Positions 1 through 64,000 of a DNA stretch of 64,000 nt are shown here, piece after piece. Within the stretch, counting starts at the first letter, position 1. The number at the start of each line of letters is the position of its first letter. Origin of the DNA: an uncultured Armatimonadota bacterium (GTDB taxonomy: Bacteria; Armatimonadota; Fimbriimonadia; Fimbriimonadales; Fimbriimonadaceae); assembly GCA_903899015.1 (NCBI GenBank), contig CAIUHP010000097.1:1-64000 (forward strand). Direction: 5' to 3'. The notes under the pieces are model-generated. The model worked only from the letters and a program-made list of their open reading frames with translations. It searched no databases and had not been told where the DNA came from. The translations under genes were made by a program, and so were the position numbers.

Positions 1-1350
1 CGTCGCTACCTTCGTATCACTGCTCAAACCCACCTGAAGACCACCCGCAGGGGCTGGAAAATTCAGCGTGACCGTACCAGTAGAGGAAGTGCCTCCCAGA
101 ACCGTCACCGGAGACATCTTGATGCTGATGACGTGGATGCTTTCAAGGGCGACGATCACTTGATCGCCACATACGTAAAGCCGGCCATCTACACCGATTG
201 ATGGCGGGCCGCTATAGATCGGACTGCCGATATCATAAGTCCAAATGATTGAGCCATTTGACGCGTTGATGGCATACACCAATCCGTCGTCGCAGTTGGA
301 ATAGATCACACCGTCCGGGCCAACGGAAGGCGTATAGGAACCAAAGAAGCTAGATCCTCCTGTTTGGCAAGTCCAGCGAGTCGAACCATCCTTTGGACTC
401 AATGCATAAACTTTTCCATCCGCGAGGCAAAGATAGAGCGTTCCATCGGTTCCAATCGCCGGAGAAGAAGTGATATTGACGCCAAATGGAACCGTCCATT
501 TCAATGAGCCGGTCATTCCATCGAAAGCATAGAGCTTGCTGTTTGAAATGTCATAGACCGTGCCATCGTCGGCAAGAACGGGAGGAGCATTGGGAAGAAA
601 ACCAAAAGTCTCAGAATGAACGGATTGCCAGATGACTTTCCCGTCAATCGGACTTAAAGCGTAGATGTAGCCAAACCCGGATCCTTCTCCCTGACCAATG
701 TAGACGGTTCCGTCCGAGCCGATGGCGGGTGGAGTGACGTAAACACTACCGTTGGAGTTTTGCTTCGAAAAGGACCATTTCAAAGCACCCGTCTTCGAAT
801 CATAGGCTCTGAGACTCGAACCTCCTCCTCCAAAGGGAGGAGTAAAAGACGTTCCTGCATAGACCGTGCCTCTGTCATCTAGGACTGGATTAAAGGCGTT
901 GTAGTGGTATCCAACTTCGGAAGTACTCCACTTATAAGCACCATTGCTTCCGTCTAAGGCAGCGAGAGAACTCGTCCCATTATCACCCTCAAGATAACCG
1001 TAAACCGTGCCATCCAATCCTACTACCGGCCACCGAGGTGCTCCCGTAGTAGGAGCGGCCACCGTCCAAAGAACGGAACCTGTATTACCATCGAGTGCGG
1101 CCATCCCGTTCTTAGCACCGTAGTTGAAATAGATATTGCCGTTCAGACCAATAACGGGATAGGAGGTTTGCCCCATATTGGTCGACCAAATCTTCCTTGG
1201 CAAAACGTGTCCCGCAGCGCTTCGGCTTGTGTTCGCGAGATCGCCATACATTTTCGGCCACCCGGATGGAGCAATTTGAGCTTGCGCAAGCCCGACGAAC
1301 GCCGATAACATGAAAAGGGTAAGAGCCCTCAGTGAGGTTTGGAATGGCAT
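1..1350 (-). CDS. Exported PQQ-type beta-propeller repeat protein (3' end outside window)
   Basis: The reverse frame is open from an ATG at 1350 to the window edge, about 450 codons with no stop, so the C-terminus is missing. The N-terminus (MPFQTSLRALTLFMLSAF...) is a signal peptide ending near AQA. The body is a series of repeats of the form YALDG-x-G-x2-W and VYGS/VYAG with Asp-Gly-Thr-Val turns, which is typical of PQQ-like (BamB/quinoprotein dehydrogenase) propellers. The last visible stretch (VTVLGGTSSTGTVTL) starts a Ser/Thr-rich beta domain common in secreted proteins of this type. No catalytic residues can be assigned, so it may be a structural or binding propeller. No clear Shine-Dalgarno precedes the start. 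Confidence 0.85.
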   Translation of the reverse strand, partial: MPFQTSLRALTLFMLSAFVGLAQAQIAPSGWPKMYGDLANTSRSAAGHVLPRKIWSTNMGQTSYPVIGLNGNIYFNYGAKNGMAALDGNTGSVLWTVAAPTTGAPRWPVVGLDGTVYGYLEGDNGTSSLAALDGSNGAYKWSTSEVGYHYNAFNPVLDDRGTVYAGTSFTPPFGGGGSSLRAYDSKTGALKWSFSKQNSNGSVYVTPPAIGSDGTVYIGQGEGSGFGYIYALSPIDGKVIWQSVHSETFGFLPNAPPVLADDGTVYDISNSKLYAFDGMTGSLKWTVPFGVNITSSPAIGTDGTLYLCLADGKVYALSPKDGSTRWTCQTGGSSFFGSYTPSVGPDGVIYSNCDDGLVYAINASNGSIIWTYDIGSPIYSGPPSIGVDGRLYVCGDQVIVALESIHVISIKMSPVTVLGGTSSTGTVTLNFPAPAGGLQVGLSSDTKVAT

Positions 1351-1571
1351 ATGGGCAACTCAATCAATTAAACGGCTAGCTGAAATAAATACCGGGAACA
1401 ATCGAAAGCGAGGGCTTTCATTTGGACGAGTTCCCTACCATTCCTGTTCCTATTTCGTGATGATTTGTCACGAGTATTCTCATGCTAGAGAGGCAGAACA
1501 GATCGGAGAAGTTCGATGGAATGGCAAAGATCGGACTGAATGCCTAATGGAAATTCTGCCCGGTATGGGAT

Positions 1572-2450
1572 CTACAGCTTGCCTAAGTTAAAGGATGCCG
1601 CAACGAGTAGTTGGTATCGCGGAATGTCTCCATGAAATGCAACTTGAACCGCTGCGCTATAGGTTGCGTACCGATGAACGGCATACGAGAGTCCGTGCAT
1701 CATTGTCAGATGATAATCTTGACCTGGCATAGGAGAAAAATAGACAAGCTCATTGGTATATTGCCATCGGCCGCCAGTAATAGGGCTCGTGGTGGATGCA
1801 GAAAGCAACACTTGATTGTCGTAGCCCGGTCCATTTCCACGGCTTAGGGCCGTCACTCCTGCATTGAAATCGCTGTGCAGTCCCCATTTGGTGAGATCCC
1901 TGCTTGCAAGGACAAACCCGGAGTAGTCCATTCTTCCGGTTCCGATTTGATTGGTGGCAGTGGGAATCTTGACAATAAGCTTTCCCGCAACATCAAATCC
2001 CTTTTTTTCCTGAGTGAGGAAAATATAGTGCACACCGGGATAGGTATCACCCATGCCAGTAGTGTGTGAATCCTGACGAACGTAGCCATCGAATCCCAGC
2101 AAATATTGGAGCCGGTTATTCAGAGCCGTGTATTTGAACGTAAATGGTGTTCCAAATAGTGAATCTCGTTCGAGGCTCTTCAAAACGCCAGGATCAAATT
2201 CAATCCAACCTGGGAATGAGACTTCAGCCGCATCGGTAACGGTTGGGGTGCCACCGGAGACCGCAGGAGGATGCGTATCGGGTGCATCTTGAGCTTGCGG
2301 CGGAGGTGGGACAATTTGTGCGGTCGATATGGGTGGATTTACTTTAGCTGGACTCTGGGCAACAGCTTGAATCTTACTAAGTGAAGCACCTGGTCGCCAA
2401 TCAGGTAATTTCGGCGCAATCGTAAAGAGCCCCCATGGCAGAAAAATCAA
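1572..2450 (-). CDS. Outer-membrane beta-barrel-like protein (transporter / phenol-degradation MetA-like family)
   Basis: A 292-residue protein. After a Pro/Ala-rich linker (about residues 30-75) comes a region of alternating beta strands with Tyr/Gly/Asn turns. It includes the stretch KIPTATNQIGTGRMDYSG (about 165-185), which resembles the conserved core of MetA/SphA-like outer-membrane proteins. The C-terminus (LLVAASFNLGKL) is a short amphipathic strand as in barrel proteins. The start ATG overlaps the TGA of the upstream TPR gene by 4 bases, so the pair is probably translationally coupled. The predicted N-terminus (MIFLPWGLFTIAP) is a poor signal peptide, so either the start or the export route is uncertain. 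The substrate is unknown. Confidence 0.6.
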   Translation of the reverse strand: MIFLPWGLFTIAPKLPDWRPGASLSKIQAVAQSPAKVNPPISTAQIVPPPPQAQDAPDTHPPAVSGGTPTVTDAAEVSFPGWIEFDPGVLKSLERDSLFGTPFTFKYTALNNRLQYLLGFDGYVRQDSHTTGMGDTYPGVHYIFLTQEKKGFDVAGKLIVKIPTATNQIGTGRMDYSGFVLASRDLTKWGLHSDFNAGVTALSRGNGPGYDNQVLLSASTTSPITGGRWQYTNELVYFSPMPGQDYHLTMMHGLSYAVHRYATYSAAVQVAFHGDIPRYQLLVAASFNLGKL

Positions 2451-3220
2451 TTCGCGCCTCCTTTTTGCTTTTGGGCCTGCTCTATTTGAGCCGCTAGTTC
2501 CTTTTCCTTTAACGCGTCCGCTGATCTCCCAATCTTCTCCATAACTGTCGCAAGCTTGAGATGGCCCTCTGCCTCCTCGGGAACGAGTTTGACAAGTTGA
2601 GTGTAGGCTTTTAGAGCAGCTGGGAAATTCCCCTCTTGGAACTCAAGGTCACCTAACGCGAGGAAAGAGTCATCGTCTGTGTTATCGTGACTTACAGCGG
2701 CTTGGATGTATGGACGAGCCTCTTTAAGGTGGCCTTGTTGCAAGGCAATTTCACCCAGAACGGCGTAGGCATGCCATTGATTCTTGTCCAAAGTCAGAGC
2801 TGTTTCGGCGTGAGATTTCGCCTCAGCCGTGCGTCCACGCTCGAGAAGCTCTTCAGCATACGTTGTGTTGAGATCGGCACTTTTAGGATCACGAAACACC
2901 TCGGCCTCAAGTTGCTGAAATGCTTCCTGCTCTTGTCCCTCGGTACGGGCCACGTGAATCCCGTGCTCAGCTTCCGCAGAATGCGGATTTAACTTGAGAA
3001 CATCACCAAATTGTTCCAACGCTCTTTGCTTGCGTCCAATCTTGAGATAGGTGTTACCTAAGCCAAGGTGAGCGGCAACACCGGTCGCATTCCAAACAAG
3101 TGCTTCTCGGTACCGAGAGATGGCCGCGGTATATTCGTGGCGGGAAAAAGCCCGATCACCCGCATTCACTTGAGCGGTGTAGCCCATCGACCCTCTCTGT
3201 CCATGCGCCAACCTAGCCAT
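2447..3220 (-). CDS. TPR-repeat protein, probably exported
   Basis: A 257-residue protein built almost wholly of tetratricopeptide repeats (about 6-7, residues 20-245; for example AHLGLGNTYLKIGRKQRALEQF and ALKAYTQLVKL). TPR proteins act as protein-binding scaffolds; the partner here is probably the coupled barrel protein downstream (4-base ATGA overlap). The ATG at 3220 has no Shine-Dalgarno. The frame stays open upstream to 3316 and encodes a hydrophobic segment followed by LLLSSC, which looks like a lipoprotein signal. A GAGGGG lies five bases before a CTG at 3298. The true start may therefore be non-ATG, at about 3298, making this a lipoprotein. Confidence 0.8.
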   Translation of the reverse strand: MARLAHGQRGSMGYTAQVNAGDRAFSRHEYTAAISRYREALVWNATGVAAHLGLGNTYLKIGRKQRALEQFGDVLKLNPHSAEAEHGIHVARTEGQEQEAFQQLEAEVFRDPKSADLNTTYAEELLERGRTAEAKSHAETALTLDKNQWHAYAVLGEIALQQGHLKEARPYIQAAVSHDNTDDDSFLALGDLEFQEGNFPAALKAYTQLVKLVPEEAEGHLKLATVMEKIGRSADALKEKELAAQIEQAQKQKGGAN

Positions 3221-3446
3221 GAAGCAGGACGACAGAAGTAAGGCGAGGATCGGCGTGTGGATACAGATGTGGCGAATGGATAATCTCGGTTGAATCAGGT
3301 TGGCCCCTCGACTATTTTATCGACTCCAATATCCGTTCAACTCAATAATAAGAAAATGGCCAGCAATACGACAAAAGTCAATAGTGTGACGCTAACGAAT
3401 AGTCAGCAAACCTAACTTCGAATTAGGTACCAAGCCGTTGACATCG

Positions 3447-6314
3447 CTAAATGGTCTGTGATGCAGACAAGAGCATTGGCACCGCTCGATCGAATTCAGC
3501 TTCAAGAGATGGCATACGTTCTGCTGCGGCGGGAACATTTCCTTCTCGACCTAGCATTTCAATATCAGCGGCTACGCTCGCAAGCTTAACAGCCCCCATG
3601 GTAGCGCTGGCTCCCTTCAGCTGGTGAGCCGCTCGGTAGACTGCATCCGAATCTTGACTCGTAATAGCTTCTCGAACCTGAGAGACCATGCCTGGTCCTG
3701 TCTCAGCAAATTTCTGGGCTATCTTGTGGACCAAGTCTTTGCTTCCACCACAGCGCTCAAGTAACCCTTCGAGATCAATCGTTCCTTCCATGCTCATATC
3801 GTTACCCGTAATTGATTTCGGTGAAACCGTACAGAACTTTAACACCGTTGCTAACAAAATTTTGGCGTCTATCGGTTTGGATACGTATCCATCCATTCCG
3901 GCATCAAGGCATTTCTGACGATCGCCCTCCATCGCATTAGCCGTTAAGGCAATAATAACAGTATGACGCCCTGTAGTGGCTTCAAATCTCCGAATTGCTT
4001 CGGTTGCTTCGAAGCCGTCCATTACAGGCATTTGACAGTCCATGAGAATAAAGTCAAATCGATCCTGTTTGATTTCCTGTACCGCATCCTCTCCATTTTC
4101 GGATTGAATAACGGTACATCCCCAACGCTCTAGCATCGACGCTGCTACAGCGCGGTTGATCATATTGTCTTCCGCAATGAGTGCCCTCATGCCGACCAAT
4201 TGTCGATCGTCTGAGGCGACCTCTTCGACCTCCTTGACGTTTGTAGCTCGGTAAACCGATTCGTGAACGAGTCGTCTTAGGTCGGTGCTTTGGGCCGGCT
4301 TAACAAGTGCGCCAGCAAATCCTACTGCTTTCAATTCTTCAAGCGAGGCATATGAACCAAAGGAGGACAATAGAATCATTGGAATCTTGTTCACACGAGG
4401 GTCCATCATCACCCTTTTTGCGACTTCAATTCCATCTATGCCAGGCATCTGATGATCGATAATGACCAGGTCCAACTTGCCCTCCGCACCATCGATATTG
4501 ATGATGCTCAGCGCTTCTTGTCCTGAAACAGCTTCTACGACAACCATTCCCCAAGATTTGAGGAGCTCGCGCAAGACCCAAAGATTGGTTGGATTGTCAT
4601 CTACTGCAAGGACGCGAAGCCCAGGAAAGTCTTCGGGAATACCTTCATCGTCGATGCTGCCAAGCTCAAATGTGAGATCAAACCAGAAAGTACTTCCCTC
4701 TCCAAGGTGGCTCTCGACTCCCATCTTGCCACCCATGATCTCAACAAGATTCTTGGTGATGGAGAGACCTAATCCGGTACCTCCAAAACGCCTTGTTGAC
4801 GTTCCGTCGACCTGGGTGAAGCTATCAAAAATGGTTTGAAGTTGGTTGTACGGGATTCCGACTCCCGTATCCTTCACAACGAAGTGAGCGGTGACACGAT
4901 CGCCTTCGTGGGCAATAAGGTCCACTCGGGTTGTCACTTCGCCTTTTTCAGTAAATTTAACGGCGTTCCCAACGAGGTTCGTTAAGATCTGGCGTAGTCG
5001 GACCGGATCCGCCAATACGTCGAGTGGCAAACTTGGATCAATGGAGACGGCTAGTTCGAGCCCCTTTTCGTGAGCTCTTGGAGCAAGCAGGCGAGCAACT
5101 TCCTCGACAATCATTCGAATATTTACATCAGACGGCGTGACTGTCATTTTGCCGGCCTCAATCTTCGAAAAATCGAGAATGTCGTTGATAATTGTTAGCA
5201 GCGCATCGGCACTTCGCTGGATCGTGCCCGCATAAGCCCTCTGCTCAAGCGTAAGTGGAGTCCCGAGCAGTAATTCGGTCATTCCGATAACGCCATTCAT
5301 CGGCGTTCGAATTTCATGGCTCATATTCGCCAGGAATTCCGATTTGGCTCGGCTCGCTTCTTCGGCTTGGCCAAGGGCGATTCGCAAGTTCGCGGCAAGC
5401 ATATCTTGCTCTTTAACCGCGCGGCGTCTCTGATCGTCGGTGCGGTTAAGAAATCCGGCCGCCGAACCGACCAGGGCAGTCATAAAGCCAACGTTCAGGA
5501 CGACGAAAAGGGAGTCTCCCATTTCCGGGCCGATCAGCCCCATTCGTTGGAGGATAACTCGAATGGCGCCCAATCCAAATGGGAAGGTGATCGCAAGAGG
5601 TAATACTCGGCGGGCAAGAATACTCCCCGTTCCTTCTCCGTTGAATAGCCTCATGGCTCCAACATCCGAACGAGCGCCAAGTAATCCAAAACCAAGCAGC
5701 ACCATGCAAACGACCGTGTGAATCGGCATGGGGATTTGAGTCTGAGCCTGGGTGGTGTTGTAGATCGCCATCGCACCGTAGGCAAACCCAACAAGTGCGA
5801 TCATCGACACGCAAAGGACGATTACCGAGATCAGCTGCGAAATCTTGACAGCGACTGCCTTCTTTGAACTGAGGAGGAGCAAGACAACTCCGATACCCAG
5901 GAGACATGAGGCAGTAAACGAATCCATCGTATTCGCTCGGTAAGGTGCGTCGGCAACGAACCGCCCTGCGAATATCAGTTGGTCAATCCCTATCGGCACG
6001 TTAAAGCAGATTGAAATCAACTTGAGGGTGCAAGTCGCAACTGTGACTAAACCAAAAAGGTTGGCTAAGCCGCCTAACTTTGGCAAATCACGGAACGCCT
6101 TGATCCGAAAAGCCAATGCCACCAAAATAAGAAGCAGGGCTACCGTTGGATTCATGCGCACGAGCCACTCGATACGAGGATTCGGCTCTGTATCAGAAAG
6201 CAGGAATGCCCAAGTTGCAAGAACAACCACCGCACACATCGAAACGAGTGAAGTAACTGAGTTCGTGACGATTCGCGATATTTGACTTCCGCGACTGGCA
6301 GCTGCTTTTAGCAT
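3447..6314 (-). CDS. Hybrid sensor histidine kinase with two receiver domains and Hpt (BarA-like layout)
   Basis: A 955-residue multidomain phosphorelay protein. Residues 1-290 contain about eight hydrophobic membrane segments. HisKA follows, with phospho-acceptor His at about 333 ([17 protein letters not shown]). The HATPase domain has DTGVGIP and GTGLGLSI boxes. Receiver 1 has Asp at about 620 (IIDHQMPG), receiver 2 has Asp at about 759 ([11 protein letters not shown]), and the C-terminal Hpt domain has His at about 897 (AAHQLKGAS). All phosphotransfer residues are present, so a complete His-Asp-His-Asp relay is expected. The membrane part is not a recognised periplasmic sensor and may sense within the bilayer. 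No output regulator is adjacent. A GGTGA ribosome site lies upstream of the ATG. Confidence 0.93.
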
Positions 6315-6401
6315 GATTCGTGTTTCACCAAAATTAACGGCATCGTTACTCTAGAGGCTGGTTTGTCTTCAATTGAGACAAGCCCAGTGAATTTCAAACG
6401 T

Positions 6402-7010
6402 TTAAACTATCAGTCCCCTCTGACCGAGTTCTTTCCGAGTAGTGTCGATTTGTTGATGCCAAATGGCATCGAGCCCGTAGTCTCTTGCGCCCTGGGCCAA
6501 CATCTCACGGTCATCCATATAGACAACTTCCTCTTTACGAGCGTTGGAGACTTCGAGGGCTAAGCGGTAGATATCCTCGTAGGGTTTGCGTCTGCCGACG
6601 AATGCGGAGACGATGAAGATGTCAATGAATTCACTGAGGTTGAACGTGTCAATTCGATGCTGAGCGATTTCTCGTCCCTCATTGCTCACCGCAACAACTT
6701 TCAAATTGTATTTCGACTTTAGATCCTTGACCATTTGGATCATGTCAGGAAACGGTTGCGACTGAGCGAGGATGAACTCCACCAATTCAGCTTGCGGAAA
6801 ATTGCGTGGTTTGTGAAACACCGCGAATTCTAGGTACTCGCTCAAGCTATTGAAGCCTTGCTCGTAATTAGGAAAAACCGCTTCATGTCGTTGCTGAAGC
6901 TCTTTCGGATCGATGCCGAATTTTTCGGCAGCTCGATCTCGAGAATGGTGATCCCACCCATTTGTGAGGAGCACTCCCCCCAAATCCGTAAACAAGAAAG
7001 TTGGACGCAT
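6402..7010 (-). CDS. HAD-superfamily hydrolase (subfamily IA, YihX-like)
   Basis: A 202-residue HAD phosphatase-like protein. Motif I is FTDLGGVLL, with the nucleophile Asp at about residue 9 and the usual second Asp replaced by Gly, as in the YihX/epoxide-hydrolase-type branch. Motif II is VAVSNEG, motif III is the Lys in GRRKPYEDIY, and motif IV is VVYMDDREM. The cap is a small helical bundle (residues 20-85). It probably removes phosphate from a sugar phosphate or nucleotide, but the substrate cannot be read from the sequence. It stands alone, with a hairpin at about 6360-6385 downstream of its stop. Confidence 0.85.
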   Translation of the reverse strand: MRPTFLFTDLGGVLLTNGWDHHSRDRAAEKFGIDPKELQQRHEAVFPNYEQGFNSLSEYLEFAVFHKPRNFPQAELVEFILAQSQPFPDMIQMVKDLKSKYNLKVVAVSNEGREIAQHRIDTFNLSEFIDIFIVSAFVGRRKPYEDIYRLALEVSNARKEEVVYMDDREMLAQGARDYGLDAIWHQQIDTTRKELGQRGLIV

Positions 7011-7093
7011 GATGACAGGGATGTTATCCCAGGTTCAATCTTGCTCCCCTACCAGGATGATTAACACTCACGTTTTTATGTGACAAGAGTGTT

Positions 7094-7117
7094 TAAGGGC
7101 GGACGAAGCCGCCCTTA
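7094..7117 (-). terminator. Hairpin downstream of the BNR gene
   Basis: A perfect 9-bp inverted repeat (TAAGGGCGG / CCGCCCTTA) with a 6-base loop lies just past the stop of the gene ending at 7124. The downstream T tract is weak in both directions, so termination is likely but not certain. Confidence 0.6.
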
Positions 7118-7123
7118 TTGTTG

Positions 7124-10060
7124 CTATTTAGTGACGCTCCAATCTTGACTCACGGTGACAGCACCGACGGTCAATTCGAGTTTGTACTTGCCGATTGGGA
7201 TGTAGGTAGCGCGTTGTGCTTCAAATGGATCAACGAGGGCTTCATCGCCTTTCTTGAGTTTGCGCTTTGTAATCACGATCGGCTTTTGAGACGTTAACTC
7301 CAAGTCAAACGAAAGGTTGTTAAATCCTCGAACAGCGTTGAAAGAGGTCTCCTTCACGACCTTACCGTCCTTTGACTTGATTCGAATGACTGCGGCACCA
7401 GGTTCTTTGGTCCAAAATGTTCCTGTAACCTTAGGTGGTCGTGGGGGGGCCGTATCCCACTTTTCGCGTCGATCATAGCCCCAAGAGCTAGAGTGCGTCA
7501 CGTCATCTACGGAATCCAGCTTCAAATCCTTCTTTCGTAGGTCTGGCGTAATACTCAACACTCGATCCAAAGGCAGCACCCAAATGCTGCGCGCGTGAGT
7601 GGCAATAACCAGTTCCTTGTCGCGAGCTTGGATCGCTAAGTCATGTACGGGAGTGTTCGGTAAGCCACCTTTGAGTATTTCCCACTTTTGACCACCGTCG
7701 AACGAGATGTAGACTCCCATATCGGTACCCACATACAGAACACCGCTTTCATTAGGATCTTCCCGAACGACATTGATGGTTTCGTTTGGCAGATTGCCAA
7801 CGATCGACTTCCAGGTTTTGCCTTGATCGGTCGATTTCCATAGGTAAGGCGCAAAGTCGTCCTCTCGATAGCCAGATTGTGAGACGTAGACCGTATTCTC
7901 ATCCCATTTACTCGCTACAACGCGAGAGACCCACTTATCAGGCGCGGGAGTTAGAATCTTTGTCCACTGATAACCGCCATCAGGAGTTACCTGAACATTT
8001 CCATCATCACAGCCAACGTAGATCAGACCAAAACGTAGAGGGCTTTCGCTTACATCCTTGATCGTGGAGAAAGGCACATTGCCGTTCGGAATATTCTTGG
8101 TCAGATCCGGGGAAATGGGTTTAAAATGCCGGCCCTGATCGAACGATCTGTACAACCTTTGAGCACCAACATAAATAATATCGGAATCATGGGTTGAAAT
8201 CAGGATCGGTGAGATCCAATTGAATCTCATTGCGGGATCGCCTTTTGGAGCAGAAGGTCGAGCGCTGTTTTGCTCGTTTGTTACTTGGTTGATTCCGGTG
8301 TGCTCACCGAACTGTGACGCGACGTAAACGAAGTCTCCGTCTTTCCTTGGATCAACGGCAACTGCGCTTCCGTCACCGCCCCCAATAGCCTTCCATTGGT
8401 TGACATCGCTCACCCCGGGACGATAGGAGCTTGGTCCCTTGAGCGTTCCGTTATCTTGCAAGCCGGTGTAGATGTTGTACGGGACTTTGTTATCGAGGGC
8501 AAGAGTGGTTGCTTGGCCCACCGCAAGGTTGTTAAGGTGCTTAATCGTTGCCCCACCGTCGTAGGAGAGATATAGCCCACCATCGTTACCCACCCACACT
8601 TTTCTTGGGTCTCGCGGGTCGTTCCATACTGCGTGATAATCCACGTGAGCCCGCTGGAAAACGGATGTCCAATTTTTGCCACCGTCCTTTGAATGAAGCA
8701 AAGGAAGCCCCATAACGTAAACGTCATTGGCATCGCTTGGGTTGACAGATACTTTGCCCCAGTAGTAGCCGCCAAATGGGCCGAATTGACCGTGGTCGGT
8801 TCGGTACCAAGACTTTCCAGAGTTGTCGGTACGATAAAGTTCTGCGCCGACTTGAGTGCCAAATAGATTTGGAGATTTCTTGGCGAACCGGGCAATTAAC
8901 TGAGCGACCGTGAGTTTCTTGTCTTTAATCTGTTTGAGGACGTCATCCGTGTTGATTTCAGGCTCGAAACCGCGCATGAAAGTTTGGAGCTTCGACTTAT
9001 CAACTTCTTGAATCGTATCATCGTCTAGGAGCGAGAACCTTCGAGGAGTCAAACGTCCAGTGGGTACTTTCTCGTCGGCGTCCGCCCAATCTTCATCTTC
9101 GGCCTGGTTGTCTACAAAGGCGTAAACCGTCTCGGGATGGGATGCGCAAATGGAAAGACCAATTCTGCCCGCAGGGTCACCGCTCGGAATAGTTGGCATC
9201 TTCGCCCAAGTCTTCCCACCATTCACTGACTTATAAACGGCGCTTCCTGGACCACTTTCCACGAAGTCCCACGATTTTCGGTCTCGCTGCCAAAGGCTCG
9301 CATAGATAGTATCGGGATTCTTTGGATCCATTGCCATATCGACGGCCCCAGTGAACTCGTCTTTCTTTAAAACCAGATCCCACGTCTTACCGCCATCAAC
9401 GGTTTTATAGACTCCTCGTTCCGCGTTCTGTGAGTAAAGATGACCTAGAGCAGCGACGTAAACGATCTTGTCGTTCTTCGGATTGATGAGGATTTTGCCG
9501 ATATGATGGCTTTCAGGGAGGCCCATCCAAGTCCATGTTTTGCCTGAATCGATGCTCTTAAAAACGCCCGTTCCCGCGTAACTGGTTCTCTGACTGTTCT
9601 CCTCTCCCGTTCCAACCCAAATCGTCTTGCCGTCGTTGCTAACCGCTACCGCTCCGATTCCAAAGGCACTTTGATTACCAAAAAGCGACGTCCAACTTTG
9701 TCCATCATCATCCGTCCGATAGAGACCACCGGTGGCGAAGGCCACATATACTTTGCTTGGATCGCCCAAAGGAGCGACAATGACGTTCACGCGTCCGCTT
9801 TGAACCTCGGGGCCAACACTTCTCCAAGGAATACCGTTAAAAGGGCTGTCCGATTCTAGTTGAAGATGCTGTTTGTAGCCTTTCAGCCATTCGTCGGCAG
9901 ACATTCCCCTGACTATTTTCGGATGGAATGTTCGACGTTGCTCATCCTTAGTGACGCGTTTTGAAGGAGCATCTTGACCTTCGTCAGGGTCCACTTGTGC
10001 AAAAGCATTTGATGCCAGGCTTGCGAACGATACGAGCAACAACCAATGGTAAGAACGCAT
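7124..10060 (-). CDS. Exported VPS10/sortilin-like BNR-repeat propeller protein
   Basis: A 978-residue protein with a clear signal peptide (MRSYHWLLLVSFASLASNAFAQ). From about residue 75 to 800 it has repeated Asp-box motifs (S/T-x-D-G-G-x-x-W, e.g. VYKTVDGGKTW, SFDGGQKW, SKDGGKNW), as in the WD40/YVTN/BNR-like proteins often annotated as glycosyl hydrolases. The last 170 residues form a beta domain (TGTFWTKEPGAAVIRIKS), likely a fibronectin/FlgD-like sandwich. The catalytic activity of this family is not established, so a binding or structural role outside the cytoplasm is equally likely. Monocistronic, with a hairpin just downstream. Confidence 0.88.
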   Translation of the reverse strand: MRSYHWLLLVSFASLASNAFAQVDPDEGQDAPSKRVTKDEQRRTFHPKIVRGMSADEWLKGYKQHLQLESDSPFNGIPWRSVGPEVQSGRVNVIVAPLGDPSKVYVAFATGGLYRTDDDGQSWTSLFGNQSAFGIGAVAVSNDGKTIWVGTGEENSQRTSYAGTGVFKSIDSGKTWTWMGLPESHHIGKILINPKNDKIVYVAALGHLYSQNAERGVYKTVDGGKTWDLVLKKDEFTGAVDMAMDPKNPDTIYASLWQRDRKSWDFVESGPGSAVYKSVNGGKTWAKMPTIPSGDPAGRIGLSICASHPETVYAFVDNQAEDEDWADADEKVPTGRLTPRRFSLLDDDTIQEVDKSKLQTFMRGFEPEINTDDVLKQIKDKKLTVAQLIARFAKKSPNLFGTQVGAELYRTDNSGKSWYRTDHGQFGPFGGYYWGKVSVNPSDANDVYVMGLPLLHSKDGGKNWTSVFQRAHVDYHAVWNDPRDPRKVWVGNDGGLYLSYDGGATIKHLNNLAVGQATTLALDNKVPYNIYTGLQDNGTLKGPSSYRPGVSDVNQWKAIGGGDGSAVAVDPRKDGDFVYVASQFGEHTGINQVTNEQNSARPSAPKGDPAMRFNWISPILISTHDSDIIYVGAQRLYRSFDQGRHFKPISPDLTKNIPNGNVPFSTIKDVSESPLRFGLIYVGCDDGNVQVTPDGGYQWTKILTPAPDKWVSRVVASKWDENTVYVSQSGYREDDFAPYLWKSTDQGKTWKSIVGNLPNETINVVREDPNESGVLYVGTDMGVYISFDGGQKWEILKGGLPNTPVHDLAIQARDKELVIATHARSIWVLPLDRVLSITPDLRKKDLKLDSVDDVTHSSSWGYDRREKWDTAPPRPPKVTGTFWTKEPGAAVIRIKSKDGKVVKETSFNAVRGFNNLSFDLELTSQKPIVITKRKLKKGDEALVDPFEAQRATYIPIGKYKLELTVGAVTVSQDWSVTK

Positions 10061-10157
10061 TAAGAGACGTTCTACCTTGGAGGATGCCCCGATAAGCCTA
10101 GAAAATTATGAGATACGAGTTAAATCAACCGCTTCGGGCGGATTCCTTGACCAAAGC

Positions 10158-10328
10158 TTACGCTTGGGGGCTTATTGCTAATTCGAGAATTCGAAGCTGT
10201 CGTTCAATTTGTTCTTCTAAATTGACTGAAGTCGATTGCGATTCAGTACCCGCTTCTTCAAAAGCCTGGGTTGGAGTCTTACTCGTGGCAACTATCGGTT
10301 GAAGCACTTGCATTGCATCGTTTCCCAT
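10158..10328 (-). CDS. Small hypothetical protein
   Basis: A 56-codon frame from ATG at 10328 (MGNDAMQVLQPIVATSK) with a predicted amphipathic C-terminal helix (NLEEQIERQLRILELAI). It lies after modB in the same direction. An upstream in-frame ATG at 10376 would lengthen it to 72 residues, but that part crosses a CCCC/GGGG dyad (about 10350-10364) and looks less protein-like. No family was recognised, and the opposite-strand frame here has poorer composition. It is a candidate only. Confidence 0.4.
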   Translation of the reverse strand: MGNDAMQVLQPIVATSKTPTQAFEEAGTESQSTSVNLEEQIERQLRILELAISPQA

Positions 10329-10389
10329 GATGTTTGTTAAGACGGTGAAACCCCTTAAAGGGGTGCAACTCCTCATTAGTCCGTTTCAT

Positions 10390-11160
10390 TCACGCTCGCT
10401 GAATCGTTCGATCACGATCTGAAAGGAGGCGAACCGCGATTATCGCAACAAAGGCGGTGGCTAGAAGAATTCCGGAAAGCAGAACAGCTTTATCGAGGTC
10501 CGATTCAAAACCCAAGTAGATTGCGATCGGCATGGTTTGAGTCTTTCCGACCAAATTTCCAGCGAAAAGAATGGTCGCGCCAAATTCTCCTAGCGCCCGA
10601 GCCCAACTTGTAATCGCTCCACTTGCCAGGGCACGGACACAGACTGGCAACGTTATTCTTGCAAATAATGCAATGGGCGAAGCTCCATCAAGCGCGGCGG
10701 ATTCTTCGATATCTGGGCTAACGTTCTGGAAAGTGTTGATCCCCACTCGGATGTAGAAGGGGCTCGCAACAAAAGTTTGCGCCATTACGACCGCGGTTGT
10801 CGTGAAGGCAAAGTGAGTCGCCAAGACACCGTGCCTGCCAAAAGCCAAAAGGAGTCCGATACCAGCGGCAGCGGGAGGCAAAACGAGCGGTAAGTCGATC
10901 AGAACACTTACCAAACCGCGGAGCGGAAACCGAAACCTCGCAATCGCAAACGCTAGCGGCGTTCCTAGAAGTAACACTGCAACAAGGCTTGCCAGTGAAG
11001 TTGTGAAGCTAAGTTTGATCGCCTGTAGTAACTCAGAAGTTATCGAAGTGTTCGCACCAAACGCTCCCACTACAAGTGCATAGATGGGAACGACTAGAAA
11101 GACGAGGAGCGGTAAGCCATAGATTAGCCATACCCACCACCTCCCAACTATTTTTCCCAT
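10390..11160 (-). CDS. modB: Molybdate ABC transporter permease ModB
   Basis: A 256-residue inner-membrane permease with about six membrane segments. The coupling (EAA) loop is readable as EESAALDGASPIALFARITLP (about residues 155-175), followed by the typical SWARALGEFGATILFAGN and KTQTMPIAIY blocks of molybdate/tungstate permeases. It forms the channel for oxyanion import, driven by a ModC ATPase. It starts 3 bases after the modA stop, so modA-modB are co-translated. No modC follows; the next genes are a tiny ORF and the BNR protein, so the ATPase must be encoded elsewhere or shared. Confidence 0.93.
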   Translation of the reverse strand: MGKIVGRWWVWLIYGLPLLVFLVVPIYALVVGAFGANTSITSELLQAIKLSFTTSLASLVAVLLLGTPLAFAIARFRFPLRGLVSVLIDLPLVLPPAAAGIGLLLAFGRHGVLATHFAFTTTAVVMAQTFVASPFYIRVGINTFQNVSPDIEESAALDGASPIALFARITLPVCVRALASGAITSWARALGEFGATILFAGNLVGKTQTMPIAIYLGFESDLDKAVLLSGILLATAFVAIIAVRLLSDRDRTIQRA

Positions 11161-11163
11161 TGA

Positions 11164-12246
11164 TTACCTTATCGTTACCTTTCGAAGCCATTGAACCCAA
11201 GTTTTAGGAGAAAGTTGTGGGAAGATGGCCTGAAAGTTTCCATCTCGAGATGGAACGATATAAAAGTATTTGCTTCGTAAACCGCTAATTTTCAATTCGA
11301 CCGAATAATCATCCGCACCGGTTAAGGTTATCACGGCCCCTTTTTGCCGCAACCAACTTCGAACATCGTAGCCTAAATACGACTTGGTCGACTGGTGATC
11401 TTTTGCAGTAAATCTGGTGATAACCATCGTGCCCGCCCCAAACGGAACTTCTTGGTGGTTGATTTCTAGCACGGGAGGATGGGATGGGACCAGGGGCGAA
11501 CCGAATCCGAAACGAACAAACGTCTTTTGACTCTTTTCATTGAACAGGAATTTTTGGAAGTCTTTGCCGATTTTTCCAAAGGTAACCGACGGATAGCGAG
11601 CCAACACTTGGAACGCATTAGGGATCGGTATGGCTCGTACTTTGCCTCTCGCAGCAAGAACGTCGGTCATATAGACAATCCCGCCATCTGCCTCGCCAAG
11701 TTCTACTTTGGCAAGTACGGACCGAACGTCTTGCTCGCGAGAAACGATATGCTGACTCATTCGGGCTCGCCACATCTTGCCTAACCGCCTCTCGGCAGAA
11801 TCGAACATTGCGAGTGTGTAATTCCCAACTGGAACCGCCTTGTCCGCGATCACAAGGTGTTCCAGGCTATCAATATTCTCGAATCGGTGTATTCGACGAT
11901 CGTCAGAAGGAACAACGAGAACTAATGAATTCGTTGCAAAAGTCCTTTGTGACCCTGGATTCATCGAAAGCCCTTTCAGCGGCTCGCGGCCAGCGCTTAG
12001 GAATACGTCAACGTTTGCTCCGTGTCGAATTTGAGCGGCTAGTTGTTGGGAGCCACCGAAATTGATCGAAACACTCGTTCCGGGATGGGCGAATTCAAAC
12101 TGTCGAGCAATTTCGGTGAGAGATTCCTTAAGCGAAGCGGCCGCAAAGACGGTATAGGTCTGCGCTTGAACACAGTGGCCCCCTGCTAGCGCAAGGAAGA
12201 ATGCGACGCAACGTTTTGTTCTCACATGCAAACTGTACTTGATCAT
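11164..12246 (-). CDS. modA: Molybdate-binding protein ModA with extra C-terminal sulfite-oxidase-like domain
   Basis: A 360-residue periplasmic protein, about 100 residues longer than usual ModA. Signal peptide residues 1-28 (ends CVQAQ). The ModA core (30-250) shows YTVFAAASLKESL, the N-lobe oxyanion site with Ser, SINFGGSQQLAAQI, ADVFLSA-type and GEADGGIVYMTD blocks. Residues about 255-360 are not ModA. They contain YLGYDVRSWLRQKGA, TGADDYSVELKI and KTWVQWLRKVTI, which match the pattern of the molybdopterin-binding sulfite-oxidase fold (DGYS... and WVKWL... signatures), without its Cys ligand. The extra domain could be a cofactor-domain relative used for binding. Start ATG at 12246 has no Shine-Dalgarno. 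Confidence 0.85.
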   Translation of the reverse strand: MIKYSLHVRTKRCVAFFLALAGGHCVQAQTYTVFAAASLKESLTEIARQFEFAHPGTSVSINFGGSQQLAAQIRHGANVDVFLSAGREPLKGLSMNPGSQRTFATNSLVLVVPSDDRRIHRFENIDSLEHLVIADKAVPVGNYTLAMFDSAERRLGKMWRARMSQHIVSREQDVRSVLAKVELGEADGGIVYMTDVLAARGKVRAIPIPNAFQVLARYPSVTFGKIGKDFQKFLFNEKSQKTFVRFGFGSPLVPSHPPVLEINHQEVPFGAGTMVITRFTAKDHQSTKSYLGYDVRSWLRQKGAVITLTGADDYSVELKISGLRSKYFYIVPSRDGNFQAIFPQLSPKTWVQWLRKVTIR

Positions 12247-12275
12247 ATATAGTAGACAGATATATACTATTTCTC
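12247..12275. promoter_or_regulatory. AT-rich divergent promoter between modA and the DinB gene
   Basis: Only 29 bases separate the two start codons. They contain two TATATA cores 9 bases apart and an ATAGTA/TACTAT inverted pair. TATACT at 12263-12268 lies 7 bases before the plus-strand ATG, so that transcript would begin at or next to the start codon. The paired TATATA cores are reminiscent of ModE operators, but the spacing (9 rather than 6-7) and the flanks differ, so the regulator is unknown. Confidence 0.5.
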
Positions 12276-12752
12276 ATGGCCATTTCCAATGAAGAATTCG
12301 TTGTCTCAATCGAGAAATCGCGTGCCTTCTTCCTCCGACATTTAAACGGTATCAGCTTGGATCAAATTGACTGGAAGCCCTATGCAGGATGCAAGAACAT
12401 CATTGAAACATTGCAGCACTTGATTATCGATGATCGAATGGCATTGGAATCGATGCAGACCATGAGCGAACCGAGATATGCCAATTGCATTGTCACCGAA
12501 AAAGATTTCGACACTTTGCTTGAACTCCTTGCCGAATCTCACCGGAACTTGACCACTTACCTGCGCGATCGGTTTAGCAATGCTCCCCTTGAGACACCGG
12601 GATGTGCGTGGGGAGCAATTATGCCTGCCCCACTGGCATTGGCATACCTTTGCTCAGAAGATCACTATCATGCCGGCCAGGTGGCATACATCCGCATGGC
12701 AACCCATCCGGATTGGGATTACTACGAATCCATTTATGGAATGGAAGAGTAA
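12276..12752 (+). CDS. DinB/YfiT-like putative metal-dependent protein
   Basis: A 158-residue helical protein of the DinB four-helix-bundle superfamily. Three His expected to bind a divalent metal are visible: H48 in IIETLQHLIIDD, and the pair in SEDHYHAGQ (about residues 130-135). The family includes thiol-dependent transferases (bacillithiol, mycothiol) as well as many proteins of unknown role, and the substrate is not deducible here. Divergent from modA, with a leaderless-type promoter. Monocistronic, followed by the uvrB promoter. Confidence 0.8.
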   Translation: MAISNEEFVVSIEKSRAFFLRHLNGISLDQIDWKPYAGCKNIIETLQHLIIDDRMALESMQTMSEPRYANCIVTEKDFDTLLELLAESHRNLTTYLRDRFSNAPLETPGCAWGAIMPAPLALAYLCSEDHYHAGQVAYIRMATHPDWDYYESIYGMEE

Positions 12753-12816
12753 GCCGAGCGCTTGAAAGTAATCGTAGTAACGGATATCACTTCTTCGATC
12801 ACGTCGTCCGAGTTGT

Positions 12817-12822
12817 TATAAT
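12817..12822 (+). promoter_or_regulatory. -10 box of uvrB
   Basis: A perfect TATAAT lies 10 bases before the uvrB ATG at 12833, implying a 5' leader of only a few bases. The -35 region (about 12794-12799, TTCGAT) is weak. Confidence 0.6.
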
Positions 12823-12832
12823 CAGTAGAACA

Positions 12833-14911
12833 ATGTCTATCGTCCAATTTGATCAAGCATTAGTCCTTTCGAAGGATTTTGAGCCGAAGGGCGACCAGGC
12901 AACTGCGATTGCAGGCTTAGTTGAAGGATTGGAATCAGGCTATCGATTCCAAACCTTGCTCGGCGCGACCGGAACTGGAAAGACGTTTACGATGGCGAGC
13001 GTCATCATGGAGACGCAACGTCCTGCGCTCATCCTTGCCCACAATAAAACACTCGCTGCCCAGCTCTGCCAAGAATTTCGAGCCTTCTTTCCTGAGAATT
13101 CGGTTCAGTATTTCATCAGCTATTACGATTACTACCAGCCGGAAGCTTACGTTCCTGGAGCAGACCTTTACATCGAGAAGGACTCTTCCACCAATGAAGA
13201 AATCGAAAGGCTAAGGCACGCAGCGACCCACGCACTTCTTGAGCGTCGAGACATTATCGTAGTCGCTTCCGTGTCCTGCATCTACGGTTTGGGTTCGCCC
13301 AGTGAATATGCCGAAGCGGTCGTGACTTTTGAAACTGGTGGCACTTTTGATCTTGATGAAGCCCTGAAAAAGCTTGTCGGTATGCAATTCACGCGAAATG
13401 AAATGGTGCTTGATCGGGGCACTTTTCGCGTGCGCGGAGACACGCTCGAAATCCAGCCCAAAGACGAAGAAATCGTAACCCGAGTCGAATTCTTTGGCGA
13501 CACGGTCGAGCGGATTCGATTATTTGATCCACTAACGGGTGAGGTCCTCGACGAGCCAACCAAGGTTTCGGTGTTCCCGGCTACTCACTACGTCACTCCA
13601 TGGGAGCGACTTGATGACGTCATCGAGCAAATCAAGGCAGAGATGGAGGCCCAGTGCGCGATGTTTGTGGGTCAAGGCAAACTGCTAGAGGCTCAAAGAC
13701 TGCGCCAAAGAGTCGACTTTGACATCGAAATGATGAAGGAGGTCGGCTACTGTAACGGTATCGAGAATTACTCGCGTTACTTTGACGGGCGAGCACCTGG
13801 AACGGCGCCTTACACGCTTCTTGACTTCCTTCCAAGCAACACGATCGTTTTCATTGACGAGAGCCACCAGACACTCCCCCAAGTGCGGGCAATGTACAAC
13901 GGCGACAAACAGCGAAAATCTGTACTCGTGGACTATGGGTTCCGTTTACCGAGCGCGTTAGACAATCGCCCTCTTAAATTTGAAGAGTTTCTAGAGCGTG
14001 TGCCCCAAGTTGTGTACGTGAGCGCGACTCCCGGACCCTTTGAAAAAGAGACTGAAAGCCAAGTCTGCGAGCAAATAATTCGCCCAACTTACGTTGTTGA
14101 CCCCGAAATCGATATTCGACCCACGAAGGGGCAAATTGACGACTTAATCGGTGAAATTCAAAATCGAGTCAAGCTTGGCCAACGAACCCTTGTCACCACG
14201 TTGACCAAGAAGATGTCCGAAGATCTAACAGGATATCTTCAGGATCTTGGAGTTAAAGTTCAATACATCCACTCTAACGTCCACTCACTCGATCGACCAG
14301 AAATCTTGCGTGACCTCAGACTTGGCGTCTATGACGTGATTGTCGGAGTCAACCTCCTTAGGGAAGGTCTCGACCTGCCCGAGGTGACGCTGGTGGCGAT
14401 TCTAGACGCGGACAAAGAAGGATTTCTTCGCTCCGAGACGTCTCTTATTCAGACGATTGGACGTGCGGCAAGAAACGTGAACGGCCGAGTGATCATGTAT
14501 GCCGATCACATCACTGGCTCCATGCAGCGAGCTTTGGATGAAACCAACCGCCGACGCGAGACTCAACGAAAATACAATTTGGAGCACGGAACGTCCCCAA
14601 CTACAATCAACAAAGTCATTCGAGAGACCGTGCGCTCCTATGAAGCAGTCGCGGAGGTCGTTTCCCAATACAGCGCCGACGTAAGAAGTAAGCTCGGCGA
14701 AGACGGTGCTCCGATTCGAATCGAGGACATTCCGATCCTGATCAACAACCTTGAAAAGGACATGAAGGATCTTGCTAAGGCAATGGAATTTGAAAAAGCA
14801 GCCAATATCCGCGACGAAATTCAAGCTCTTCGGGGGCTGCTCGGCACAAGCGACGGAAAGCTTGGCTCTGGAAAGAGAAAACTGAAGAGATACGCGGGCG
14901 GACGTTCATAA
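12833..14911 (+). CDS. uvrB: Excinuclease ABC subunit UvrB
   Basis: A 692-residue nucleotide excision repair helicase that loads onto damage with UvrA and recruits UvrC. Walker A is GATGTGKT (residues 44-51). The damage-probing beta-hairpin is in YYDYYQPEAYVPGADLYIEK (about 100-120). The Walker B/DEAD-type box is FIDESH. The helicase C motifs IIGRAARN-type (QTIGRAARNVNG) and REGLDLPEV are present, and the C-terminal UVR motif (DMKDLAKAMEFEKAANIRDEI) is intact. The frame is open upstream to 12602, but the ATG at 12833 gives the family N-terminus and sits just after a TATAAT. A strong terminator follows. Confidence 0.97.
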   Translation: MSIVQFDQALVLSKDFEPKGDQATAIAGLVEGLESGYRFQTLLGATGTGKTFTMASVIMETQRPALILAHNKTLAAQLCQEFRAFFPENSVQYFISYYDYYQPEAYVPGADLYIEKDSSTNEEIERLRHAATHALLERRDIIVVASVSCIYGLGSPSEYAEAVVTFETGGTFDLDEALKKLVGMQFTRNEMVLDRGTFRVRGDTLEIQPKDEEIVTRVEFFGDTVERIRLFDPLTGEVLDEPTKVSVFPATHYVTPWERLDDVIEQIKAEMEAQCAMFVGQGKLLEAQRLRQRVDFDIEMMKEVGYCNGIENYSRYFDGRAPGTAPYTLLDFLPSNTIVFIDESHQTLPQVRAMYNGDKQRKSVLVDYGFRLPSALDNRPLKFEEFLERVPQVVYVSATPGPFEKETESQVCEQIIRPTYVVDPEIDIRPTKGQIDDLIGEIQNRVKLGQRTLVTTLTKKMSEDLTGYLQDLGVKVQYIHSNVHSLDRPEILRDLRLGVYDVIVGVNLLREGLDLPEVTLVAILDADKEGFLRSETSLIQTIGRAARNVNGRVIMYADHITGSMQRALDETNRRRETQRKYNLEHGTSPTTINKVIRETVRSYEAVAEVVSQYSADVRSKLGEDGAPIRIEDIPILINNLEKDMKDLAKAMEFEKAANIRDEIQALRGLLGTSDGKLGSGKRKLKRYAGGRS

Positions 14912-14919
14912 AGAAAAAC

Positions 14920-14952
14920 GGCCCGTCTGACTTCAAAGAGTACAGACGGGCC
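14920..14952. terminator. Bidirectional terminator between uvrB and the DEAD-box gene
   Basis: A 10-bp perfect stem (GGCCCGTCTG / CAGACGGGCC) with a 13-base loop. It is followed by TTTCTTTT on the plus strand and by GTTTTTC on the minus strand, serving both convergent genes. Confidence 0.9.
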
Positions 14953-14966
14953 AATTTCTTTTCCGA

Positions 14967-16250
14967 TTATCTGTGGGAGGAAGCCGCTGACTTGGGTCCG
15001 CGTCGAGGTCCACCCTGGTGGGGACGATTGTTGTGGGTCGCTGGGCGGCCGTTGTGTCGATTAGCACCTTGTGGGCGACCACCGAAGGATGGCCGACCGT
15101 GATGAGCCAATCTTTCCATCGGCAACTCACTGTCCTTTGAAACAGGAATCTCGATCTTAATGAGTCGCTCAATATCTCGAACGTCTCTCATCTGGTCGGG
15201 AGTTACCATCGTGATGGCATGACCCGTTTCTCCGGCTCGACCGGTTCGGCCGATGCGGTGTACGTAGTCATCAGGATTGTCAGGAAGATCGAAGTTGATA
15301 ACCAGCGAAATCTGTTTGACGTCAATGCCGCGAGCAGCAATGTCGGTTGCAACCAGGACGCGATAATCGCCTCGTTTGAATCCGTCCAACGCGTTTCTTC
15401 GCTGAGCAAGAGTTCTGTCTGCATGAAGTTCCGCGGTCGGATGGCCCATTAGTTGAACGTGGCGGGCAACCTTTCGAGCACCATGCCGAGTTCTTGTAAA
15501 GACCAAGACACTTCCCTTGTTATCGTAAAGAAGCTTGGCAAGCAAGTCGCCTTTGTTTTCGTGGCGAACCACGTAAAGTTCCTGCGAAACGAGTTCCGCA
15601 GTTACTCCGGCTCGGTCGACTTCGACCCGTACCGGATCGTTCATGTACGACTTGGCAATTTCCGTGATCTCAGTTGGCATGGTTGCCGAGAACAACATTG
15701 TCTGTCGCTCTTTTGGAACTTGACCAAGGATTTCTCTGATGATCGGAGCAAAGCCCATGTCAAGCATGCGATCGGCTTCGTCCAGAACAACGATGCAAAC
15801 GTTCTTCAATGTCAACGTTCGCTGAGCAAGGTGATCCTTCAACCGACCAGGCGTCGCGATGATCGCATTTGGTCGAGCCCTTAACTGACTGATTTGGCGC
15901 CCCATTGGAGCTCCACCGATTAAGACCGCTGTTCGAAAACCGAGAGGCCGTCCTACCTTCTGAAATACTTCGTCAATTTGAATCGCCAGCTCTCGGGTCG
16001 GTGCGATGATGAGAGCAATTCCCTGGAGCGTTCGAAGTCGCTCAAGGATTGGGAGCCCAAATGCTAAAGTTTTTCCAGTTCCGGTTTGGGCAATACCGGT
16101 TAGGTCTCGCCCCTCTAGGGCGAATGGAATCGACTGCTCCTGAATCGGAGTAGGCGTCACGAACTCAAGTCGGTCTAGAACCTCCAAGAGAGCGGGAGAA
16201 AGGGACAAGCTCTTGAAGCCGGTCGTAATCGTTTGTTGGGTATCGGGCAT
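14967..16250 (-). CDS. DEAD-box ATP-dependent RNA helicase
   Basis: A 427-residue SF2 helicase that unwinds structured RNA (ribosome assembly or mRNA decay). All core motifs are present: Q motif (TPIQEQSIPFALEGRD), I (AQTGTGKT), Ia (PTRELAIQ), Ib (TPGRL), II (LDEADRMLDMGF), III (FSATMP), IV (VLVFTRTR), V (VATDIAARGID) and VI (HRIGRTGRAG). The C-terminal tail (about 375-427) is rich in Gly, Arg, His, Asn and Pro, as in RhlE/CsdA-type helicases that use a basic tail to hold RNA. Length and order fit RhlE. Monocistronic and convergent with uvrB. Confidence 0.95.
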   Translation of the reverse strand: MPDTQQTITTGFKSLSLSPALLEVLDRLEFVTPTPIQEQSIPFALEGRDLTGIAQTGTGKTLAFGLPILERLRTLQGIALIIAPTRELAIQIDEVFQKVGRPLGFRTAVLIGGAPMGRQISQLRARPNAIIATPGRLKDHLAQRTLTLKNVCIVVLDEADRMLDMGFAPIIREILGQVPKERQTMLFSATMPTEITEIAKSYMNDPVRVEVDRAGVTAELVSQELYVVRHENKGDLLAKLLYDNKGSVLVFTRTRHGARKVARHVQLMGHPTAELHADRTLAQRRNALDGFKRGDYRVLVATDIAARGIDVKQISLVINFDLPDNPDDYVHRIGRTGRAGETGHAITMVTPDQMRDVRDIERLIKIEIPVSKDSELPMERLAHHGRPSFGGRPQGANRHNGRPATHNNRPHQGGPRRGPKSAASSHR

Positions 16251-16384
16251 AAGTTTCGGACTCTCGTCTCGGAAAAAGACTTGAGGTCACCTATTATGAC
16301 GTTTTTTTCAAATTCCCCGTTAGCAGAAAATGAATTCACTCTTGTCAAGTAACATGAGTCCCTAAGACTAAATCCAATTTATCC

Positions 16385-17326
16385 TCACTTTTTGGGATGG
16401 CTTTCGAAGAAATTCCATGCTAGCTCCGCCGCACGCACCCCGGTTTTGTTCTCGATACCAAAGCGAGTCAGTCCTCCAGGCCAATCGTGTCCTCCGTTTA
16501 AAATCTCAACAAGTTCTACTTCGGTTCCATTTTTGCCACCTGCAAAGTGGTGCGTGATCACATTTCCATTTACGGATCGGATCTCGGTAGGTTGAGGCAG
16601 ACACGCATCGCACTTGGCCCAAAATTTGGCTGAGTCCATCGCTCCTACTCCGTGAAGCAACGCCTGGGAGTGCGAATCAAATTGGACCATCGAGTCCATG
16701 ACTCCATGAATAAGCAGAACAGAGATGGGAGCAGCGGGTGCTGGGATCTCTTTAACAGCCCCGTCTCCGTCCGGAATCCCAATGGTTCCCGCAACACAGG
16801 CTACCGCCGCGAACTTTGTCGGCATCTTGGCAGCTAGTAAGTGAGCCATAAAGGCTCCATTTGAATGACCGGCGACGTAAATCCGATTCGAATCAACTCC
16901 GACCTCTGTTTTGATTTTTTCGATCAGTCTGTCGACAAAGGCGACATCGTCTACATCGGTTCCGGTTAAGTTGAAAAACCCTGCATTCCAGCCATGAAAG
17001 CCGTCTGACCCTAAACCGTCCGGGCTGACTAGAATGAATCCTTTCGATTCAGATAGAGAAGCCAGCCCCGACGAGGATTCGAAGTTTGCGGCAGTTCCTG
17101 AGAGCCCATGAAGTCCCACAACCAACGGTAATGGCTTTAAAGCGTCGTAAGGGTGGGGCACTCTCAGAATATAGGTGCGGGTGTGACCTCCAATCACGAT
17201 TTGCTCGTTGTATTGTCCGGGAGCTTTCGCGGGAAGTTTGGTTACAGTTGATGGAACTTGTTGCGAACAGCCCAGAGAGAGCATCCCTAACAAGACAGAA
17301 GCAATACAGAATCTCCTCAAATTCAC
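16385..17326 (-). CDS. Lipoprotein alpha/beta-hydrolase (PHB depolymerase / feruloyl-esterase-like)
   Basis: A 313-residue esterase of the LpqC/CE1 type. The N-terminus has a lipobox (GMLSLGC, Cys about 20), so it is probably anchored in a membrane facing the periplasm. The oxyanion segment is VVGLHGLSG, the nucleophile elbow is AGHSNGAF (Ser about 155), and the C-terminal acid/His region contains HDWPG (His of the triad). The substrate (polyester, feruloyl or acetyl ester) cannot be decided. The start is GTG at 17326, with TAGGAT five bases upstream on its strand, a leaderless-type start. Divergent from rplK. Confidence 0.87.
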   Translation of the reverse strand: MNLRRFCIASVLLGMLSLGCSQQVPSTVTKLPAKAPGQYNEQIVIGGHTRTYILRVPHPYDALKPLPLVVGLHGLSGTAANFESSSGLASLSESKGFILVSPDGLGSDGFHGWNAGFFNLTGTDVDDVAFVDRLIEKIKTEVGVDSNRIYVAGHSNGAFMAHLLAAKMPTKFAAVACVAGTIGIPDGDGAVKEIPAPAAPISVLLIHGVMDSMVQFDSHSQALLHGVGAMDSAKFWAKCDACLPQPTEIRSVNGNVITHHFAGGKNGTEVELVEILNGGHDWPGGLTRFGIENKTGVRAAELAWNFFESHPKK

Positions 17327-17528
17327 GCTTCATCCTACGCCGGCTCGATCGTTCGATGCTACACCGTTCCATCCCAATTGGATGGAATCAGCGCGATCGG
17401 TCATAAGTTCTCACTTGTTTTCCCACAGAAAGAGTTCAGCAGGTTGCGAGATGTTTTGGGTAATATCTCCATTCGCGTGCCATCGGCGAAGCTTCCCTCT
17501 CGCATCTGGCACCCAAGAGAGAGTTTCC

Positions 17529-17954
17529 ATGGCAAAGAGAATTACACACAACATCAAGTTGAACATCCCGGCGGGTAAGGGAACGCCGGCTCCTCCGGTT
17601 GGTCCTGCCCTTGGTCAAGCCGGCATCAACATGATGGAGTTCCTAAAGAAGTTCAACGAGCAAACCGCTCCTCAGCTTGGATTCGTGATGCCCGTCGAGA
17701 TCACTGTTTTCGAGGACCGATCTTACACGTTTAAGATCAAGCAACCTCTTACAACAGATCTTATCAAGCGAGCAGCCGGAATCACCCGAGGCGCAGCAAA
17801 CCCCAAGACTGACAAAGCTGGCGTTTTGACGAAGGACCAACTTCGTGACGTAGCTAAGCTCAAGATGGCTGACCTTAACACCAACGATGAAGAGATGGCT
17901 ATGCGAATTGTCGCAGGCGCCGCTCGATCGATGGGCGTTCGCGTCGAAGCCTAA
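17529..17954 (+). CDS. rplK: Large ribosomal subunit protein L11
   Basis: A 141-residue L11, the usual length. The N-terminal PAGKGTPAPPVGPALGQAGINMMEF block and the RNA-binding C-terminal domain (KTDKAGVLTKDQLRDVA ... MRIVAGAARSMGV) are complete. L11 forms the GTPase-associated centre with 23S rRNA. The ATG at 17529 follows an AGAGAG-type ribosome site. The frame is open upstream, but that part is not L11-like. Unusually, rplA does not follow: a strong terminator closes the gene at 17973-17998, and secE/nusG are not upstream. Confidence 0.97.
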   Translation: MAKRITHNIKLNIPAGKGTPAPPVGPALGQAGINMMEFLKKFNEQTAPQLGFVMPVEITVFEDRSYTFKIKQPLTTDLIKRAAGITRGAANPKTDKAGVLTKDQLRDVAKLKMADLNTNDEEMAMRIVAGAARSMGVRVEA

Positions 17955-17972
17955 GTCAACGACGGATCGATT

Positions 17973-17998
17973 CGACCCACTGGTTTTCCAGTGGGTCG
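17973..17998 (+). terminator. Rho-independent terminator of rplK
   Basis: An 11-bp perfect stem (CGACCCACTGG / CCAGTGGGTCG) closed by a TTTT loop and followed by a T-rich run (TTTTCATTT), 18 bases after the L11 stop. Confidence 0.93.
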
Positions 17999-18107
17999 TT
18001 TTCATTTGCGGTTAGTTTTTGCGCTTCTTTGTGATAATTGAACAACAATCATTGGGTTCTCAGCATTTTTAGTTACACTAGAAACCTGTACAAACCACTA
18101 GGGTGGA

Positions 18108-18139
18108 TCACCCGAAAAACGACGATTCAAAAGAATCGT
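18108..18139 (+). other. Two short hairpins upstream of the 5'-nucleotidase-like gene
   Basis: GGGTG-GAT-CACCC (18108-18120) is followed directly by ACGATTC-AAAA-GAATCGT (18122-18139), about 60 bases before the ATG at 18201. They may be part of a structured mRNA leader. No known riboswitch consensus was recognised. Confidence 0.4.
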
Positions 18140-18200
18140 AAAACGAGTGAAACGGTCGACGCTGACTGGAGTCAAATCTATTAGGATCCTGTCAGGAATC

Positions 18201-18791
18201 ATGACGAAAAAGTTCTCATCAATAATCTGCTGCCTTGTACTAGGCTTTGCTTCTGCGCTTTCCTTTGCGTCAGAAGATGTGTCTGATGCGGGTGCAAGAT
18301 CGGAAGCCCAAAGTGCGGCGGATACTATTCGTGATTTTGCGAGTAGTGATGGCGCTTTTCTGGCTGATGGTCTTTTGAAGAAGACTTTTCAGAAGGATAA
18401 TTTGGCGAGTTTGCTTCAGTATCCAACCAATACGATCGTGGTTCTGAGCCTCACCGGTACGCAGATTCGTTCTGCATTCGAACGCTCTGTTTCCATCTTT
18501 CCTGAGCCAAGCGAGATTTTCCTTCAAATATCTGGGTTTGAAGTAACGTTTAAGAAAACGGGAACGCCTAATAACCGTATCGTCAGTATCAACGTAAACG
18601 GCTCAAAACTCGAAGAGGCTAAGAGCTATACCATCGCAATGCCATCTTCGCTTGCTCACGGCGGACTTGGCTACTTCAAAATATGGGAAACCGCGAAGAC
18701 CGTCAAAACATTCGACAAGACAACCATCGAGCAAGTACTCAAAGGCAAAAAGGCCTCCGATACTTCCTCTCGCTGGTCACCTGTAGCCTAG
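18201..18791 (+). CDS. Stand-alone 5'-nucleotidase C-terminal-domain protein, exported
   Basis: A 196-residue protein with signal peptide (MTKKFSSIICCLVLGFASALSFA), then a domain matching the substrate-binding C-terminal half of UshA-type 5'-nucleotidases: NTIVVLSLTGTQIRSAFERS, FLQISGFEVTF, RIVSINVNG and YTIAMPSSLAHGGLGYF (Gly-rich nucleotide-stacking loop). The N-terminal metallophosphatase domain with the metal ligands is absent, so it cannot hydrolyse phosphate alone. It may bind nucleosides or regulate. The ATG at 18201 has AGGA five bases upstream and was preferred to a GTG at 18147, which lacks a signal peptide. The M28 peptidase frame overlaps its 3' end. Confidence 0.8.
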   Translation: MTKKFSSIICCLVLGFASALSFASEDVSDAGARSEAQSAADTIRDFASSDGAFLADGLLKKTFQKDNLASLLQYPTNTIVVLSLTGTQIRSAFERSVSIFPEPSEIFLQISGFEVTFKKTGTPNNRIVSINVNGSKLEEAKSYTIAMPSSLAHGGLGYFKIWETAKTVKTFDKTTIEQVLKGKKASDTSSRWSPVA

Positions 18792-19702
18792 CCGTTTGCG
18801 CTGCATACGGATATCCACAAAAGCCAGCAGCGACCGAGGAAAAGACTTTCCGTCAGGATCGAGCCTGGTCCGACCTGATTAAGCAATGCGCTTTCGGTCC
18901 CCGAAAACCAGGCACTCAGGCGCACATCAACTGCCGAGACTACATCGAAGCGGAAATGAAAAAGACGTGTGATAACGTTCGATTTCAGCCATTCACCCAT
19001 ACTTGGTCAACCACTGGGAAGCCAATTAAGATGTGGAACATTGTTGGCGAGCAGAATTATAAGAACGCTAAGGTGCGCGTTGTTCTGATTGCTCACTGGG
19101 ACACCCGTCCCACCGCAGATGAAGAGCGAGATGCCGACAAGAAGGTTCAGCCGATACCGGGTGCCAACGACGGAGCCAGCGGAGTCGCCGTGCTTCTGGA
19201 ACTTGCAAGGGTTCTCAAAGACCGTTTGCCAGCGGAAGTTGGCATTCAGTATTTGATGGTTGATGGCGAAGATCTTGGTCCTGGCGAAGACGAAATGTAT
19301 CTTGGAGCGATTGAGTACGTCAAAACGATGGCTACACAGCCCAAGGCAAACTATGGCATTTTGCTTGACATGATTGGCCAGAAGGATCTTGCGGTGCCGA
19401 AGGAAATCAACAGCATTCGCTATGCCAACGGTGTCCTATCGGCCCTGTACGAGCATGCCGCCCGGATAGGTTTGTCGCAAGCCTTCCCAAGTATCACTGG
19501 CGAAGACATCGACGACGATCACCTTCCACTCATCAAGGCAGGTCTCCCCACAATCGACCTCATCGAATTTTCGGGATACATGCCTTACTGGCATAAATTG
19601 AGCGACACGCCCGATAAGTGCTCGGCCGAATCCCTCGGAAAGGTTGGAATGCTTCTGCAAACATGGTTCCAAAAGAAACCAACCTTCATGCTCGGTGATT
19701 AA
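18683..19702 (+). CDS. M28-family zinc peptidase / glutaminyl-peptide cyclotransferase-like, exported
   Basis: A 339-residue protein of the M28 fold. Zinc-site and catalytic residues are visible: His-Asp in LIAHWDTRP, Asp in GANDGASG, the acid pair in DGEDLGPGEDE, and the downstream Asp/His region (ITGEDIDDDHLPL ... MPYWHKLSDT). The DGEDLG and PYWHxLxDT blocks resemble glutaminyl cyclases more than aminopeptidases. The protein is exported: a hydrophobic segment (YFLSLVTCSLAVCAAYG, about 27-43) acts as the signal, preceded by an unusually long charged N-region. The only ATG, at 18683, lies 109 bases inside the previous gene, so the start is uncertain and a rarer codon further in cannot be excluded. 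Confidence 0.82.
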   Translation: MGNREDRQNIRQDNHRASTQRQKGLRYFLSLVTCSLAVCAAYGYPQKPAATEEKTFRQDRAWSDLIKQCAFGPRKPGTQAHINCRDYIEAEMKKTCDNVRFQPFTHTWSTTGKPIKMWNIVGEQNYKNAKVRVVLIAHWDTRPTADEERDADKKVQPIPGANDGASGVAVLLELARVLKDRLPAEVGIQYLMVDGEDLGPGEDEMYLGAIEYVKTMATQPKANYGILLDMIGQKDLAVPKEINSIRYANGVLSALYEHAARIGLSQAFPSITGEDIDDDHLPLIKAGLPTIDLIEFSGYMPYWHKLSDTPDKCSAESLGKVGMLLQTWFQKKPTFMLGD

Positions 19703-20391
19703 GCCTCTTCCGGAGTTAACATCCGGAATCGATTGTCCCTGAGGTTGCTTCTCTCCAGAAGAATGGCTTCAGGGACTAGCCCGTTGAGCAACTCGCCCGA
19801 GTGATCTTCTCCCTCGGGGTCGACGACCTTTATCCAAAGTGCTTTCAATGCTTCAAACGCTTCGTCAATCGACATTTTCGCAATTCTCGTCAGCGTATCG
19901 TTAACCTCGCTAGAAGCTTCGCGCTTCCCACTCGCTACCGATTGCATGCGGGAGGTTGAGTAGTCACCATCGTAGTCGAGCACATAGTACAAATCCTCAG
20001 CGGGAACGTTGCCGACCTCAGCAAAGAGAGAACGCGCCACAACCGGTGCGGCTGAAAAATCAGAGAAGGCGGTCTTTAGAGGCGCACTCATAGCGACCAC
20101 GACTCTCTGGATGTTCACATCTTCCTCACTTCGATTGAAGGCTTCTTTACTCGCAAACTCGAGAGCCGCCATACGAATCGCTTCAACATCAGATTGCTGG
20201 CCCACGCCGGCATATACGATCCGATCGTAGATTTCAAAAATCTTTCGAGCTTGGCGCCGAAACGTGAAAACTACGATCCCCTCGTCTAGTGAAACCGCGA
20301 GAACCGGCGAACCTTGAGCGAGCTTTGCTTCGATATATTGGGCACGATTGCCGATTCCTTCTTGCCAGTCGTACGGAGTAAACACAACCAT
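19699..20391 (-). CDS. 20S proteasome alpha-type subunit (orphan)
   Basis: A 230-residue protein with the proteasome alpha fold signature: the N-terminal helix start YDWQEGIGNRAQYIEAKLA, GSPVLAVSLDEGIVVFT, and KIFEIYDRIVYAGVGQQSDVEAIR. The last of these parallels actinobacterial PrcA (KISELYDR...AAGKFNEFDNLR). There is no N-terminal catalytic Thr, as expected for the gate-forming outer ring. A beta subunit, Pup, Dop/PafA and Mpa/ARC are not in the window. It overlaps the M28 gene tail-to-tail by 4 bases and is divergent from the site-2 protease. GGAG lies five bases upstream of the ATG. The family call is good; whether it builds a proteasome is unknown. Confidence 0.75.
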   Translation of the reverse strand: MVVFTPYDWQEGIGNRAQYIEAKLAQGSPVLAVSLDEGIVVFTFRRQARKIFEIYDRIVYAGVGQQSDVEAIRMAALEFASKEAFNRSEEDVNIQRVVVAMSAPLKTAFSDFSAAPVVARSLFAEVGNVPAEDLYYVLDYDGDYSTSRMQSVASGKREASSEVNDTLTRIAKMSIDEAFEALKALWIKVVDPEGEDHSGELLNGLVPEAILLERSNLRDNRFRMLTPEEA

Positions 20392-20478
20392 TTATACTCC
20401 GATACCGTGAAGTCGTCGGCGAAACTGTGAAAAGAAATATTGTCGAACTTACGACTTCCGGCGTAGTCTAAAGAGAAG

Positions 20479-21597
20479 ATGAGCCTGCCTGCCCCTTCGT
20501 CACGCGATGCCCATCGCCCGTCTTGGTCGTTTCGCCTCATCACGATTGCCGGCATCCCAATTCGGATTCACTTCACTTTCCTATTGTTCCTTGCGTGGGT
20601 CTCTGCTAGTGGCTCGTCCAAAGACAGCTATGCACTCGTCACATTCGTAATCTCGATCTTCGTTTGTGTGCTTCTTCATGAGTTAGGCCACGCGCTCGTT
20701 GCCAAACATCATGGTGTGATCACGCGAGATATCACCCTTTATCCGATTGGCGGAGTTGCGATGCTGGACAACCGGCCGAACCCCAAGCAGGAGTTCTGGA
20801 TCTCGCTAGCGGGACCGGCTGTGAATCTCGTTCTTGCTGTTATTATTGGGGCTGCAATTTTTGTATTGGAATCGGGATTTGGCCGGCTTTTGGGCGATCT
20901 CCAGAAAGCAAGTCTTTTGGATGCCCTGCTGATCGCCAATCTCACCCTCGCTATTTTTAACATGATTCCTGCTTTCCCAATGGATGGCGGTCGGGTGCTC
21001 AGGGCAGCACTCGCACAGAAATTGCCAGAAGCACGAGCGACCCAAATCGCGGGGGGAATTGGACAAGGCCTCGCCATCCTTTTGGGACTTGCCGGAGTGT
21101 TCACCCATGGCTACATCTTGATGCTCATTGCCTTCTTCGTTTTCTTGGGTGCATCGCAAGAAGTGACTTCCACCGTCACCCGTTCATTCCTGCACGGCCA
21201 CGTGGTTGCCGATGCGATGCTGACCAATTTTCAGACAATTAGAACCGGAGATTCTCTCGAACGAGCGGCGAACATGCTGCTTGATGGTTCACAAAATGAT
21301 TTCCCTGTCATGAACGGCGATGAAGTTCTCGGCATTCTCCTCAAAAACAGTATCGTAAGAGGGTTGGCCGAGGAAGGTCCCACCACCTACGTGGCATCTC
21401 GAATGCAGCGAGACTACAAGTACACCAGTCGGGAAGCACCCCTCGAGTTGGCCTTTGAAATGTTTCCGCAGGCAGACCCGTCCCCCATCCTGGTCATGGA
21501 TAACGAAAAGCTTGTCGGAATGCTCACCATCGAGAACTTAAGCGAATTTGTCATGCTTGAGCACGCTAAATCCCAGAATTCTCTCCAGCATCGGTAA
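20479..21597 (+). CDS. Site-2 protease family (M50) membrane metalloprotease with CBS domains
   Basis: A 372-residue intramembrane zinc protease. The zinc motif HELGH is at residues 67-71. The second site, FNMIPAFPMDGGRVLRA, supplies the third ligand (Asp) near residue 160. About six membrane segments span residues 20-230. Residues about 235-372 hold a CBS pair (MLTNFQTIRTGDSLERAANML; VMDNEKLVGMLTIENL) that may sense adenine nucleotides. Such S2P-CBS proteins cleave membrane-tethered regulators, and the target is unknown. A GAGAAG ribosome site adjoins the ATG. The last 184 bases overlap the 3' part of the matrixin-like frame on the other strand. Confidence 0.92.
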   Translation: MSLPAPSSRDAHRPSWSFRLITIAGIPIRIHFTFLLFLAWVSASGSSKDSYALVTFVISIFVCVLLHELGHALVAKHHGVITRDITLYPIGGVAMLDNRPNPKQEFWISLAGPAVNLVLAVIIGAAIFVLESGFGRLLGDLQKASLLDALLIANLTLAIFNMIPAFPMDGGRVLRAALAQKLPEARATQIAGGIGQGLAILLGLAGVFTHGYILMLIAFFVFLGASQEVTSTVTRSFLHGHVVADAMLTNFQTIRTGDSLERAANMLLDGSQNDFPVMNGDEVLGILLKNSIVRGLAEEGPTTYVASRMQRDYKYTSREAPLELAFEMFPQADPSPILVMDNEKLVGMLTIENLSEFVMLEHAKSQNSLQHR

Positions 21598-22265
21598 CGT
21601 GTGCAAGGATCGATCCAAGGTTCGTAACGTCGTTCTGAATTCGATTCACTTGAATAGGCCAAGAGAAGGGTGTTGACATCGGCAACACTTATGGAGGAAG
21701 TCTTTTCATCGAGCGACATGATGTCGCTGGCATTTGGACTATGCCCCCAGATTCCGAGGGCATGGCCAAATTCGTGCATAGCGACTCGCCTGAGCTTAAA
21801 GTCCGAGACGTTGTCTCCAAATCGATCTTTGGTTGAGAGTTGAATGAGCGCGTACGGTCCGAACTCGGACGTAAAACCCTCATATCCATTGGTCTGCTTG
21901 AGCGTTCCAAACCGAATAATGACGTCTGCCCCTTTGGCTTCGGAGGCTGCTTCGCAAGTCAATGTAACGCCTCCCTGGGGCACATTCTTGGTCGCCTCAG
22001 TCCAGGCTTGACAAGCTTCTTTTACGATTTCATAAGAGTGCTCGCTGAAATAGAGCCCATCATTTATCATCACCACTTTAAGCGGAAAATGGTGTCGCGT
22101 GGGAACTAAACGAGGGGCGAAGTGTGAGCCAAGATACGGTGTGAGCATACGGTTCGCAAAGTTCGGCTCCAGCCCATCACCATCCGCTGTCACGACTGCC
22201 GTAAAACCGAAAACCACAAAAGCCATGCCTGCTCGAATTGCCCAAGATCCTGCACTCTTAATCAC
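21414..22265 (-). CDS. Matrixin-like (M10) exported zinc metalloprotease
   Basis: A 283-residue frame. Signal peptide 1-27 (GTG start). The extended zinc motif HEFGHALGIWGH is at residues 164-174, followed by the Met-turn SDIMS, typical of matrixins/M10. Residues after about 215 are encoded antisense to the CBS region of the neighbouring site-2 protease and have no matrixin character (Cys/Trp/Ser/Arg-rich). The natural end of the domain is near DVNTLLLAYS, so the C-terminal tail may come from a lost stop codon, or there may be a frameshift near 21610. It is a secreted endopeptidase of unknown substrate. Confidence 0.8.
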   Translation of the reverse strand: MIKSAGSWAIRAGMAFVVFGFTAVVTADGDGLEPNFANRMLTPYLGSHFAPRLVPTRHHFPLKVVMINDGLYFSEHSYEIVKEACQAWTEATKNVPQGGVTLTCEAASEAKGADVIIRFGTLKQTNGYEGFTSEFGPYALIQLSTKDRFGDNVSDFKLRRVAMHEFGHALGIWGHSPNASDIMSLDEKTSSISVADVNTLLLAYSSESNSERRYEPWIDPCTRYRCWREFWDLACSSMTNSLKFSMVSIPTSFSLSMTRMGDGSACGNISKANSRGASRLVYL

Positions 22266-22343
22266 ACTCTTTAGTCGGCCCCTATCGTTATAAAGTTGTG
22301 AAGATTAAATGAAGATTCGCTATATACGCTGAAAGCTTTGGGG

Positions 22344-22410
22344 CAGTTCAAATTGCGATGATCGCTCATTGCTGACCGACACCGGAAATTTGAATTCATC
22401 GCATGAACTG
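22344..22410 (+). repeat. Inverted repeat upstream of the 22430 gene
   Basis: CAGTTCA-(AAT)-TGCGATGA at 22344-22361 pairs with TCATCGCATGAACTG at 22396-22410 (15 bp with a 3-base bulge). The overlapping TTCAAATT (22348-22355) can instead pair with AATTTGAA (22387-22394). The right arm ends 7 bases before the -10 box at 22418, a place suited to an operator. Confidence 0.55.
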
Positions 22411-22417
22411 GTTCCTG

Positions 22418-22423
22418 TAAAAT
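22418..22423 (+). promoter_or_regulatory. -10 box six bases before a start codon
   Basis: TAAAAT lies exactly 6 bases before the ATG at 22430, and no Shine-Dalgarno is present. This suggests a leaderless mRNA. Confidence 0.55.
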
Positions 22424-22429
22424 GGCATC

Positions 22430-22948
22430 ATGCGCCGAACATTGGCACTGCTGCTCCTCGTCACTTCCCAGATGGCGTTAGCAGAAAAGTGGGGAGCAGT
22501 TGTCATTCGCCCGGCAAGCTGCTCGCTCAAATTTCCTGGACCCATGATCGAGACTTCTCGGCAGCAACGCTCCCAGAACTTGGTGATTCAATATTCGATG
22601 TATGTTGGAAAAGGATTGTCGACGAATTGCGCCCTTACGGTCGCGAAGTTACCTAAGGTAACTCCAAGCGTTGTCGATCGATTTGTAGCCGCAACGGAGG
22701 AAGGGTTTATCCGGGCTGCTCATGGCCTTCCTGTCTCCGATGGACAGAAGAACGTCGATGGTATTGCTGGGCGATATATCGTGGTGAGCGTAAACGAAAG
22801 ATCGATGGGCTTTTGGATCACGAAGCTCGGAACGAAGGTTTACGTCTTGTCGATATCATCAAATTCGACCGATTTCAAGAGCAACGAACTGGAGTTCTTT
22901 AAGAGCTTCAACATCCTCGATTCGATGCTTACCGAATCTACTGGATAA
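22430..22948 (+). CDS. Exported protein of unknown function
   Basis: A 172-residue protein with signal peptide (MRRTLALLLLVTSQMALA). The mature part alternates strands and two helices (VVDRFVAATEEGFIRAAHG; NELEFFKSFNI), with a GRYIVVSVNERSMGFWITKLG strand pair. This layout resembles small lipid- or ligand-binding folds of the Mog1/PsbP kind, but no family is firmly recognised. Tail-to-tail overlap of 11 bases with the next gene on the other strand. An inverted repeat and a leaderless-type promoter precede it. Confidence 0.75.
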   Translation: MRRTLALLLLVTSQMALAEKWGAVVIRPASCSLKFPGPMIETSRQQRSQNLVIQYSMYVGKGLSTNCALTVAKLPKVTPSVVDRFVAATEEGFIRAAHGLPVSDGQKNVDGIAGRYIVVSVNERSMGFWITKLGTKVYVLSISSNSTDFKSNELEFFKSFNILDSMLTESTG

Positions 22949-23324
22949 GCGCGGTGCCCTTTGCCGCAAAAGGTAGCTTCTCAATGTCTGGTGCGCCCTT
23001 TTGAACTAGGCCGACGTTTGGAACAAGCCGAATGTTAATGGGAACAACTTGCCCTTTAGTCAAAGGGCGAGCAACCCACCTTGGAGCAATCATCAAGTGG
23101 GCATGCGTCGTACCATCAAATTCAATCGCTTGATCAAGCCAGACCAAGTGCCATCCACCGGGAGTGTCGGCGATTTCAAAACTCTGGATAATCTCTCCTT
23201 CCACCGGTAGACATTCACAGATCGCTTCCCCATCGTCTCCTGGCCCAATGTGGACAATGGCATCTACGAAGCTAGTCGATGATGCAAACTTCGAGTTTAC
23301 TGGGGCTCGATTAAACAGTGGCAT
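22938..23324 (-). CDS. Conserved hypothetical protein downstream of mnmG
   Basis: A 128-residue protein, beta-rich (SFVDAIVHIGPGDDGEAICECL; GGWHLVWLDQAIEFDGTTHAHLMIAPRW). It has no signal peptide or membrane segment, so it is probably cytoplasmic. The start lies 14 bases inside the end of mnmG, so the two are probably co-translated. Function not recognised; residues such as the THAH pair could bind a metal, but this is speculative. Confidence 0.7.
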   Translation of the reverse strand: MPLFNRAPVNSKFASSTSFVDAIVHIGPGDDGEAICECLPVEGEIIQSFEIADTPGGWHLVWLDQAIEFDGTTHAHLMIAPRWVARPLTKGQVVPINIRLVPNVGLVQKGAPDIEKLPFAAKGTALIQ

Positions 23325-25209
23325 GAGGTTTCCGATTTGATCTTAGGTGGCCAATGAGCAAGGCGATATCACTGGGACGAACGCCTGGAATACGAGAAGC
23401 TTGGCCAACTGTAGTTGGCCGAATTCGGGTCATCTTCTCTTTGCTTTCATAACTCAAACCGCTCATCGCCATGAAACTAAACTCTGCGGGGATCCTAAGG
23501 GATTCAAGGCGTTTCGATTGGTCGGCGAGTTTCTCCTGCTTTTGAATGTAGCCGTCATAGGAACCTGCGAGTTCAAGTTGCTCTCGAACGGACGGATCGG
23601 ACGAAAGATGAATATTCAAGTCACAGAGCGCAGCCAGCTTTAGCATTTGATTCAGGTTCATTTCAGGACGCTTCAGAAGATCAAATAGGGAGAGCTTGCC
23701 TGGCACTTCTGCCGTCCCAAAGGCAGTGAGAATTTCGTTATGGAGCGGATAGAGATAGGTGTTCTCCATCGCAATCCGCCCAAGGTTGATCTTCTCCACT
23801 TTTGAGCTGAACCGTTGCCATCGCTCATCAGAGCAGAGACCCACGAGTTTAGCGATCGGAGTAAGACGCTGATCGGCATTATCATGTCGCAATAAAAGCC
23901 GATGCTCAGCACGAGCGGTCAGCATGCGGTAGGGGTCTTCCACGCCTTTTGTAACGAGGTCGTCAATCATTACTCCAATAAAGCTATTGCCCCGTGGAAA
24001 ATCAATCGGATCTTCGTTGAGTGCCCACTGGGCCGCATTGATTCCCGCAACAATTCCCTGACCGGCAGCTTCTTCGTACCCACTCGTGCCGTTAAGTTGT
24101 CCAGCAAGGAAAAGGCCACCCAGAAGTTTTGACATGAGGTGGGATGTCAACTGTAGAGGATCCGCCATGTCGTACTCGACCGCATAGCCGGGCCGAAGCA
24201 TCTCAACATTTTCTAGACCTGAAATCGTCTTCAACAGTCGAATTTGAACTTCTGCTGGCAAGCTAGTCGACACGCCTTGAACGTAGACCGATTCAGTCGA
24301 CCACTCTTCCTGTTCTAAAAAGATCGGGTGGTTATCTTTATCGGCAAATCGAACAATCTTGTCTTCAATACTGGGACAGTAGCGGGGACCAATTCCTTCG
24401 ATCTGCCCGGAATACATCGCACTTAGGTGGAGATTCTCCTGGATCAACTCGTGGGTATTCGCATTGGTCTTTGTCTGCCAACACGGCAATAAGTCGTATT
24501 TGGGAAAAGTACGATCGTGGATGAAGCTGACCGGGCCAGCTTCAGGCTCACTTTCCATCGGCGGAGTCTTCGAGAAATCAATCGTAGAAAGCTTGATCCG
24601 GGGCGTCGTGCCGGTTTTGAATCGTCGCAGGTGAACTCCCAGGTCCAACAAGAACGGAGACAAGCCAGTTGCCGCTTTATCACCCGATCGGGCAGCAACG
24701 GTCTTCTTCTGTCCTTCATGACAGAGGCCGTTCAAAAACGTTCCAGTGGTGAGGACAACCGATTGGGCAAGAATCGTCTTCTCTTCCCCTTCAATAATCA
24801 CACGCAAACCGGTGACTCGCCCGTTTAAGCTCAATACGGATTCAACTGTCCCTTCGATAAGGGTCAAACTTTCCTGACTCCCCATCGTAGCTTGCATGAT
24901 TTGGGGATAGAGCGTCTTGCATACGTGGGCTCGCACGGTTTGAACGGCTGGGCCCTTTCCGGTCCCGACGCGGCGAATATGAGTCAGGGCGTAGTCGGTC
25001 GTGACTCCCATCTGCCCACCTAAGGCGTCAACTTCGCGTGCAATGTGCCCCTTGGCGGGTCCACCGATACTGCAGTTACAGGGTAAATGACCAATTCGAT
25101 CCAAACGCATGGTGATGCAGGCGGTACGCATACCCATCCGAGCGCTTGCCAATGCTGCTTCAATTCCAGCATGACCGGCCCCAACTACCACGACGTCAAA
25201 GTCATTCAC
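23311..25209 (-). CDS. mnmG: tRNA uridine-5-carboxymethylaminomethyl modification enzyme MnmG (GidA)
   Basis: A 632-residue FAD-dependent enzyme that, with MnmE, modifies the wobble uridine of tRNAs. The dinucleotide-binding motif VVGAGHAGIEAA begins at residue 8, followed by the MnmG-specific CNCSIGGPAKGH and GTFLNG segments and the second cysteine region (NGLCHEGQKK). The C-terminal helical domain (MSGLSYESKEKMTRIRPTTVGQASRIPGV) is complete. The start is GTG at 25209, with TACACT seven bases upstream and no Shine-Dalgarno. A small co-translated gene overlaps its end. Length is as in E. coli (629). Confidence 0.97.
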   Translation of the reverse strand: MNDFDVVVVGAGHAGIEAALASARMGMRTACITMRLDRIGHLPCNCSIGGPAKGHIAREVDALGGQMGVTTDYALTHIRRVGTGKGPAVQTVRAHVCKTLYPQIMQATMGSQESLTLIEGTVESVLSLNGRVTGLRVIIEGEEKTILAQSVVLTTGTFLNGLCHEGQKKTVAARSGDKAATGLSPFLLDLGVHLRRFKTGTTPRIKLSTIDFSKTPPMESEPEAGPVSFIHDRTFPKYDLLPCWQTKTNANTHELIQENLHLSAMYSGQIEGIGPRYCPSIEDKIVRFADKDNHPIFLEQEEWSTESVYVQGVSTSLPAEVQIRLLKTISGLENVEMLRPGYAVEYDMADPLQLTSHLMSKLLGGLFLAGQLNGTSGYEEAAGQGIVAGINAAQWALNEDPIDFPRGNSFIGVMIDDLVTKGVEDPYRMLTARAEHRLLLRHDNADQRLTPIAKLVGLCSDERWQRFSSKVEKINLGRIAMENTYLYPLHNEILTAFGTAEVPGKLSLFDLLKRPEMNLNQMLKLAALCDLNIHLSSDPSVREQLELAGSYDGYIQKQEKLADQSKRLESLRIPAEFSFMAMSGLSYESKEKMTRIRPTTVGQASRIPGVRPSDIALLIGHLRSNRKPHATV

Positions 25210-25396
25210 TCATTACAGTGTACTGGGAGTATCCAAGGATGCCCTTCGACAATTAGGTGCTGTGGCCAGGCCGGCACCTGAAACTGAACGAATTGTGCGT
25301 AACAAATGGATCAGCCGTTTAATCCGAGTTTTAGTGATTCGGCCCTTTTGAACCCGTTTGAATGCCTTGAATTCACGAGAAAACTTACGAATTTGA

Positions 25397-25402
25397 GATA
25401 AT
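25397..25402 (+). promoter_or_regulatory. -10 box five bases before a GTG start
   Basis: GATAAT lies five bases before GTG at 25408 without a ribosome-binding site, a leaderless arrangement. The 198-base gap to mnmG also holds an AGGTGC/GCACCT dyad near 25250. Confidence 0.55.
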
Positions 25403-25407
25403 CAACC

Positions 25408-27309
25408 GTGGCTAAATTGTCTCTTGGATGGTTGGAAATTCCGTCTGCTCGATTAGGTTCAGAGAACCCCCATCCATCCCTTGAACAGAAGTTTGCTCCT
25501 AATGCTCACTTTGAGGGTGCCGACTATTTGGAGGACTTTGCCCTTCCCTATCCGATGCTTGACGATTATGATCGAGACCTCCAAGTTCGACCTCACCGAG
25601 TCGCCATTCTCGAATCGGATCGGTTGAAAGCCACGTTCTTGCTCGACCAAGGCGGTCGATTATGGTCGTTGCTATATAAGCCAACTGGCCAAGAGTTAGT
25701 CCATGTCAATCCGGTATTCCAACCGGCCAATTTCGCGATTCGCAATGCGTGGTTTAGTGGCGGGATCGAGTGGAACTTCGGGCTGTTCGGCCACAGCGCC
25801 TTTACTTGTTCCCCAGTTTTTGCGGCCAAAACCAAATCGCCCGATGGCTCTGATGGACTGCGAATCTGGGAATATGAACGGCAGCGAGGAACAAGTTGGC
25901 AGGTCGATTTTTGGGCACCCGATGGTTCGGATTTTCTCTATTGGTCCCCTAGAATCACTAATCCCCACGCAAAAACGATCCCGACGTATTGGTGGACCTG
26001 TATCGCGATAAATGAAGAACCGGGCGGGCGGGTCTTGGCTCCGGCGCGAACCGCGATGGAGCCGGATCATTCGATGGGGGCAAGGCTTGTGACTCACAGT
26101 CTCGTTGAAGAACCCGACTTGACCTATCCCCAAAGGCGAGATCTCCCGCACGACACCTACTTTGATATTCAACTCGGTGAACGCCCATGGGTAGCCCACG
26201 TGAATTCAGAGGGAAATGGTGTCATTCATATTTCATCTGAACAACTTATTGGGCGAAAGCAATGGGTCTGGGGCATGGAGCCTTGCGGGCGACGATGGCA
26301 GAATTGGTTGAGCCATAGCGGTCCGCCCTACATTGAGATCCAAGGAGGACTCGCGTCCCGGCAACATGACTACGTAGCAATGCCGGCTCACGCAACTTGG
26401 AATTGGCTTGAAGCTTTTGGCCCGATCGGCGAGATTCCTTCGTCGGATTGGAACCTCGCGGTCAAGGCTGTAGCCGAAAATCTTGGAGCAAACCACTCTC
26501 GTGCTTCATTTGAAAAGGTGGCATTCGACTTAACGCAGTCAGCAGAGTTACCTCCGGAAGCTATCATCCACCAGGGTTCAGGTTGGGGCGCCCTGGAGAG
26601 CGCCAGGCGCAACCATTTAGGAATCGATGCGTGCGAATGCGTCGCTACTCCGTTTCCTCCCGAATCGATTACGCAGGATCAAAGACCTTGGCTCGAATTG
26701 CTTAAAAGCGGAACCATGTCACTTGAAATGGACGATTCTCATCCAGGAAGTTATGTGGGACCGGAATGGATTAGGCTCCTCGAGAACTCCTCTGACAAGT
26801 GTTGGCAAGCATGGAACCATCTGGGATTTGCTTACTTCCAAAAGGGCGATTTCAGCTCTGCTCGATCCGCTTGGGAAAAAGCTCTGCCATCCGGTTGGGC
26901 TCATCGAAATTTGGCTCTCCTCGACAGGAAGCAAGAGAAAATCACCGACTGTATCCAGAACTATGTCGAGGCGGTCCGATCGATGCCGAGCGAAAGTCAC
27001 CTCATAGACGAAGTGTGCCGAGTCTTTTCTGATCTTGGCGCGGTCGTGGGATTGGAGCAAATTCTGTCGATTGCCGATGAATCCGTGACGAATCGACCTC
27101 GTATTCGTTTGGCACGTGCTCAAGTTGCACTCCACAACGGCAAGCTTCAGGACGTGCTGGAGTACTTCTCGCACCCGTTTGATCTGATTGATATTCGAGA
27201 AGCTGAAACCACGCACTACGATCTGTGGAGACGCATGTGTGAAATCGATCAGACTTACGGAAATCCCCTGGTACCACCCGAAGATTGGGATTTCAGAATG
27301 AAGAGATAG
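25408..27309 (+). CDS. DUF5107-domain protein with C-terminal TPR-like region
   Basis: A 633-residue cytoplasmic protein. Residues 35-320 match the DUF5107 pattern: GGRLWSLLYKPTGQELVHVNP, FQPANFAIRNAWFSGGIEWNFG, and MEPCGRRWQNWLS. This is a galactose-mutarotase/GH-type beta-sandwich likely to bind carbohydrate. Residues about 450-600 contain TPR-like helices (WNHLGFAYFQKGDFSSARSAWEKAL). Members are often near sugar catabolism genes; here no such gene is adjacent, although a GH38 mannosidase is 9 kb away. Catalytic role unproven. It meets moaD tail-to-tail with a 5-base gap. Confidence 0.85.
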   Translation: MAKLSLGWLEIPSARLGSENPHPSLEQKFAPNAHFEGADYLEDFALPYPMLDDYDRDLQVRPHRVAILESDRLKATFLLDQGGRLWSLLYKPTGQELVHVNPVFQPANFAIRNAWFSGGIEWNFGLFGHSAFTCSPVFAAKTKSPDGSDGLRIWEYERQRGTSWQVDFWAPDGSDFLYWSPRITNPHAKTIPTYWWTCIAINEEPGGRVLAPARTAMEPDHSMGARLVTHSLVEEPDLTYPQRRDLPHDTYFDIQLGERPWVAHVNSEGNGVIHISSEQLIGRKQWVWGMEPCGRRWQNWLSHSGPPYIEIQGGLASRQHDYVAMPAHATWNWLEAFGPIGEIPSSDWNLAVKAVAENLGANHSRASFEKVAFDLTQSAELPPEAIIHQGSGWGALESARRNHLGIDACECVATPFPPESITQDQRPWLELLKSGTMSLEMDDSHPGSYVGPEWIRLLENSSDKCWQAWNHLGFAYFQKGDFSSARSAWEKALPSGWAHRNLALLDRKQEKITDCIQNYVEAVRSMPSESHLIDEVCRVFSDLGAVVGLEQILSIADESVTNRPRIRLARAQVALHNGKLQDVLEYFSHPFDLIDIREAETTHYDLWRRMCEIDQTYGNPLVPPEDWDFRMKR

Positions 27310-27314
27310 AGAGG

Positions 27315-27542
27315 CTAGCCACCACTCACTGGCGGAATGAGCGCGATGGAAGCTCCGACTTGAACGGGTTGGTCCGCGGAAGCGAACTCATTATCAACTG
27401 CCAAACGCGCTGAGGCTACTGCAATACCACTATTCTCTAAAGCAGACAAAATCGACTTAACGTTTGGTTCTGCTTCAACCGTCACGGTCGAACCGTGGCG
27501 CTCTCTGAGATATGCGAAAAGCTGTACAGTCCAGATAGCCAT
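27315..27542 (-). CDS. moaD: MoaD, molybdopterin synthase sulfur-carrier subunit
   Basis: A 75-residue ubiquitin-like protein ending in the required Gly-Gly (LIPPVSGG). Its C-terminus is thiocarboxylated and donates sulfur to precursor Z within the MoaD2-MoaE2 complex. VQLFAYLRERHG and ALIPPVSGG are the family landmarks. It starts 4 bases after the stop of the GAF-domain gene in the same direction, so the two are co-transcribed. moaE lies just beyond on the opposite strand, sharing the divergent promoter. Confidence 0.93.
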   Translation of the reverse strand: MAIWTVQLFAYLRERHGSTVTVEAEPNVKSILSALENSGIAVASARLAVDNEFASADQPVQVGASIALIPPVSGG

Positions 27543-27546
27543 GGTG

Positions 27547-27999
27547 TTAGTCTAGCCAACGATCAGCCAGTAGTTCCGCGATGGCTTCCAGAAGAGATTC
27601 GTCTGTTGCGTCAAAGGCACCAACCGTGTGGCCATCGATATCGATTTGACCGAGAATCGTTTCGCCTTGACGGATGAGTACGACGATCTCTGAACGCGTT
27701 TGGATGCTGCATGCGAGGTAATTGGATAACTCGCGTACATCCTCAATCACCTGATTCTGATTCTCAGCAACGGCGGTTCCGCATACGCCACGCCCTACCG
27801 GGATATGGGTGTGATCGGTGTGCGCTCCAACGTACTCGTCGAGAATCAAGGTATCTCCCTCGAGCCGGTAGATACCCGACCAGTTGTAAGTTGGTAATTC
27901 GTCAAGCAATTCCATCGCTTGCTTTCTTAAGGCGGAACCCCGCAATGACGAACGAATCAAAGTATCTGTGATCTTTTCAGATTCGGACTGGGCGATCAT
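27547..27999 (-). CDS. GAF-domain protein, free methionine-(R)-sulfoxide reductase-like
   Basis: A 150-residue single GAF domain. The stretch VGRGVCGTAVAENQNQVIEDVRE...YLACS...SEIVVLI matches the fRMsr (YebR) active-site region, with two of its cysteines (GVCGTA and the AC about 25 residues later). The first cysteine of E. coli YebR, just before this block, is replaced (HTDHTHIPVG). Since that residue is not the catalytic one, reduction of free Met-R-sulfoxide remains likely, but a sensory role is possible. ATG at 27999 has CAAAAT six bases upstream. Operon with moaD. Confidence 0.78.
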   Translation of the reverse strand: MIAQSESEKITDTLIRSSLRGSALRKQAMELLDELPTYNWSGIYRLEGDTLILDEYVGAHTDHTHIPVGRGVCGTAVAENQNQVIEDVRELSNYLACSIQTRSEIVVLIRQGETILGQIDIDGHTVGAFDATDESLLEAIAELLADRWLD

Positions 28000-28036
28000 T
28001 GATTCATTTTGGCTCGCTTGCTGGCATCATGTGTAT

Positions 28037-28465
28037 ATGGGTGCTGTTAAAGCCGTAGTCCTGTCTCAAGAACCGATCGTTATGAGTGAACTTAACGATT
28101 TGGTGAAAGATGTTCGATATGGCGGAGTCGTAACGTTTACGGGCGAGGTTCGAGCCATCACTGCTGATCTCGACACCTCCAAGTTAGAGTACGAAGCCCA
28201 TGCATCGATGGCAATCGCTCAGATGACGAAGATTGCCGAGGAAGCAGCAGCTCGGTGGGACGCGAATGTCGCGGTTTCACACCGAATTGGGGAGTTGTTG
28301 CCCGGAGACATTGCGGTTGTATGCGTGGCGGCATGTGCCCACCGTGGAGAGGCCTTTGAGTGCTGCCGATTCTTAATTGATCGAATCAAAGAGGATGTTC
28401 CGATCTGGAAGAAAGAGTTTGGTAGCTCCGGTGAAGCTTGGATTGAAGGCACAACTCGAAAGTAG
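28037..28465 (+). CDS. moaE: MoaE, molybdopterin synthase catalytic subunit
   Basis: A 142-residue MoaE. Landmarks are GGVVTFTGEVR (about residues 30-40), LEYEAHASMA, VAVSHRIGELLPGDIAVVCVAACAHR, and the catalytic Lys region PIWKKEFG. It inserts dithiolene sulfur into precursor Z with MoaD. The frame is open further upstream (27968), but those residues are antisense to the divergent GAF gene. The ATG at 28037 gives the normal N-terminus and has CATCAT six bases upstream. Only 37 bases separate it from the divergent moaD-side operon, so shared control is plausible. Confidence 0.93.
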   Translation: MGAVKAVVLSQEPIVMSELNDLVKDVRYGGVVTFTGEVRAITADLDTSKLEYEAHASMAIAQMTKIAEEAAARWDANVAVSHRIGELLPGDIAVVCVAACAHRGEAFECCRFLIDRIKEDVPIWKKEFGSSGEAWIEGTTRK

Positions 28466-28534
28466 GGAGCTATGTTAGAGGAGAGGTACCATTTTGGGGC
28501 TCAGAGTCGAGCGAGCCATTTGGCGTAGAGATAG

Positions 28535-29539
28535 ATGAGCATGAATCAGGTTGATGTAACTATTGTTGGTGGTGGCCCTTGCGGCCTCTTTGCGAGCTTT
28601 TATGCCGGACTTCGCGGCATGTCGGTGCGAATAATCGATTCCCTTCCCGAACTCGGAGGACAGCTTGCCGCGCTTTACCCGGAAAAGTATGTTTACGATA
28701 TGCCGGGATTTCCAAAAGTGCTCGCTAAAGATCTTGCCAAAGACCTCATCGCACAAGGAACCCAGTTCAACCCCGAAATAGTCCTCGAACAGACTGCTAA
28801 CGAGCTTATCAAGACTGAAGACGGCTATATCATCAAGACGGTCGCGGGCCTGGAACTTCCGACCAAGACGATCATCATTTCTGCCGGAGCAGGTGCTTTC
28901 AGTCCAACGAAGATTGGTATTGAACGAGAGGAAGACCTGCACGGTGCAGGAATTTACTATGGCGTTCGAGACAAATCCGTGTTCCAAGGCAAGAAACTCG
29001 CGGTCGTTGGAGGAGGCGACAGTGCTTTCGATTGGTGCATCAACCTCGAAGACACCGCTGACCAGATAACGCTAATCCACCGTCGCGACGTGTTTAAAGC
29101 TCACGAAGACAGTATCGAAAAGGTTAAGGACAGCAGTGTCGAAATGAAGATTTGGTATGCCGTAAAAGAGCTTCACGGAGAAGACTCCCTTACAGGCGTG
29201 ACCCTTGAGCACACTCAGACCAAAGAACAGGAGCACTTCCCGTGCGACGCAGTCATCGTGAACATCGGATTTAAATCGAATTTGGGTCCCATTAAAGATT
29301 GGGGTCTGAACATCGTTAAGAACCAAATCCAAGTCGATGGACACTATGAAACAAACCTCCCCGGAGTATTTGCGGTTGGAGACGTTTGTTCGTTTGATGG
29401 CAAGCTCAAGCTAATCGCAACCGGCGTTGGTGAAGCCGCAACCGCGGTTTGCTTTGCCAAAACGAGGCTGGATCCCGATGCAAAGCTATTCCCTGGACAT
29501 AGCTCCGACATGGAGATCGGCACGCCCGCAGCCGTCTAG
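28535..29539 (+). CDS. Thioredoxin-reductase-like ferredoxin-NAD(P)+ reductase (YumC type)
   Basis: A 334-residue flavoprotein. FAD motif IVGGGPCGLFASFYAGLRG (about 9-27), NAD(P) motif VVGGGDSAFDW (about 155-165), and the C-terminal FAD contact GVFAVGDVCSFDGKLKLIATGVGEA. It lacks the CxxC redox pair of thioredoxin reductase and has the GGQLAALYPEKYVYDMPGFP block of FNR type 2. It would pass electrons between NADPH and ferredoxin or flavodoxin. The start could be either ATG, 28535 or 28541. Followed by a long hairpin. Confidence 0.93.
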   Translation: MSMNQVDVTIVGGGPCGLFASFYAGLRGMSVRIIDSLPELGGQLAALYPEKYVYDMPGFPKVLAKDLAKDLIAQGTQFNPEIVLEQTANELIKTEDGYIIKTVAGLELPTKTIIISAGAGAFSPTKIGIEREEDLHGAGIYYGVRDKSVFQGKKLAVVGGGDSAFDWCINLEDTADQITLIHRRDVFKAHEDSIEKVKDSSVEMKIWYAVKELHGEDSLTGVTLEHTQTKEQEHFPCDAVIVNIGFKSNLGPIKDWGLNIVKNQIQVDGHYETNLPGVFAVGDVCSFDGKLKLIATGVGEAATAVCFAKTRLDPDAKLFPGHSSDMEIGTPAAV

Positions 29540-29557
29540 TCTCGTTCAGGAATCACC

Positions 29558-29600
29558 CAACAAGCAGAAAGCAGGCACGTCGCTTGCTTTATGCTTGTTG
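29558..29600 (+). terminator. Long hairpin after the ferredoxin reductase gene
   Basis: CAACAAGCAGAAAGCA (29558-29573) pairs with TGCTTTATGCTTGTTG (29585-29600), 16 bp with one mismatch and an 11-base loop, starting 18 bases past the stop. The T tract is modest (CTTTAG). It is probably a terminator, and its presence argues against the upstream ATG at 29584 as start of the next gene. Confidence 0.7.
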
Positions 29601-29634
29601 CTTTAGTCAACACAGATTTTGGGGACTGAAGCGT

Positions 29635-31092
29635 ATGAACGATTCAAAAAAACTTGAACTATCAATCAAGACACTCGTGGCGACGATCTTCCTTGGTGTC
29701 GCAGGAGACCTTCTACTTAGGGATGTGGAGTGGGGTCTCGGAATGGCAATCTACGGACTAGTTATTGCTGCCGTATCAGCCTATCTCTACCGGCATCGAA
29801 TTTCCGATTTTGGGAAAGGAGTTGTCTGGCTTATTCCACCGGCATTGCTGTTCGCCAGTCTGTTTGCGTTGCGCGATTCCGGAGCACTGAAGTTACTTAA
29901 CACTACTTGTCTCTTTCTTGTGGTGGGAATCCTTGCCCTACGAGTCCGAACAGGAAACATCACGGTTGCGACTTTGGTCGATTATCCATGTCGGCTCTTG
30001 GAACGTTGGGTTTACTTCCTTTCCGACTTTGTCCACCTCGCAACTTTAGAAGGTAAATGGTCCACTGTAGGGCGCGAAGGTGTGGGTAAAAACCTAACAT
30101 CTGTCATTCGCGGACTGCTCATCGCCGCCCCCTTGCTAGCAATTTTCGCGGCACTATTCGCGAGTTCAGATGCAGTTTTTAAGCACCTTGCGTCTCAGGC
30201 GTTTTCACTTGACTTGACCGAGCTATTTTCGCATCTATTCATTACCGGTATTTGTGTCTGGATGGTCGGTGGCTTCTTGCGAAGACTTTTCCTAGCGGCT
30301 GATGTACCACCGGTTCATGGACCGTCCAAAGAAGGAACAAAATTGGGGCTCACGGAGATCGTCATTGTCTTTGGAACCCTTAATGCCTTGTTTCTTTCGT
30401 TTGTCGCGATCCAGTTCCGTTATCTCTTCGGTGGAGACAGTTTGGTTCAAAAAACTGCTCGCCTTTCCTATGCTGAGTATGCCCACCAAGGATTTTTTGA
30501 ACTGCTGACCGTGGCAATTTTGGGTCTAGGAGTCCTCATTGGAGCACGGTCTTTGGTTAGAACTCACGAGCATCGCGATTGGAGAGTGTTTGCGAGCCTA
30601 GCGATCACCCTGGTCACCTTGATTTTCGTGGTGATGGCATCGGCAGCTACCCGGATGCAACTTTACGTCCAGGCATACGGCATCACGACAGAACGCCTCT
30701 ACGCTTCTGCGATCCTCCTTTGGGTCACGCTGCTCTTTTGTTGGTTTTGTGCGACGTCACTGCGCAGAAAGCCGGACCGGTTTGCATTTGGTGGTGTGGG
30801 AAGTTTTCTGGTAATCGCCTTTGCTCTCAACGTGATCAATCCCGACGGATTGATTGTGCGCGTGAACACGACCCGAACCGCGGCAAAGGTGGATGCTTCT
30901 TATCTGGGTAGCTTGAGTGCGGACGCCGTTCCTGAACTGGTACGTGCAATTCCACAGCTGAATCCCGCAGCCAAGGAAAACCTTAAGTCAGCAATCGAGA
31001 TTCGACGGAAAGAATTGGCAGGAAGTGATTGGCGAAGTTGGAGTCTATCTCAGACCGAAGCCTCCCGTGCGTTAAAGAACTCAACATTCTAG
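29635..31092 (+). CDS. DUF4173/DUF4153-like polytopic membrane protein
   Basis: A 485-residue integral membrane protein with about 10-12 hydrophobic segments between residues 10 and 410. The block LSYAEYAHQGFFELLTVAILGLGVL and the YGITTERLYASAILLWV segment are characteristic of the DUF4153/DUF4173 group. The last 80 residues (NPAAKENLKSAIEIRRKEL) form a soluble tail. Function unknown; neighbours give no pathway hint. ATG 29635 (GGGGA upstream) is preferred over 29584, which lies inside the terminator hairpin. A GC-rich dyad (ACCACC/GGTGGT, about 31111-31131) follows the gene. Confidence 0.82.
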   Translation: MNDSKKLELSIKTLVATIFLGVAGDLLLRDVEWGLGMAIYGLVIAAVSAYLYRHRISDFGKGVVWLIPPALLFASLFALRDSGALKLLNTTCLFLVVGILALRVRTGNITVATLVDYPCRLLERWVYFLSDFVHLATLEGKWSTVGREGVGKNLTSVIRGLLIAAPLLAIFAALFASSDAVFKHLASQAFSLDLTELFSHLFITGICVWMVGGFLRRLFLAADVPPVHGPSKEGTKLGLTEIVIVFGTLNALFLSFVAIQFRYLFGGDSLVQKTARLSYAEYAHQGFFELLTVAILGLGVLIGARSLVRTHEHRDWRVFASLAITLVTLIFVVMASAATRMQLYVQAYGITTERLYASAILLWVTLLFCWFCATSLRRKPDRFAFGGVGSFLVIAFALNVINPDGLIVRVNTTRTAAKVDASYLGSLSADAVPELVRAIPQLNPAAKENLKSAIEIRRKELAGSDWRSWSLSQTEASRALKNSTF

Positions 31093-31234
31093 CCCTGGAC
31101 TCCCACGAAACCACCGATAGCCTGGTGGTCCCAAATCCGGGCTCGACTGAAAGAAATACAGGATAAATAGGAATTAGCGACCGTGCCGACCTACTAGATT
31201 GTTGAGCGGTATCCAGTTGCTGGCTTCTATCTAG

Positions 31235-31286
31235 TAAAATCCAGCCTACGCGTCTCGAACGCGTAGGTTGGAGGAGTTCGAACAAA
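31235..31286 (+). promoter_or_regulatory. Promoter -10, leader hairpin and strong Shine-Dalgarno before a TTG start
   Basis: TAAAAT at 31235-31240 is followed by a perfect hairpin (CCTACGCG, loop TCTCGAA, CGCGTAGG; 31245-31267) and then by GGAGGAG at 31270-31276, ten bases before TTG at 31287. The hairpin ends three bases before the ribosome site, so it could protect or control translation initiation. Confidence 0.6.
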
Positions 31287-32414
31287 TTGGCTAGCGCATA
31301 TACACCAGGTCTCACAGTCAGCGGAGACATTATCGTTAGGCGGACTCGAAGGCTTCCCATCAAAGGTGATGTTCTCGTCAAGGTTGGCGATGAGGTAGGT
31401 CCCACTCAGGTCGTCGCACAAGCGATGTTGCCGGGCGTGCTTCAAACAATTAAGATCACCGAAAAACTCGGCATTGAGCCCCAAGACGTTGCCGCACTTT
31501 TAAAAGTAAAGCCGGGCGATGCGATTCAAAAAGATCAACTGATTGCCGAGGGCAAAAAGCTTTTTGGTTTCTTTAAAGCTCCTACCGTCACATCGGAGCA
31601 CACGGGAACTCTCGAAAGTATTTCTGAGGTCACTGGCCACCTGCTAATCCGCGAGCCATCCATTCCAGTCGACATCAAGGCTTACGTAAAGGGAAAGATT
31701 GCAGAGATCCTTCCTCAAGAGGGCGTTATCGTTGAAACTCGATGCGCCATGATTCAAGGCATCTTTGGTGTCGGTGGCGAACGGGTTGGAACGATCCGAG
31801 TCGCCGTTGCCGATGCCACTAAGGTTTTGGAAGCGAGTGATATCCTTGACTCCGACAAGGGAAAGATCCTCGTCGGTGGTTCCGCCTTCACATACGACGC
31901 AATTGTTAAGGCATCTGCAGTAGGTGTTACGGGCCTCATTGCTGGCGGGGTCAAGGATAGCGACCTTACCAAGTTTCTTGGATTTGAAATTGGCGTCGCG
32001 ATTACAGGCCAGGAACTGATCAATTTGACTTTGATGGTCACTGAAGGCTTCGGCTATCTCAACATGGCCGAACGCACATTTGCACTTCTAAAGTCTCTAG
32101 AAGGCCAAAATAGCAGCATTAACGGGGCTACCCAGATTCGAGCCGGTGTCATCCGCCCAGAAATCCTCGTTCCCCTTGCATCCGACGCCAAGAGCGTCAA
32201 TACTGCAGCCGATGCATTTGAACTCAAACAAGGCACCTCGATTCGAGTTATCCGTGAGCCCTATTTTGGGCAACTTGGGACGGTTACAGAGCTTCCTGCC
32301 CAATTAGTCGTTCTTGAATCTGGAACTGAAGTTCGTGTTTTGCGTGCCAAGCTTGTAAGTGGTGAAGAAGTAACTGTTCCCCGAGCAAACGTTGAAATCA
32401 TGGCGTCCAATTAG
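31287..32414 (+). CDS. Conserved protein with barrel-sandwich-like N-terminus and C-terminal KOW-type segment
   Basis: A 375-residue cytoplasmic protein starting at TTG. Residues 10-75 resemble a lipoyl/RnfC-like sandwich (VKVGDEVGPTQVVAQAMLPG) but without a lipoylatable Lys context. Residues 75-180 carry a second beta domain (SEHTGTLESISEVTGHLLIRE). The middle is a conserved block (GLIAGGVKDSDLTKFLGFEIGVAITG; NGATQIRAGVIRPEILVP). The end (PYFGQLGTVTELP...LVSGEEVTVPRANVEIM) looks like a KOW motif, as in ribosomal and NusG proteins. Function not known; an RNA- or ribosome-linked task is only a guess. Its well-built leader suggests strong expression. Confidence 0.8.
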   Translation: MASAYTPGLTVSGDIIVRRTRRLPIKGDVLVKVGDEVGPTQVVAQAMLPGVLQTIKITEKLGIEPQDVAALLKVKPGDAIQKDQLIAEGKKLFGFFKAPTVTSEHTGTLESISEVTGHLLIREPSIPVDIKAYVKGKIAEILPQEGVIVETRCAMIQGIFGVGGERVGTIRVAVADATKVLEASDILDSDKGKILVGGSAFTYDAIVKASAVGVTGLIAGGVKDSDLTKFLGFEIGVAITGQELINLTLMVTEGFGYLNMAERTFALLKSLEGQNSSINGATQIRAGVIRPEILVPLASDAKSVNTAADAFELKQGTSIRVIREPYFGQLGTVTELPAQLVVLESGTEVRVLRAKLVSGEEVTVPRANVEIMASN

Positions 32415-32470
32415 TAGCCACCGAATTGGAAATTAATAACGTCACGTAATATGTCCGATAAGGATATTAA

Positions 32471-32653
32471 ATGGTTCCGAAGTGGATCTCTTTACAGTGT
32501 CTTAACTTGGATGGGTTAAAAGTACACAAGCACAGGTTAATGAGTGAATGGGTAGTAACCCGTTCAGGATTTAGTTTGCGGTGCTCAAAACGTGTGTACG
32601 CATGGCTCTTGTCGAAAAACTACAGACTGAACAGAGAGGGGTTGGCTCAATGA
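32471..32653 (+). CDS. Possible small basic protein or leader peptide before the response regulator
   Basis: A 60-residue frame (MVPKWISLQCLNLDGLKVHK...) with AGGA six bases before its ATG. Its TGA overlaps the ATG of the response regulator (ATGA). It is rich in Lys, Arg, Ser and Trp and matches no family known to me. The spacing and overlap look deliberate, but the composition is not convincing. Confidence 0.3.
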   Translation: MVPKWISLQCLNLDGLKVHKHRLMSEWVVTRSGFSLRCSKRVYAWLLSKNYRLNREGLAQ

Positions 32654-33321
32654 AGCTACTCATCATAGACGACGAACCAACAATTGTTGAGACAGTTGAG
32701 ACGAAACTTCGTCGAGAAGGATTTTCAACTTTCACGGCTGATTCGGCCGAAGAAGGGATGCGACTTTATCGACGCATCAAACCCGACCTCATCATCTTGG
32801 ACATCATGCTCCCGCAGCGTTCTGGCTTAGATTTTTGTCGAGCCGTTCGAAAGGACAGTGCAACCCCAATCATCTTTATTTCTGCCCGAGCGGATGAAGC
32901 TGATCGCATTAAGGGCCTTGAAATGGGTGCTGATGACTATGTCGTGAAGCCCTTTAACTTGTCTGAGCTTGCAGCTCGAGTGAAAGCCATTCTCCGCAGA
33001 TCCACGGGTGAGCCAGTTAAAGAAATTATTGAGCGTGGCAATCTCAAGATCGACCCAAGAAGTCATGAAGTTTTCTTGGACGATGCCGTTCTGACGCTCT
33101 CTCCAAAAGAATTTGCCCTTCTCTATTTCCTTGCGAGGAACGTTGGACAGGTTTTCTCTCGGGAAACTTTACTTGACCGGGTTTGGGGTCGCGACGCGTT
33201 CGTCTCGGCCCGTACTGTCGACGTTCATGTTCGCTGGCTCAGGACGAGAATTGAGCCAGATGCGAATAATCCAACCCGTTTGATGACAATTCGCGGCGTA
33301 GGATATAAATTCGCAGGATAA
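32650..33321 (+). CDS. OmpR/PhoB-family response regulator
   Basis: A 223-residue two-domain regulator. The receiver domain has the acidic pair DD (7-8), phospho-acceptor Asp51 (LIILDIMLP), the switch Ser (FISARAD) and Lys (VVKPFN). The C-terminal winged helix (about 130-223) shows LSPKEFALLYFLARNVGQVFSRETLL, RTVDVHVRWLR and TIRGVGYKF. It binds direct-repeat DNA when phosphorylated. No histidine kinase is adjacent, so its partner is elsewhere. The ATG at 32650 follows GAGGGG; longer in-frame versions from 32581 add residues without receiver character. Confidence 0.95.
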   Translation: MKLLIIDDEPTIVETVETKLRREGFSTFTADSAEEGMRLYRRIKPDLIILDIMLPQRSGLDFCRAVRKDSATPIIFISARADEADRIKGLEMGADDYVVKPFNLSELAARVKAILRRSTGEPVKEIIERGNLKIDPRSHEVFLDDAVLTLSPKEFALLYFLARNVGQVFSRETLLDRVWGRDAFVSARTVDVHVRWLRTRIEPDANNPTRLMTIRGVGYKFAG

Positions 33322-33360
33322 GTCGCATCAAGTTCTTCAAATAATCGTCTGATTGAGCTG

Positions 33361-34284
33361 ATGGCTCAAACCGATTCTTTAAGTGAGCGAACAATCGTCC
33401 GAAGAGCGGTTCTGTTGGTTAACGCCAAATCACGAAGCGGACGAGACAATTTTGAGCTTGCAAAGGCGACCCTGGCGACTGAAGGAGTTGAACTCACACG
33501 AGCCCAACTCTTTTCGCATTGTAGAGACCTTGTCACAGCCGCTAAGGCTTCGATCGATGCTCAAGTCCCGGTCATCATTGCCGGCGGCGGCGATGGCACA
33601 TTAAATTCGGTAGCCGGGCTACTCGCACACTCAGCTTCCTCGCTCGGCATCTTGCCAATGGGAACTGGAAACGAATTTGCCCGAGACTTGCATCTCCCAA
33701 TGAACATCGCCGAAGCGTGTCATGTCGTTCGGCATGGAAAAGTGATCCAAGTGGACTTGGGAAAGCTCCAGAACCAGCACTTCGTCAATGTTGCGACCAT
33801 CGGTCTGACGTCTGAAATCGCTCGACAACTTACGAGCCCTATGAAGAAGCGGTTTGGTCGTTTAGCCTATGCGGTGGCCGTTTTGCGAGGGATCCGGCAT
33901 CTCAAACCACTTAGAGTGCGCTTGACAACCGAAAATGGTTCGGAAGAGTTTGAATGCATGCAATTAGTGATTGGAAATGGACGCCTCCACGCGGGCCCAT
34001 TCCCTGTCTTGCCTGATGCGAGCCTTCGGGCAGGAAAATTCAGTATCTACGCTCTCAAAGGCAATCGGCGAAGTGAGCTCATCAAATATGCCTTCATGCT
34101 TCCGGGAGGGCACCACGCGACAATGGCTGAAGTGCACTCAGAATATGCAAGTGGAGGCGAAGTCCAGGCCTACCCTCCAGCTAAGGTGATTGTTGATGGT
34201 GAGGCAGCATGCAGCACACCGATTAAGTTTCATTGTCTACCGGGAGCCCTAAATGTCATTGCTCCTCAGGATTTCAACGGTTAA
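33361..34284 (+). CDS. Diacylglycerol/lipid kinase family protein (YegS/DgkB-like)
   Basis: A 307-residue lipid kinase. The nucleotide-binding motif GGGDGTLNSVAG is near residues 77-88, followed by LGILPMGTGNEFARDL and a C-terminal beta sandwich with YPPAKVIVDGEAACSTPI. Such enzymes phosphorylate diacylglycerol, returning it to phospholipid synthesis, or act on sphingoid or undecaprenyl lipids. It starts 39 bases after the response regulator stop in the same direction, so it may share its transcript. Convergent with the CHASE kinase. Confidence 0.92.
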   Translation: MAQTDSLSERTIVRRAVLLVNAKSRSGRDNFELAKATLATEGVELTRAQLFSHCRDLVTAAKASIDAQVPVIIAGGGDGTLNSVAGLLAHSASSLGILPMGTGNEFARDLHLPMNIAEACHVVRHGKVIQVDLGKLQNQHFVNVATIGLTSEIARQLTSPMKKRFGRLAYAVAVLRGIRHLKPLRVRLTTENGSEEFECMQLVIGNGRLHAGPFPVLPDASLRAGKFSIYALKGNRRSELIKYAFMLPGGHHATMAEVHSEYASGGEVQAYPPAKVIVDGEAACSTPIKFHCLPGALNVIAPQDFNG

Positions 34285-34303
34285 ACTTCATTAGGTAAAC
34301 TAA

Positions 34304-36115
34304 CTACTTCAAGGTGAAATAGAATGTTGCGATCTTGCCGGGTTCCGATTCAGCCCAAACATTTCCTCCGTGACGCTGAACGATTCGTTGGACCGTTGCC
34401 AAGCCAATTCCCGTGCCCGGAAACTCGCTTGGACTGTGAAGGCGTTCGAAAGCGACGAAAAGCTTGTTTGCGTAAGCTGGGTTAAATCCAGCTCCATTAT
34501 CCTTAACGAAGAAGACTTCGTCATTGCATCCGATCTCAATTTGTGGATGCGTTGCTACTGAGCCAAATTTAACCGCGTTGCCAACCAGGTTATCGAAGAT
34601 CACGTTTACGAGCTTAGGATCAGCTTCCGCCGTCATTCCCGAGGCAATCGTGACGACGAAGTCCTTACGATCGCTTGCCTCAAGGGCATCATCAACTGCA
34701 TCCCTTGCCATCTGACTAATATCAATAGGTACCCGAACAATATCTGAGCGCGTTATTCTCGATAAATTAAGCAAGGCACTGATGAGTTCGTCCATTCGTC
34801 GTGAGGCATTGCGAACACGGTTCAGGTAATCGATTCCCTGATCGTCAAGCTTGTCTCCGTAATCCTCAAGGAGTGATTTGCTAAACCCATCCACGCTCCG
34901 TAAAGGTGCGCGTAGATCGTGGGAAACCGAGTAACAGAATGCTTCCAGTTCAGAGTTCGAGGCTTTCAATTCGTTCGTTCGCTCTTGAACCAGATGCTCA
35001 AGGTTCTCGTTCAATTGCCTAACACGAGATTCTTGTTCGGCTAATTCAGCCGTTTGCGCAGATAGTCGTCTATTTGCCGACACTTGCGTGTAGCTCACGG
35101 CTGCAAGCAAGATACTCACCACTGACCCGGCCATTAAAATCCAGTTCACTAGCCAAGAAGCTGATTCCTGCTCGAAGACATGGCTGGTATTGAATCTAAG
35201 AATCCATTGACGCCCGTAAATTGGAAATGTTGTGTCAACAGTTATCGCCGACTGACGAGCGAATCGCGACCGACTAGATTTATATACGGATTCCAGCACG
35301 CCCTTTGACTTCATGTTGAAGATCTGGACATCTAGGTACCTACGCGCTTCCCCTTCCATGACATTTCGGAAGAGAACACGACCCGATAAAGTGCAAAACA
35401 TAAACCCTAAAATGAGCTTACGTCGATCCTCAATGGTGGAAGGCGCTTCACCATCTTTATAGATGGGATAGAGCATGACAAACTCTCCCACCGGACGAGT
35501 TTCACCTTGCACATTGAGTAGTGGATCTTCGGTCGTCAAACTAGGCGCGGCTGAATCACGCGCATCGTCCATCGCTTCGCTTAGGATTGGGTCGGACTGA
35601 GCATCGAAGCCAAGAATGTTCAGATTCGAATCAGTCTGAGGTTCGAGGTATACGATCGGCGCTTGGGTCGTTTGCGCGGCATTCGGATGCACATAGAAGT
35701 TCGGCAATCCTTCTGCTCGAATTGCCTTTTCAGTACTTGCAACCTGAGCCTTCGGTAGGACTTTGATGAAACCTAACCCGTGCAGACCTCGGTAGTGCGT
35801 CGTGAGATCAAGATGTTCTACGAAGCGATGAAAGTTTGCGTGTAGCCAAGTTCGTTGGAGTGTAAAGGTGGCTCCGGTTGCACGGAGAAGATCGAGTTGA
35901 TCATCGAGCCGCCCTTGGATAGCTTGTTCAGCTTCTTCTGTAGCATAATTAAACCGTTCTTGATCGGTACCTCTTACGATAACGCCCGCCCAAACCCAGG
36001 CGCAAATGGCGGCCGAGATGGACAGTAAAAATACAAGATAAAGAAGCGATTTTGAATTGCCTCCTTCCCCTCGCTGCCATCTCATATTCATATTCATGAA
36101 GAATGGGGCTCGCAC
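34304..36115 (-). CDS. CHASE-domain sensor histidine kinase
   Basis: A 603-residue membrane kinase. Membrane segment 1 is at about 22-46. The periplasmic CHASE domain (about 75-300) shows HYRGLHGLGFIKVLP and FMLYPIYKDGEAP. Membrane segment 2 is at about 320-342. A coiled coil (ESRVRQLNENLEHLVQERTN) leads into HisKA with His about 399 (FCYSVSHDLRAPLRSVDG), then HATPase (VKDNGAGFNPAYANKLF; GTGIGLATV). It resembles phytochrome-type kinases that signal through a separate regulator. The GTG at 36115 is one of several possible starts (ATG 36097, 36091 and 36085). It follows the mannosidase gene by 37 bases, so they may be co-transcribed. Confidence 0.92.
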   Translation of the reverse strand: MRAPFFMNMNMRWQRGEGGNSKSLLYLVFLLSISAAICAWVWAGVIVRGTDQERFNYATEEAEQAIQGRLDDQLDLLRATGATFTLQRTWLHANFHRFVEHLDLTTHYRGLHGLGFIKVLPKAQVASTEKAIRAEGLPNFYVHPNAAQTTQAPIVYLEPQTDSNLNILGFDAQSDPILSEAMDDARDSAAPSLTTEDPLLNVQGETRPVGEFVMLYPIYKDGEAPSTIEDRRKLILGFMFCTLSGRVLFRNVMEGEARRYLDVQIFNMKSKGVLESVYKSSRSRFARQSAITVDTTFPIYGRQWILRFNTSHVFEQESASWLVNWILMAGSVVSILLAAVSYTQVSANRRLSAQTAELAEQESRVRQLNENLEHLVQERTNELKASNSELEAFCYSVSHDLRAPLRSVDGFSKSLLEDYGDKLDDQGIDYLNRVRNASRRMDELISALLNLSRITRSDIVRVPIDISQMARDAVDDALEASDRKDFVVTIASGMTAEADPKLVNVIFDNLVGNAVKFGSVATHPQIEIGCNDEVFFVKDNGAGFNPAYANKLFVAFERLHSPSEFPGTGIGLATVQRIVQRHGGNVWAESEPGKIATFYFTLK

Positions 36116-36152
36116 CCCGTTTGCTTTTCCTTACGACTATGATAATCCGGTT

Positions 36153-39100
36153 CTATATTTTCAGTTTGAACGTGAGGATCTCGAATGGTTTGTAGTCGAA
36201 GCTAACGATGCCATCTTGAATGGAAAGTTCGTCGATTTCGTTTTCTTCCAAATCGCAAAGCATTGCCGATTTTGGCGGGCGAGCACTTTGCAGTTCAGCC
36301 CGACCGCGGCTGTTATGACACTCATATAGCCGAACAATAATATCGTCCGAATCTTCCGCCTTCTTGACTGTTTCCACGACAATATTCCGATCGTCGCATG
36401 AAATAAGTGCTGGCAACGCTCCCGTCACGCCGTGCTCAGGCTCAAGCATGAAGGATCGAAGTGGGGCATTAAACGCATAAGCTGCTTGCACAATTCCCGC
36501 GTAGTTGTAAGGTCCGTAGTGCGGAACGATGGAATAGGAGAATCGATGGATTCCCATATCACAAATAGGATCGGGAGCTTTTGGTGATCGGAGGAGAGTC
36601 AAACGCATCACATTGCCTCGAATGTCATGACCGTATTTACAGTCGTTGATCATCGCAACGCCCTGATCGCCCTCGCAGAGATCGACCCACTTTTGGGCAC
36701 AAACCTCAAACTTTGCCATATCCCAGCTTGTATTCACGTGAGTGGGGCGCTCGACGTTTCCAAACTGAATTTCATAAGTCGCCCTGGCCGCGTTGATGTC
36801 CACAGGGAATGCAACCTTGAGCATCTTATCCTCCTCACGCCAGTCGATTTCGGTATCGAATCGAATACCGGGGGTAGGGCCAAGCGAGATTCGCTGCCGA
36901 ATCGTTGAGTTACCAAATCGCTTGACAATCTCGGCTGTAACGCGAACAGGTCCTTTCTCCACGATTTCAAAGCTCTCGCTTCGGATAAGGTCTTGCCCCG
37001 TTTCAAGGGCGAAGGCATCCACATCCCAAGCAGCCCAGAAGTTGGGTTTATCCTCGAAGATCTGGAATACATTTCCGAGCTTGCCCGGCTCCAGGAATTC
37101 TGTTTGATCTTCCAAGCTTTGGATCGATGTTAGGTTGCCGTGATTGTCAAATCGCACAATCAGGTCTTCATTTTCGATCCGACGATTACTGCTCTTGAGG
37201 CGATACTTTGTAGAAGGGGGCGCATCAGAAAGATCTCCAACCACAACGGTTCCCAGAGCGCCTTGTGGCACGGGAAGGATGAGTTTCTTTTCGCCAAACT
37301 CTTCAACAAGCTGAACCGGGAGGCTTTCCTCAGGAGTCACAAAGGAATTCGGAACTCCGTCTCCATCCCAAGGGATCACCCCTTGAGTTACCATCGATGC
37401 GTTATGGAAGAGGGCGACTGGCTGCCTCATTCCCGAGGTGTCGATCTTCGAAGCAATCTGTTTAAGACTATTCGAAACGATTCGCTCTCCAACTTCCGCG
37501 ATCTTGGCATAGTCAACTGCGCTATCTTCGTAAACTTCACGCACAGACGATCCTGGAATAATGTCGTGGAATTGATTCAAAAGAACCAGTTTCCAAGCCT
37601 CTTCAAGTTCTTCTGCCGGATAGTCCCCGGGGAATCCGGGACTGAAGCACGCGAGCATTTCTGCGTCACGCAGAAGAAACTCGCTGACTCGATTGCCCTT
37701 CTTATTCGCGGCCTGACTGGTATAGGTTCCTCGGTGAAGCTCTAGATAAAGTTCTCCAACCCATGTCATGAGGTCACGAGAGCGAGCCTTTGCATCACGG
37801 AAGAAATCAATTGCCTTCTTGCCGGACGCGATATCAGGGTAATTCGGCGCTAAACGACCTCGACGCAAGAATTCCAGGTGTCGCTCAGTTGGTCCGCCAC
37901 CGCCATCACCGAATCCGAAGAGATAGAGGGACTCATCACATCGGGCGTGGTCTTTGTAGTTCTTCACCGAGTAAATGACTTCTTTCGGTTCTGCGGAGCC
38001 GTTATAAGTATCGGCTGGCGGAAAATGTGACCAGATTCGAGTTCCATCAATTCCCTGCCACCAGAACGTGTGGTGCGGGAACTTGTTGAACTGGTTCCAA
38101 GAAATCTTCTGAGTGAGGAAGTATTTGATGTTGAACTTCGCCAAGATCTGAGGCAATGCCGCGGCGTATCCGAAGACATCGGGAAGCCACATGTCCTGGG
38201 TGTTATAGCCAAGCTTATCTCGGAAGTAACGACGACCGTATAAGAATTGCCGAATGAGTGATTCAGCACCCGTCAAATTACAATCAGCTTCGACCCACAT
38301 CGAACCAACCGGTTCCCATTGGCCTCCAATGACGGCTTCCTTCACTCGCTCAAAAAGAACCGGATATTGCTTTTCGAGCCACTCGTATTGGCTCGCCTGA
38401 CTGTGGGCAAACACATATTCTGGATACCGCTGCATCAGCCCAAGCTGAGTCGCGGTCGTGTGGGCCATCTTCTTATGCGTGATGTTCAGAGGCCATAGCC
38501 AAGCGGTATCTAGGTGGGCATGCCCAACCGGAAATAGAGTGTGTTTGAACTCCCCATTTAAACTGCCAAGCGCATCCTTCACGATCTTTCTGCACCTTGC
38601 AATCGTCTCGCGCGAACTTGGTGAGTAAGTGTTCGCCACGTCGTTGAGGGCTCTGAGGAGAGTGATGTACGATGGATCGGTTTGCTCCATCGTATTGAGA
38701 AGGTTCAACGTGAAGTCGACGTCGTAAAAGAGATCTTTCGTCTCCGTGTCGATCACAACCAACTCCGCTCGATCGACCTTTTCAGTTACAGCGGTGCGAG
38801 GAAGTTCCTTCAGGTGAACCGTGGTCTGGGCATTTCGAGTGTAACACTGAATATGGAATTCAACTGGCTCACCACCCTTTGGGAATGGCCCGCCGTTGGA
38901 CATTGCGGAGCCTTCGAGCCAACCAAAATCGCTGTGCTCAACGTCCACGCCGCACCAAGGCGAATTATCTTTCCAAACTGTTCGTTCGCCACCCAATTCT
39001 GCGACTACTGCGACGGTTTGCCCGGCGAAGTCCTCCGGCATCGTTCCGGTAAGGCGGAACCAGAAAATGGTGTAAGCAGGACCGTATTCAAAGCCTTTGG

Positions 39101-39263
39101 AGACTTCGGTCCAAGGACCCTTAATTGCTTCGACCTGGGTCTCACAGGGATTCGTATTAATCTCGATTTTGAGAGGGCATCGCGCTCCATAAAGCCTCGG
39201 CTTTAGTTCGTTGTGGAGGAACGCTTGGATGCGATTGCGGGTGAGATCAGTGTGCTTTAGCAT
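36153..39263 (-). CDS. Alpha-mannosidase, glycoside hydrolase family 38
   Basis: A 1036-residue GH38 enzyme that releases alpha-linked mannose by a retaining mechanism. The N-terminal beta domain (to about 235) precedes the catalytic barrel, with zinc ligands in GHAHLDTAWLW (His248, Asp252 region), the nucleophile Asp about 362 in LPDVFGYAAALPQ, and a third zinc His in NQFHDIIPGSS. The C-terminal beta-sandwich domains (about 680-1036) are complete. There is no signal peptide, so it is probably cytoplasmic and acts on imported oligosaccharides. The length is typical of bacterial/vacuolar-type mannosidases. First gene of a likely two-gene operon with the CHASE kinase. Confidence 0.95.
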   Translation of the reverse strand: MLKHTDLTRNRIQAFLHNELKPRLYGARCPLKIEINTNPCETQVEAIKGPWTEVSKGFEYGPAYTIFWFRLTGTMPEDFAGQTVAVVAELGGERTVWKDNSPWCGVDVEHSDFGWLEGSAMSNGGPFPKGGEPVEFHIQCYTRNAQTTVHLKELPRTAVTEKVDRAELVVIDTETKDLFYDVDFTLNLLNTMEQTDPSYITLLRALNDVANTYSPSSRETIARCRKIVKDALGSLNGEFKHTLFPVGHAHLDTAWLWPLNITHKKMAHTTATQLGLMQRYPEYVFAHSQASQYEWLEKQYPVLFERVKEAVIGGQWEPVGSMWVEADCNLTGAESLIRQFLYGRRYFRDKLGYNTQDMWLPDVFGYAAALPQILAKFNIKYFLTQKISWNQFNKFPHHTFWWQGIDGTRIWSHFPPADTYNGSAEPKEVIYSVKNYKDHARCDESLYLFGFGDGGGGPTERHLEFLRRGRLAPNYPDIASGKKAIDFFRDAKARSRDLMTWVGELYLELHRGTYTSQAANKKGNRVSEFLLRDAEMLACFSPGFPGDYPAEELEEAWKLVLLNQFHDIIPGSSVREVYEDSAVDYAKIAEVGERIVSNSLKQIASKIDTSGMRQPVALFHNASMVTQGVIPWDGDGVPNSFVTPEESLPVQLVEEFGEKKLILPVPQGALGTVVVGDLSDAPPSTKYRLKSSNRRIENEDLIVRFDNHGNLTSIQSLEDQTEFLEPGKLGNVFQIFEDKPNFWAAWDVDAFALETGQDLIRSESFEIVEKGPVRVTAEIVKRFGNSTIRQRISLGPTPGIRFDTEIDWREEDKMLKVAFPVDINAARATYEIQFGNVERPTHVNTSWDMAKFEVCAQKWVDLCEGDQGVAMINDCKYGHDIRGNVMRLTLLRSPKAPDPICDMGIHRFSYSIVPHYGPYNYAGIVQAAYAFNAPLRSFMLEPEHGVTGALPALISCDDRNIVVETVKKAEDSDDIIVRLYECHNSRGRAELQSARPPKSAMLCDLEENEIDELSIQDGIVSFDYKPFEILTFKLKI

Positions 39264-39438
39264 TAGATGATAGGCGAACCTGAGCGGGTAGTTTACCGTT
39301 GAGACTCAATTATCCAACTCAACATAAAAGGGTTGTGGAAAACTATAAGAATTCCTAATGGCGTCTTTCCATCCCAACTTCAATTGATTTTGTCCTCCGA
39401 TGAAGCTTGTCATTTAGTGACCAAGAATCCCAATCACC

Positions 39439-40299
39439 ATGCTGGAAGAAATCTCAGTCTGCCTAGCTACCCTCTATTTGAGGGGGCTCAACCGCCCAAC
39501 ACAGCCGCTTCGACGTCGTTGGACACGCATCGTTTCCTGCCTGCGCCTTGCAGATACCAGCTTTGATGATTTCCCGATTATTCTTCGCTCGTCAGGTTTT
39601 CACGAAGAGGCGCTGCTTCTTGAGTCTAAAGAACTAGTTGGTCAGGCTCGAAGTGAAATCGAACGCCAGCGCGTACTCACTTCCGTTGAAGAAGGATATC
39701 CAACGAGATGGATTGAGCGCCTTAAGGAGGGCGCTCCTCCCGCAGTATGGATCTCAGGATCGCCTCCATCATCCGCTTTCGTGGGAATCGTGGGAAGTCG
39801 TCAAATTGATGCTGAAACCCGCCAATTTGCCGAGGAAATTGGTCGTGAGTCAACACGATTGGGTTTCGGAGTGATATCCGGAGGTGCCACCGGTTCCGAT
39901 CTTGCTGGAACTAAAGGCGCACTCTTGTCTAACGGGAGTGTCTTGGAAATCCTCCCGTACGGAATAGACCATTTTGTTGGTATCGATAAATGCGGGATAT
40001 CAGTCGCGGCCCCTCGCGAGGAATTCTCGAGTGCGCTCGCGATGGAGCGAAATGGTCTGATTTATGCCGGTTCTGAAAATACCGTGATTATTCAATCGCG
40101 GTTCAAAGAAGGAGGAACTTGGCATGGAGCGTTAGAGGCAGTTCGTCGAAAGCTCTGTCCATTGATCGTTCGGCATGATCATTCTGAAGCCAGTCGAGCC
40201 CTCATCGGCTTGGGAGCGTTTCCTATCTCTCATGCTCAAGAATTAGCATCAGCGCTTAATCACACTCAAGCCCAACGCGGACTCTTTAATATCGGATAA
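39439..40299 (+). CDS. DprA/Smf-like DNA-processing protein
   Basis: A 286-residue protein with a helical N-terminal region (1-85) and a Rossmann-like DprA core. Landmarks are FVGIVGSRQIDAETRQFAEEIG, GFGVISGGATGSDLAGTKGAL and VLEILPYG. The later region has SEN-x-VIIQSRFKEGGTWHGALEA, which corresponds to the DprA/LOG-type nucleotide-binding loop. DprA loads RecA on incoming single-stranded DNA during transformation. This version is shorter than classical DprA and lacks the usual DML1/Z-DNA-like C-terminal domain, so a different role in DNA or nucleotide handling is possible. Confidence 0.75.
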   Translation: MLEEISVCLATLYLRGLNRPTQPLRRRWTRIVSCLRLADTSFDDFPIILRSSGFHEEALLLESKELVGQARSEIERQRVLTSVEEGYPTRWIERLKEGAPPAVWISGSPPSSAFVGIVGSRQIDAETRQFAEEIGRESTRLGFGVISGGATGSDLAGTKGALLSNGSVLEILPYGIDHFVGIDKCGISVAAPREEFSSALAMERNGLIYAGSENTVIIQSRFKEGGTWHGALEAVRRKLCPLIVRHDHSEASRALIGLGAFPISHAQELASALNHTQAQRGLFNIG

Positions 40300-40339
40300 C
40301 AACGCGAATTGCGAATGCTCGGTAAACTTTCACCCTAAC

Positions 40340-41545
40340 ATGAATATTCTGGTTGCGGACAAATTCGAAAAAAGCGGTCTGGATGGGTTAAAGGCATTGG
40401 GAGCAAATGTGCTTTACGAGCCCGATTTGAAGGACGACGCTCTCGCCGCAAGACTGGGCGAATCGCAAGCAAACATTTTGATCGTGCGGTCTACTAAGGT
40501 CACCGCACCCATGATCGAGCAGTCTCACCTGTCCGTAATCATTCGTGCCGGAGCTGGATACAACACGATCGACGTTGCAGCCGCCAGCTTAAAAGGAATT
40601 CTTGTCAGCAACTGCCCGGGCAAAAATTCACAAGCGGTTGCCGAGTTAGCCTTCGGACTGATTCTGGCTTGTGACCGGCATATTCCCGACAACGTAAGTG
40701 ACCTTCGTTCGGGAGTCTGGAACAAGAAGAAATACAGCGCATCGAAGGGCCTTTATGGTCGAACCTTGGGCCTTATCGGCATGGGCAAAATCTCCCAAGA
40801 AATGATTCCCCGAGCCCGTGCCTTTGGCATGAATGTCATCGCCTATTCTCGCTGGATGACACCGGATATCGCGGCCGCATTAGGTATCGGTCGAGCATCC
40901 ACTCTCGAAGATTTGGCTCGAATGTCTGATGTTGTTTCGATCCATGTTTCGTTAACCTCTGACACGAAAGGAATCATCAACTCAGCATTTGTCGATGCGA
41001 TGAAGCCGGGTGCGATTTTCGTAAACACCAGTCGCGCAGAAGTCGCGGACCAAAAAGCGCTTCTTAAAGGCGTACACGAAAAAGGGATCGTTGCGGGCTT
41101 AGATGTCTTCGAAGGTGAGCCGACCTCGGCCGAAGGCTCGTACGATGGAGAACTCAAGAGTGCTGACGGCGTTTACTGCACCCATCACATCGGCGCTAGC
41201 ACCGAGCAAGCTCAAGAGGCAATTGCGGCCGAGACTGTTCGAATTGTCAGCGAGTACAAGCTCACGGGCATGGTCCCCAACGTAGTCAACATTGGCAAGG
41301 CAGAAGTTGCGACGCACCTGCTCGTTGTTCGCCACCTTGACAAGGTTGGCGTATTAGCTCACGTTCTTGCGGTGCTGAAGGATGAAGGGGCAAGCGTTCA
41401 GGAAATGGAAAACATCATCCTAGGTGGAGCAAAGGCCGCAATTGCTCAGATCACGGTGGATAAAGCTCCTAGTTCAGAGGCCATTAAGCAGATCAAAATG
41501 AATCCTAACGTTTTTGATGCGAGCGTCTTCGAGATCAAGAAGTAA
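40340..41545 (+). CDS. D-3-phosphoglycerate dehydrogenase-like 2-hydroxyacid dehydrogenase with ACT-like C-terminus
   Basis: A 401-residue NAD-dependent dehydrogenase. The nucleotide motif reads GLIGMGKISQEM (normally GxGxxG, the last Gly replaced by Ser). Catalytic residues are visible as Arg in VNTSRAEV, Glu in DVFEGEP and His in CTHHIGAST. Residues about 330-401 (HLDKVGVLAHVLAVLKDEGASVQEMENI) form an ACT regulatory domain, which supports SerA (first step of serine synthesis from 3-phosphoglycerate). TAAACT lies 11 bases before the ATG. A terminator follows. Other 2-hydroxyacid substrates cannot be fully excluded. Confidence 0.88.
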   Translation: MNILVADKFEKSGLDGLKALGANVLYEPDLKDDALAARLGESQANILIVRSTKVTAPMIEQSHLSVIIRAGAGYNTIDVAAASLKGILVSNCPGKNSQAVAELAFGLILACDRHIPDNVSDLRSGVWNKKKYSASKGLYGRTLGLIGMGKISQEMIPRARAFGMNVIAYSRWMTPDIAAALGIGRASTLEDLARMSDVVSIHVSLTSDTKGIINSAFVDAMKPGAIFVNTSRAEVADQKALLKGVHEKGIVAGLDVFEGEPTSAEGSYDGELKSADGVYCTHHIGASTEQAQEAIAAETVRIVSEYKLTGMVPNVVNIGKAEVATHLLVVRHLDKVGVLAHVLAVLKDEGASVQEMENIILGGAKAAIAQITVDKAPSSEAIKQIKMNPNVFDASVFEIKK

Positions 41546-41562
41546 TTCAACCAGTTCCATCA

Positions 41563-41596
41563 TTCCGGCTTAGGAGATAAGTCTTCGAAGCCGGAA
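41563..41596 (+). terminator. Rho-independent terminator after the phosphoglycerate dehydrogenase gene
   Basis: A 9-bp stem (TTCCGGCTT / AAGCCGGAA) with a 16-base loop, followed by TTTGGTTTTC, 18 bases after the stop. Confidence 0.82.
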
Positions 41597-41667
41597 TTTG
41601 GTTTTCGAGCCATTTAGGGACAAAAGCTTTCGTGGTTTAACGGTGTCTGAATGGTTGCTCAACGCTT

Positions 41668-41673
41668 CATAAT
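41668..41673 (+). promoter_or_regulatory. -10 box six bases before a GTG start
   Basis: CATAAT is followed by six bases and then GTG at 41680. There is no Shine-Dalgarno, a leaderless arrangement. Confidence 0.55.
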
Positions 41674-41679
41674 GAACGA

Positions 41680-43620
41680 GTGCTCCTCTCAGTCTCGAAC
41701 GTAGCCAAGGCATTTGGTGTCGACCAAATCCTTACCGGCGTCTCCTTTAGGTTGGATGCACGGGAGAAGGTCGCGCTTGTTGGCCGAAATGGCACCGGCA
41801 AAACCACTCTTCTCAAGATTTTGACCGGACAATATGAACCGGACTCAGGGACAGTCCAAATTGCGAAGGGAGCCAAGATCGGTTATCTCAGGCAAGAAGC
41901 CCTTGTCGCTACCGATCGAACCGTGCTTGAGGAAGCCGAGGAAGCAGTTAAGCGTCAGCTAGTGCTTCAGGCACGTTTGGAAGAACTTGAAGCAAAGCTC
42001 GAGCAGGAAACACCTTCCGACGAAGACCTCGAAGAATATGCATTGCTTCACGAGCACTTTTTGGAAGCAGAAGGCTATTCAGCTGAGCGGGACTTAAAAG
42101 TTGTCTTGATGAAGATGGGCTTTACCGAGGAAGAGTTCAGCAAGCCAACTTCAAAGCTGTCCGGTGGGGAAACCACCCGCTTGGCAATTGCACGGTTGCT
42201 GTTGGAAGAACCAGATCTTCTCATTCTTGACGAGCCTACGAACCACCTCGATCTGCAGGCGACAGAGTGGCTCGAAGGTTGGCTGCGTGGCTACCACGGA
42301 GCGGTTTTACTTGTTTCTCACGACCGAGCATTTTTAGATAACACCGCAGAGCGCGTTCTTGAACTCCGCGACGGAACCGTCAAAGCCTATCCGGGGCCCT
42401 TTCCAAAATACCTTCAACTTAAAGCTGAAGAAGAAGAACGACAGGCCGAAGTTGCCCGTCGTCAAGAGCTAGAAATCGCGAAGATGGACGAATATGTTCG
42501 TCGGTTTATGAATTCGCAGCGCACCGCACAAGCTCGTGGTCGACTCAAGCTTATGAATCGGCTGATCGAGAACAAAGTCGACGCTCCCAAGAATGATCGG
42601 GGAATGAAAGCAGGATTTGGTGAAGTCAAACGAAGTGGTGATATTGCCCTTGAGACCGAAAGATTAACCGTCGGATTTATTTCGGAAACCAACGAAAAGA
42701 CTGTCCTCTTCTCAGACCTAAATTGGACCGTTCGTTTCGGTGACCGTTGGGGCATTATTGGTGAGAATGGAGCCGGTAAATCCACGCTCATTAAAGTTCT
42801 CCTCGGGCAAATTGATCCACTGTCTGGCAAAGCAAAACTCGGTTCAAACGTTACGGCAGGCTACTTTACTCAGGACGCATCTGATCTAGATCCAGACATG
42901 TCCCCGTTGGACGTCATGGTCTGGGATATGGATATGAAGCCACCGGACGCGAGGAACTTACTTGCTCGCTTCTTGATCTCAGGTGATGACGTATTTCGAC
43001 CAGTTAAGACACTGAGTGGAGGTGAAAAGAATAAGCTTTCGCTAGCGAAACTTACACAGATGAATCCAAATCTGCTTATCCTTGACGAACCTACAAACCA
43101 CCTGGACATGGCATCGCGAGAGGCACTGGCCGAAGTCCTTAAGGACTTTAAGGGCAGTCTAGTACTTGTATCTCACGACCGCTGGCTCCTCTCTCAGATC
43201 ACCGACCAGACACTCGATGTTCGTAAATCGGGTCCCGTGCTCTATCCAGGATCCTATCTCGAGTATCGGAGCCGCGGCCAGAAACCGGTTCAGAATCCGG
43301 GAAAGAAGAGTGCTCCCGCACCAGTGATTCCTAAACTACTCGGCACAGAAAAGCCCGAAGAACCTCAATACACTCCCCGAGAGCTTAGCAAGGAAATCGG
43401 GCGAGTGACGAAGCTTGTTGCCGAAATTGAAGGTGAAATCGAAGCTAACGAGACAGCCATCAAGGAATTGGAAGACAAGCTCGCTAATCTGGAACCTACT
43501 GCAGATGTTTTCTCGCTGACGCGTGGCTATCAACAACTGAAAGAAGATCTCGAAGGTCGGCTAGCGGCGTGGCATGAGCAATCGGAACGCCTAGAAAAAT
43601 TGTCAGCCATGCGCGGCTAA
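41680..43620 (+). CDS. ABC-F family ATP-binding protein (translation factor type)
   Basis: A 646-residue soluble protein with two ABC domains and no membrane part. Walker A boxes are GRNGTGKTT (about 35) and GENGAGKST (about 365). Signatures are LSGGETTRLAIARLLL and LSGGEKNKLSLAKL, and Walker B boxes are LLILDEPTNHLD in both halves. The inter-domain linker (about 245-310) is charged, and the C-terminal coiled coil (about 565-640) matches Uup-type members. ABC-F proteins act at the ribosomal E site to rescue or tune translation. GTG start. Convergent with terC, leaving 9 bases. Confidence 0.95.
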   Translation: MLLSVSNVAKAFGVDQILTGVSFRLDAREKVALVGRNGTGKTTLLKILTGQYEPDSGTVQIAKGAKIGYLRQEALVATDRTVLEEAEEAVKRQLVLQARLEELEAKLEQETPSDEDLEEYALLHEHFLEAEGYSAERDLKVVLMKMGFTEEEFSKPTSKLSGGETTRLAIARLLLEEPDLLILDEPTNHLDLQATEWLEGWLRGYHGAVLLVSHDRAFLDNTAERVLELRDGTVKAYPGPFPKYLQLKAEEEERQAEVARRQELEIAKMDEYVRRFMNSQRTAQARGRLKLMNRLIENKVDAPKNDRGMKAGFGEVKRSGDIALETERLTVGFISETNEKTVLFSDLNWTVRFGDRWGIIGENGAGKSTLIKVLLGQIDPLSGKAKLGSNVTAGYFTQDASDLDPDMSPLDVMVWDMDMKPPDARNLLARFLISGDDVFRPVKTLSGGEKNKLSLAKLTQMNPNLLILDEPTNHLDMASREALAEVLKDFKGSLVLVSHDRWLLSQITDQTLDVRKSGPVLYPGSYLEYRSRGQKPVQNPGKKSAPAPVIPKLLGTEKPEEPQYTPRELSKEIGRVTKLVAEIEGEIEANETAIKELEDKLANLEPTADVFSLTRGYQQLKEDLEGRLAAWHEQSERLEKLSAMRG

Positions 43621-43629
43621 CGATTTGAC

Positions 43630-44502
43630 TTAGTGCTTAGATTTGCCCTTTCGTTTCATCGGTGTCTTCGCTTTTGGCTTTATGGTTAGGCCCGCTATTG
43701 GGTCTTCCATGAGGACTGGGTCCACAGGATTCAGACCATGGCCCGCCTTTTGCAGCTTTGCCTTCGATTCTCGCTCAAGTCGCATCTTTCGCTTGCGAAA
43801 AAATCGAAGGTTGAGCATCTCTACCGCGATTGACCAGGCCATCGCGAAATAGGTGTATCCACGCGGAATTTCAAAGCCCAAGCCCTCCGCAACCAGGTTC
43901 ACGCCAATAAGCACGAGGAACGATAACGCCAACATTTTGACGGTCGGGTGCTTGTCGATGAACTTGGCTAACGTCGTGATCCCGACCATCATGAAACCAG
44001 CCGCCAAGACAACGGCAAAGATTTGGATCGCCATGACCTTGCTCATGCCGAGCGCGGTGATGACGGAGTCGAGGGAAAACACGATGTCCAGAATGAAGAT
44101 CTGGGCGAGTACCGCTTTCAGGGAGGGAGCAGCTCGAAGATTGTGACGATGTTCGTCGCCCTCCATCTTGCTGTGGATCTCAGTGGTTGCCTTGGAGATC
44201 AGGAAGAGACCTCCAGCAATGAGAACGATATCCTTTCCTGAAATGGGAGTGTTAAAGACCTTGAACAATGGATGTTCAAGCAGGCTAGACACCCATAGCA
44301 ATGTACACAGCAGGATAAGCCTTGAGATCATGGCGGCAATCAAGCCAAGCTTGCGCGCGTGATCTTGCTCCTCCTTTTTGAGCTGCCCAGACAGGATGGT
44401 CAGAAGGACAATATTGTCGACTCCTAGCACAATCTGCAAAAACGTGAGAGTTATCAACTCGACCCAGGCTTTAGGGTCGGCCAACCAAGAAAGAATGCTC
44501 AT
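43630..44502 (-). CDS. TerC-family integral membrane protein
   Basis: A 290-residue membrane protein with about seven segments. The family block FLQIVLGVDNIVLLTIL (about 21-37, with the conserved Asp) and FILDIVFSLDSVITALGM (about 135-152) provide the two acidic metal-contacting helices. TerC/Alx/YkoY proteins export Mn or accompany secreted metalloprotein loading. The Lys/Arg-rich tail (about 230-290, ending KRKGKSKH) is longer than usual. No yybP-ykoY-like manganese riboswitch could be recognised in the 258-base region upstream. Confidence 0.92.
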   Translation of the reverse strand: MSILSWLADPKAWVELITLTFLQIVLGVDNIVLLTILSGQLKKEEQDHARKLGLIAAMISRLILLCTLLWVSSLLEHPLFKVFNTPISGKDIVLIAGGLFLISKATTEIHSKMEGDEHRHNLRAAPSLKAVLAQIFILDIVFSLDSVITALGMSKVMAIQIFAVVLAAGFMMVGITTLAKFIDKHPTVKMLALSFLVLIGVNLVAEGLGFEIPRGYTYFAMAWSIAVEMLNLRFFRKRKMRLERESKAKLQKAGHGLNPVDPVLMEDPIAGLTIKPKAKTPMKRKGKSKH

Positions 44503-44544
44503 CTAGCTCAATAAGAATAGCGGATTCTCAACCTGTTAAGATCA

Positions 44545-44754
44545 CTAGTCGGAGAGGAACTTTCGTCGATAGAATGCAAATTGCCCCTCAACTTTATCTC
44601 TAGCGTTCCACGAACCAGTGTCTTCTGCCAACTTCCACAAAAACAGTTCGTTTACATTTGGGAACCGATTCTGCACAGTAACTTGCAAGAAGCGCAGATG
44701 GTGGTTAACGCTCGTGCATAGCTCCAGCCCCGGGAGCCGCTCTGAAAGTACAAT
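44545..44754 (-). other. Open antisense frame in the hisC upstream region
   Basis: The reverse frame from 44754 to a TAG at 44545 is open for about 70 codons and reads with ordinary protein composition (ELFLWKLAEDTGSWNARDKV near the middle). It contains no ATG, GTG or TTG at a sensible start. It could be a gene remnant, an ATT-started small protein or chance. Otherwise nothing is seen in the 258-base gap except the hisC promoter. Confidence 0.25.
44749..44754 (+). promoter_or_regulatory. -10 box six bases before hisC
   Basis: TACAAT plus six bases leads straight to the ATG at 44761. There is no Shine-Dalgarno, so a leaderless transcript is likely. Confidence 0.6.
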
Positions 44755-44760
44755 GAGCCT

Positions 44761-45867
44761 ATGATCCCCATTCGCTCGAGCATATTGAGCATGCAGCCTT
44801 ACTTACCGGGAAAGCCAATCGACGAAGTTAAACGAGAACTTGGATTAGACCGAGTGGTTAAGCTTGCAAGCAACGAGAATCCATTTGGACCTTCTCCTAA
44901 AGCGATCGAAGCCGTAAAAGAAGCGGCCGAGAAGATGCATATCTACCCAGACGGAGCGGCTCACGACCTTAAACAAGCTGTATCCAAGCACATTGGCCTG
45001 CCAGTTTCCAATTTGATCATGGGCAATGGTAGCGATGAACTCATTCATCTCATTGGCCTAGTCTTTCTTGGTTCAGATCAAGATGAGATGATTGTCGGTG
45101 ACCCAAGTTTTTCGCGATACGACGCGGCAACTCAGATTGGGCCCTCCAAACTCACGAAAGTTCCGCTGGATGCCGACTACCGACACGACTTAGTCGCAAT
45201 GAGCAAGGCGGTTACGGCCAATACAAAGCTGATCTTTATCGCCAATCCTAACAACCCGACCGGGACAATCGTTAGGAAAGCCGAGTTCGACCGCTTCCTC
45301 GACAGTGTCCCGAGCCACATCGCGATCGTGCTGGACGAAGCATATTTTGAGTTCTCAGAAGGTGCTGAAGACTTCCCTAGCGCCCGAGACTATGTGGCCG
45401 CCGGAAAGAACGTTATCGGTTTGAGAACCTTCAGCAAAGCATATGGTCTTGCTGGAATTCGAATTGGTTATGGCTTCGGGCCAGCTGAAGTCATTGATGC
45501 AATTAACCGGGTTAGAGAGCCATTCAATGCCAATAGCCTGGCTCAAGTCGCCGCCATTGCGGCGCTCGACGATGCAGAACACGTTCAAAAGACGGTTCAG
45601 AACAATAAAGAGGGTCTCGAGTTCTTAGCTTCGGTCTTTACTTCGGTTGGAGCGAAACCACTCGAAAGCTATGCCAATTTTATGTACGCCGATCTTGGCA
45701 GACCAGCCCAACCTGTATTTCAGGCTCTTCTCGAGCAAGGGGTGATTACGAGATCAGGTCATGCACTCGGAAATCCAGCTTGCTTACGTGTGAGTGTGGG
45801 CACGAAAGAGGAAATGGAGATCTTCGCAGAGCAACTCAAGAATGTATTGAAGATGGAGACCGCGTAA
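44761..45867 (+). CDS. hisC: Histidinol-phosphate aminotransferase (HisC-like)
   Basis: A 368-residue PLP enzyme of the aminotransferase class I/II HisC group. KLASNENPFGPSPKA (about 38-52), MGNGSDELIHLI (phosphate site), FIANPNNPTGTI, VLDEAYFEF, and the PLP-binding Lys at about 226 in TFSKAYGLAGIRIGY, then the C-terminal Arg region (NPACLRVSVGTKEEM). It transfers the amino group in histidine synthesis. HisC enzymes often also serve phenylalanine and tyrosine synthesis, which would fit its translational coupling to a DAHP synthase (TAATG overlap). Confidence 0.93.
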   Translation: MIPIRSSILSMQPYLPGKPIDEVKRELGLDRVVKLASNENPFGPSPKAIEAVKEAAEKMHIYPDGAAHDLKQAVSKHIGLPVSNLIMGNGSDELIHLIGLVFLGSDQDEMIVGDPSFSRYDAATQIGPSKLTKVPLDADYRHDLVAMSKAVTANTKLIFIANPNNPTGTIVRKAEFDRFLDSVPSHIAIVLDEAYFEFSEGAEDFPSARDYVAAGKNVIGLRTFSKAYGLAGIRIGYGFGPAEVIDAINRVREPFNANSLAQVAAIAALDDAEHVQKTVQNNKEGLEFLASVFTSVGAKPLESYANFMYADLGRPAQPVFQALLEQGVITRSGHALGNPACLRVSVGTKEEMEIFAEQLKNVLKMETA

Positions 45868-46907
45868 TGATTATTGTAATGAAGGGTGGCACGACCACCG
45901 CACAGGTTGAGGAAGTCAGTAAAAGGCTTGAAGAGATCGGATACATGGTTAATCCGATTTTTGGGGTTGAGCGAACAGTCATCGGCGCGGTCGGCTGCAG
46001 CGAGCATGAAAAGATTGACGCGATGGAACAACTCCGAGGGTACGAAGGGGTCGAAGACGTCATTTTGATTACAAAGCCATACAAGTTTGTGGCCAAAGAA
46101 TACAAGGGCGGAAAGGCAGCGGTAGACGTAGGGGGCCTCCTGATCGGAGGTGACGAAATCGTCATGATGGCAGGTCCATGCACAGTTGAATCCGAAGAGC
46201 AGCTATTCGCGACGGCTGAACGAGTTGCCAAAGCTGGTGCCAAAGTTCTGCGCGGAGGAGCCTACAAGCCCTGTACTTCTCCGTATTCATTCCAAGGGAT
46301 GGGGGTTGAGGGCCTTCGGTTACTCAAAGCCGCGGGCAAGCAATTTGGTCTCAAGGTGATCACGGAGGTCATGCACGTTCGAAAAGTCGAGGAAGTCGCT
46401 GAATATGCCGACATTCTTCAAATTGGAACGCGCAACATGCAGAATTATGATCTTTTGCGTGAAGTTGGGCAGAGCCGAACTCCCGCAATGCTTAAGCGCG
46501 GAATGACTGCAAAGCTGGAAGAATGGCTTCTCGCGGCTGAATACATTGCGAGTGGCGGTAATGAAAAGATCATTCTGTGCGAGCGCGGAATCCGAACCTT
46601 CGAGCCTTACACTCGAAATACACTTGATCTTTCAGCGGTGCCGGCCCTCAATTCTCTTACCCACCTTCCGGTAGTCGTCGATCCATCGCAAGGCACAGGA
46701 CGAAGAGACCTCATTGCTCCAATGAGTAAGGCTTCGGTAGCGGTTGGAGCCGATGGACTTATCATCGAAGTGCACCCAAATCCTGATCATGCGATTAAAG
46801 ACGGTGCTCAGAGCATCACGATTGAATCGTTTGAGACTTTGATGCCAGAGCTTGAACTCATTGCAAATGCGGTAGGTCGTTCACTCAAGAGTGTGGTAAC
46901 CGCCTAA
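45867..46907 (+). CDS. aroF: 3-deoxy-7-phosphoheptulonate (DAHP) synthase, type I-beta
   Basis: A 346-residue enzyme for the first step of the shikimate pathway. An N-terminal ferredoxin-like regulatory domain (1-75; [21 protein letters not shown]) precedes the barrel. [10 protein letters not shown] (metal Cys), [43 protein letters not shown] and [15 protein letters not shown] are all present. The layout matches Thermotoga/Bacillus DAHP synthase, where the extra domain gives Tyr/Phe feedback control. The ATG shares its A with the hisC stop (TAATG). The frame is open upstream inside hisC, but that part is not DAHP-synthase-like. Confidence 0.94.
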
Positions 46908-46911
46908 CCGT

Positions 46912-47676
46912 TTATTTCATTAGGGCATTCTCAAATTCCCTAACAGCTTGAAGATCGCAAAACAGCGCGGAACTCTTTTCGAGGATTTCCGCGCTAATCG
47001 AACGAAGTCGTTCAGCATTCGTAGCTATATTGACCGCCAATTCAGCGAACTCTTCGGGAGATTGAGCAACGGGCCCGTTCATTCCCATCTGCTTGTAAAG
47101 CCCTTGGGTCATTCGACCACTCATTTGAAGTCCATCCCAGGTGATTACTGGAGTTCCAACCGAAAATGCCATATAGATCGTATGCCCGCCCGTAAAGTGG
47201 ATGGGATCAATCATGACGTCAGCCAGCGAAATAAGTCCTCGGAACTGATCTGGCTCGACTCTCTTAAGCAGTTTTAATCGCCCAGAGTGATTGGGAATCG
47301 ACTCTTTCCACCTAGTCAATAGAAGTTCATTCCAGGAGGGGTCGGTACCTTCACTAAGCACCACCCATCCTTCCTGGTCGCGTGACAGTATTTCTCGGAG
47401 TGCAGCATCAAAATCTGGATGGTATTTGAATGCGCTTTGCGGGCAAAGGTAAATTCGCCCCTCTTCAGACAGCCCCAGCTCCGAGCGCGTCACGGTTTTG
47501 AAATCATCGCGCGGCCGGTCATAGAAATTGTTGATTCGATCTAGCTCGATCAACTTCTCTGAATAGTAGTCTTGTCCATTCGTTGGCTCGAAGTGTCTGC
47601 ATGATAAGTAAGCATCGATGTTAGGGATGCCCGTGGTTTCTGCATGCCCCCAACCCACGAACTGCTTTTGCGCCAA
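46912..47676 (-). pseudogene. C-terminal half of a TPR/O-GlcNAc-transferase-like protein, cut off by an in-frame stop
   Basis: From the TTG at 47676 to 46912 the frame encodes the second (UDP-binding) half of the OGT/SPINDLY GT41-type domain: WGHAETTGIPNIDAYLS, YLCPQSAFKYHPDFDAAL, DVMIDPIHFTGGHTIYMAFSVGTPVITWDG and GRMTQGLYKQMG. It is in the same frame as the TPR protein ending at 47695, and only the TAA at 47695-47697 separates them. The residues after it (YLAFSRLAQKQFVGWGH) continue the family sequence. It is either a pseudogene fragment, a read-through product or a sequencing error. No ribosome site precedes the TTG, so independent translation is unlikely. Confidence 0.75.
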
Positions 47677-47694
47677 TCGAGAGAAAGCGAGGTA

Positions 47695-49200
47695 TTACGT
47701 AAAAGGTTCCATCCCGATGTCAGGATAGTAAATGATGTCGAGTTCCTTGTCGCCAACTACTTCTCGAGCAAGACGATAATCGTCAGGAAGTTCGACCGCA
47801 ACATCCGCCATCTTGTCGATGACACGAGAAAATTCGTCGGAACTCCCAGATGGGCGCATGACCCAGACTTCAAAGCGTGTGCAATCAAGGTGTTCGATAA
47901 GACCCGCCGTAATCCGCCCCACGGTGTGCTCCTTGAGATGAGCCGAAATAAACGCGACACGGATCCTATGCTGGTTTGGCCGGGGTTTTTGGATATGAGG
48001 TGCTGTCCACACTAAATCTGGAACCGCATGCATCATGGTTTGCGCGATAAGACAATGCAGTTCACGATTATTCTTGCCTTGGTAGGCTAAGTAGAATCCT
48101 GGTGTCCCTATTTGGGATTGCGGATCACCTATGGAAATTTTCTTCGAGATCAACTCATTGAGTTTCGAAATAACTTTTTCTCGATAGGATTGAATCTCGT
48201 CTTGAGAACGTGCGATTACAGGAACGAGTAGAGCCGAACGTACCTCGGCACATGCTGCAAGGGAATCGTCCGAGATCGCGCTCACGGATTGAAACGCTTG
48301 CATCGCCTCACTGGTTTTTCCTTGGTCCGCTAAGACGATTCCTAAGTTAAATGCAGCGATCGTTAAGCCAGGATTTTTCTCTAAGACGGTACGATACTCA
48401 GCTTCAGCCTCGGAATTTCGTTTCAGCACGTGGAGTGCCCGTGCAATTTCAAATCGAGTTTTAGGCGCATCAGGTTGTAAAGAAAGGCTCTTCCGGAGGT
48501 AATCCATAGCCTCGTTGGCGCTTCCCTTCTCGAGAATGGCAGTGCCAAGATTCGCCCACCCATCGGCATCTTGAGGAGCGAGTTCTAAGCCTTTGCGATA
48601 CGACTTCTCAGCTTGCTCAAGATCTTTCAATGCCAAGTAAGCATCACCGAGATTCAACCAAACGCTGGCAGCATTTCGGTTGAGTTCTCTGGCCTTCTGG
48701 TAGCTAAGAATTGCTTCCTCATAGTTGGAATTCCGAAAGTGAGAAAGACCTAGATTCAGCCAAGCACCAAAATTCGTTTTCTCAAGCTTTGTGCAGGTCA
48801 CGTAAGTGTCAATGGCTTCTTGAAATCGATTCAGCTTGAGAAGGGCATTTCCAAGATGAAAGTAATTTTGAGGTGACTTAGGATCGAGACGGGTAGCTTC
48901 GACGAAGTGCTCGACGGCATCTTCCAATAACCCCGCATCCCGTAGAGAAAATGCAAAGTACGATCGCAGAACACTCGATTTAGGATCTGCATTAACTGCT
49001 ATTTCAAACTGATCGACTGCCTCGAAGCCTCTCCCAGACTGCGAAAGCAGGATTCCATATTGAGATCGGGCAGCTGGATCATTTGGAAATCGGCTTAGGT
49101 AGCCAAGATATTTCTTTTCAGCGTCAGCCACGCGTCCCGATTGATGGAAATGCATTGCAGATAGCAATTCGGGATCGGGTGCTCCAGGGCCTTTCGCCAT
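47695..49200 (-). CDS. TPR protein with N-terminal half of OGT/SPINDLY-like glycosyltransferase domain (truncated by TAA)
   Basis: 501 residues. About nine TPRs (1-320; e.g. ASVWLNLGDAYLALKDLEQAEKSYRKGLEL) precede the first half of a GT41-like domain (about 385-501), including IRVAFISAHLKEHTVG and LDIIYYPDIGMEPFT. The family normally continues with a Tyr-containing YLAFSRLAP-type stretch, but here codon 502 is TAA, one base from TAC/TAT. The catalytic half continues in frame downstream (46912-47694). Without it no transferase activity is expected, although the TPR part could still bind partners. It lies behind the efflux operon, with a nested hairpin in between. Confidence 0.85.
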   Translation of the reverse strand: MAKGPGAPDPELLSAMHFHQSGRVADAEKKYLGYLSRFPNDPAARSQYGILLSQSGRGFEAVDQFEIAVNADPKSSVLRSYFAFSLRDAGLLEDAVEHFVEATRLDPKSPQNYFHLGNALLKLNRFQEAIDTYVTCTKLEKTNFGAWLNLGLSHFRNSNYEEAILSYQKARELNRNAASVWLNLGDAYLALKDLEQAEKSYRKGLELAPQDADGWANLGTAILEKGSANEAMDYLRKSLSLQPDAPKTRFEIARALHVLKRNSEAEAEYRTVLEKNPGLTIAAFNLGIVLADQGKTSEAMQAFQSVSAISDDSLAACAEVRSALLVPVIARSQDEIQSYREKVISKLNELISKKISIGDPQSQIGTPGFYLAYQGKNNRELHCLIAQTMMHAVPDLVWTAPHIQKPRPNQHRIRVAFISAHLKEHTVGRITAGLIEHLDCTRFEVWVMRPSGSSDEFSRVIDKMADVAVELPDDYRLAREVVGDKELDIIYYPDIGMEPFT

Positions 49201-49221
49201 TACTCATAATTTATGCATAAG

Positions 49222-49267
49222 TAGGGATTGTTGGTCTACGAATTAGCTCATTCGCAATAAATCCCTA
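49222..49267 (-). other. Nested inverted repeat between tolC-like gene and the TPR/OGT gene
   Basis: TAGGGATT (49222-49229) pairs with AATCCCTA (49260-49267), and inside it CGAAT/ATTCG (about 49239-49254) forms a second stem. There is no clear T tract. It may be a terminator or attenuator for the efflux operon, or a leader of the following gene. Confidence 0.4.
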
Positions 49268-49293
49268 ACCAAACCCATGCCGATTCTTGCCAC

Positions 49294-50796
49294 CTAGTGT
49301 GCAAAATGTCCCAGGGCACGATCTAGTCCTGCAAGTGCGCTGTTGTAATCATAAAGTGCATTCACTCGGTTAGTTTCCGCAATTGTTAGGGCCGTTTGAG
49401 AGTCGCTAAGTTCGAGAAGTGGCGACAAGCCTGCTCTCGAAGAGACACCTGCCTTGTATCGAACTTTGGCTAAAGCAAAAGCCTCATTCGCTTCGTCCAA
49501 GATCGCATCGGCAACCTGAACTCTCTGCTTGGAAACTTGGACGGCCAAATAGGCTTGCTGTGTTTCGAGGGTGACCTGGTCCTCTGCTTGACGACGAGCA
49601 ATCTGCGCTTGAGCTAGGCTCCCTTTCGCCTCCTTCATTCGTGCTCGAGCAACTCCAGCGTCAAAAATTGGGATTGAGAACAGGGCTTGTGCTTGCCACG
49701 TGTGATAGAGCGGCGTAGATCCGCCGGCATTGGGAGCATACAAGTAAGACCAAGACAAATTAAGAGACGGCAATTCTGACCGACGTGAAAGATCAATTCC
49801 CTTCTTTGCCGCTTGTTCAAACGCAGTCGCCTCTTGAATCTCAGGTCGATTGTTAAGTGCTTCTTTTAGGTCTGCGTCATACATTGGCCCCAGACCGTTC
49901 GAACTTGCCGCATCTGCGCTATCGGGTTGGGGCATTTGGATGGCATCATCGCCCGACAGTTCGACGGCATCATCGATTTTCACGCCAATTGTCGCGTTCA
50001 GCAAAGCTGTATTCGTTTGGACGACATTCTTGGCGACGATTAAGTTCTGCTCGGCGCTTGCCATGTCGGTTTGGGCCCTCAAAACGTCGAATTTAGTGAC
50101 CACTTTCGCCGCTAACCGATCTTGGGCGTCTTTTAATCGATCCTTCGAGTTCTTGAGATCTTCCGCTGCAACCATCACCAGAGCTTTTGCTCGGAGCACC
50201 GCGTAAAAGGCGGCTTTCACATCCGCAACAATCTGATTTCGCGTTCGATCAATGTCAAGCCGATATCCAAGTTCCTGGAATTTTGCAAGCGTAGTCGCTG
50301 ACCGAATGGTGCCACTAATATCGATGGGCAAGTTAGCCGTAACACCTACGAATTTTTGTTGAACGTTTGAGGTGACAACATTGGCTCCGATCGGGTTGTC
50401 AAAGTTGTGCGGATCCAGGACGGTCAAGGTTTTGTTATGGACGCTATCGTTCAGTTTGACTGCGGACAGGTTTCCCTTGAGAGTAGGATTCAGAGCCGCG
50501 TATGCTTCAGCTGTCCTTCCCTGAAATATATACAAGTTCGCCTTTGCGGCTGCAAGGAGACGACTTGTAGCAAGACAGATGTTAACGGCCTGCGAGAGCG
50601 ATAGTTGCTTCCCCTTGATGACAAATCCGGTCTGACTGAGCGAGGGAGAATGAGCTAACGGATGATCCGCTGTCCCCTTATCGACTTGTAACTGTCCGAA
50701 GGCCGAGCATGAAATCAACGCTAATCCCGACGCGACAAGTGCAGTAGGCATCTTTCTTCGAGTCACTTTATTGGCCTTTATGAATCGGTCTAACAT
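49294..50796 (-). CDS. TolC-family outer-membrane efflux protein
   Basis: A 500-residue outer-membrane factor. Signal peptide about 1-34 (ends SAFGQ). Two internally similar halves of coiled-coil helices are visible: VKAAFYAVLRAKALVMVAAEDLKNSK with ARRQAEDQVTLETQQAYLAVQVSKQR. The sequence NAALDPTLKG-type entry (YAALNPTLKGNLSAV) and LNLSWSYLYAPN follow TolC/NodT strands. It forms the exit duct of the RND pump encoded upstream. Its start lies 29 bases inside the end of the adaptor gene, so translation is coupled. Confidence 0.93.
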   Translation of the reverse strand: MLDRFIKANKVTRRKMPTALVASGLALISCSAFGQLQVDKGTADHPLAHSPSLSQTGFVIKGKQLSLSQAVNICLATSRLLAAAKANLYIFQGRTAEAYAALNPTLKGNLSAVKLNDSVHNKTLTVLDPHNFDNPIGANVVTSNVQQKFVGVTANLPIDISGTIRSATTLAKFQELGYRLDIDRTRNQIVADVKAAFYAVLRAKALVMVAAEDLKNSKDRLKDAQDRLAAKVVTKFDVLRAQTDMASAEQNLIVAKNVVQTNTALLNATIGVKIDDAVELSGDDAIQMPQPDSADAASSNGLGPMYDADLKEALNNRPEIQEATAFEQAAKKGIDLSRRSELPSLNLSWSYLYAPNAGGSTPLYHTWQAQALFSIPIFDAGVARARMKEAKGSLAQAQIARRQAEDQVTLETQQAYLAVQVSKQRVQVADAILDEANEAFALAKVRYKAGVSSRAGLSPLLELSDSQTALTIAETNRVNALYDYNSALAGLDRALGHFAH

Positions 50797-52438
50797 GCTG
50801 CCCCTCCTTGAGTGTTTCTGACGGGTTCATGATCAACTCTTCCGTGCCATTCAGTCCTTGTACCACTTCGATTTCGTCTCCAAAATCTCGGCCAATCTGA
50901 ACCGATATGAAGTGAACGGACATATCCGGCTTAACTTCCGCGACTCGATTTCCTCGAGCATCGAAAATTAAAGTGCTTGCCGGAATGCGAATGGTGGATC
51001 TGGCCGCCATGTTTTTAAGGCTCAGTTGGGCATACATTCCAGGCTTTAAGAGTCCGGTAGGGTTGGGAATTTCAACCTCGACCATGAGTGTGCGCGAAGT
51101 TGAATCTAAGGCGCCGGAAACCCGAGTCACGCTTCCGGTAAAAGTCTTTCCTGGCAATTCTTGTACCGAGATCACGGCTTCCTGACCAGTGTGAATTGAG
51201 GTAACGGCACTTTCTGGCACGCTTAATTGGGCTCGAATGGAGTCCGTCCTCGCTAGACCAAACAGTCCGGTCTTCGTGACCGTCGCCATCTGATCTGAAG
51301 CTCCGGTTCCTCCTCCGCTAGGAGAGACGAGGTCCCCTACTTCCACATTTCGCGCAGTGATGACACCTGAGAACGGTGCGATAACCTTCTCATAGGATTG
51401 AACAGCCGCATATCTTCTTACAATCGCTTGGTTCGATCCGACGACTGCCTTGGCCGCATCGACACTTGCCATGCTGGCTTGGTGAGAAGCCAACGAGGCT
51501 TGAATGTTAGCTTTACTCATATTCACGGCGGCCTTGGCTGCTTCAACCCTTTGCTCGCCAGACGAGATATCCGCCTTTGCGGCCAAAAGTTCTGCTTGTG
51601 CACCAGTAACCGCTTCTTGAGCTGCCTGAACGTCAGCTTCACCAGAATTTACTTGGGCTTCTGAGACGTTCACTTTTTCTCGACTACTGTCAAATACGGA
51701 CTGCTTTTCGTCTACTTCTTGACCAGAAACGGCATCTGCTTTCTCTAGTTCCTTCCATCGGGCAAGCGTTTTTCCTGCCAATTCTTGCTCAACACGAGTC
51801 CGCTTTAGTTCCGCACGATAGCCCTCTAAGCGCCTGCGAACTTGCATCAATCGAGCTTTTGCTCCATCAACGCTAGCTACTGCCTGGGCGTAATGAGCTC
51901 TAACATGGGCCAGGTTCGCGATCGCTTCCGCCTGGTTTGCCTGATACCTAATGAGTTCTGAACGAGCACCTTCTGTTGCAGCAAGGGACTTACTTACATT
52001 TGCTGTTGCCTGTCCAACCGCCGCCTTGGCATTGGATACTTCCGACTCCGATTGAAGCAGTTGCTGGTCAATCTCGGGGGATTCAATCTCTGCAAGCACG
52101 TCTCCTGCATGAACGTGCGATCCGATATCTACGAAGCGTTGCTTTACGTAACCGGCGGCACGAACGTTGATGGTAGTTTCCTCAATCGCCTGCAAACTAC
52201 TGGGTAACGCAAGTTCAGAAGCCCCTGCAATCGATTTCAGGGGCACCACGGTGACCGTCTCCGTTAGTTCCTTTGTCGCTGCAACGCTATTTTCAAGTTT
52301 CTTAGCCAACGACAGTCGCGGGAGTATTCCCATGACCGCGATTGCTAAAATCGCAAGCACAGCCAAATAGATACCGATGGGTTGTCTACGCTTCTTTATT
52401 GGATTCATATCTTCCGAGTTGTCAGATTGAGATTTCAT
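50768..52438 (-). CDS. RND periplasmic adaptor (HlyD/membrane-fusion family)
   Basis: A 556-residue membrane fusion protein. An inner-membrane anchor at about 18-38 (IGIYLAVLAILAIAVMGIL), then a lipoyl half (RFVDIGSHVHAGDVLAEIESPE, about 95-117), an exceptionally long Ala-rich alpha-helical hairpin (about 120-345 with many AKA/ASV repeats), the second lipoyl half (VIAPFSGVITARNVEVGDLV), and a barrel domain (VTRVSGALDSTSRTLMVEVEIPNP). The hairpin is much longer than in AcrA, which suggests a deep reach to the outer-membrane duct. It links the pump and the TolC-like partner. Operon of three with overlaps. Confidence 0.93.
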   Translation of the reverse strand: MKSQSDNSEDMNPIKKRRQPIGIYLAVLAILAIAVMGILPRLSLAKKLENSVAATKELTETVTVVPLKSIAGASELALPSSLQAIEETTINVRAAGYVKQRFVDIGSHVHAGDVLAEIESPEIDQQLLQSESEVSNAKAAVGQATANVSKSLAATEGARSELIRYQANQAEAIANLAHVRAHYAQAVASVDGAKARLMQVRRRLEGYRAELKRTRVEQELAGKTLARWKELEKADAVSGQEVDEKQSVFDSSREKVNVSEAQVNSGEADVQAAQEAVTGAQAELLAAKADISSGEQRVEAAKAAVNMSKANIQASLASHQASMASVDAAKAVVGSNQAIVRRYAAVQSYEKVIAPFSGVITARNVEVGDLVSPSGGGTGASDQMATVTKTGLFGLARTDSIRAQLSVPESAVTSIHTGQEAVISVQELPGKTFTGSVTRVSGALDSTSRTLMVEVEIPNPTGLLKPGMYAQLSLKNMAARSTIRIPASTLIFDARGNRVAEVKPDMSVHFISVQIGRDFGDEIEVVQGLNGTEELIMNPSETLKEGQHVRPIHKGQ

Positions 52439-52462
52439 GGGTTTCGATTGAGAGTCTTGAGC

Positions 52463-55400
52463 CTATACATTTCCAGTGGACGCATTCGACGCATCTAACT
52501 CAATTCGGTTAGGATGGCTTCTGCGCAGAACGCTGTAAACAAGTGGAAAAAACAGTAATGTGGTGACGGTGGCAACAATGAGCCCTCCGATGACGGCTCG
52601 ACCGAGCGGAGCATTCTGCTCTCCACCTTCACCGAAAGCCAACGCCATCGGGAGCATCCCCAAGATCATTGCAAGCGCGGTCATCAAAACTGGCCTAAGT
52701 CGAGTACATCCGGCTGTAACAGCAGCCGTTATCGCATCGTCACCTTCTGCCCGACGATCGTTTGCGAAGTTGATAACCAAGATGCTGTTGGCAGTTGCGA
52801 CTCCAACGCACATGATTGCTCCCATAAGCGCCGGCACGCAGAAAGTTGTGTTGCTTGCAAACAACATGATGAGGATGCCACTGAGTGCTCCTGGGAGAGC
52901 GGAGATAATGACGAGTGGATCGATCCAGGACTGGTAGTTCACGACCAACAGGAAGTAGACCAAGATGATCGCGGCGATTAAGCCGGTGCCAAGTCCCACG
53001 AACGAAGAGTTCATGCTCTCAACTTGTCCACGCATCACCAAAGTCGTGCCATGCGGTAGCTGAGAGTGGAATGAATTCAGAACGGATTGAATGTCTTTAG
53101 AAACGCCACCCAGGTCTCGATCCTGGACATTTGCATAGACATCGAACGTTGGCTGAACGTCGTAGTGATTGATGACGGCCGTCGTCTTGCGCCTGCTCAC
53201 AGTAGCCATGTTTGACAGCATTTGTAAGGATTGCTTCCCGGTTCCAGCTACCGTCATCTGTTGAATCTTCGCGATTCTATAGACATCACGCTGAGGCGTT
53301 TGTACTGCTACCAGGTAGCTCACTCCATTTCTAGGATCGACCCAGAAGTTCGGCATGACTTGGCCGCTTGAACTCAGAGAAACCAAAAGGTTGTTGGCAA
53401 CATCTCGTTGAGTAAGCCCAAGTTGCTGAGCCTTTTTGCGGTCAACCGAGATGTGTAATTCGGGTTGGTCCACAACTTGGTGAACGTGTACGTCAACCGC
53501 ACCGGGAACTAGGCGGACTTTCTCCGCAATCTTCGCGGCAATGGCGTAGTTATCTTTCGATTTTCCTACAAGCTGGATGTCAATCGGAGCTGGCAATCCA
53601 AAATTCAAGATCTGCGTTGTAATGTCCGCAGGCTGGAAGAAGAAAGTCGTTCCCGGATACTTATCCCTAAGAATGGGTCTGAGCTTCTCGATCAACGATT
53701 GGGTCGGATCGTGGGTTTCTGACAGCTGAACGAGCACTTCGCCGTCCGTCTCGCCGATGGCACCTGTCGTGTTATAGGCAACATTCACGCCACCGACTGG
53801 CAGCCCCATATTGTCAATCGTCAAATCGAGCTGTTTTGCAGGAACAACTTCGGCAATGGTGTGTTCCACTTCGGCAAACAAGCGACGAGTCTCTTCCAGT
53901 CGCGTTCCCGATGGTGCGCGAACGTGAAGTCGGAATGAACCCGCGTCTACCGTTGGGAAGAAGTCTTCCCCAATAAACGGAAGGAGACCGAAGGACGAGA
54001 CAAAGAACAGGCAAAAGCCCGAGATCACTAATTTTCGTCGAGCGACTGCCTTATGAATCGCACTTCGATAGAGATCCAAGAGTTTCTCGAATGCGACATT
54101 AAACTTGAGGTGCAATCGCCAAATGACATCTCCCTTAGGAAGAGCATTCGCTTCAAAAGGATCGGAACCTTGATTTGCTACATGATCGTGATGCCGCATT
54201 TGGCCATCGGACATCGGTTCGTGCCCATGCGCATGAAGGTGAGCCTCTTTCCCAAGCAACTTCTCAGCGAGGACCGGAACGAATGTCCGGGAGAGCAAAT
54301 AGGAAGCGACCATTGCAAAGACAACCGACATGGCCAGCGGCTTAAAGAGCGAGCCAGCTGCGCCGCTCAAAATCATGATCGGAAGGAAGACAATACAAAT
54401 CGCAAGCGTGGAAACTAGCTGGGGAGCAGCAATCTGCTCGGCACCATCCACGATGGCTCTGTGCAAGTTCTTCCCTAATCCCAAATTGCGGTAGATGTTC
54501 TCAATCGAGACAATCGCATTATCGACGAGGATGCCAATTGCTAGGGCTAATCCACCTAACGTCATGACGTTAATCGTCTGCCCGACTGCCTTAAGGCACA
54601 TGATCGAGAAGAGAATTGAAAGTGGAATCGACATCGCCACAATAAGCGTGCTTCTCCAACTCCCAAGGAACAGGAGGATCATGATTGCGGTGAGAACAGC
54701 GGCTATGATTCCTTCACGGATTACGCTGTTGACCGAGGATCGAACAAAGACGGATTGATCCGAGACGATATCGACATGAAGTCCAGCCGGCAATGTTGAC
54801 CGAACTTGAGGTAATGCAGCCCGAATGCGGTCGACAACATCCAGAGTCGAAGCATCTCCGCTTTTCAGTACCGTCAAAATAACGGATGGTTTGCCGTCCT
54901 TATCGACGACATTGGTTTGCACCGAGTTTCCATCATGGACGTGAGCGACATCTCGCACGTACACCATGCTTCCGTTGATTTCTTTGATTGGGATGTCGTT
55001 GAGCGCTTCAAGAGACGTGGGGCTACTATTAAGGCTGACCACGTATTCACGTTCCGCCATTTTGGCGGTACCCGTTGGCAGGATTAAGTTCTGGACATTG
55101 ATCGCATTCGTGACGTCCATACCAGTTAGATTCTTTGCCTGAAGTGCCTTCTGATCAAGATCGACCATGACGACACGTGATTTGCCTCCATAGGGAGATG
55201 GAATCGCTGCTCCACGCACGGCGGCAAGCTGGATTCGGACGAAATTTTGAGCGTAGTCTCGAAGGTGAGCCTCCGACATATCCGGGCTCGAAACTCCGAT
55301 CTGCAATATTGGGACGCTCGAAGCATTAAATTGCAGAATCAACGGAGGCGTGATCCCGGGAGGAAGGGTCTTGAGAATCGACTGTGACGTAGCCGTTAAC

Positions 55401-55777
55401 TGAGCGACCGCAGAGTCGACTTTCGCTCCGGGCTGAAAATAGACTTTGATGATGCTGATGCCAGGCATCGACTGCGACTCGATGTGCTGAACATCATTTA
55501 CAGCGGAACTATACGATCGCTCAGCATAAGAGACGATGCGCTTCTCCATTATTTCGGGTGATGCGCCTGAATAGGTCCAAATGACACTTGCAACAGGAAT
55601 ATCGATGTTCGGGAACACATCGGTTGGAGTGCTTAAAAATGAAGCGATTCCCAAGATCGAAATCAGGATCGCCATCACGATGGTGGTGTAAGGGCGGGCC
55701 AGTGCCTTTTTGACATTCAACATGGTCGGTAAGAGTGACATCGAGAGACCACGTTGACCCTCGATATCGGAGTTCAT
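52463..55777 (-). CDS. RND-family efflux permease (HAE1/AcrB-like) with His-rich cytoplasmic loop
   Basis: A 1104-residue inner-membrane proton-driven pump. Twelve hydrophobic segments in two halves with large periplasmic loops. TM1 is ARPYTTIVMAILISILGI, with PNIDIPVASVIWTYSGASPE just after it. The proton-relay Asp is in ILVDNAIVSIENIYRNLG, and the second half has GVATANSILVINFAND. Unusually, the loop between halves (about residues 513-532) has seven His in 20 positions (HLHAHGHE...RHHDH), suggesting metal contact. It may export metals, drugs or other small molecules. First gene of the operon with adaptor and TolC-like partner. The start may also be at 55741 (MSLLPTM). Confidence 0.93.
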   Translation of the reverse strand: MNSDIEGQRGLSMSLLPTMLNVKKALARPYTTIVMAILISILGIASFLSTPTDVFPNIDIPVASVIWTYSGASPEIMEKRIVSYAERSYSSAVNDVQHIESQSMPGISIIKVYFQPGAKVDSAVAQLTATSQSILKTLPPGITPPLILQFNASSVPILQIGVSSPDMSEAHLRDYAQNFVRIQLAAVRGAAIPSPYGGKSRVVMVDLDQKALQAKNLTGMDVTNAINVQNLILPTGTAKMAEREYVVSLNSSPTSLEALNDIPIKEINGSMVYVRDVAHVHDGNSVQTNVVDKDGKPSVILTVLKSGDASTLDVVDRIRAALPQVRSTLPAGLHVDIVSDQSVFVRSSVNSVIREGIIAAVLTAIMILLFLGSWRSTLIVAMSIPLSILFSIMCLKAVGQTINVMTLGGLALAIGILVDNAIVSIENIYRNLGLGKNLHRAIVDGAEQIAAPQLVSTLAICIVFLPIMILSGAAGSLFKPLAMSVVFAMVASYLLSRTFVPVLAEKLLGKEAHLHAHGHEPMSDGQMRHHDHVANQGSDPFEANALPKGDVIWRLHLKFNVAFEKLLDLYRSAIHKAVARRKLVISGFCLFFVSSFGLLPFIGEDFFPTVDAGSFRLHVRAPSGTRLEETRRLFAEVEHTIAEVVPAKQLDLTIDNMGLPVGGVNVAYNTTGAIGETDGEVLVQLSETHDPTQSLIEKLRPILRDKYPGTTFFFQPADITTQILNFGLPAPIDIQLVGKSKDNYAIAAKIAEKVRLVPGAVDVHVHQVVDQPELHISVDRKKAQQLGLTQRDVANNLLVSLSSSGQVMPNFWVDPRNGVSYLVAVQTPQRDVYRIAKIQQMTVAGTGKQSLQMLSNMATVSRRKTTAVINHYDVQPTFDVYANVQDRDLGGVSKDIQSVLNSFHSQLPHGTTLVMRGQVESMNSSFVGLGTGLIAAIILVYFLLVVNYQSWIDPLVIISALPGALSGILIMLFASNTTFCVPALMGAIMCVGVATANSILVINFANDRRAEGDDAITAAVTAGCTRLRPVLMTALAMILGMLPMALAFGEGGEQNAPLGRAVIGGLIVATVTTLLFFPLVYSVLRRSHPNRIELDASNASTGNV

Positions 55778-55842
55778 CTTACCAAACGATAGAGCTAGCT
55801 ACACCACTTACTATTGATCGCAAACAATCCCAATTCTGACAA

Positions 55843-56022
55843 TCACGATTTTTCGCAAGTGGAATTCACCGCACAATTATCGTTCCAAATCGGCGGGCAA
55901 ATTTCTTCATCGACTGCATATCTGAACTCAAAATCACCAAAATCGAGGAGCAGTTCCGCATGGATAGCCCATGTTCGCCACTCACCATTTCTGATCAATT
56001 CTTGTTTTGGAGCAGAAAACAC
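55843..56022 (-). CDS. Small hypothetical protein upstream of the efflux operon
   Basis: A GTG-started frame of 59 codons (MFSAPKQELIRNGEWRTWAI...) with AAGG four bases before the GTG. Its sequence (ELLLDFGDFEFRYAVDEEICPPIW) has normal protein character, unlike the Ser-rich frame on the opposite strand. No family recognised. It points toward the efflux operon and could be its first gene. Confidence 0.4.
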   Translation of the reverse strand: MFSAPKQELIRNGEWRTWAIHAELLLDFGDFEFRYAVDEEICPPIWNDNCAVNSTCEKS

Positions 56023-56318
56023 AGAGCCTTATTCCTTAAAGCAATCTAATCTATCTCTTCGTTGATTTTCGAAAACTTCGCTGGCACTATCTCTATAGTT
56101 TTATTCAATAACTTAATCACCTATATTAGTAGACTATATTGCTTATGCTCAGCGGCGTGGACAAAAACACCGGCAGAATTCGTCTGATTTGACCAATCCA
56201 TTTGGCCGGATCTTTTGGAGCTAACGCAAAACTAATTCCGTGTTCGCGAACTTAACCCAGCGACCATTTGCCTAACGATGCAACCTGAAGTGCTCGTCAA
56301 AGGTAGCATCAGACCGAG
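56023..56318. other. Intergenic region before the Ycf46-like gene
   Basis: A 296-base AT-rich gap with no convincing gene. It holds a TAGT-AG-ACTA partial palindrome at 56127-56136 inside TATA-rich sequence, a possible operator, and TAGCAT nine bases before the ATG at 56319. Confidence 0.35.
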
Positions 56319-57821
56319 ATGAATGCTTCCCAAGAGATTGAAGTCCTGATTCGTGCTAAGTATCCAATTTTGTACATTGTCTCCTGGGAGGAGAAACGAG
56401 TGGAGGAGGCCCTCCTGAAGGTGTGTGGATCCCTTAACCGCACTTTGCACACTTGGTCTGTTACCCAGGGGATGAAGCCCGAGGTCAGTCGCCCGGGCAG
56501 TGCAGCCAAGACCACAACCTTGCCGAGCGAATTGGAGGCTCTAGCAGTCGTTCATGGGGCTCCTGAATACACTGTCTTCCTTCTCAAAGATTTTCACCCT
56601 TACATGAAGGATTACCGCGTGATCCGGCTTCTGCGAGACTTGGCGATTAAGCTTCGAGGAAGAGCCGAAACCTTAATCCTTATGGGGCCAACGCTTAACC
56701 TACCCTTAGAACTAGAGAAAGACATTACCGTTATCGATTTTGAACTACCTGTAGCGGCCGAGATCGAGGGGATGCTTGATCGAGTCATCGCTGCTGTTCG
56801 CGACAACCCAAACGTCGACAGCAAGTTAGATCCGAATCAACGTGAATCGCTCGTTAAGAGCGCTCAGGGGCTTACACAAGATGAAATCGAGTCGGTGTTT
56901 GCACGATCCCTTGTGGAACGCAAGCGATTCGATTTGGATGTCGTACTTGAAGAAAAGAAACAGATCATTCGAAAGTCTGGTTTGCTGGAATACTACGCGC
57001 CAGACAGCCAGATCAAGGATGTAGGTGGACTCGAGCTTCTCAAAGACTGGCTCGACAAGCGAGCTCAAAGCTTTACTGACAGCGCCCGTGAATTTGGCAT
57101 TCCCGCACCAAAGGGGATTCTCCTATTGGGTGTACAAGGGTGCGGAAAGTCGTTGGTTGCAAAGGCCATTGCAGCCCAATGGAATCTTCCACTACTCAAG
57201 CTGGACGTGGGAAGAATTTTCGGTTCACTCGTGGGTCAAAGCGAAGAAAACATCCGGAGAGCAATCGACGTGGCGGAATCGGTGGCACCATGCATTTTAT
57301 GGGCTGACGAGCTTGAAAAGGGCTTTGCGGGAGTGAGCGGAGGAGGAGTCAGCGACAGCGGTACCACCGCCCGCGTTTTCTCGACCTTCTTGACCTGGAT
57401 GCAAGAGAAGACAGCCCCAGTCTTCTTGATGGCAACCGCAAACGACGTTAGCTCGTTGCCGCCAGAAATGCTACGTAAAGGGAGATTTGATGAGATCTTC
57501 TTTGTAGACTTACCCGACTCGCCGGAACGAGAGCAAATTTTTGGTATTCACCTCAAAAAGCGCAAACGAGATGTTTCCAAATTCAATCTGACAGCGCTGG
57601 CAAAAGCAACCGATGGGTTTAGTGGTGCCGAAATTGAACAAGTCATCGTGAGCTCACTCTACGTTGCTTTTGAAGCCAAGCGAGAGTTGATGCAGAAAGA
57701 CTTGATCGCGGAAGCAAAAGCAGTTGTCCCTCTTAGCGTCATGATGAGAGAGGAGATCGATGAGCTAAGGACGTGGGCTGAAATGAGAACTCGACCGGCA
57801 TCTAAGAGAGATCCAGCTTAG
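56319..57821 (+). CDS. AAA-family ATPase, Ycf46-like
   Basis: A 500-residue AAA+ ATPase of the Ycf46 type (cyanobacterial/plastid relatives). The N-terminal domain (1-190) shows IRAKYPILYIVSWEEKRVEEALLKV. The AAA core has Walker A GVQGCGKS (271-278), Walker B ILWADELEKGF, sensor 1 MATANDVSSLP and the arginine finger in RKGRFDEIFFVDLP. The C-terminal lid follows (ALAKATDGFSGAEIEQVIV). In cyanobacteria it has been linked to photosynthetic or CO2-acclimation control; in other bacteria its client is unknown. No C-terminal HbYX proteasome tail is present. The small membrane gene is tail-to-tail with a 4-base overlap. Confidence 0.92.
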   Translation: MNASQEIEVLIRAKYPILYIVSWEEKRVEEALLKVCGSLNRTLHTWSVTQGMKPEVSRPGSAAKTTTLPSELEALAVVHGAPEYTVFLLKDFHPYMKDYRVIRLLRDLAIKLRGRAETLILMGPTLNLPLELEKDITVIDFELPVAAEIEGMLDRVIAAVRDNPNVDSKLDPNQRESLVKSAQGLTQDEIESVFARSLVERKRFDLDVVLEEKKQIIRKSGLLEYYAPDSQIKDVGGLELLKDWLDKRAQSFTDSAREFGIPAPKGILLLGVQGCGKSLVAKAIAAQWNLPLLKLDVGRIFGSLVGQSEENIRRAIDVAESVAPCILWADELEKGFAGVSGGGVSDSGTTARVFSTFLTWMQEKTAPVFLMATANDVSSLPPEMLRKGRFDEIFFVDLPDSPEREQIFGIHLKKRKRDVSKFNLTALAKATDGFSGAEIEQVIVSSLYVAFEAKRELMQKDLIAEAKAVVPLSVMMREEIDELRTWAEMRTRPASKRDPA

Positions 57822-57997
57822 ATTGCCGATCGAATCATCAGTCGGGTAACGACAAAAACACCGATGGTAGTGATAGCGATGGCAAGCGGTACGATTCCTG
57901 CCATAAGCGAAAGAAAGGATCCAATGATGGTGCCTGCGTAAACCAGAGCCAAAGTGTCTCTTCTCTCGTTTCTCTCTTTGTATTCTCGTGCGGACAT
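57818..57997 (-). CDS. Small two-span membrane protein
   Basis: A 59-residue protein (MSAREYKERNERRDT then a membrane helix LVYAGTIIGSFLSLMAGIV and a second, PLAIAITTIGVFVVTRLMI). The highly charged N-terminus would stay in the cytoplasm. ATG 57997 has AATCAT six bases upstream, so it was preferred to the in-frame ATG at 58039. No family recognised. It overlaps the Ycf46-like stop by 4 bases on the other strand. Confidence 0.6.
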   Translation of the reverse strand: MSAREYKERNERRDTLALVYAGTIIGSFLSLMAGIVPLAIAITTIGVFVVTRLMIRSAI

Positions 57998-58039
57998 GTA
58001 TCTATGATTGGTTGTCCCAGCACATGCCTCAAGTCGCAC

Positions 58040-58186
58040 CTTAGGGTTACAGGGGATCCGTTACGCTAAATCGCGAAGGTCCCTAAGCGTCGTTTCAGGT
58101 TCAAATGAACCTAATCCTACGAGTCGTGCAACACCAAGACCCGGCTTGGTGCAAACGTTCAGAGACAGCGCAGGAACGTTTGAACC
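58040..58186. other. Cluster of inverted repeats, candidate structured RNA or terminator zone
   Basis: Four arm pairs lie in 150 bases: CTTAGGG 58040-58046 with CCCTAAG 58081-58087; AGGTTCA 58097-58103 with TGAACCT 58106-58112; CACCAAG 58132-58138 with CTTGGTG 58145-58151; AAACGTTC 58153-58160 with GAACGTTT 58174-58181. GGTTCAAA (58098-58105) can alternatively pair with TTTGAACC (58179-58186). It lies downstream of the asnB stop. Confidence 0.5.
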
Positions 58187-58191
58187 GAGAC

Positions 58192-60150
58192 CTAGAATGT
58201 AACTTCGTTTACTTCTGACCAATAGAGGGCATTCAGCCACCGCCAAACGGTGGATCGGTAAGAACCGCCCCCTTGAAGAATGCGATTGAGTTCCGCTTTC
58301 GCGAACTCAGGCACGAGAAACGGTGCCGTGCTCTTGTTGGCACCGGACAGAACTTGATCAATCCATGGTTTGAGCTCCGTGAACCACTGTTTTTCAGGAG
58401 TCAAGAATCCAATCTTGTCACGTCGGTCGAGAATTTCGTCAGGAACGATGCCGCGCATCGCTGCTTTGAAGACGCACTTGGTGTTTCCGTCTCGGTCGAT
58501 CAAATATGAATCGGGGAGAGACGCGATGAAGCTAGCAAACGACGGCGTTAGGAATGGAACACGACTTTCGATGGAGTTGGCCATCGAGCTTCGATCTTCA
58601 TATCGCAAAAGAGAAATGATTCCGCGAACCTCGAGACTGTCTCGCAGCGAATCCCTAAAAGCGTTCCTTCCTCCTGGCTTAAGCTGGGGTTCAACCTGGA
58701 TGTTGCTCCTAGCAAACCAATCCGCATCCATCCAATCTTTGGGGCCCTTATTTTTCCGAAGGAGCGCTTGTCGCACCGGAGCTGGCAGCATCAGATAGGC
58801 GGATTCTTTAGGAACGGATTTACGGAAGGGTGCTCGGTCATGAGTTCCATAAGTCAAGAGTCGGTAGGCTTCGCCCAATTTGCCTGATGCCAACGACGAT
58901 GCGACGCGGAAGCTCAGATAATGAAGGTAACCGCCGAGCATTTCATCACTACCCTGCCCATCGAGCATGACCTTAATTCCCGCTTCTTTCGCCAGTCGGA
59001 AAACGAGATACTGAACGTACATGTTCGTGGAGCTAAATGGCTCACCTTGAATATTGACAAACGGGCTAATATCGTCAATCAGGTTAGACGCACCGGGTCG
59101 AATTTTATGGTGCACACTTCCGGACGCTTCGGAAACCAAATCCGCCCACTTTTCTTCACTGACTGCTTCGTTGTCCGCAACGTATGTGAAGGTGTGAATG
59201 TCCAAGGACTTTCCACCGACATGCCGCATCGCCATGACGATCGCACTTGAGTCAACGCCACCGCTAAGGCAAGCGCCAACTGGCACGTCACTGCGAAGGT
59301 GAAGTCGAATGTTTTCAAGAAAACGTTCACGTAACTCGTCAGCGGCGGCCTTAAACGAAAGAGTAGACCGCGCTTCACGGTCCACCGACCAGTATCTGCG
59401 GGCAGGCGAAACTTTACGGGTTTTCAGATCGACTGTCATGCAATGCGCAGGGGGCAGAACATGGATGTGTTCGAAGAACGATTCTTCACCTGCGTCCGAA
59501 TACCCCATTGCAAGGTAGTCGTACATTCGTTGGTTATTCGCCTTCCGCGATACTTCTGGAATCTGTAGGAGCGCTTTTATTTCCGAGGCAAAAGCAAATT
59601 GTTCGTCGGACTTGTAATAGAAAAATGGTTTGATGCCGAAAAAGTCACGAGCGATGAAGAGGTTATTTTCTTCGGTGTCGAGGATCGCGAAGGCGAACAT
59701 CCCAATAAACTTATTGAGCATGTCTTCGCCCCAACATGCATAGGCCGCAATCGCGACTTCGGTATCACTGGCGGTGTGGAACTCATAACCCTTAGCAATA
59801 AGTTCCTGACGGAGCTCAATGTAGTTGTAGATTTCCCCGTTAAAGGTAATCCAGTAACGGCCACCATAGTTCATCGGTTGGTGCCCGTTTAGGGATAGAT
59901 CAATGATTGAGAGCCTTCTCTGCCCCAGAAGGACGTCAAAGTCACCAGGAGTGATCGTGGTCAAGAGCGGCAAGTTTAAATCGGCTTCACTATCAGGTCC
60001 CGAGAGCGGAACTGCTCGTTTAGACTTGGAATCAAAGGCAAGGATTCCCTCGCCGTCAGGCCCCCGATGCCGAATTGCCTGTAGGACATTTTCGAATGTC
60101 TTTGGGTTGAGTCGCTCACGCGTTGTTATCAGACCAGCTATTCCACACAT
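58192..60150 (-). CDS. asnB: Asparagine synthase (glutamine-hydrolysing)
   Basis: A 652-residue class II amidotransferase. The N-terminal Cys2 after Met (MCGIAGLI) is the glutaminase nucleophile, with RHRGPDGEG and RRLSIIDLSLNGHQP. The synthetase domain (about 220-640) has the PP-loop GACLSGGVDSSAIV and VMLDGQGSDEMLGGYL. It forms asparagine from aspartate, or in surface-polysaccharide loci amidates sugar acids; its neighbours ugd and a glycosyltransferase make the latter worth considering. A perfect -10 box lies 23-28 bases upstream. The inverted-repeat cluster follows it. Confidence 0.92.
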   Translation of the reverse strand: MCGIAGLITTRERLNPKTFENVLQAIRHRGPDGEGILAFDSKSKRAVPLSGPDSEADLNLPLLTTITPGDFDVLLGQRRLSIIDLSLNGHQPMNYGGRYWITFNGEIYNYIELRQELIAKGYEFHTASDTEVAIAAYACWGEDMLNKFIGMFAFAILDTEENNLFIARDFFGIKPFFYYKSDEQFAFASEIKALLQIPEVSRKANNQRMYDYLAMGYSDAGEESFFEHIHVLPPAHCMTVDLKTRKVSPARRYWSVDREARSTLSFKAAADELRERFLENIRLHLRSDVPVGACLSGGVDSSAIVMAMRHVGGKSLDIHTFTYVADNEAVSEEKWADLVSEASGSVHHKIRPGASNLIDDISPFVNIQGEPFSSTNMYVQYLVFRLAKEAGIKVMLDGQGSDEMLGGYLHYLSFRVASSLASGKLGEAYRLLTYGTHDRAPFRKSVPKESAYLMLPAPVRQALLRKNKGPKDWMDADWFARSNIQVEPQLKPGGRNAFRDSLRDSLEVRGIISLLRYEDRSSMANSIESRVPFLTPSFASFIASLPDSYLIDRDGNTKCVFKAAMRGIVPDEILDRRDKIGFLTPEKQWFTELKPWIDQVLSGANKSTAPFLVPEFAKAELNRILQGGGSYRSTVWRWLNALYWSEVNEVTF

Positions 60151-60172
60151 TTTGGCTTAGGTAACGCTAGGC

Positions 60173-60178
60173 ATTATA
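60173..60178 (-). promoter_or_regulatory. -10 box of the asparagine synthase gene
   Basis: TATAAT on the minus strand, 22 bases before the ATG, with CCGACA 16 bases further upstream as a possible -35. The remaining divergent gap to 60439 shows nothing else convincing. Confidence 0.6.
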
Positions 60179-60439
60179 CCGACGTGACCTTCAATGTCGG
60201 GCCTATAGACTTACTCAGTACTAGCAAAATTACGTTAGAGAAGATTGTTACCCACTTCACAACTTTTCACACTATGGAAAGGCACGGCGATTTCCGTGGA
60301 ACCAGGTTTCAAGTTCAATTCAAACCTAGAAGTTCGATTGGGGCGAATGGCCAGAATCGAGGCACGCATCTAGCACAACAGGTAGGATTATCCGGGTCTG
60401 GGTGGCATCGATCTCCCGCCATTACCTTTCAAATCATTC

Positions 60440-61732
60440 ATGAAAATTGCAGTTATTGGTACAGGTTACGTCGGTTTAGTCACTGGCGTTGTTTTAGCAG
60501 ACCTCGGAAACGATGTCATCTGTGTGGACAACGATCCCGTAAAACTAGACAAGCTCCGCCGCGGAATTCCTACGATCTTCGAGCCTGGTCTCGAAGAACT
60601 GATGAAGCGTGGGCTCCAAGGTGGATTCCTCCGTTTCGAAGATTCGATTGTTAACGCGGTCCGAGAGAGCGATGTCATTTTTATCGCGGTGGGTACCCCT
60701 CCTAACGCGGACGGGACCAGTGATCTCCGGGCAGTCAAAATCGTTGCGTCAGAAATCGCGAAAGGGATTGATTCCTATAAAGTTGTCGTGAATAAATCCA
60801 CCGTACCGGTAGGAAGCGGTGACCTAGTGCGCGACATCATCATTTCGCACGGGGTTTCGGAAGACTTAGTCGACGTTGTCAGTAATCCTGAATTCCTTCG
60901 TGAAGGATCTGCAATTTACGATACACAACACCCCGACCGGATCGTAATCGGCACCAAGCGACGAGAAGCAGCCATTAAGTTGGTCGAAATCTATGCACCA
61001 TTGGAGCGACCGATGCTCATCACCGACATTGCGAGCGCAGAACTCATCAAGTATGGTGCCAACTCTTTTCTGGCGATGAAAATCTCGTTCATCAATGCGA
61101 TCAGCCGCATTTGTGAAGCAGCCGGAGCCGACGTTGCGGATGTCGCAAAGGGGATGGGCGCAGACACTAGAATTGGCTCTCAATTCCTTCAAGCCGGTTT
61201 GGGATATGGAGGTTCGTGCTTCCCCAAAGATGTCATGGCTCTCATTCGAATATCGGAAGGATTGGGCTATGACTTTCAGCTACTAAACGATGTTGTAGCC
61301 ATTAACGATGACCAAACGCTTCATTTCTTGAGGCGCCTCGAGGCGAAGCTTGATGGCTTCGATGGCAAGCTTATTGCCCTGCTCGGATTGGCATTCAAAC
61401 CAAACACGGATGACATTCGTGATGCTAAGAGCCTTCAGATTATCGAATACATTGTCAGTAAGGGCGGATCGGTTCGTGGTTTCGATCCCGTAGCAGGCGA
61501 GTTGGTAAAGGAAGTCCATCCCGAACTTGAATTGGCACCAAGTGCCTACAGTGTAGGAGATGGTGCGGACGCACTTATTCTCGTTACCGAGTGGAACGAG
61601 TTCAGACAGCTAGATCTGGAGCGACTCGGCGAAAAGATGAAACGGAAGCTGATGTTTGATGGTCGACGCGCCTATTCCAAGGCTGCCGCACAGCGAGCGG
61701 GCTTTGAGTATTACACCGTCGGTTCCAACTAA
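60440..61732 (+). CDS. ugd: UDP-glucose 6-dehydrogenase
   Basis: A 430-residue NAD-dependent enzyme that oxidises UDP-glucose twice to UDP-glucuronate, a precursor for acidic surface polysaccharides. NAD motif VIGTGYVGLVTGVVLADLG (5-23), VGTPPNADGTSDL, NKSTVPVGS, NPEFLREGSAIYD, and the catalytic Cys in LGYGGSCFPKD (about 260) with the C-terminal AFKPNTDDIRDAKS block. The ATG at 60440 gives the standard N-terminus. A long hairpin follows. Context with asnB and a glycosyltransferase suggests polysaccharide synthesis. Confidence 0.95.
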   Translation: MKIAVIGTGYVGLVTGVVLADLGNDVICVDNDPVKLDKLRRGIPTIFEPGLEELMKRGLQGGFLRFEDSIVNAVRESDVIFIAVGTPPNADGTSDLRAVKIVASEIAKGIDSYKVVVNKSTVPVGSGDLVRDIIISHGVSEDLVDVVSNPEFLREGSAIYDTQHPDRIVIGTKRREAAIKLVEIYAPLERPMLITDIASAELIKYGANSFLAMKISFINAISRICEAAGADVADVAKGMGADTRIGSQFLQAGLGYGGSCFPKDVMALIRISEGLGYDFQLLNDVVAINDDQTLHFLRRLEAKLDGFDGKLIALLGLAFKPNTDDIRDAKSLQIIEYIVSKGGSVRGFDPVAGELVKEVHPELELAPSAYSVGDGADALILVTEWNEFRQLDLERLGEKMKRKLMFDGRRAYSKAAAQRAGFEYYTVGSN

Positions 61733-61737
61733 AATAG

Positions 61738-61768
61738 TTCGATCTTCGCACTAGGTGCGAAGATCGAA
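61738..61768. terminator. Long hairpin terminator between ugd and the glycosyltransferase gene
   Basis: A perfect 14-bp stem (TTCGATCTTCGCAC / GTGCGAAGATCGAA) with a 3-base loop between two convergent stops. On the minus strand it is followed by CTATTTTAG; the plus-strand tail is weak in T. Confidence 0.85.
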
Positions 61769-61790
61769 ATTCAAAAACCCGCATCCAAAA

Positions 61791-62951
61791 TTACTTGTTC
61801 TGGTCGATCCAAGCTTGGACTTTGGCAACGAGTTCACGGGAATCGAGATAGCGCAATTCCTCAGGAACCTGCTTCATGACGCCGAGCCATTTGGTGATCA
61901 TCACGCCGTCTATGAGCTTATCAAACAGGGCGTTCCAGTCTTCATTTTCACCGTCGACCATCATGCCGACTCCCATCTTCACCACTCGCTCTCCATTTTC
62001 CGTGCCCTTGCACGCGATCATGGGTGTTTCATAGATAAGGCTCTGAAAAAGGCGATTGGTTAGCTGAGTCGTGACATTCAGGTTAGTTGTATCGTTGAGA
62101 ATGATCTGTAAATCGATCTGCTGATGGATGGCGAGGACCGACTCGGGGTCCTCGCGATAAGTGCCGTACATCTTAATGTTCGGATATTTGGCAGCATATT
62201 CGTTGGCCATGTCTGCACCAGGCCCACCACCCCAAATTCCCAATGTCACGCGCTTTCCACCATCGGCGGCAACCGCATCGAGGAAGCGCTCGTAGATTCG
62301 CTCTCCCCTCAATAGACCGGACCAACCCAGCCGTAAAGGAACTCCCACTTTTTCTTTGGTCGTTCCACCAGTGGGCCGAAATTCATCTCCAAGCCGGTTT
62401 TCGATCACGATGAGGCGCTTTGGAGATGTTGGATCGAGCTTCGGATAGTGAATGTCGAACATCTTTTGGCTCGTCATCACCATGTAGTTGGTGCGCTTCA
62501 AGTTCCATTGCTCAATCTTCTCGACAAGCGTGCGCTTCCATTTACTTGAAATGGATGTGTTGACTAGGTCACCCATTTCCCAAATGACCAAGTCTCCTTT
62601 ACGCCGGGACAGGTTAGCGATGATGCAACAGTCGATGCTGAAAGCATAGAGAACCTGCGGGCCATTAAAGCTTCGGATCTCGGCTTTTGCTTTCTTTAAT
62701 GCTTTGGGAAAAGCCAGGAGACGCTGCAAGTAGTTCCCATCTTTGGCTTCAGGAAGGAGGACCTGGCGAACGGAATCAGGCCATTTATTCTCCCGATAGT
62801 GTCCTCGATCCCAACAGATTGAAACTGCGTCCTGAAACAAAGGGATCAAAGCTTTTGCGCGTCGCTGGTGCCGTGGCTGACTTGTAGTCGGACAAATAAA
62901 CGTAATTCTGTTTGAAGCCATGTAGGAGTTACCAATTCGAGCGTCGGACAC
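61791..62951 (-). CDS. Family-1-like glycosyltransferase
   Basis: A 386-residue GT-B protein. The N-terminal Rossmann half starts FICPTTSQPRHQRRAKAL. The C-terminal half has LRLGWSGLLRGERIYERFLDAV (entry to the nucleotide-sugar site) and KMYGTYREDPESVLAIHQQIDLQIILND, then an E-x-P-M-I-A pattern (ETPMIACKGTENGERVVKMGVG). It would add a sugar from a nucleotide donor to a lipid or glycan. Donor and acceptor are unknown. The start is GTG 62951 or, more likely by family N-terminus, ATG 62921 (MASNRITFICP). It converges with ugd. Confidence 0.82.
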   Translation of the reverse strand: MSDARIGNSYMASNRITFICPTTSQPRHQRRAKALIPLFQDAVSICWDRGHYRENKWPDSVRQVLLPEAKDGNYLQRLLAFPKALKKAKAEIRSFNGPQVLYAFSIDCCIIANLSRRKGDLVIWEMGDLVNTSISSKWKRTLVEKIEQWNLKRTNYMVMTSQKMFDIHYPKLDPTSPKRLIVIENRLGDEFRPTGGTTKEKVGVPLRLGWSGLLRGERIYERFLDAVAADGGKRVTLGIWGGGPGADMANEYAAKYPNIKMYGTYREDPESVLAIHQQIDLQIILNDTTNLNVTTQLTNRLFQSLIYETPMIACKGTENGERVVKMGVGMMVDGENEDWNALFDKLIDGVMITKWLGVMKQVPEELRYLDSRELVAKVQAWIDQNK

Positions 62952-62995
62952 GCTGATTATGTCTTAGTAGCTCTTTGCCCCGCAATAAGACCTAG

Positions 62996-63025
62996 GATCG
63001 AGGCATCAAGGATCAAGGCATCAGG
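62996..63025. repeat. Two 15-base tandem repeats
   Basis: GATCGAGGCATCAAG (62996-63010) is followed directly by GATCAAGGCATCAGG (63011-63025), differing at two positions. It lies in the gap just downstream of the mqnA stop. Confidence 0.7.
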
Positions 63026-63028
63026 GGT

Positions 63029-63814
63029 CTAGCCCACGACTTCTGGAAACCAAGCTTCTTTCAGGATTCCGTGGACGGTTAGCAATCGCCCAAACTCTTT
63101 CAGCCCTTCCAGTTCGCGTTGCCCCATGGGGTAGTACATGATGTCCCTCAGGTATCGATTGCAGAGTTCGAAAGGAATGCCTGTATGTCCAGGAGCATCG
63201 GCAGCAATCGCATCCATTCTCTCTTGACCCGCTTCTTCCGCCTTTGAAAGCCAATGTGCGAGTTCGGGAGTAAGTTTGTCGTCTCCAAGCCACATCGCCC
63301 AGACAAATGGAAGATTCGTGAGCTTGAACCATTCCAGACCCAAGTCAAGAATATAGAGCCCTTCACCCTGTTCACGCATCCCGTTATCGCCAATCAGAAT
63401 GCAGGCGTCATGTTGAGCCAGCATCAATTCAAGATTTGGGGGCATGGGCTCTGCGCTAGGGTCAACGTTGTAATTCTCTCTTAGGATGATCTTGGCTAGC
63501 GCGTTGCTCGTCATCGAGCTTTGATCTTGAGCAAGAGTTTTTATTTCTTGGGGAGGGACTTTGCTGAAGACCCGAACACTCAGAACTTCTTGTTGAGTTC
63601 CGATGCAGACTCCTCGAGCGACTTTTCGCCCCGGACTCCGAAGAGCTTCAATCGACGAAACCATAATTGCCTGCACGATGCCAGACTCCAGCATCTTCGG
63701 CAGTAAAGATGGGACTTCATAAAGGACCTTAACCGGACTCGATTCACCCAGATCCTCAAATAGTCGAACTAAGGGTTTCGCATTGAGATAGGGAACGCTT
63801 CCAACCTTATACAT
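63029..63814 (-). CDS. mqnA: MqnA, chorismate dehydratase of futalosine menaquinone pathway
   Basis: A 261-residue periplasmic-binding-protein-fold enzyme that dehydrates chorismate to 3-enolpyruvylbenzoate. MYKVGSVPYLNAKPLVRLF is the family N-terminus, and VPSLLPKMLESGIVQAIMVSSIEAL and ACILIGDNGMRE follow. The end contains YLRDIMYYPMGQRELEGLKEF. It links the window to menaquinone respiration. Its ATG overlaps the TGA of the gene upstream (TGATG), so the two are translationally coupled. Confidence 0.93.
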   Translation of the reverse strand: MYKVGSVPYLNAKPLVRLFEDLGESSPVKVLYEVPSLLPKMLESGIVQAIMVSSIEALRSPGRKVARGVCIGTQQEVLSVRVFSKVPPQEIKTLAQDQSSMTSNALAKIILRENYNVDPSAEPMPPNLELMLAQHDACILIGDNGMREQGEGLYILDLGLEWFKLTNLPFVWAMWLGDDKLTPELAHWLSKAEEAGQERMDAIAADAPGHTGIPFELCNRYLRDIMYYPMGQRELEGLKEFGRLLTVHGILKEAWFPEVVG

Positions 63815-64000
63815 CAGCTTATATCTACGGATTTCGTTGGTCCACGTTGTGCGACCGCGATGACACTACTGCCCCAGGGGAGATCGAATGACGAAAGCAT
63901 CCTTGCTTCGACATCTTGAAGTCCAATGAGAATACTATTGAGCCATTTCGGAAGGGTCACAAGTGAAGCTTTTGCCGGACCTCGTTTTCGCTTCTCAAAC
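63814..64000 (-). CDS. C-terminus of a probable class I SAM-dependent methyltransferase (5' end outside window)
   Basis: About 61 codons before a TGA at 63814-63816 read ...LPKWLNSILIGLQDVEARMLSSFDLPWGSSVIAVAQRG... The W-G-S-S-V-I-A-V-A end is a common C-terminal strand of SAM-methyltransferases. The catalytic part is outside the window, so the assignment rests on the last strand only. It is coupled to mqnA. Confidence 0.5.
   Translation of the reverse strand, partial: FEKRKRGPAKASLVTLPKWLNSILIGLQDVEARMLSSFDLPWGSSVIAVAQRGPTKSVDIS

Follow-up and report, generated by a model that had tools for sequence, protein, structure and literature searches.

The modA gene of the window, a 64,000-nucleotide stretch of DNA from an uncultured Armatimonadota bacterium of the family Fimbriimonadaceae, encodes a ModA protein followed by a C-terminal domain that is predicted to adopt the sulfite oxidase (SUOX) fold. 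We consider this domain to be probably a non-catalytic accessory module, which would have arisen by fusion of ModA with a partner from a molybdenum locus and which would act in the capture, hand-off or sensing of molybdate.

A ModA protein with an additional C-terminal domain

The fusion gene (11164-12246, minus strand) is an open reading frame of 360 amino acids, and its layout, which the earlier note had suggested be sought in other genomes, recurs in five others of the family. The N-terminus of the encoded protein carries a hydrophobic segment that ends in VQAQ and, judged by eye from this terminus, the protein is probably secreted. The ModA domain (residues 36-250; 11497-12141, minus strand) is intact. 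Residues 36-247 match the TIGR01256 modA profile over its full length (model positions 1-217 of 217, E 6e-36, 124.4 bits against a cut-off of 62.5), and S38, S66, A137, V174 and Y192, which we take to be the positions of the oxyanion ligands in E. coli ModA, are invariant in an alignment of the six fused proteins. AF2 modelled the full 360-residue protein with a pLDDT of 85.6; the ModA domain lies mostly above 90 and finds ModA structures as its Foldseek matches.

Since the full-length profile match ends at residue 247 of 360, about 105 residues lie past the ModA fold, in agreement with the earlier note. Ordinary bacterial ModA resembles the fusion protein in matching the whole of TIGR01256 and in having modB adjacent, but its own end corresponds to the point where the extra domain of the fusion protein starts. 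In archaea, ModA/WtpA proteins exceed their bacterial counterparts in length (structures of 290-320 residues), which could suggest that the additional residues merely form part of a ModA lobe; this reading, to which we assign a negligible probability, is refuted by the position at which the profile ends, by 14 ModA proteins of the family that terminate at about the same place, and by the SUOX fold predicted for the tail on its own.

A predicted SUOX fold for the C-terminal domain

The C-terminal domain comprises residues 257-360 (11167-11478, minus strand) and, when modelled alone by AF2, reaches a pLDDT of 86.3. Foldseek searches with this model rank PruR structures first (E 2.4e-4 to PruR 7kom), and VIA-align superimposes it on PruR 7kp2 with a Z of 10.8 (rmsd 2.5 over 104 residues) and on chicken sulfite oxidase (3hbg) and SoxCD with a Z of 10.5. 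The best structural matches are all of the sulfite oxidase fold, the first unrelated chain appearing at a Z of 3.9. The comparison of a predicted tail structure with SUOX domains, proposed in the earlier note, thus returns the sulfite oxidase fold, and the models predict that the tail folds separately as such a domain. The two motifs on which the note had based its assignment are indeed located where it placed them, GADDYSVEL at residues 310-318 (11293-11319, minus strand) and TWVQWLRKVTI at residues 349-359 (11170-11202, minus strand), and in the alignment they fall on DGY and (V)KWL, the corresponding motifs of SUOX-type domains.

Searched as a single sequence against Pfam, NCBIfam and the PDB, the tail gives nothing significant, and its relatives were revealed only by the six-row profile and by the fold. 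In hhalign comparisons the six-row profile scores 72.1 (P 2.6e-12) against a set of short free-standing SUOX-like proteins, 45.2 against PruR and 41.0 against canonical enzymes, compared with at most 18.8 for 60 column shuffles against the free-standing set and 21.7 for the best shuffle anywhere. PruR is also found by sequence, with an E of 0.015 using all six copies and 0.002 using the three less derived ones. Because the sets differ in size (11 free-standing proteins, 3 PruR and 7 canonical enzymes; row SA_Lep, which had been translated in a wrong frame for the joint alignment, was left out), the relative ranking by profile score is a guide only, and as such it suggests that the closest relatives of the tail are the short free-standing proteins and PruR, and not the catalytic enzymes. 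The profile score, the five further genomes that share the extension and the SUOX-like AF2 model together bear out the fusion of ModA to a SUOX-related domain that the earlier note had envisaged.

The tail lacks the catalytic parts of Moco enzymes

In a joint alignment, the six tails retain the DxY, N, P and WVxWxR elements, whereas the Mo-ligand Cys, which is present in the aligned canonical proteins, is missing from all six, and the PLxxxxGxP loop of the enzymes is deleted throughout. Because the Mo-ligating Cys is absent and the conserved cofactor-side loop is lost, the tail is, on the evidence of this alignment, not a canonical Moco enzyme, and the designation "molybdopterin domain" in the earlier note does not hold in the sense of a domain that houses Moco. 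The catalytic domains of sulfite oxidase, SorT, SoxC and YedY (PF00174) share the fold (Z about 6-10.5) and the C-terminal (V)KWL motif with the tail, but bind a Cys-ligated Moco and have longer loops; none of the six tails reaches the 24-bit cut-off of PF00174, the best attaining 18.4 bits (E 0.0016). It is this resemblance in fold and motif that could speak for a tail with Moco-dependent oxidoreductase activity, a reading rendered highly improbable by the missing Cys, the deleted loop and the length of about 104 residues, compared with the 169 positions of the Pfam domain.

Comparison with the pterin-binding protein PruR

The best structural match of the tail is PruR (7KOS, 7KOM, 7KP2, 7RKB), a periplasmic pterin-binding protein that likewise is exported and has a SUOX fold without the Mo-ligand Cys. 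Pterin is contacted in PruR by Tyr104 and Trp160, and Asn102 is replaced by Asp in PruR groups C and D (PMC13259868). Y314 of the tail, invariant in the six copies, aligns with Tyr104, and D312 aligns with Asn102, so that the tails carry the Asp of groups C and D. By contrast, the Trp160 column is occupied by Q, R, H, M, M and N, with W350 and W353 near by, and the loop following DGN is deleted, so that the pocket of the tail would be smaller still than that of PruR. PruR is further distinguished by an extra loop and a DcpA-type partner gene, and is not fused to ModA (PMC13259868); a gene for a DcpA-type periplasmic domain is not adjacent to the modA fusion gene at the window locus.

These features bear on the possibility that the tail is a PruR-like sensor, in which a periplasmic pterin, or a molybdopterin fragment, would occupy the reduced SUOX pocket and tune ModA to cofactor supply. 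Such sensing is possible, given the closest solved structures, the retained Y314 and the Asp at position 312, but we do not favour it and regard it as unlikely, because the Trp160 position is lost. In addition, the best-scoring free-standing relatives adjoin molybdenum genes, not sensor kinases, beside which the two sampled PruR proteins are encoded.

Free-standing relatives are often encoded beside molybdenum genes

The short free-standing SUOX-like proteins (for example WP_124874670.1) are secreted, are annotated as "molybdopterin-dependent oxidoreductase" and provide the best profile match to the tail, with which they share the DGY, dG...LxVP and WV/YV...I pattern. They differ in being encoded by separate genes, in being about 35-50 residues longer and in keeping the PLxxxxGP loop. 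The copies of Deinococcus and Nostoc resemble the tail in having no Cys at the Mo-ligand position, whereas those of Caballeronia, Pseudomonas and Embleya have a Cys near it. The lead query for these proteins was a hand-written family consensus; the conclusions rest on the retrieved sequences.

In several species these genes adjoin modA/modB or other molybdenum genes, as the tail adjoins ModA. In four of five sampled genera with readable neighbours, which are examples and not a survey, the free-standing relatives belong to loci for molybdenum or Moco. A single gene run of Deinococcus psychrotolerans reads modA, Mop/TOBE, SUOX-like (WP_124874670.1) and modB. The Nostoc gene lies beside modD, Mop proteins and a MoeB-like gene, the Caballeronia gene is found with di-Mop, NifQ and a ModE-type regulator, and that of a Pseudomonas plasmid is located beside a TonB receptor, moaA and nar genes (narIJH). 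The link to molybdenum is not universal, since one Rhizobium copy and the copies at five sampled Armatimonadota loci are not adjoined by mod genes; the proposition that the free-standing relatives always reside in mod loci is accordingly rejected. No SUOX-like gene was seen at two other Deinococcus modA loci. We note that the D. psychrotolerans modA is preceded by a gene (L057, 2659-3789) for a protein with an HTH and a substrate-binding-like domain, likely a one-component molybdate regulator.

Distribution and history of the fusion

ModA is present in 20 of the 85 genomes of the family, of which 6 carry the tail and 14 end near residue 250. The tailed proteins are those of the window genome, G018, G022, G032, G021 and G007, five of which belong to genus g1 and one to g10. 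Searching 291 Armatimonadota genomes with the tail profile recovered the same six and a single partial match (E 1e-4), a SUOX-like reading frame; across these 291 genomes a domain of this type was never found free-standing, and the fusion was confined to the same family. Contig scans of other genomes returned no relative with the single tail sequence and only two loci already known with a three-row alignment, and on account of these queries the spread of the tail outside the phylum is poorly constrained. A tblastn search of plasmids with the tail gave no match. Among the ModA matches, those in G001 and G027 (L014 and L015) each contain one internal stop (TGA and TAG, respectively), which may lie outside real genes.

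The fused proteins do not form one clade, as the ModA tree forces at least three changes; the tail may have been gained once and then lost repeatedly, or gained several times. Its absence from 14 other ModA proteins of the family, including that of the close, syntenic locus in G020, indicates that it is dispensable. This patchy presence, together with the loss of the cofactor loops and the fast divergence of the tail (26-37% identity in the C-terminal domain versus 37-52% over the whole protein), would suit a decaying or purely structural add-on that binds no ligand and is kept as a spacer or docking surface. We nevertheless find this reading doubtful, given that eight tail residues (G292, D312, Y314, N337, P343, W350, W353 and R355) are invariant over six diverged copies, that the frame is open in six genomes and that the predicted fold is intact.

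Proposed role in molybdate uptake

The loss of the catalytic parts, and the frequent location of the nearest free-standing relatives beside molybdenum genes, suggest that the tail is probably accessory to molybdate uptake and not an enzyme. For such an accessory domain we envisage that modA became fused with the gene for a small exported SUOX-fold domain, and that one polypeptide thereby keeps what the mod operon of D. psychrotolerans has as two proteins. The tail would then act periplasmically, sharing the substrate stream of ModA, and would most likely be a non-catalytic module for ligand binding or docking. The reduced SUOX/PruR pocket, lined by D312, Y314, N337, W350, W353 and R355, may bind a small ligand, either a pterin or an oxyanion, and the tail could help or gate the capture of molybdate by ModA and its delivery to ModB. 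Weighing against this role are the dispensability of the tail, its low identity relative to the whole protein, the variable Trp160 position and the free-standing relatives that have no mod genes as neighbours.

More tentatively, short Cys-less SUOX-fold proteins might constitute an unrecognized accessory to the uptake of molybdate by bacteria, encoded as separate proteins in some mod loci and joined to ModA in this family, where the domain would bind molybdate or a pterin and either hand molybdate on to ModB or gate its passage there; we consider this generalization possible, if somewhat less likely than the role proposed for the tail itself. No report of a ModA-SUOX fusion was found in a search of a partial collection of papers. 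New domain fusions of molybdoprotein families were presented in a 2018 genomics survey of molybdenum utilization, and ModA is not among them (PMC6147048). No role is known for many of the short proteins that bear the annotation "molybdopterin-dependent oxidoreductase", and they may serve molybdate uptake, not redox catalysis; the ModA fusion and the copy inside a modA-modB operon offer a direct lead to their function. In addition to catalysis with Moco and pterin signalling by PruR, the SUOX fold may have a third use.

Genomic context

The neighbours of the fusion gene are modB, a DinB-like gene and uvrB. The gene for the molybdate ABC permease, modB (10390-11160, minus strand), lies directly downstream and scores above the cut-offs of both TIGR02141 and TIGR01581. 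No protein of the window genome reaches the TIGR02142 cut-off for ModC, and modAB (10390-12246) stands without modC, so that the transporter must rely on either a general ABC ATPase or a divergent ModC. In G021, the fused modA (L033, 5983-7065) has no adjacent modB; the same contig carries the best modB of that genome, at a distance of about 83 kb. Beside modB in the window, positions 7124-10060 encode a secreted protein of 978 residues with repeated D.GKTW (sortilin/BNR-like) motifs, relatives of which occupy the corresponding place in G018 and lie beside modA in G022.
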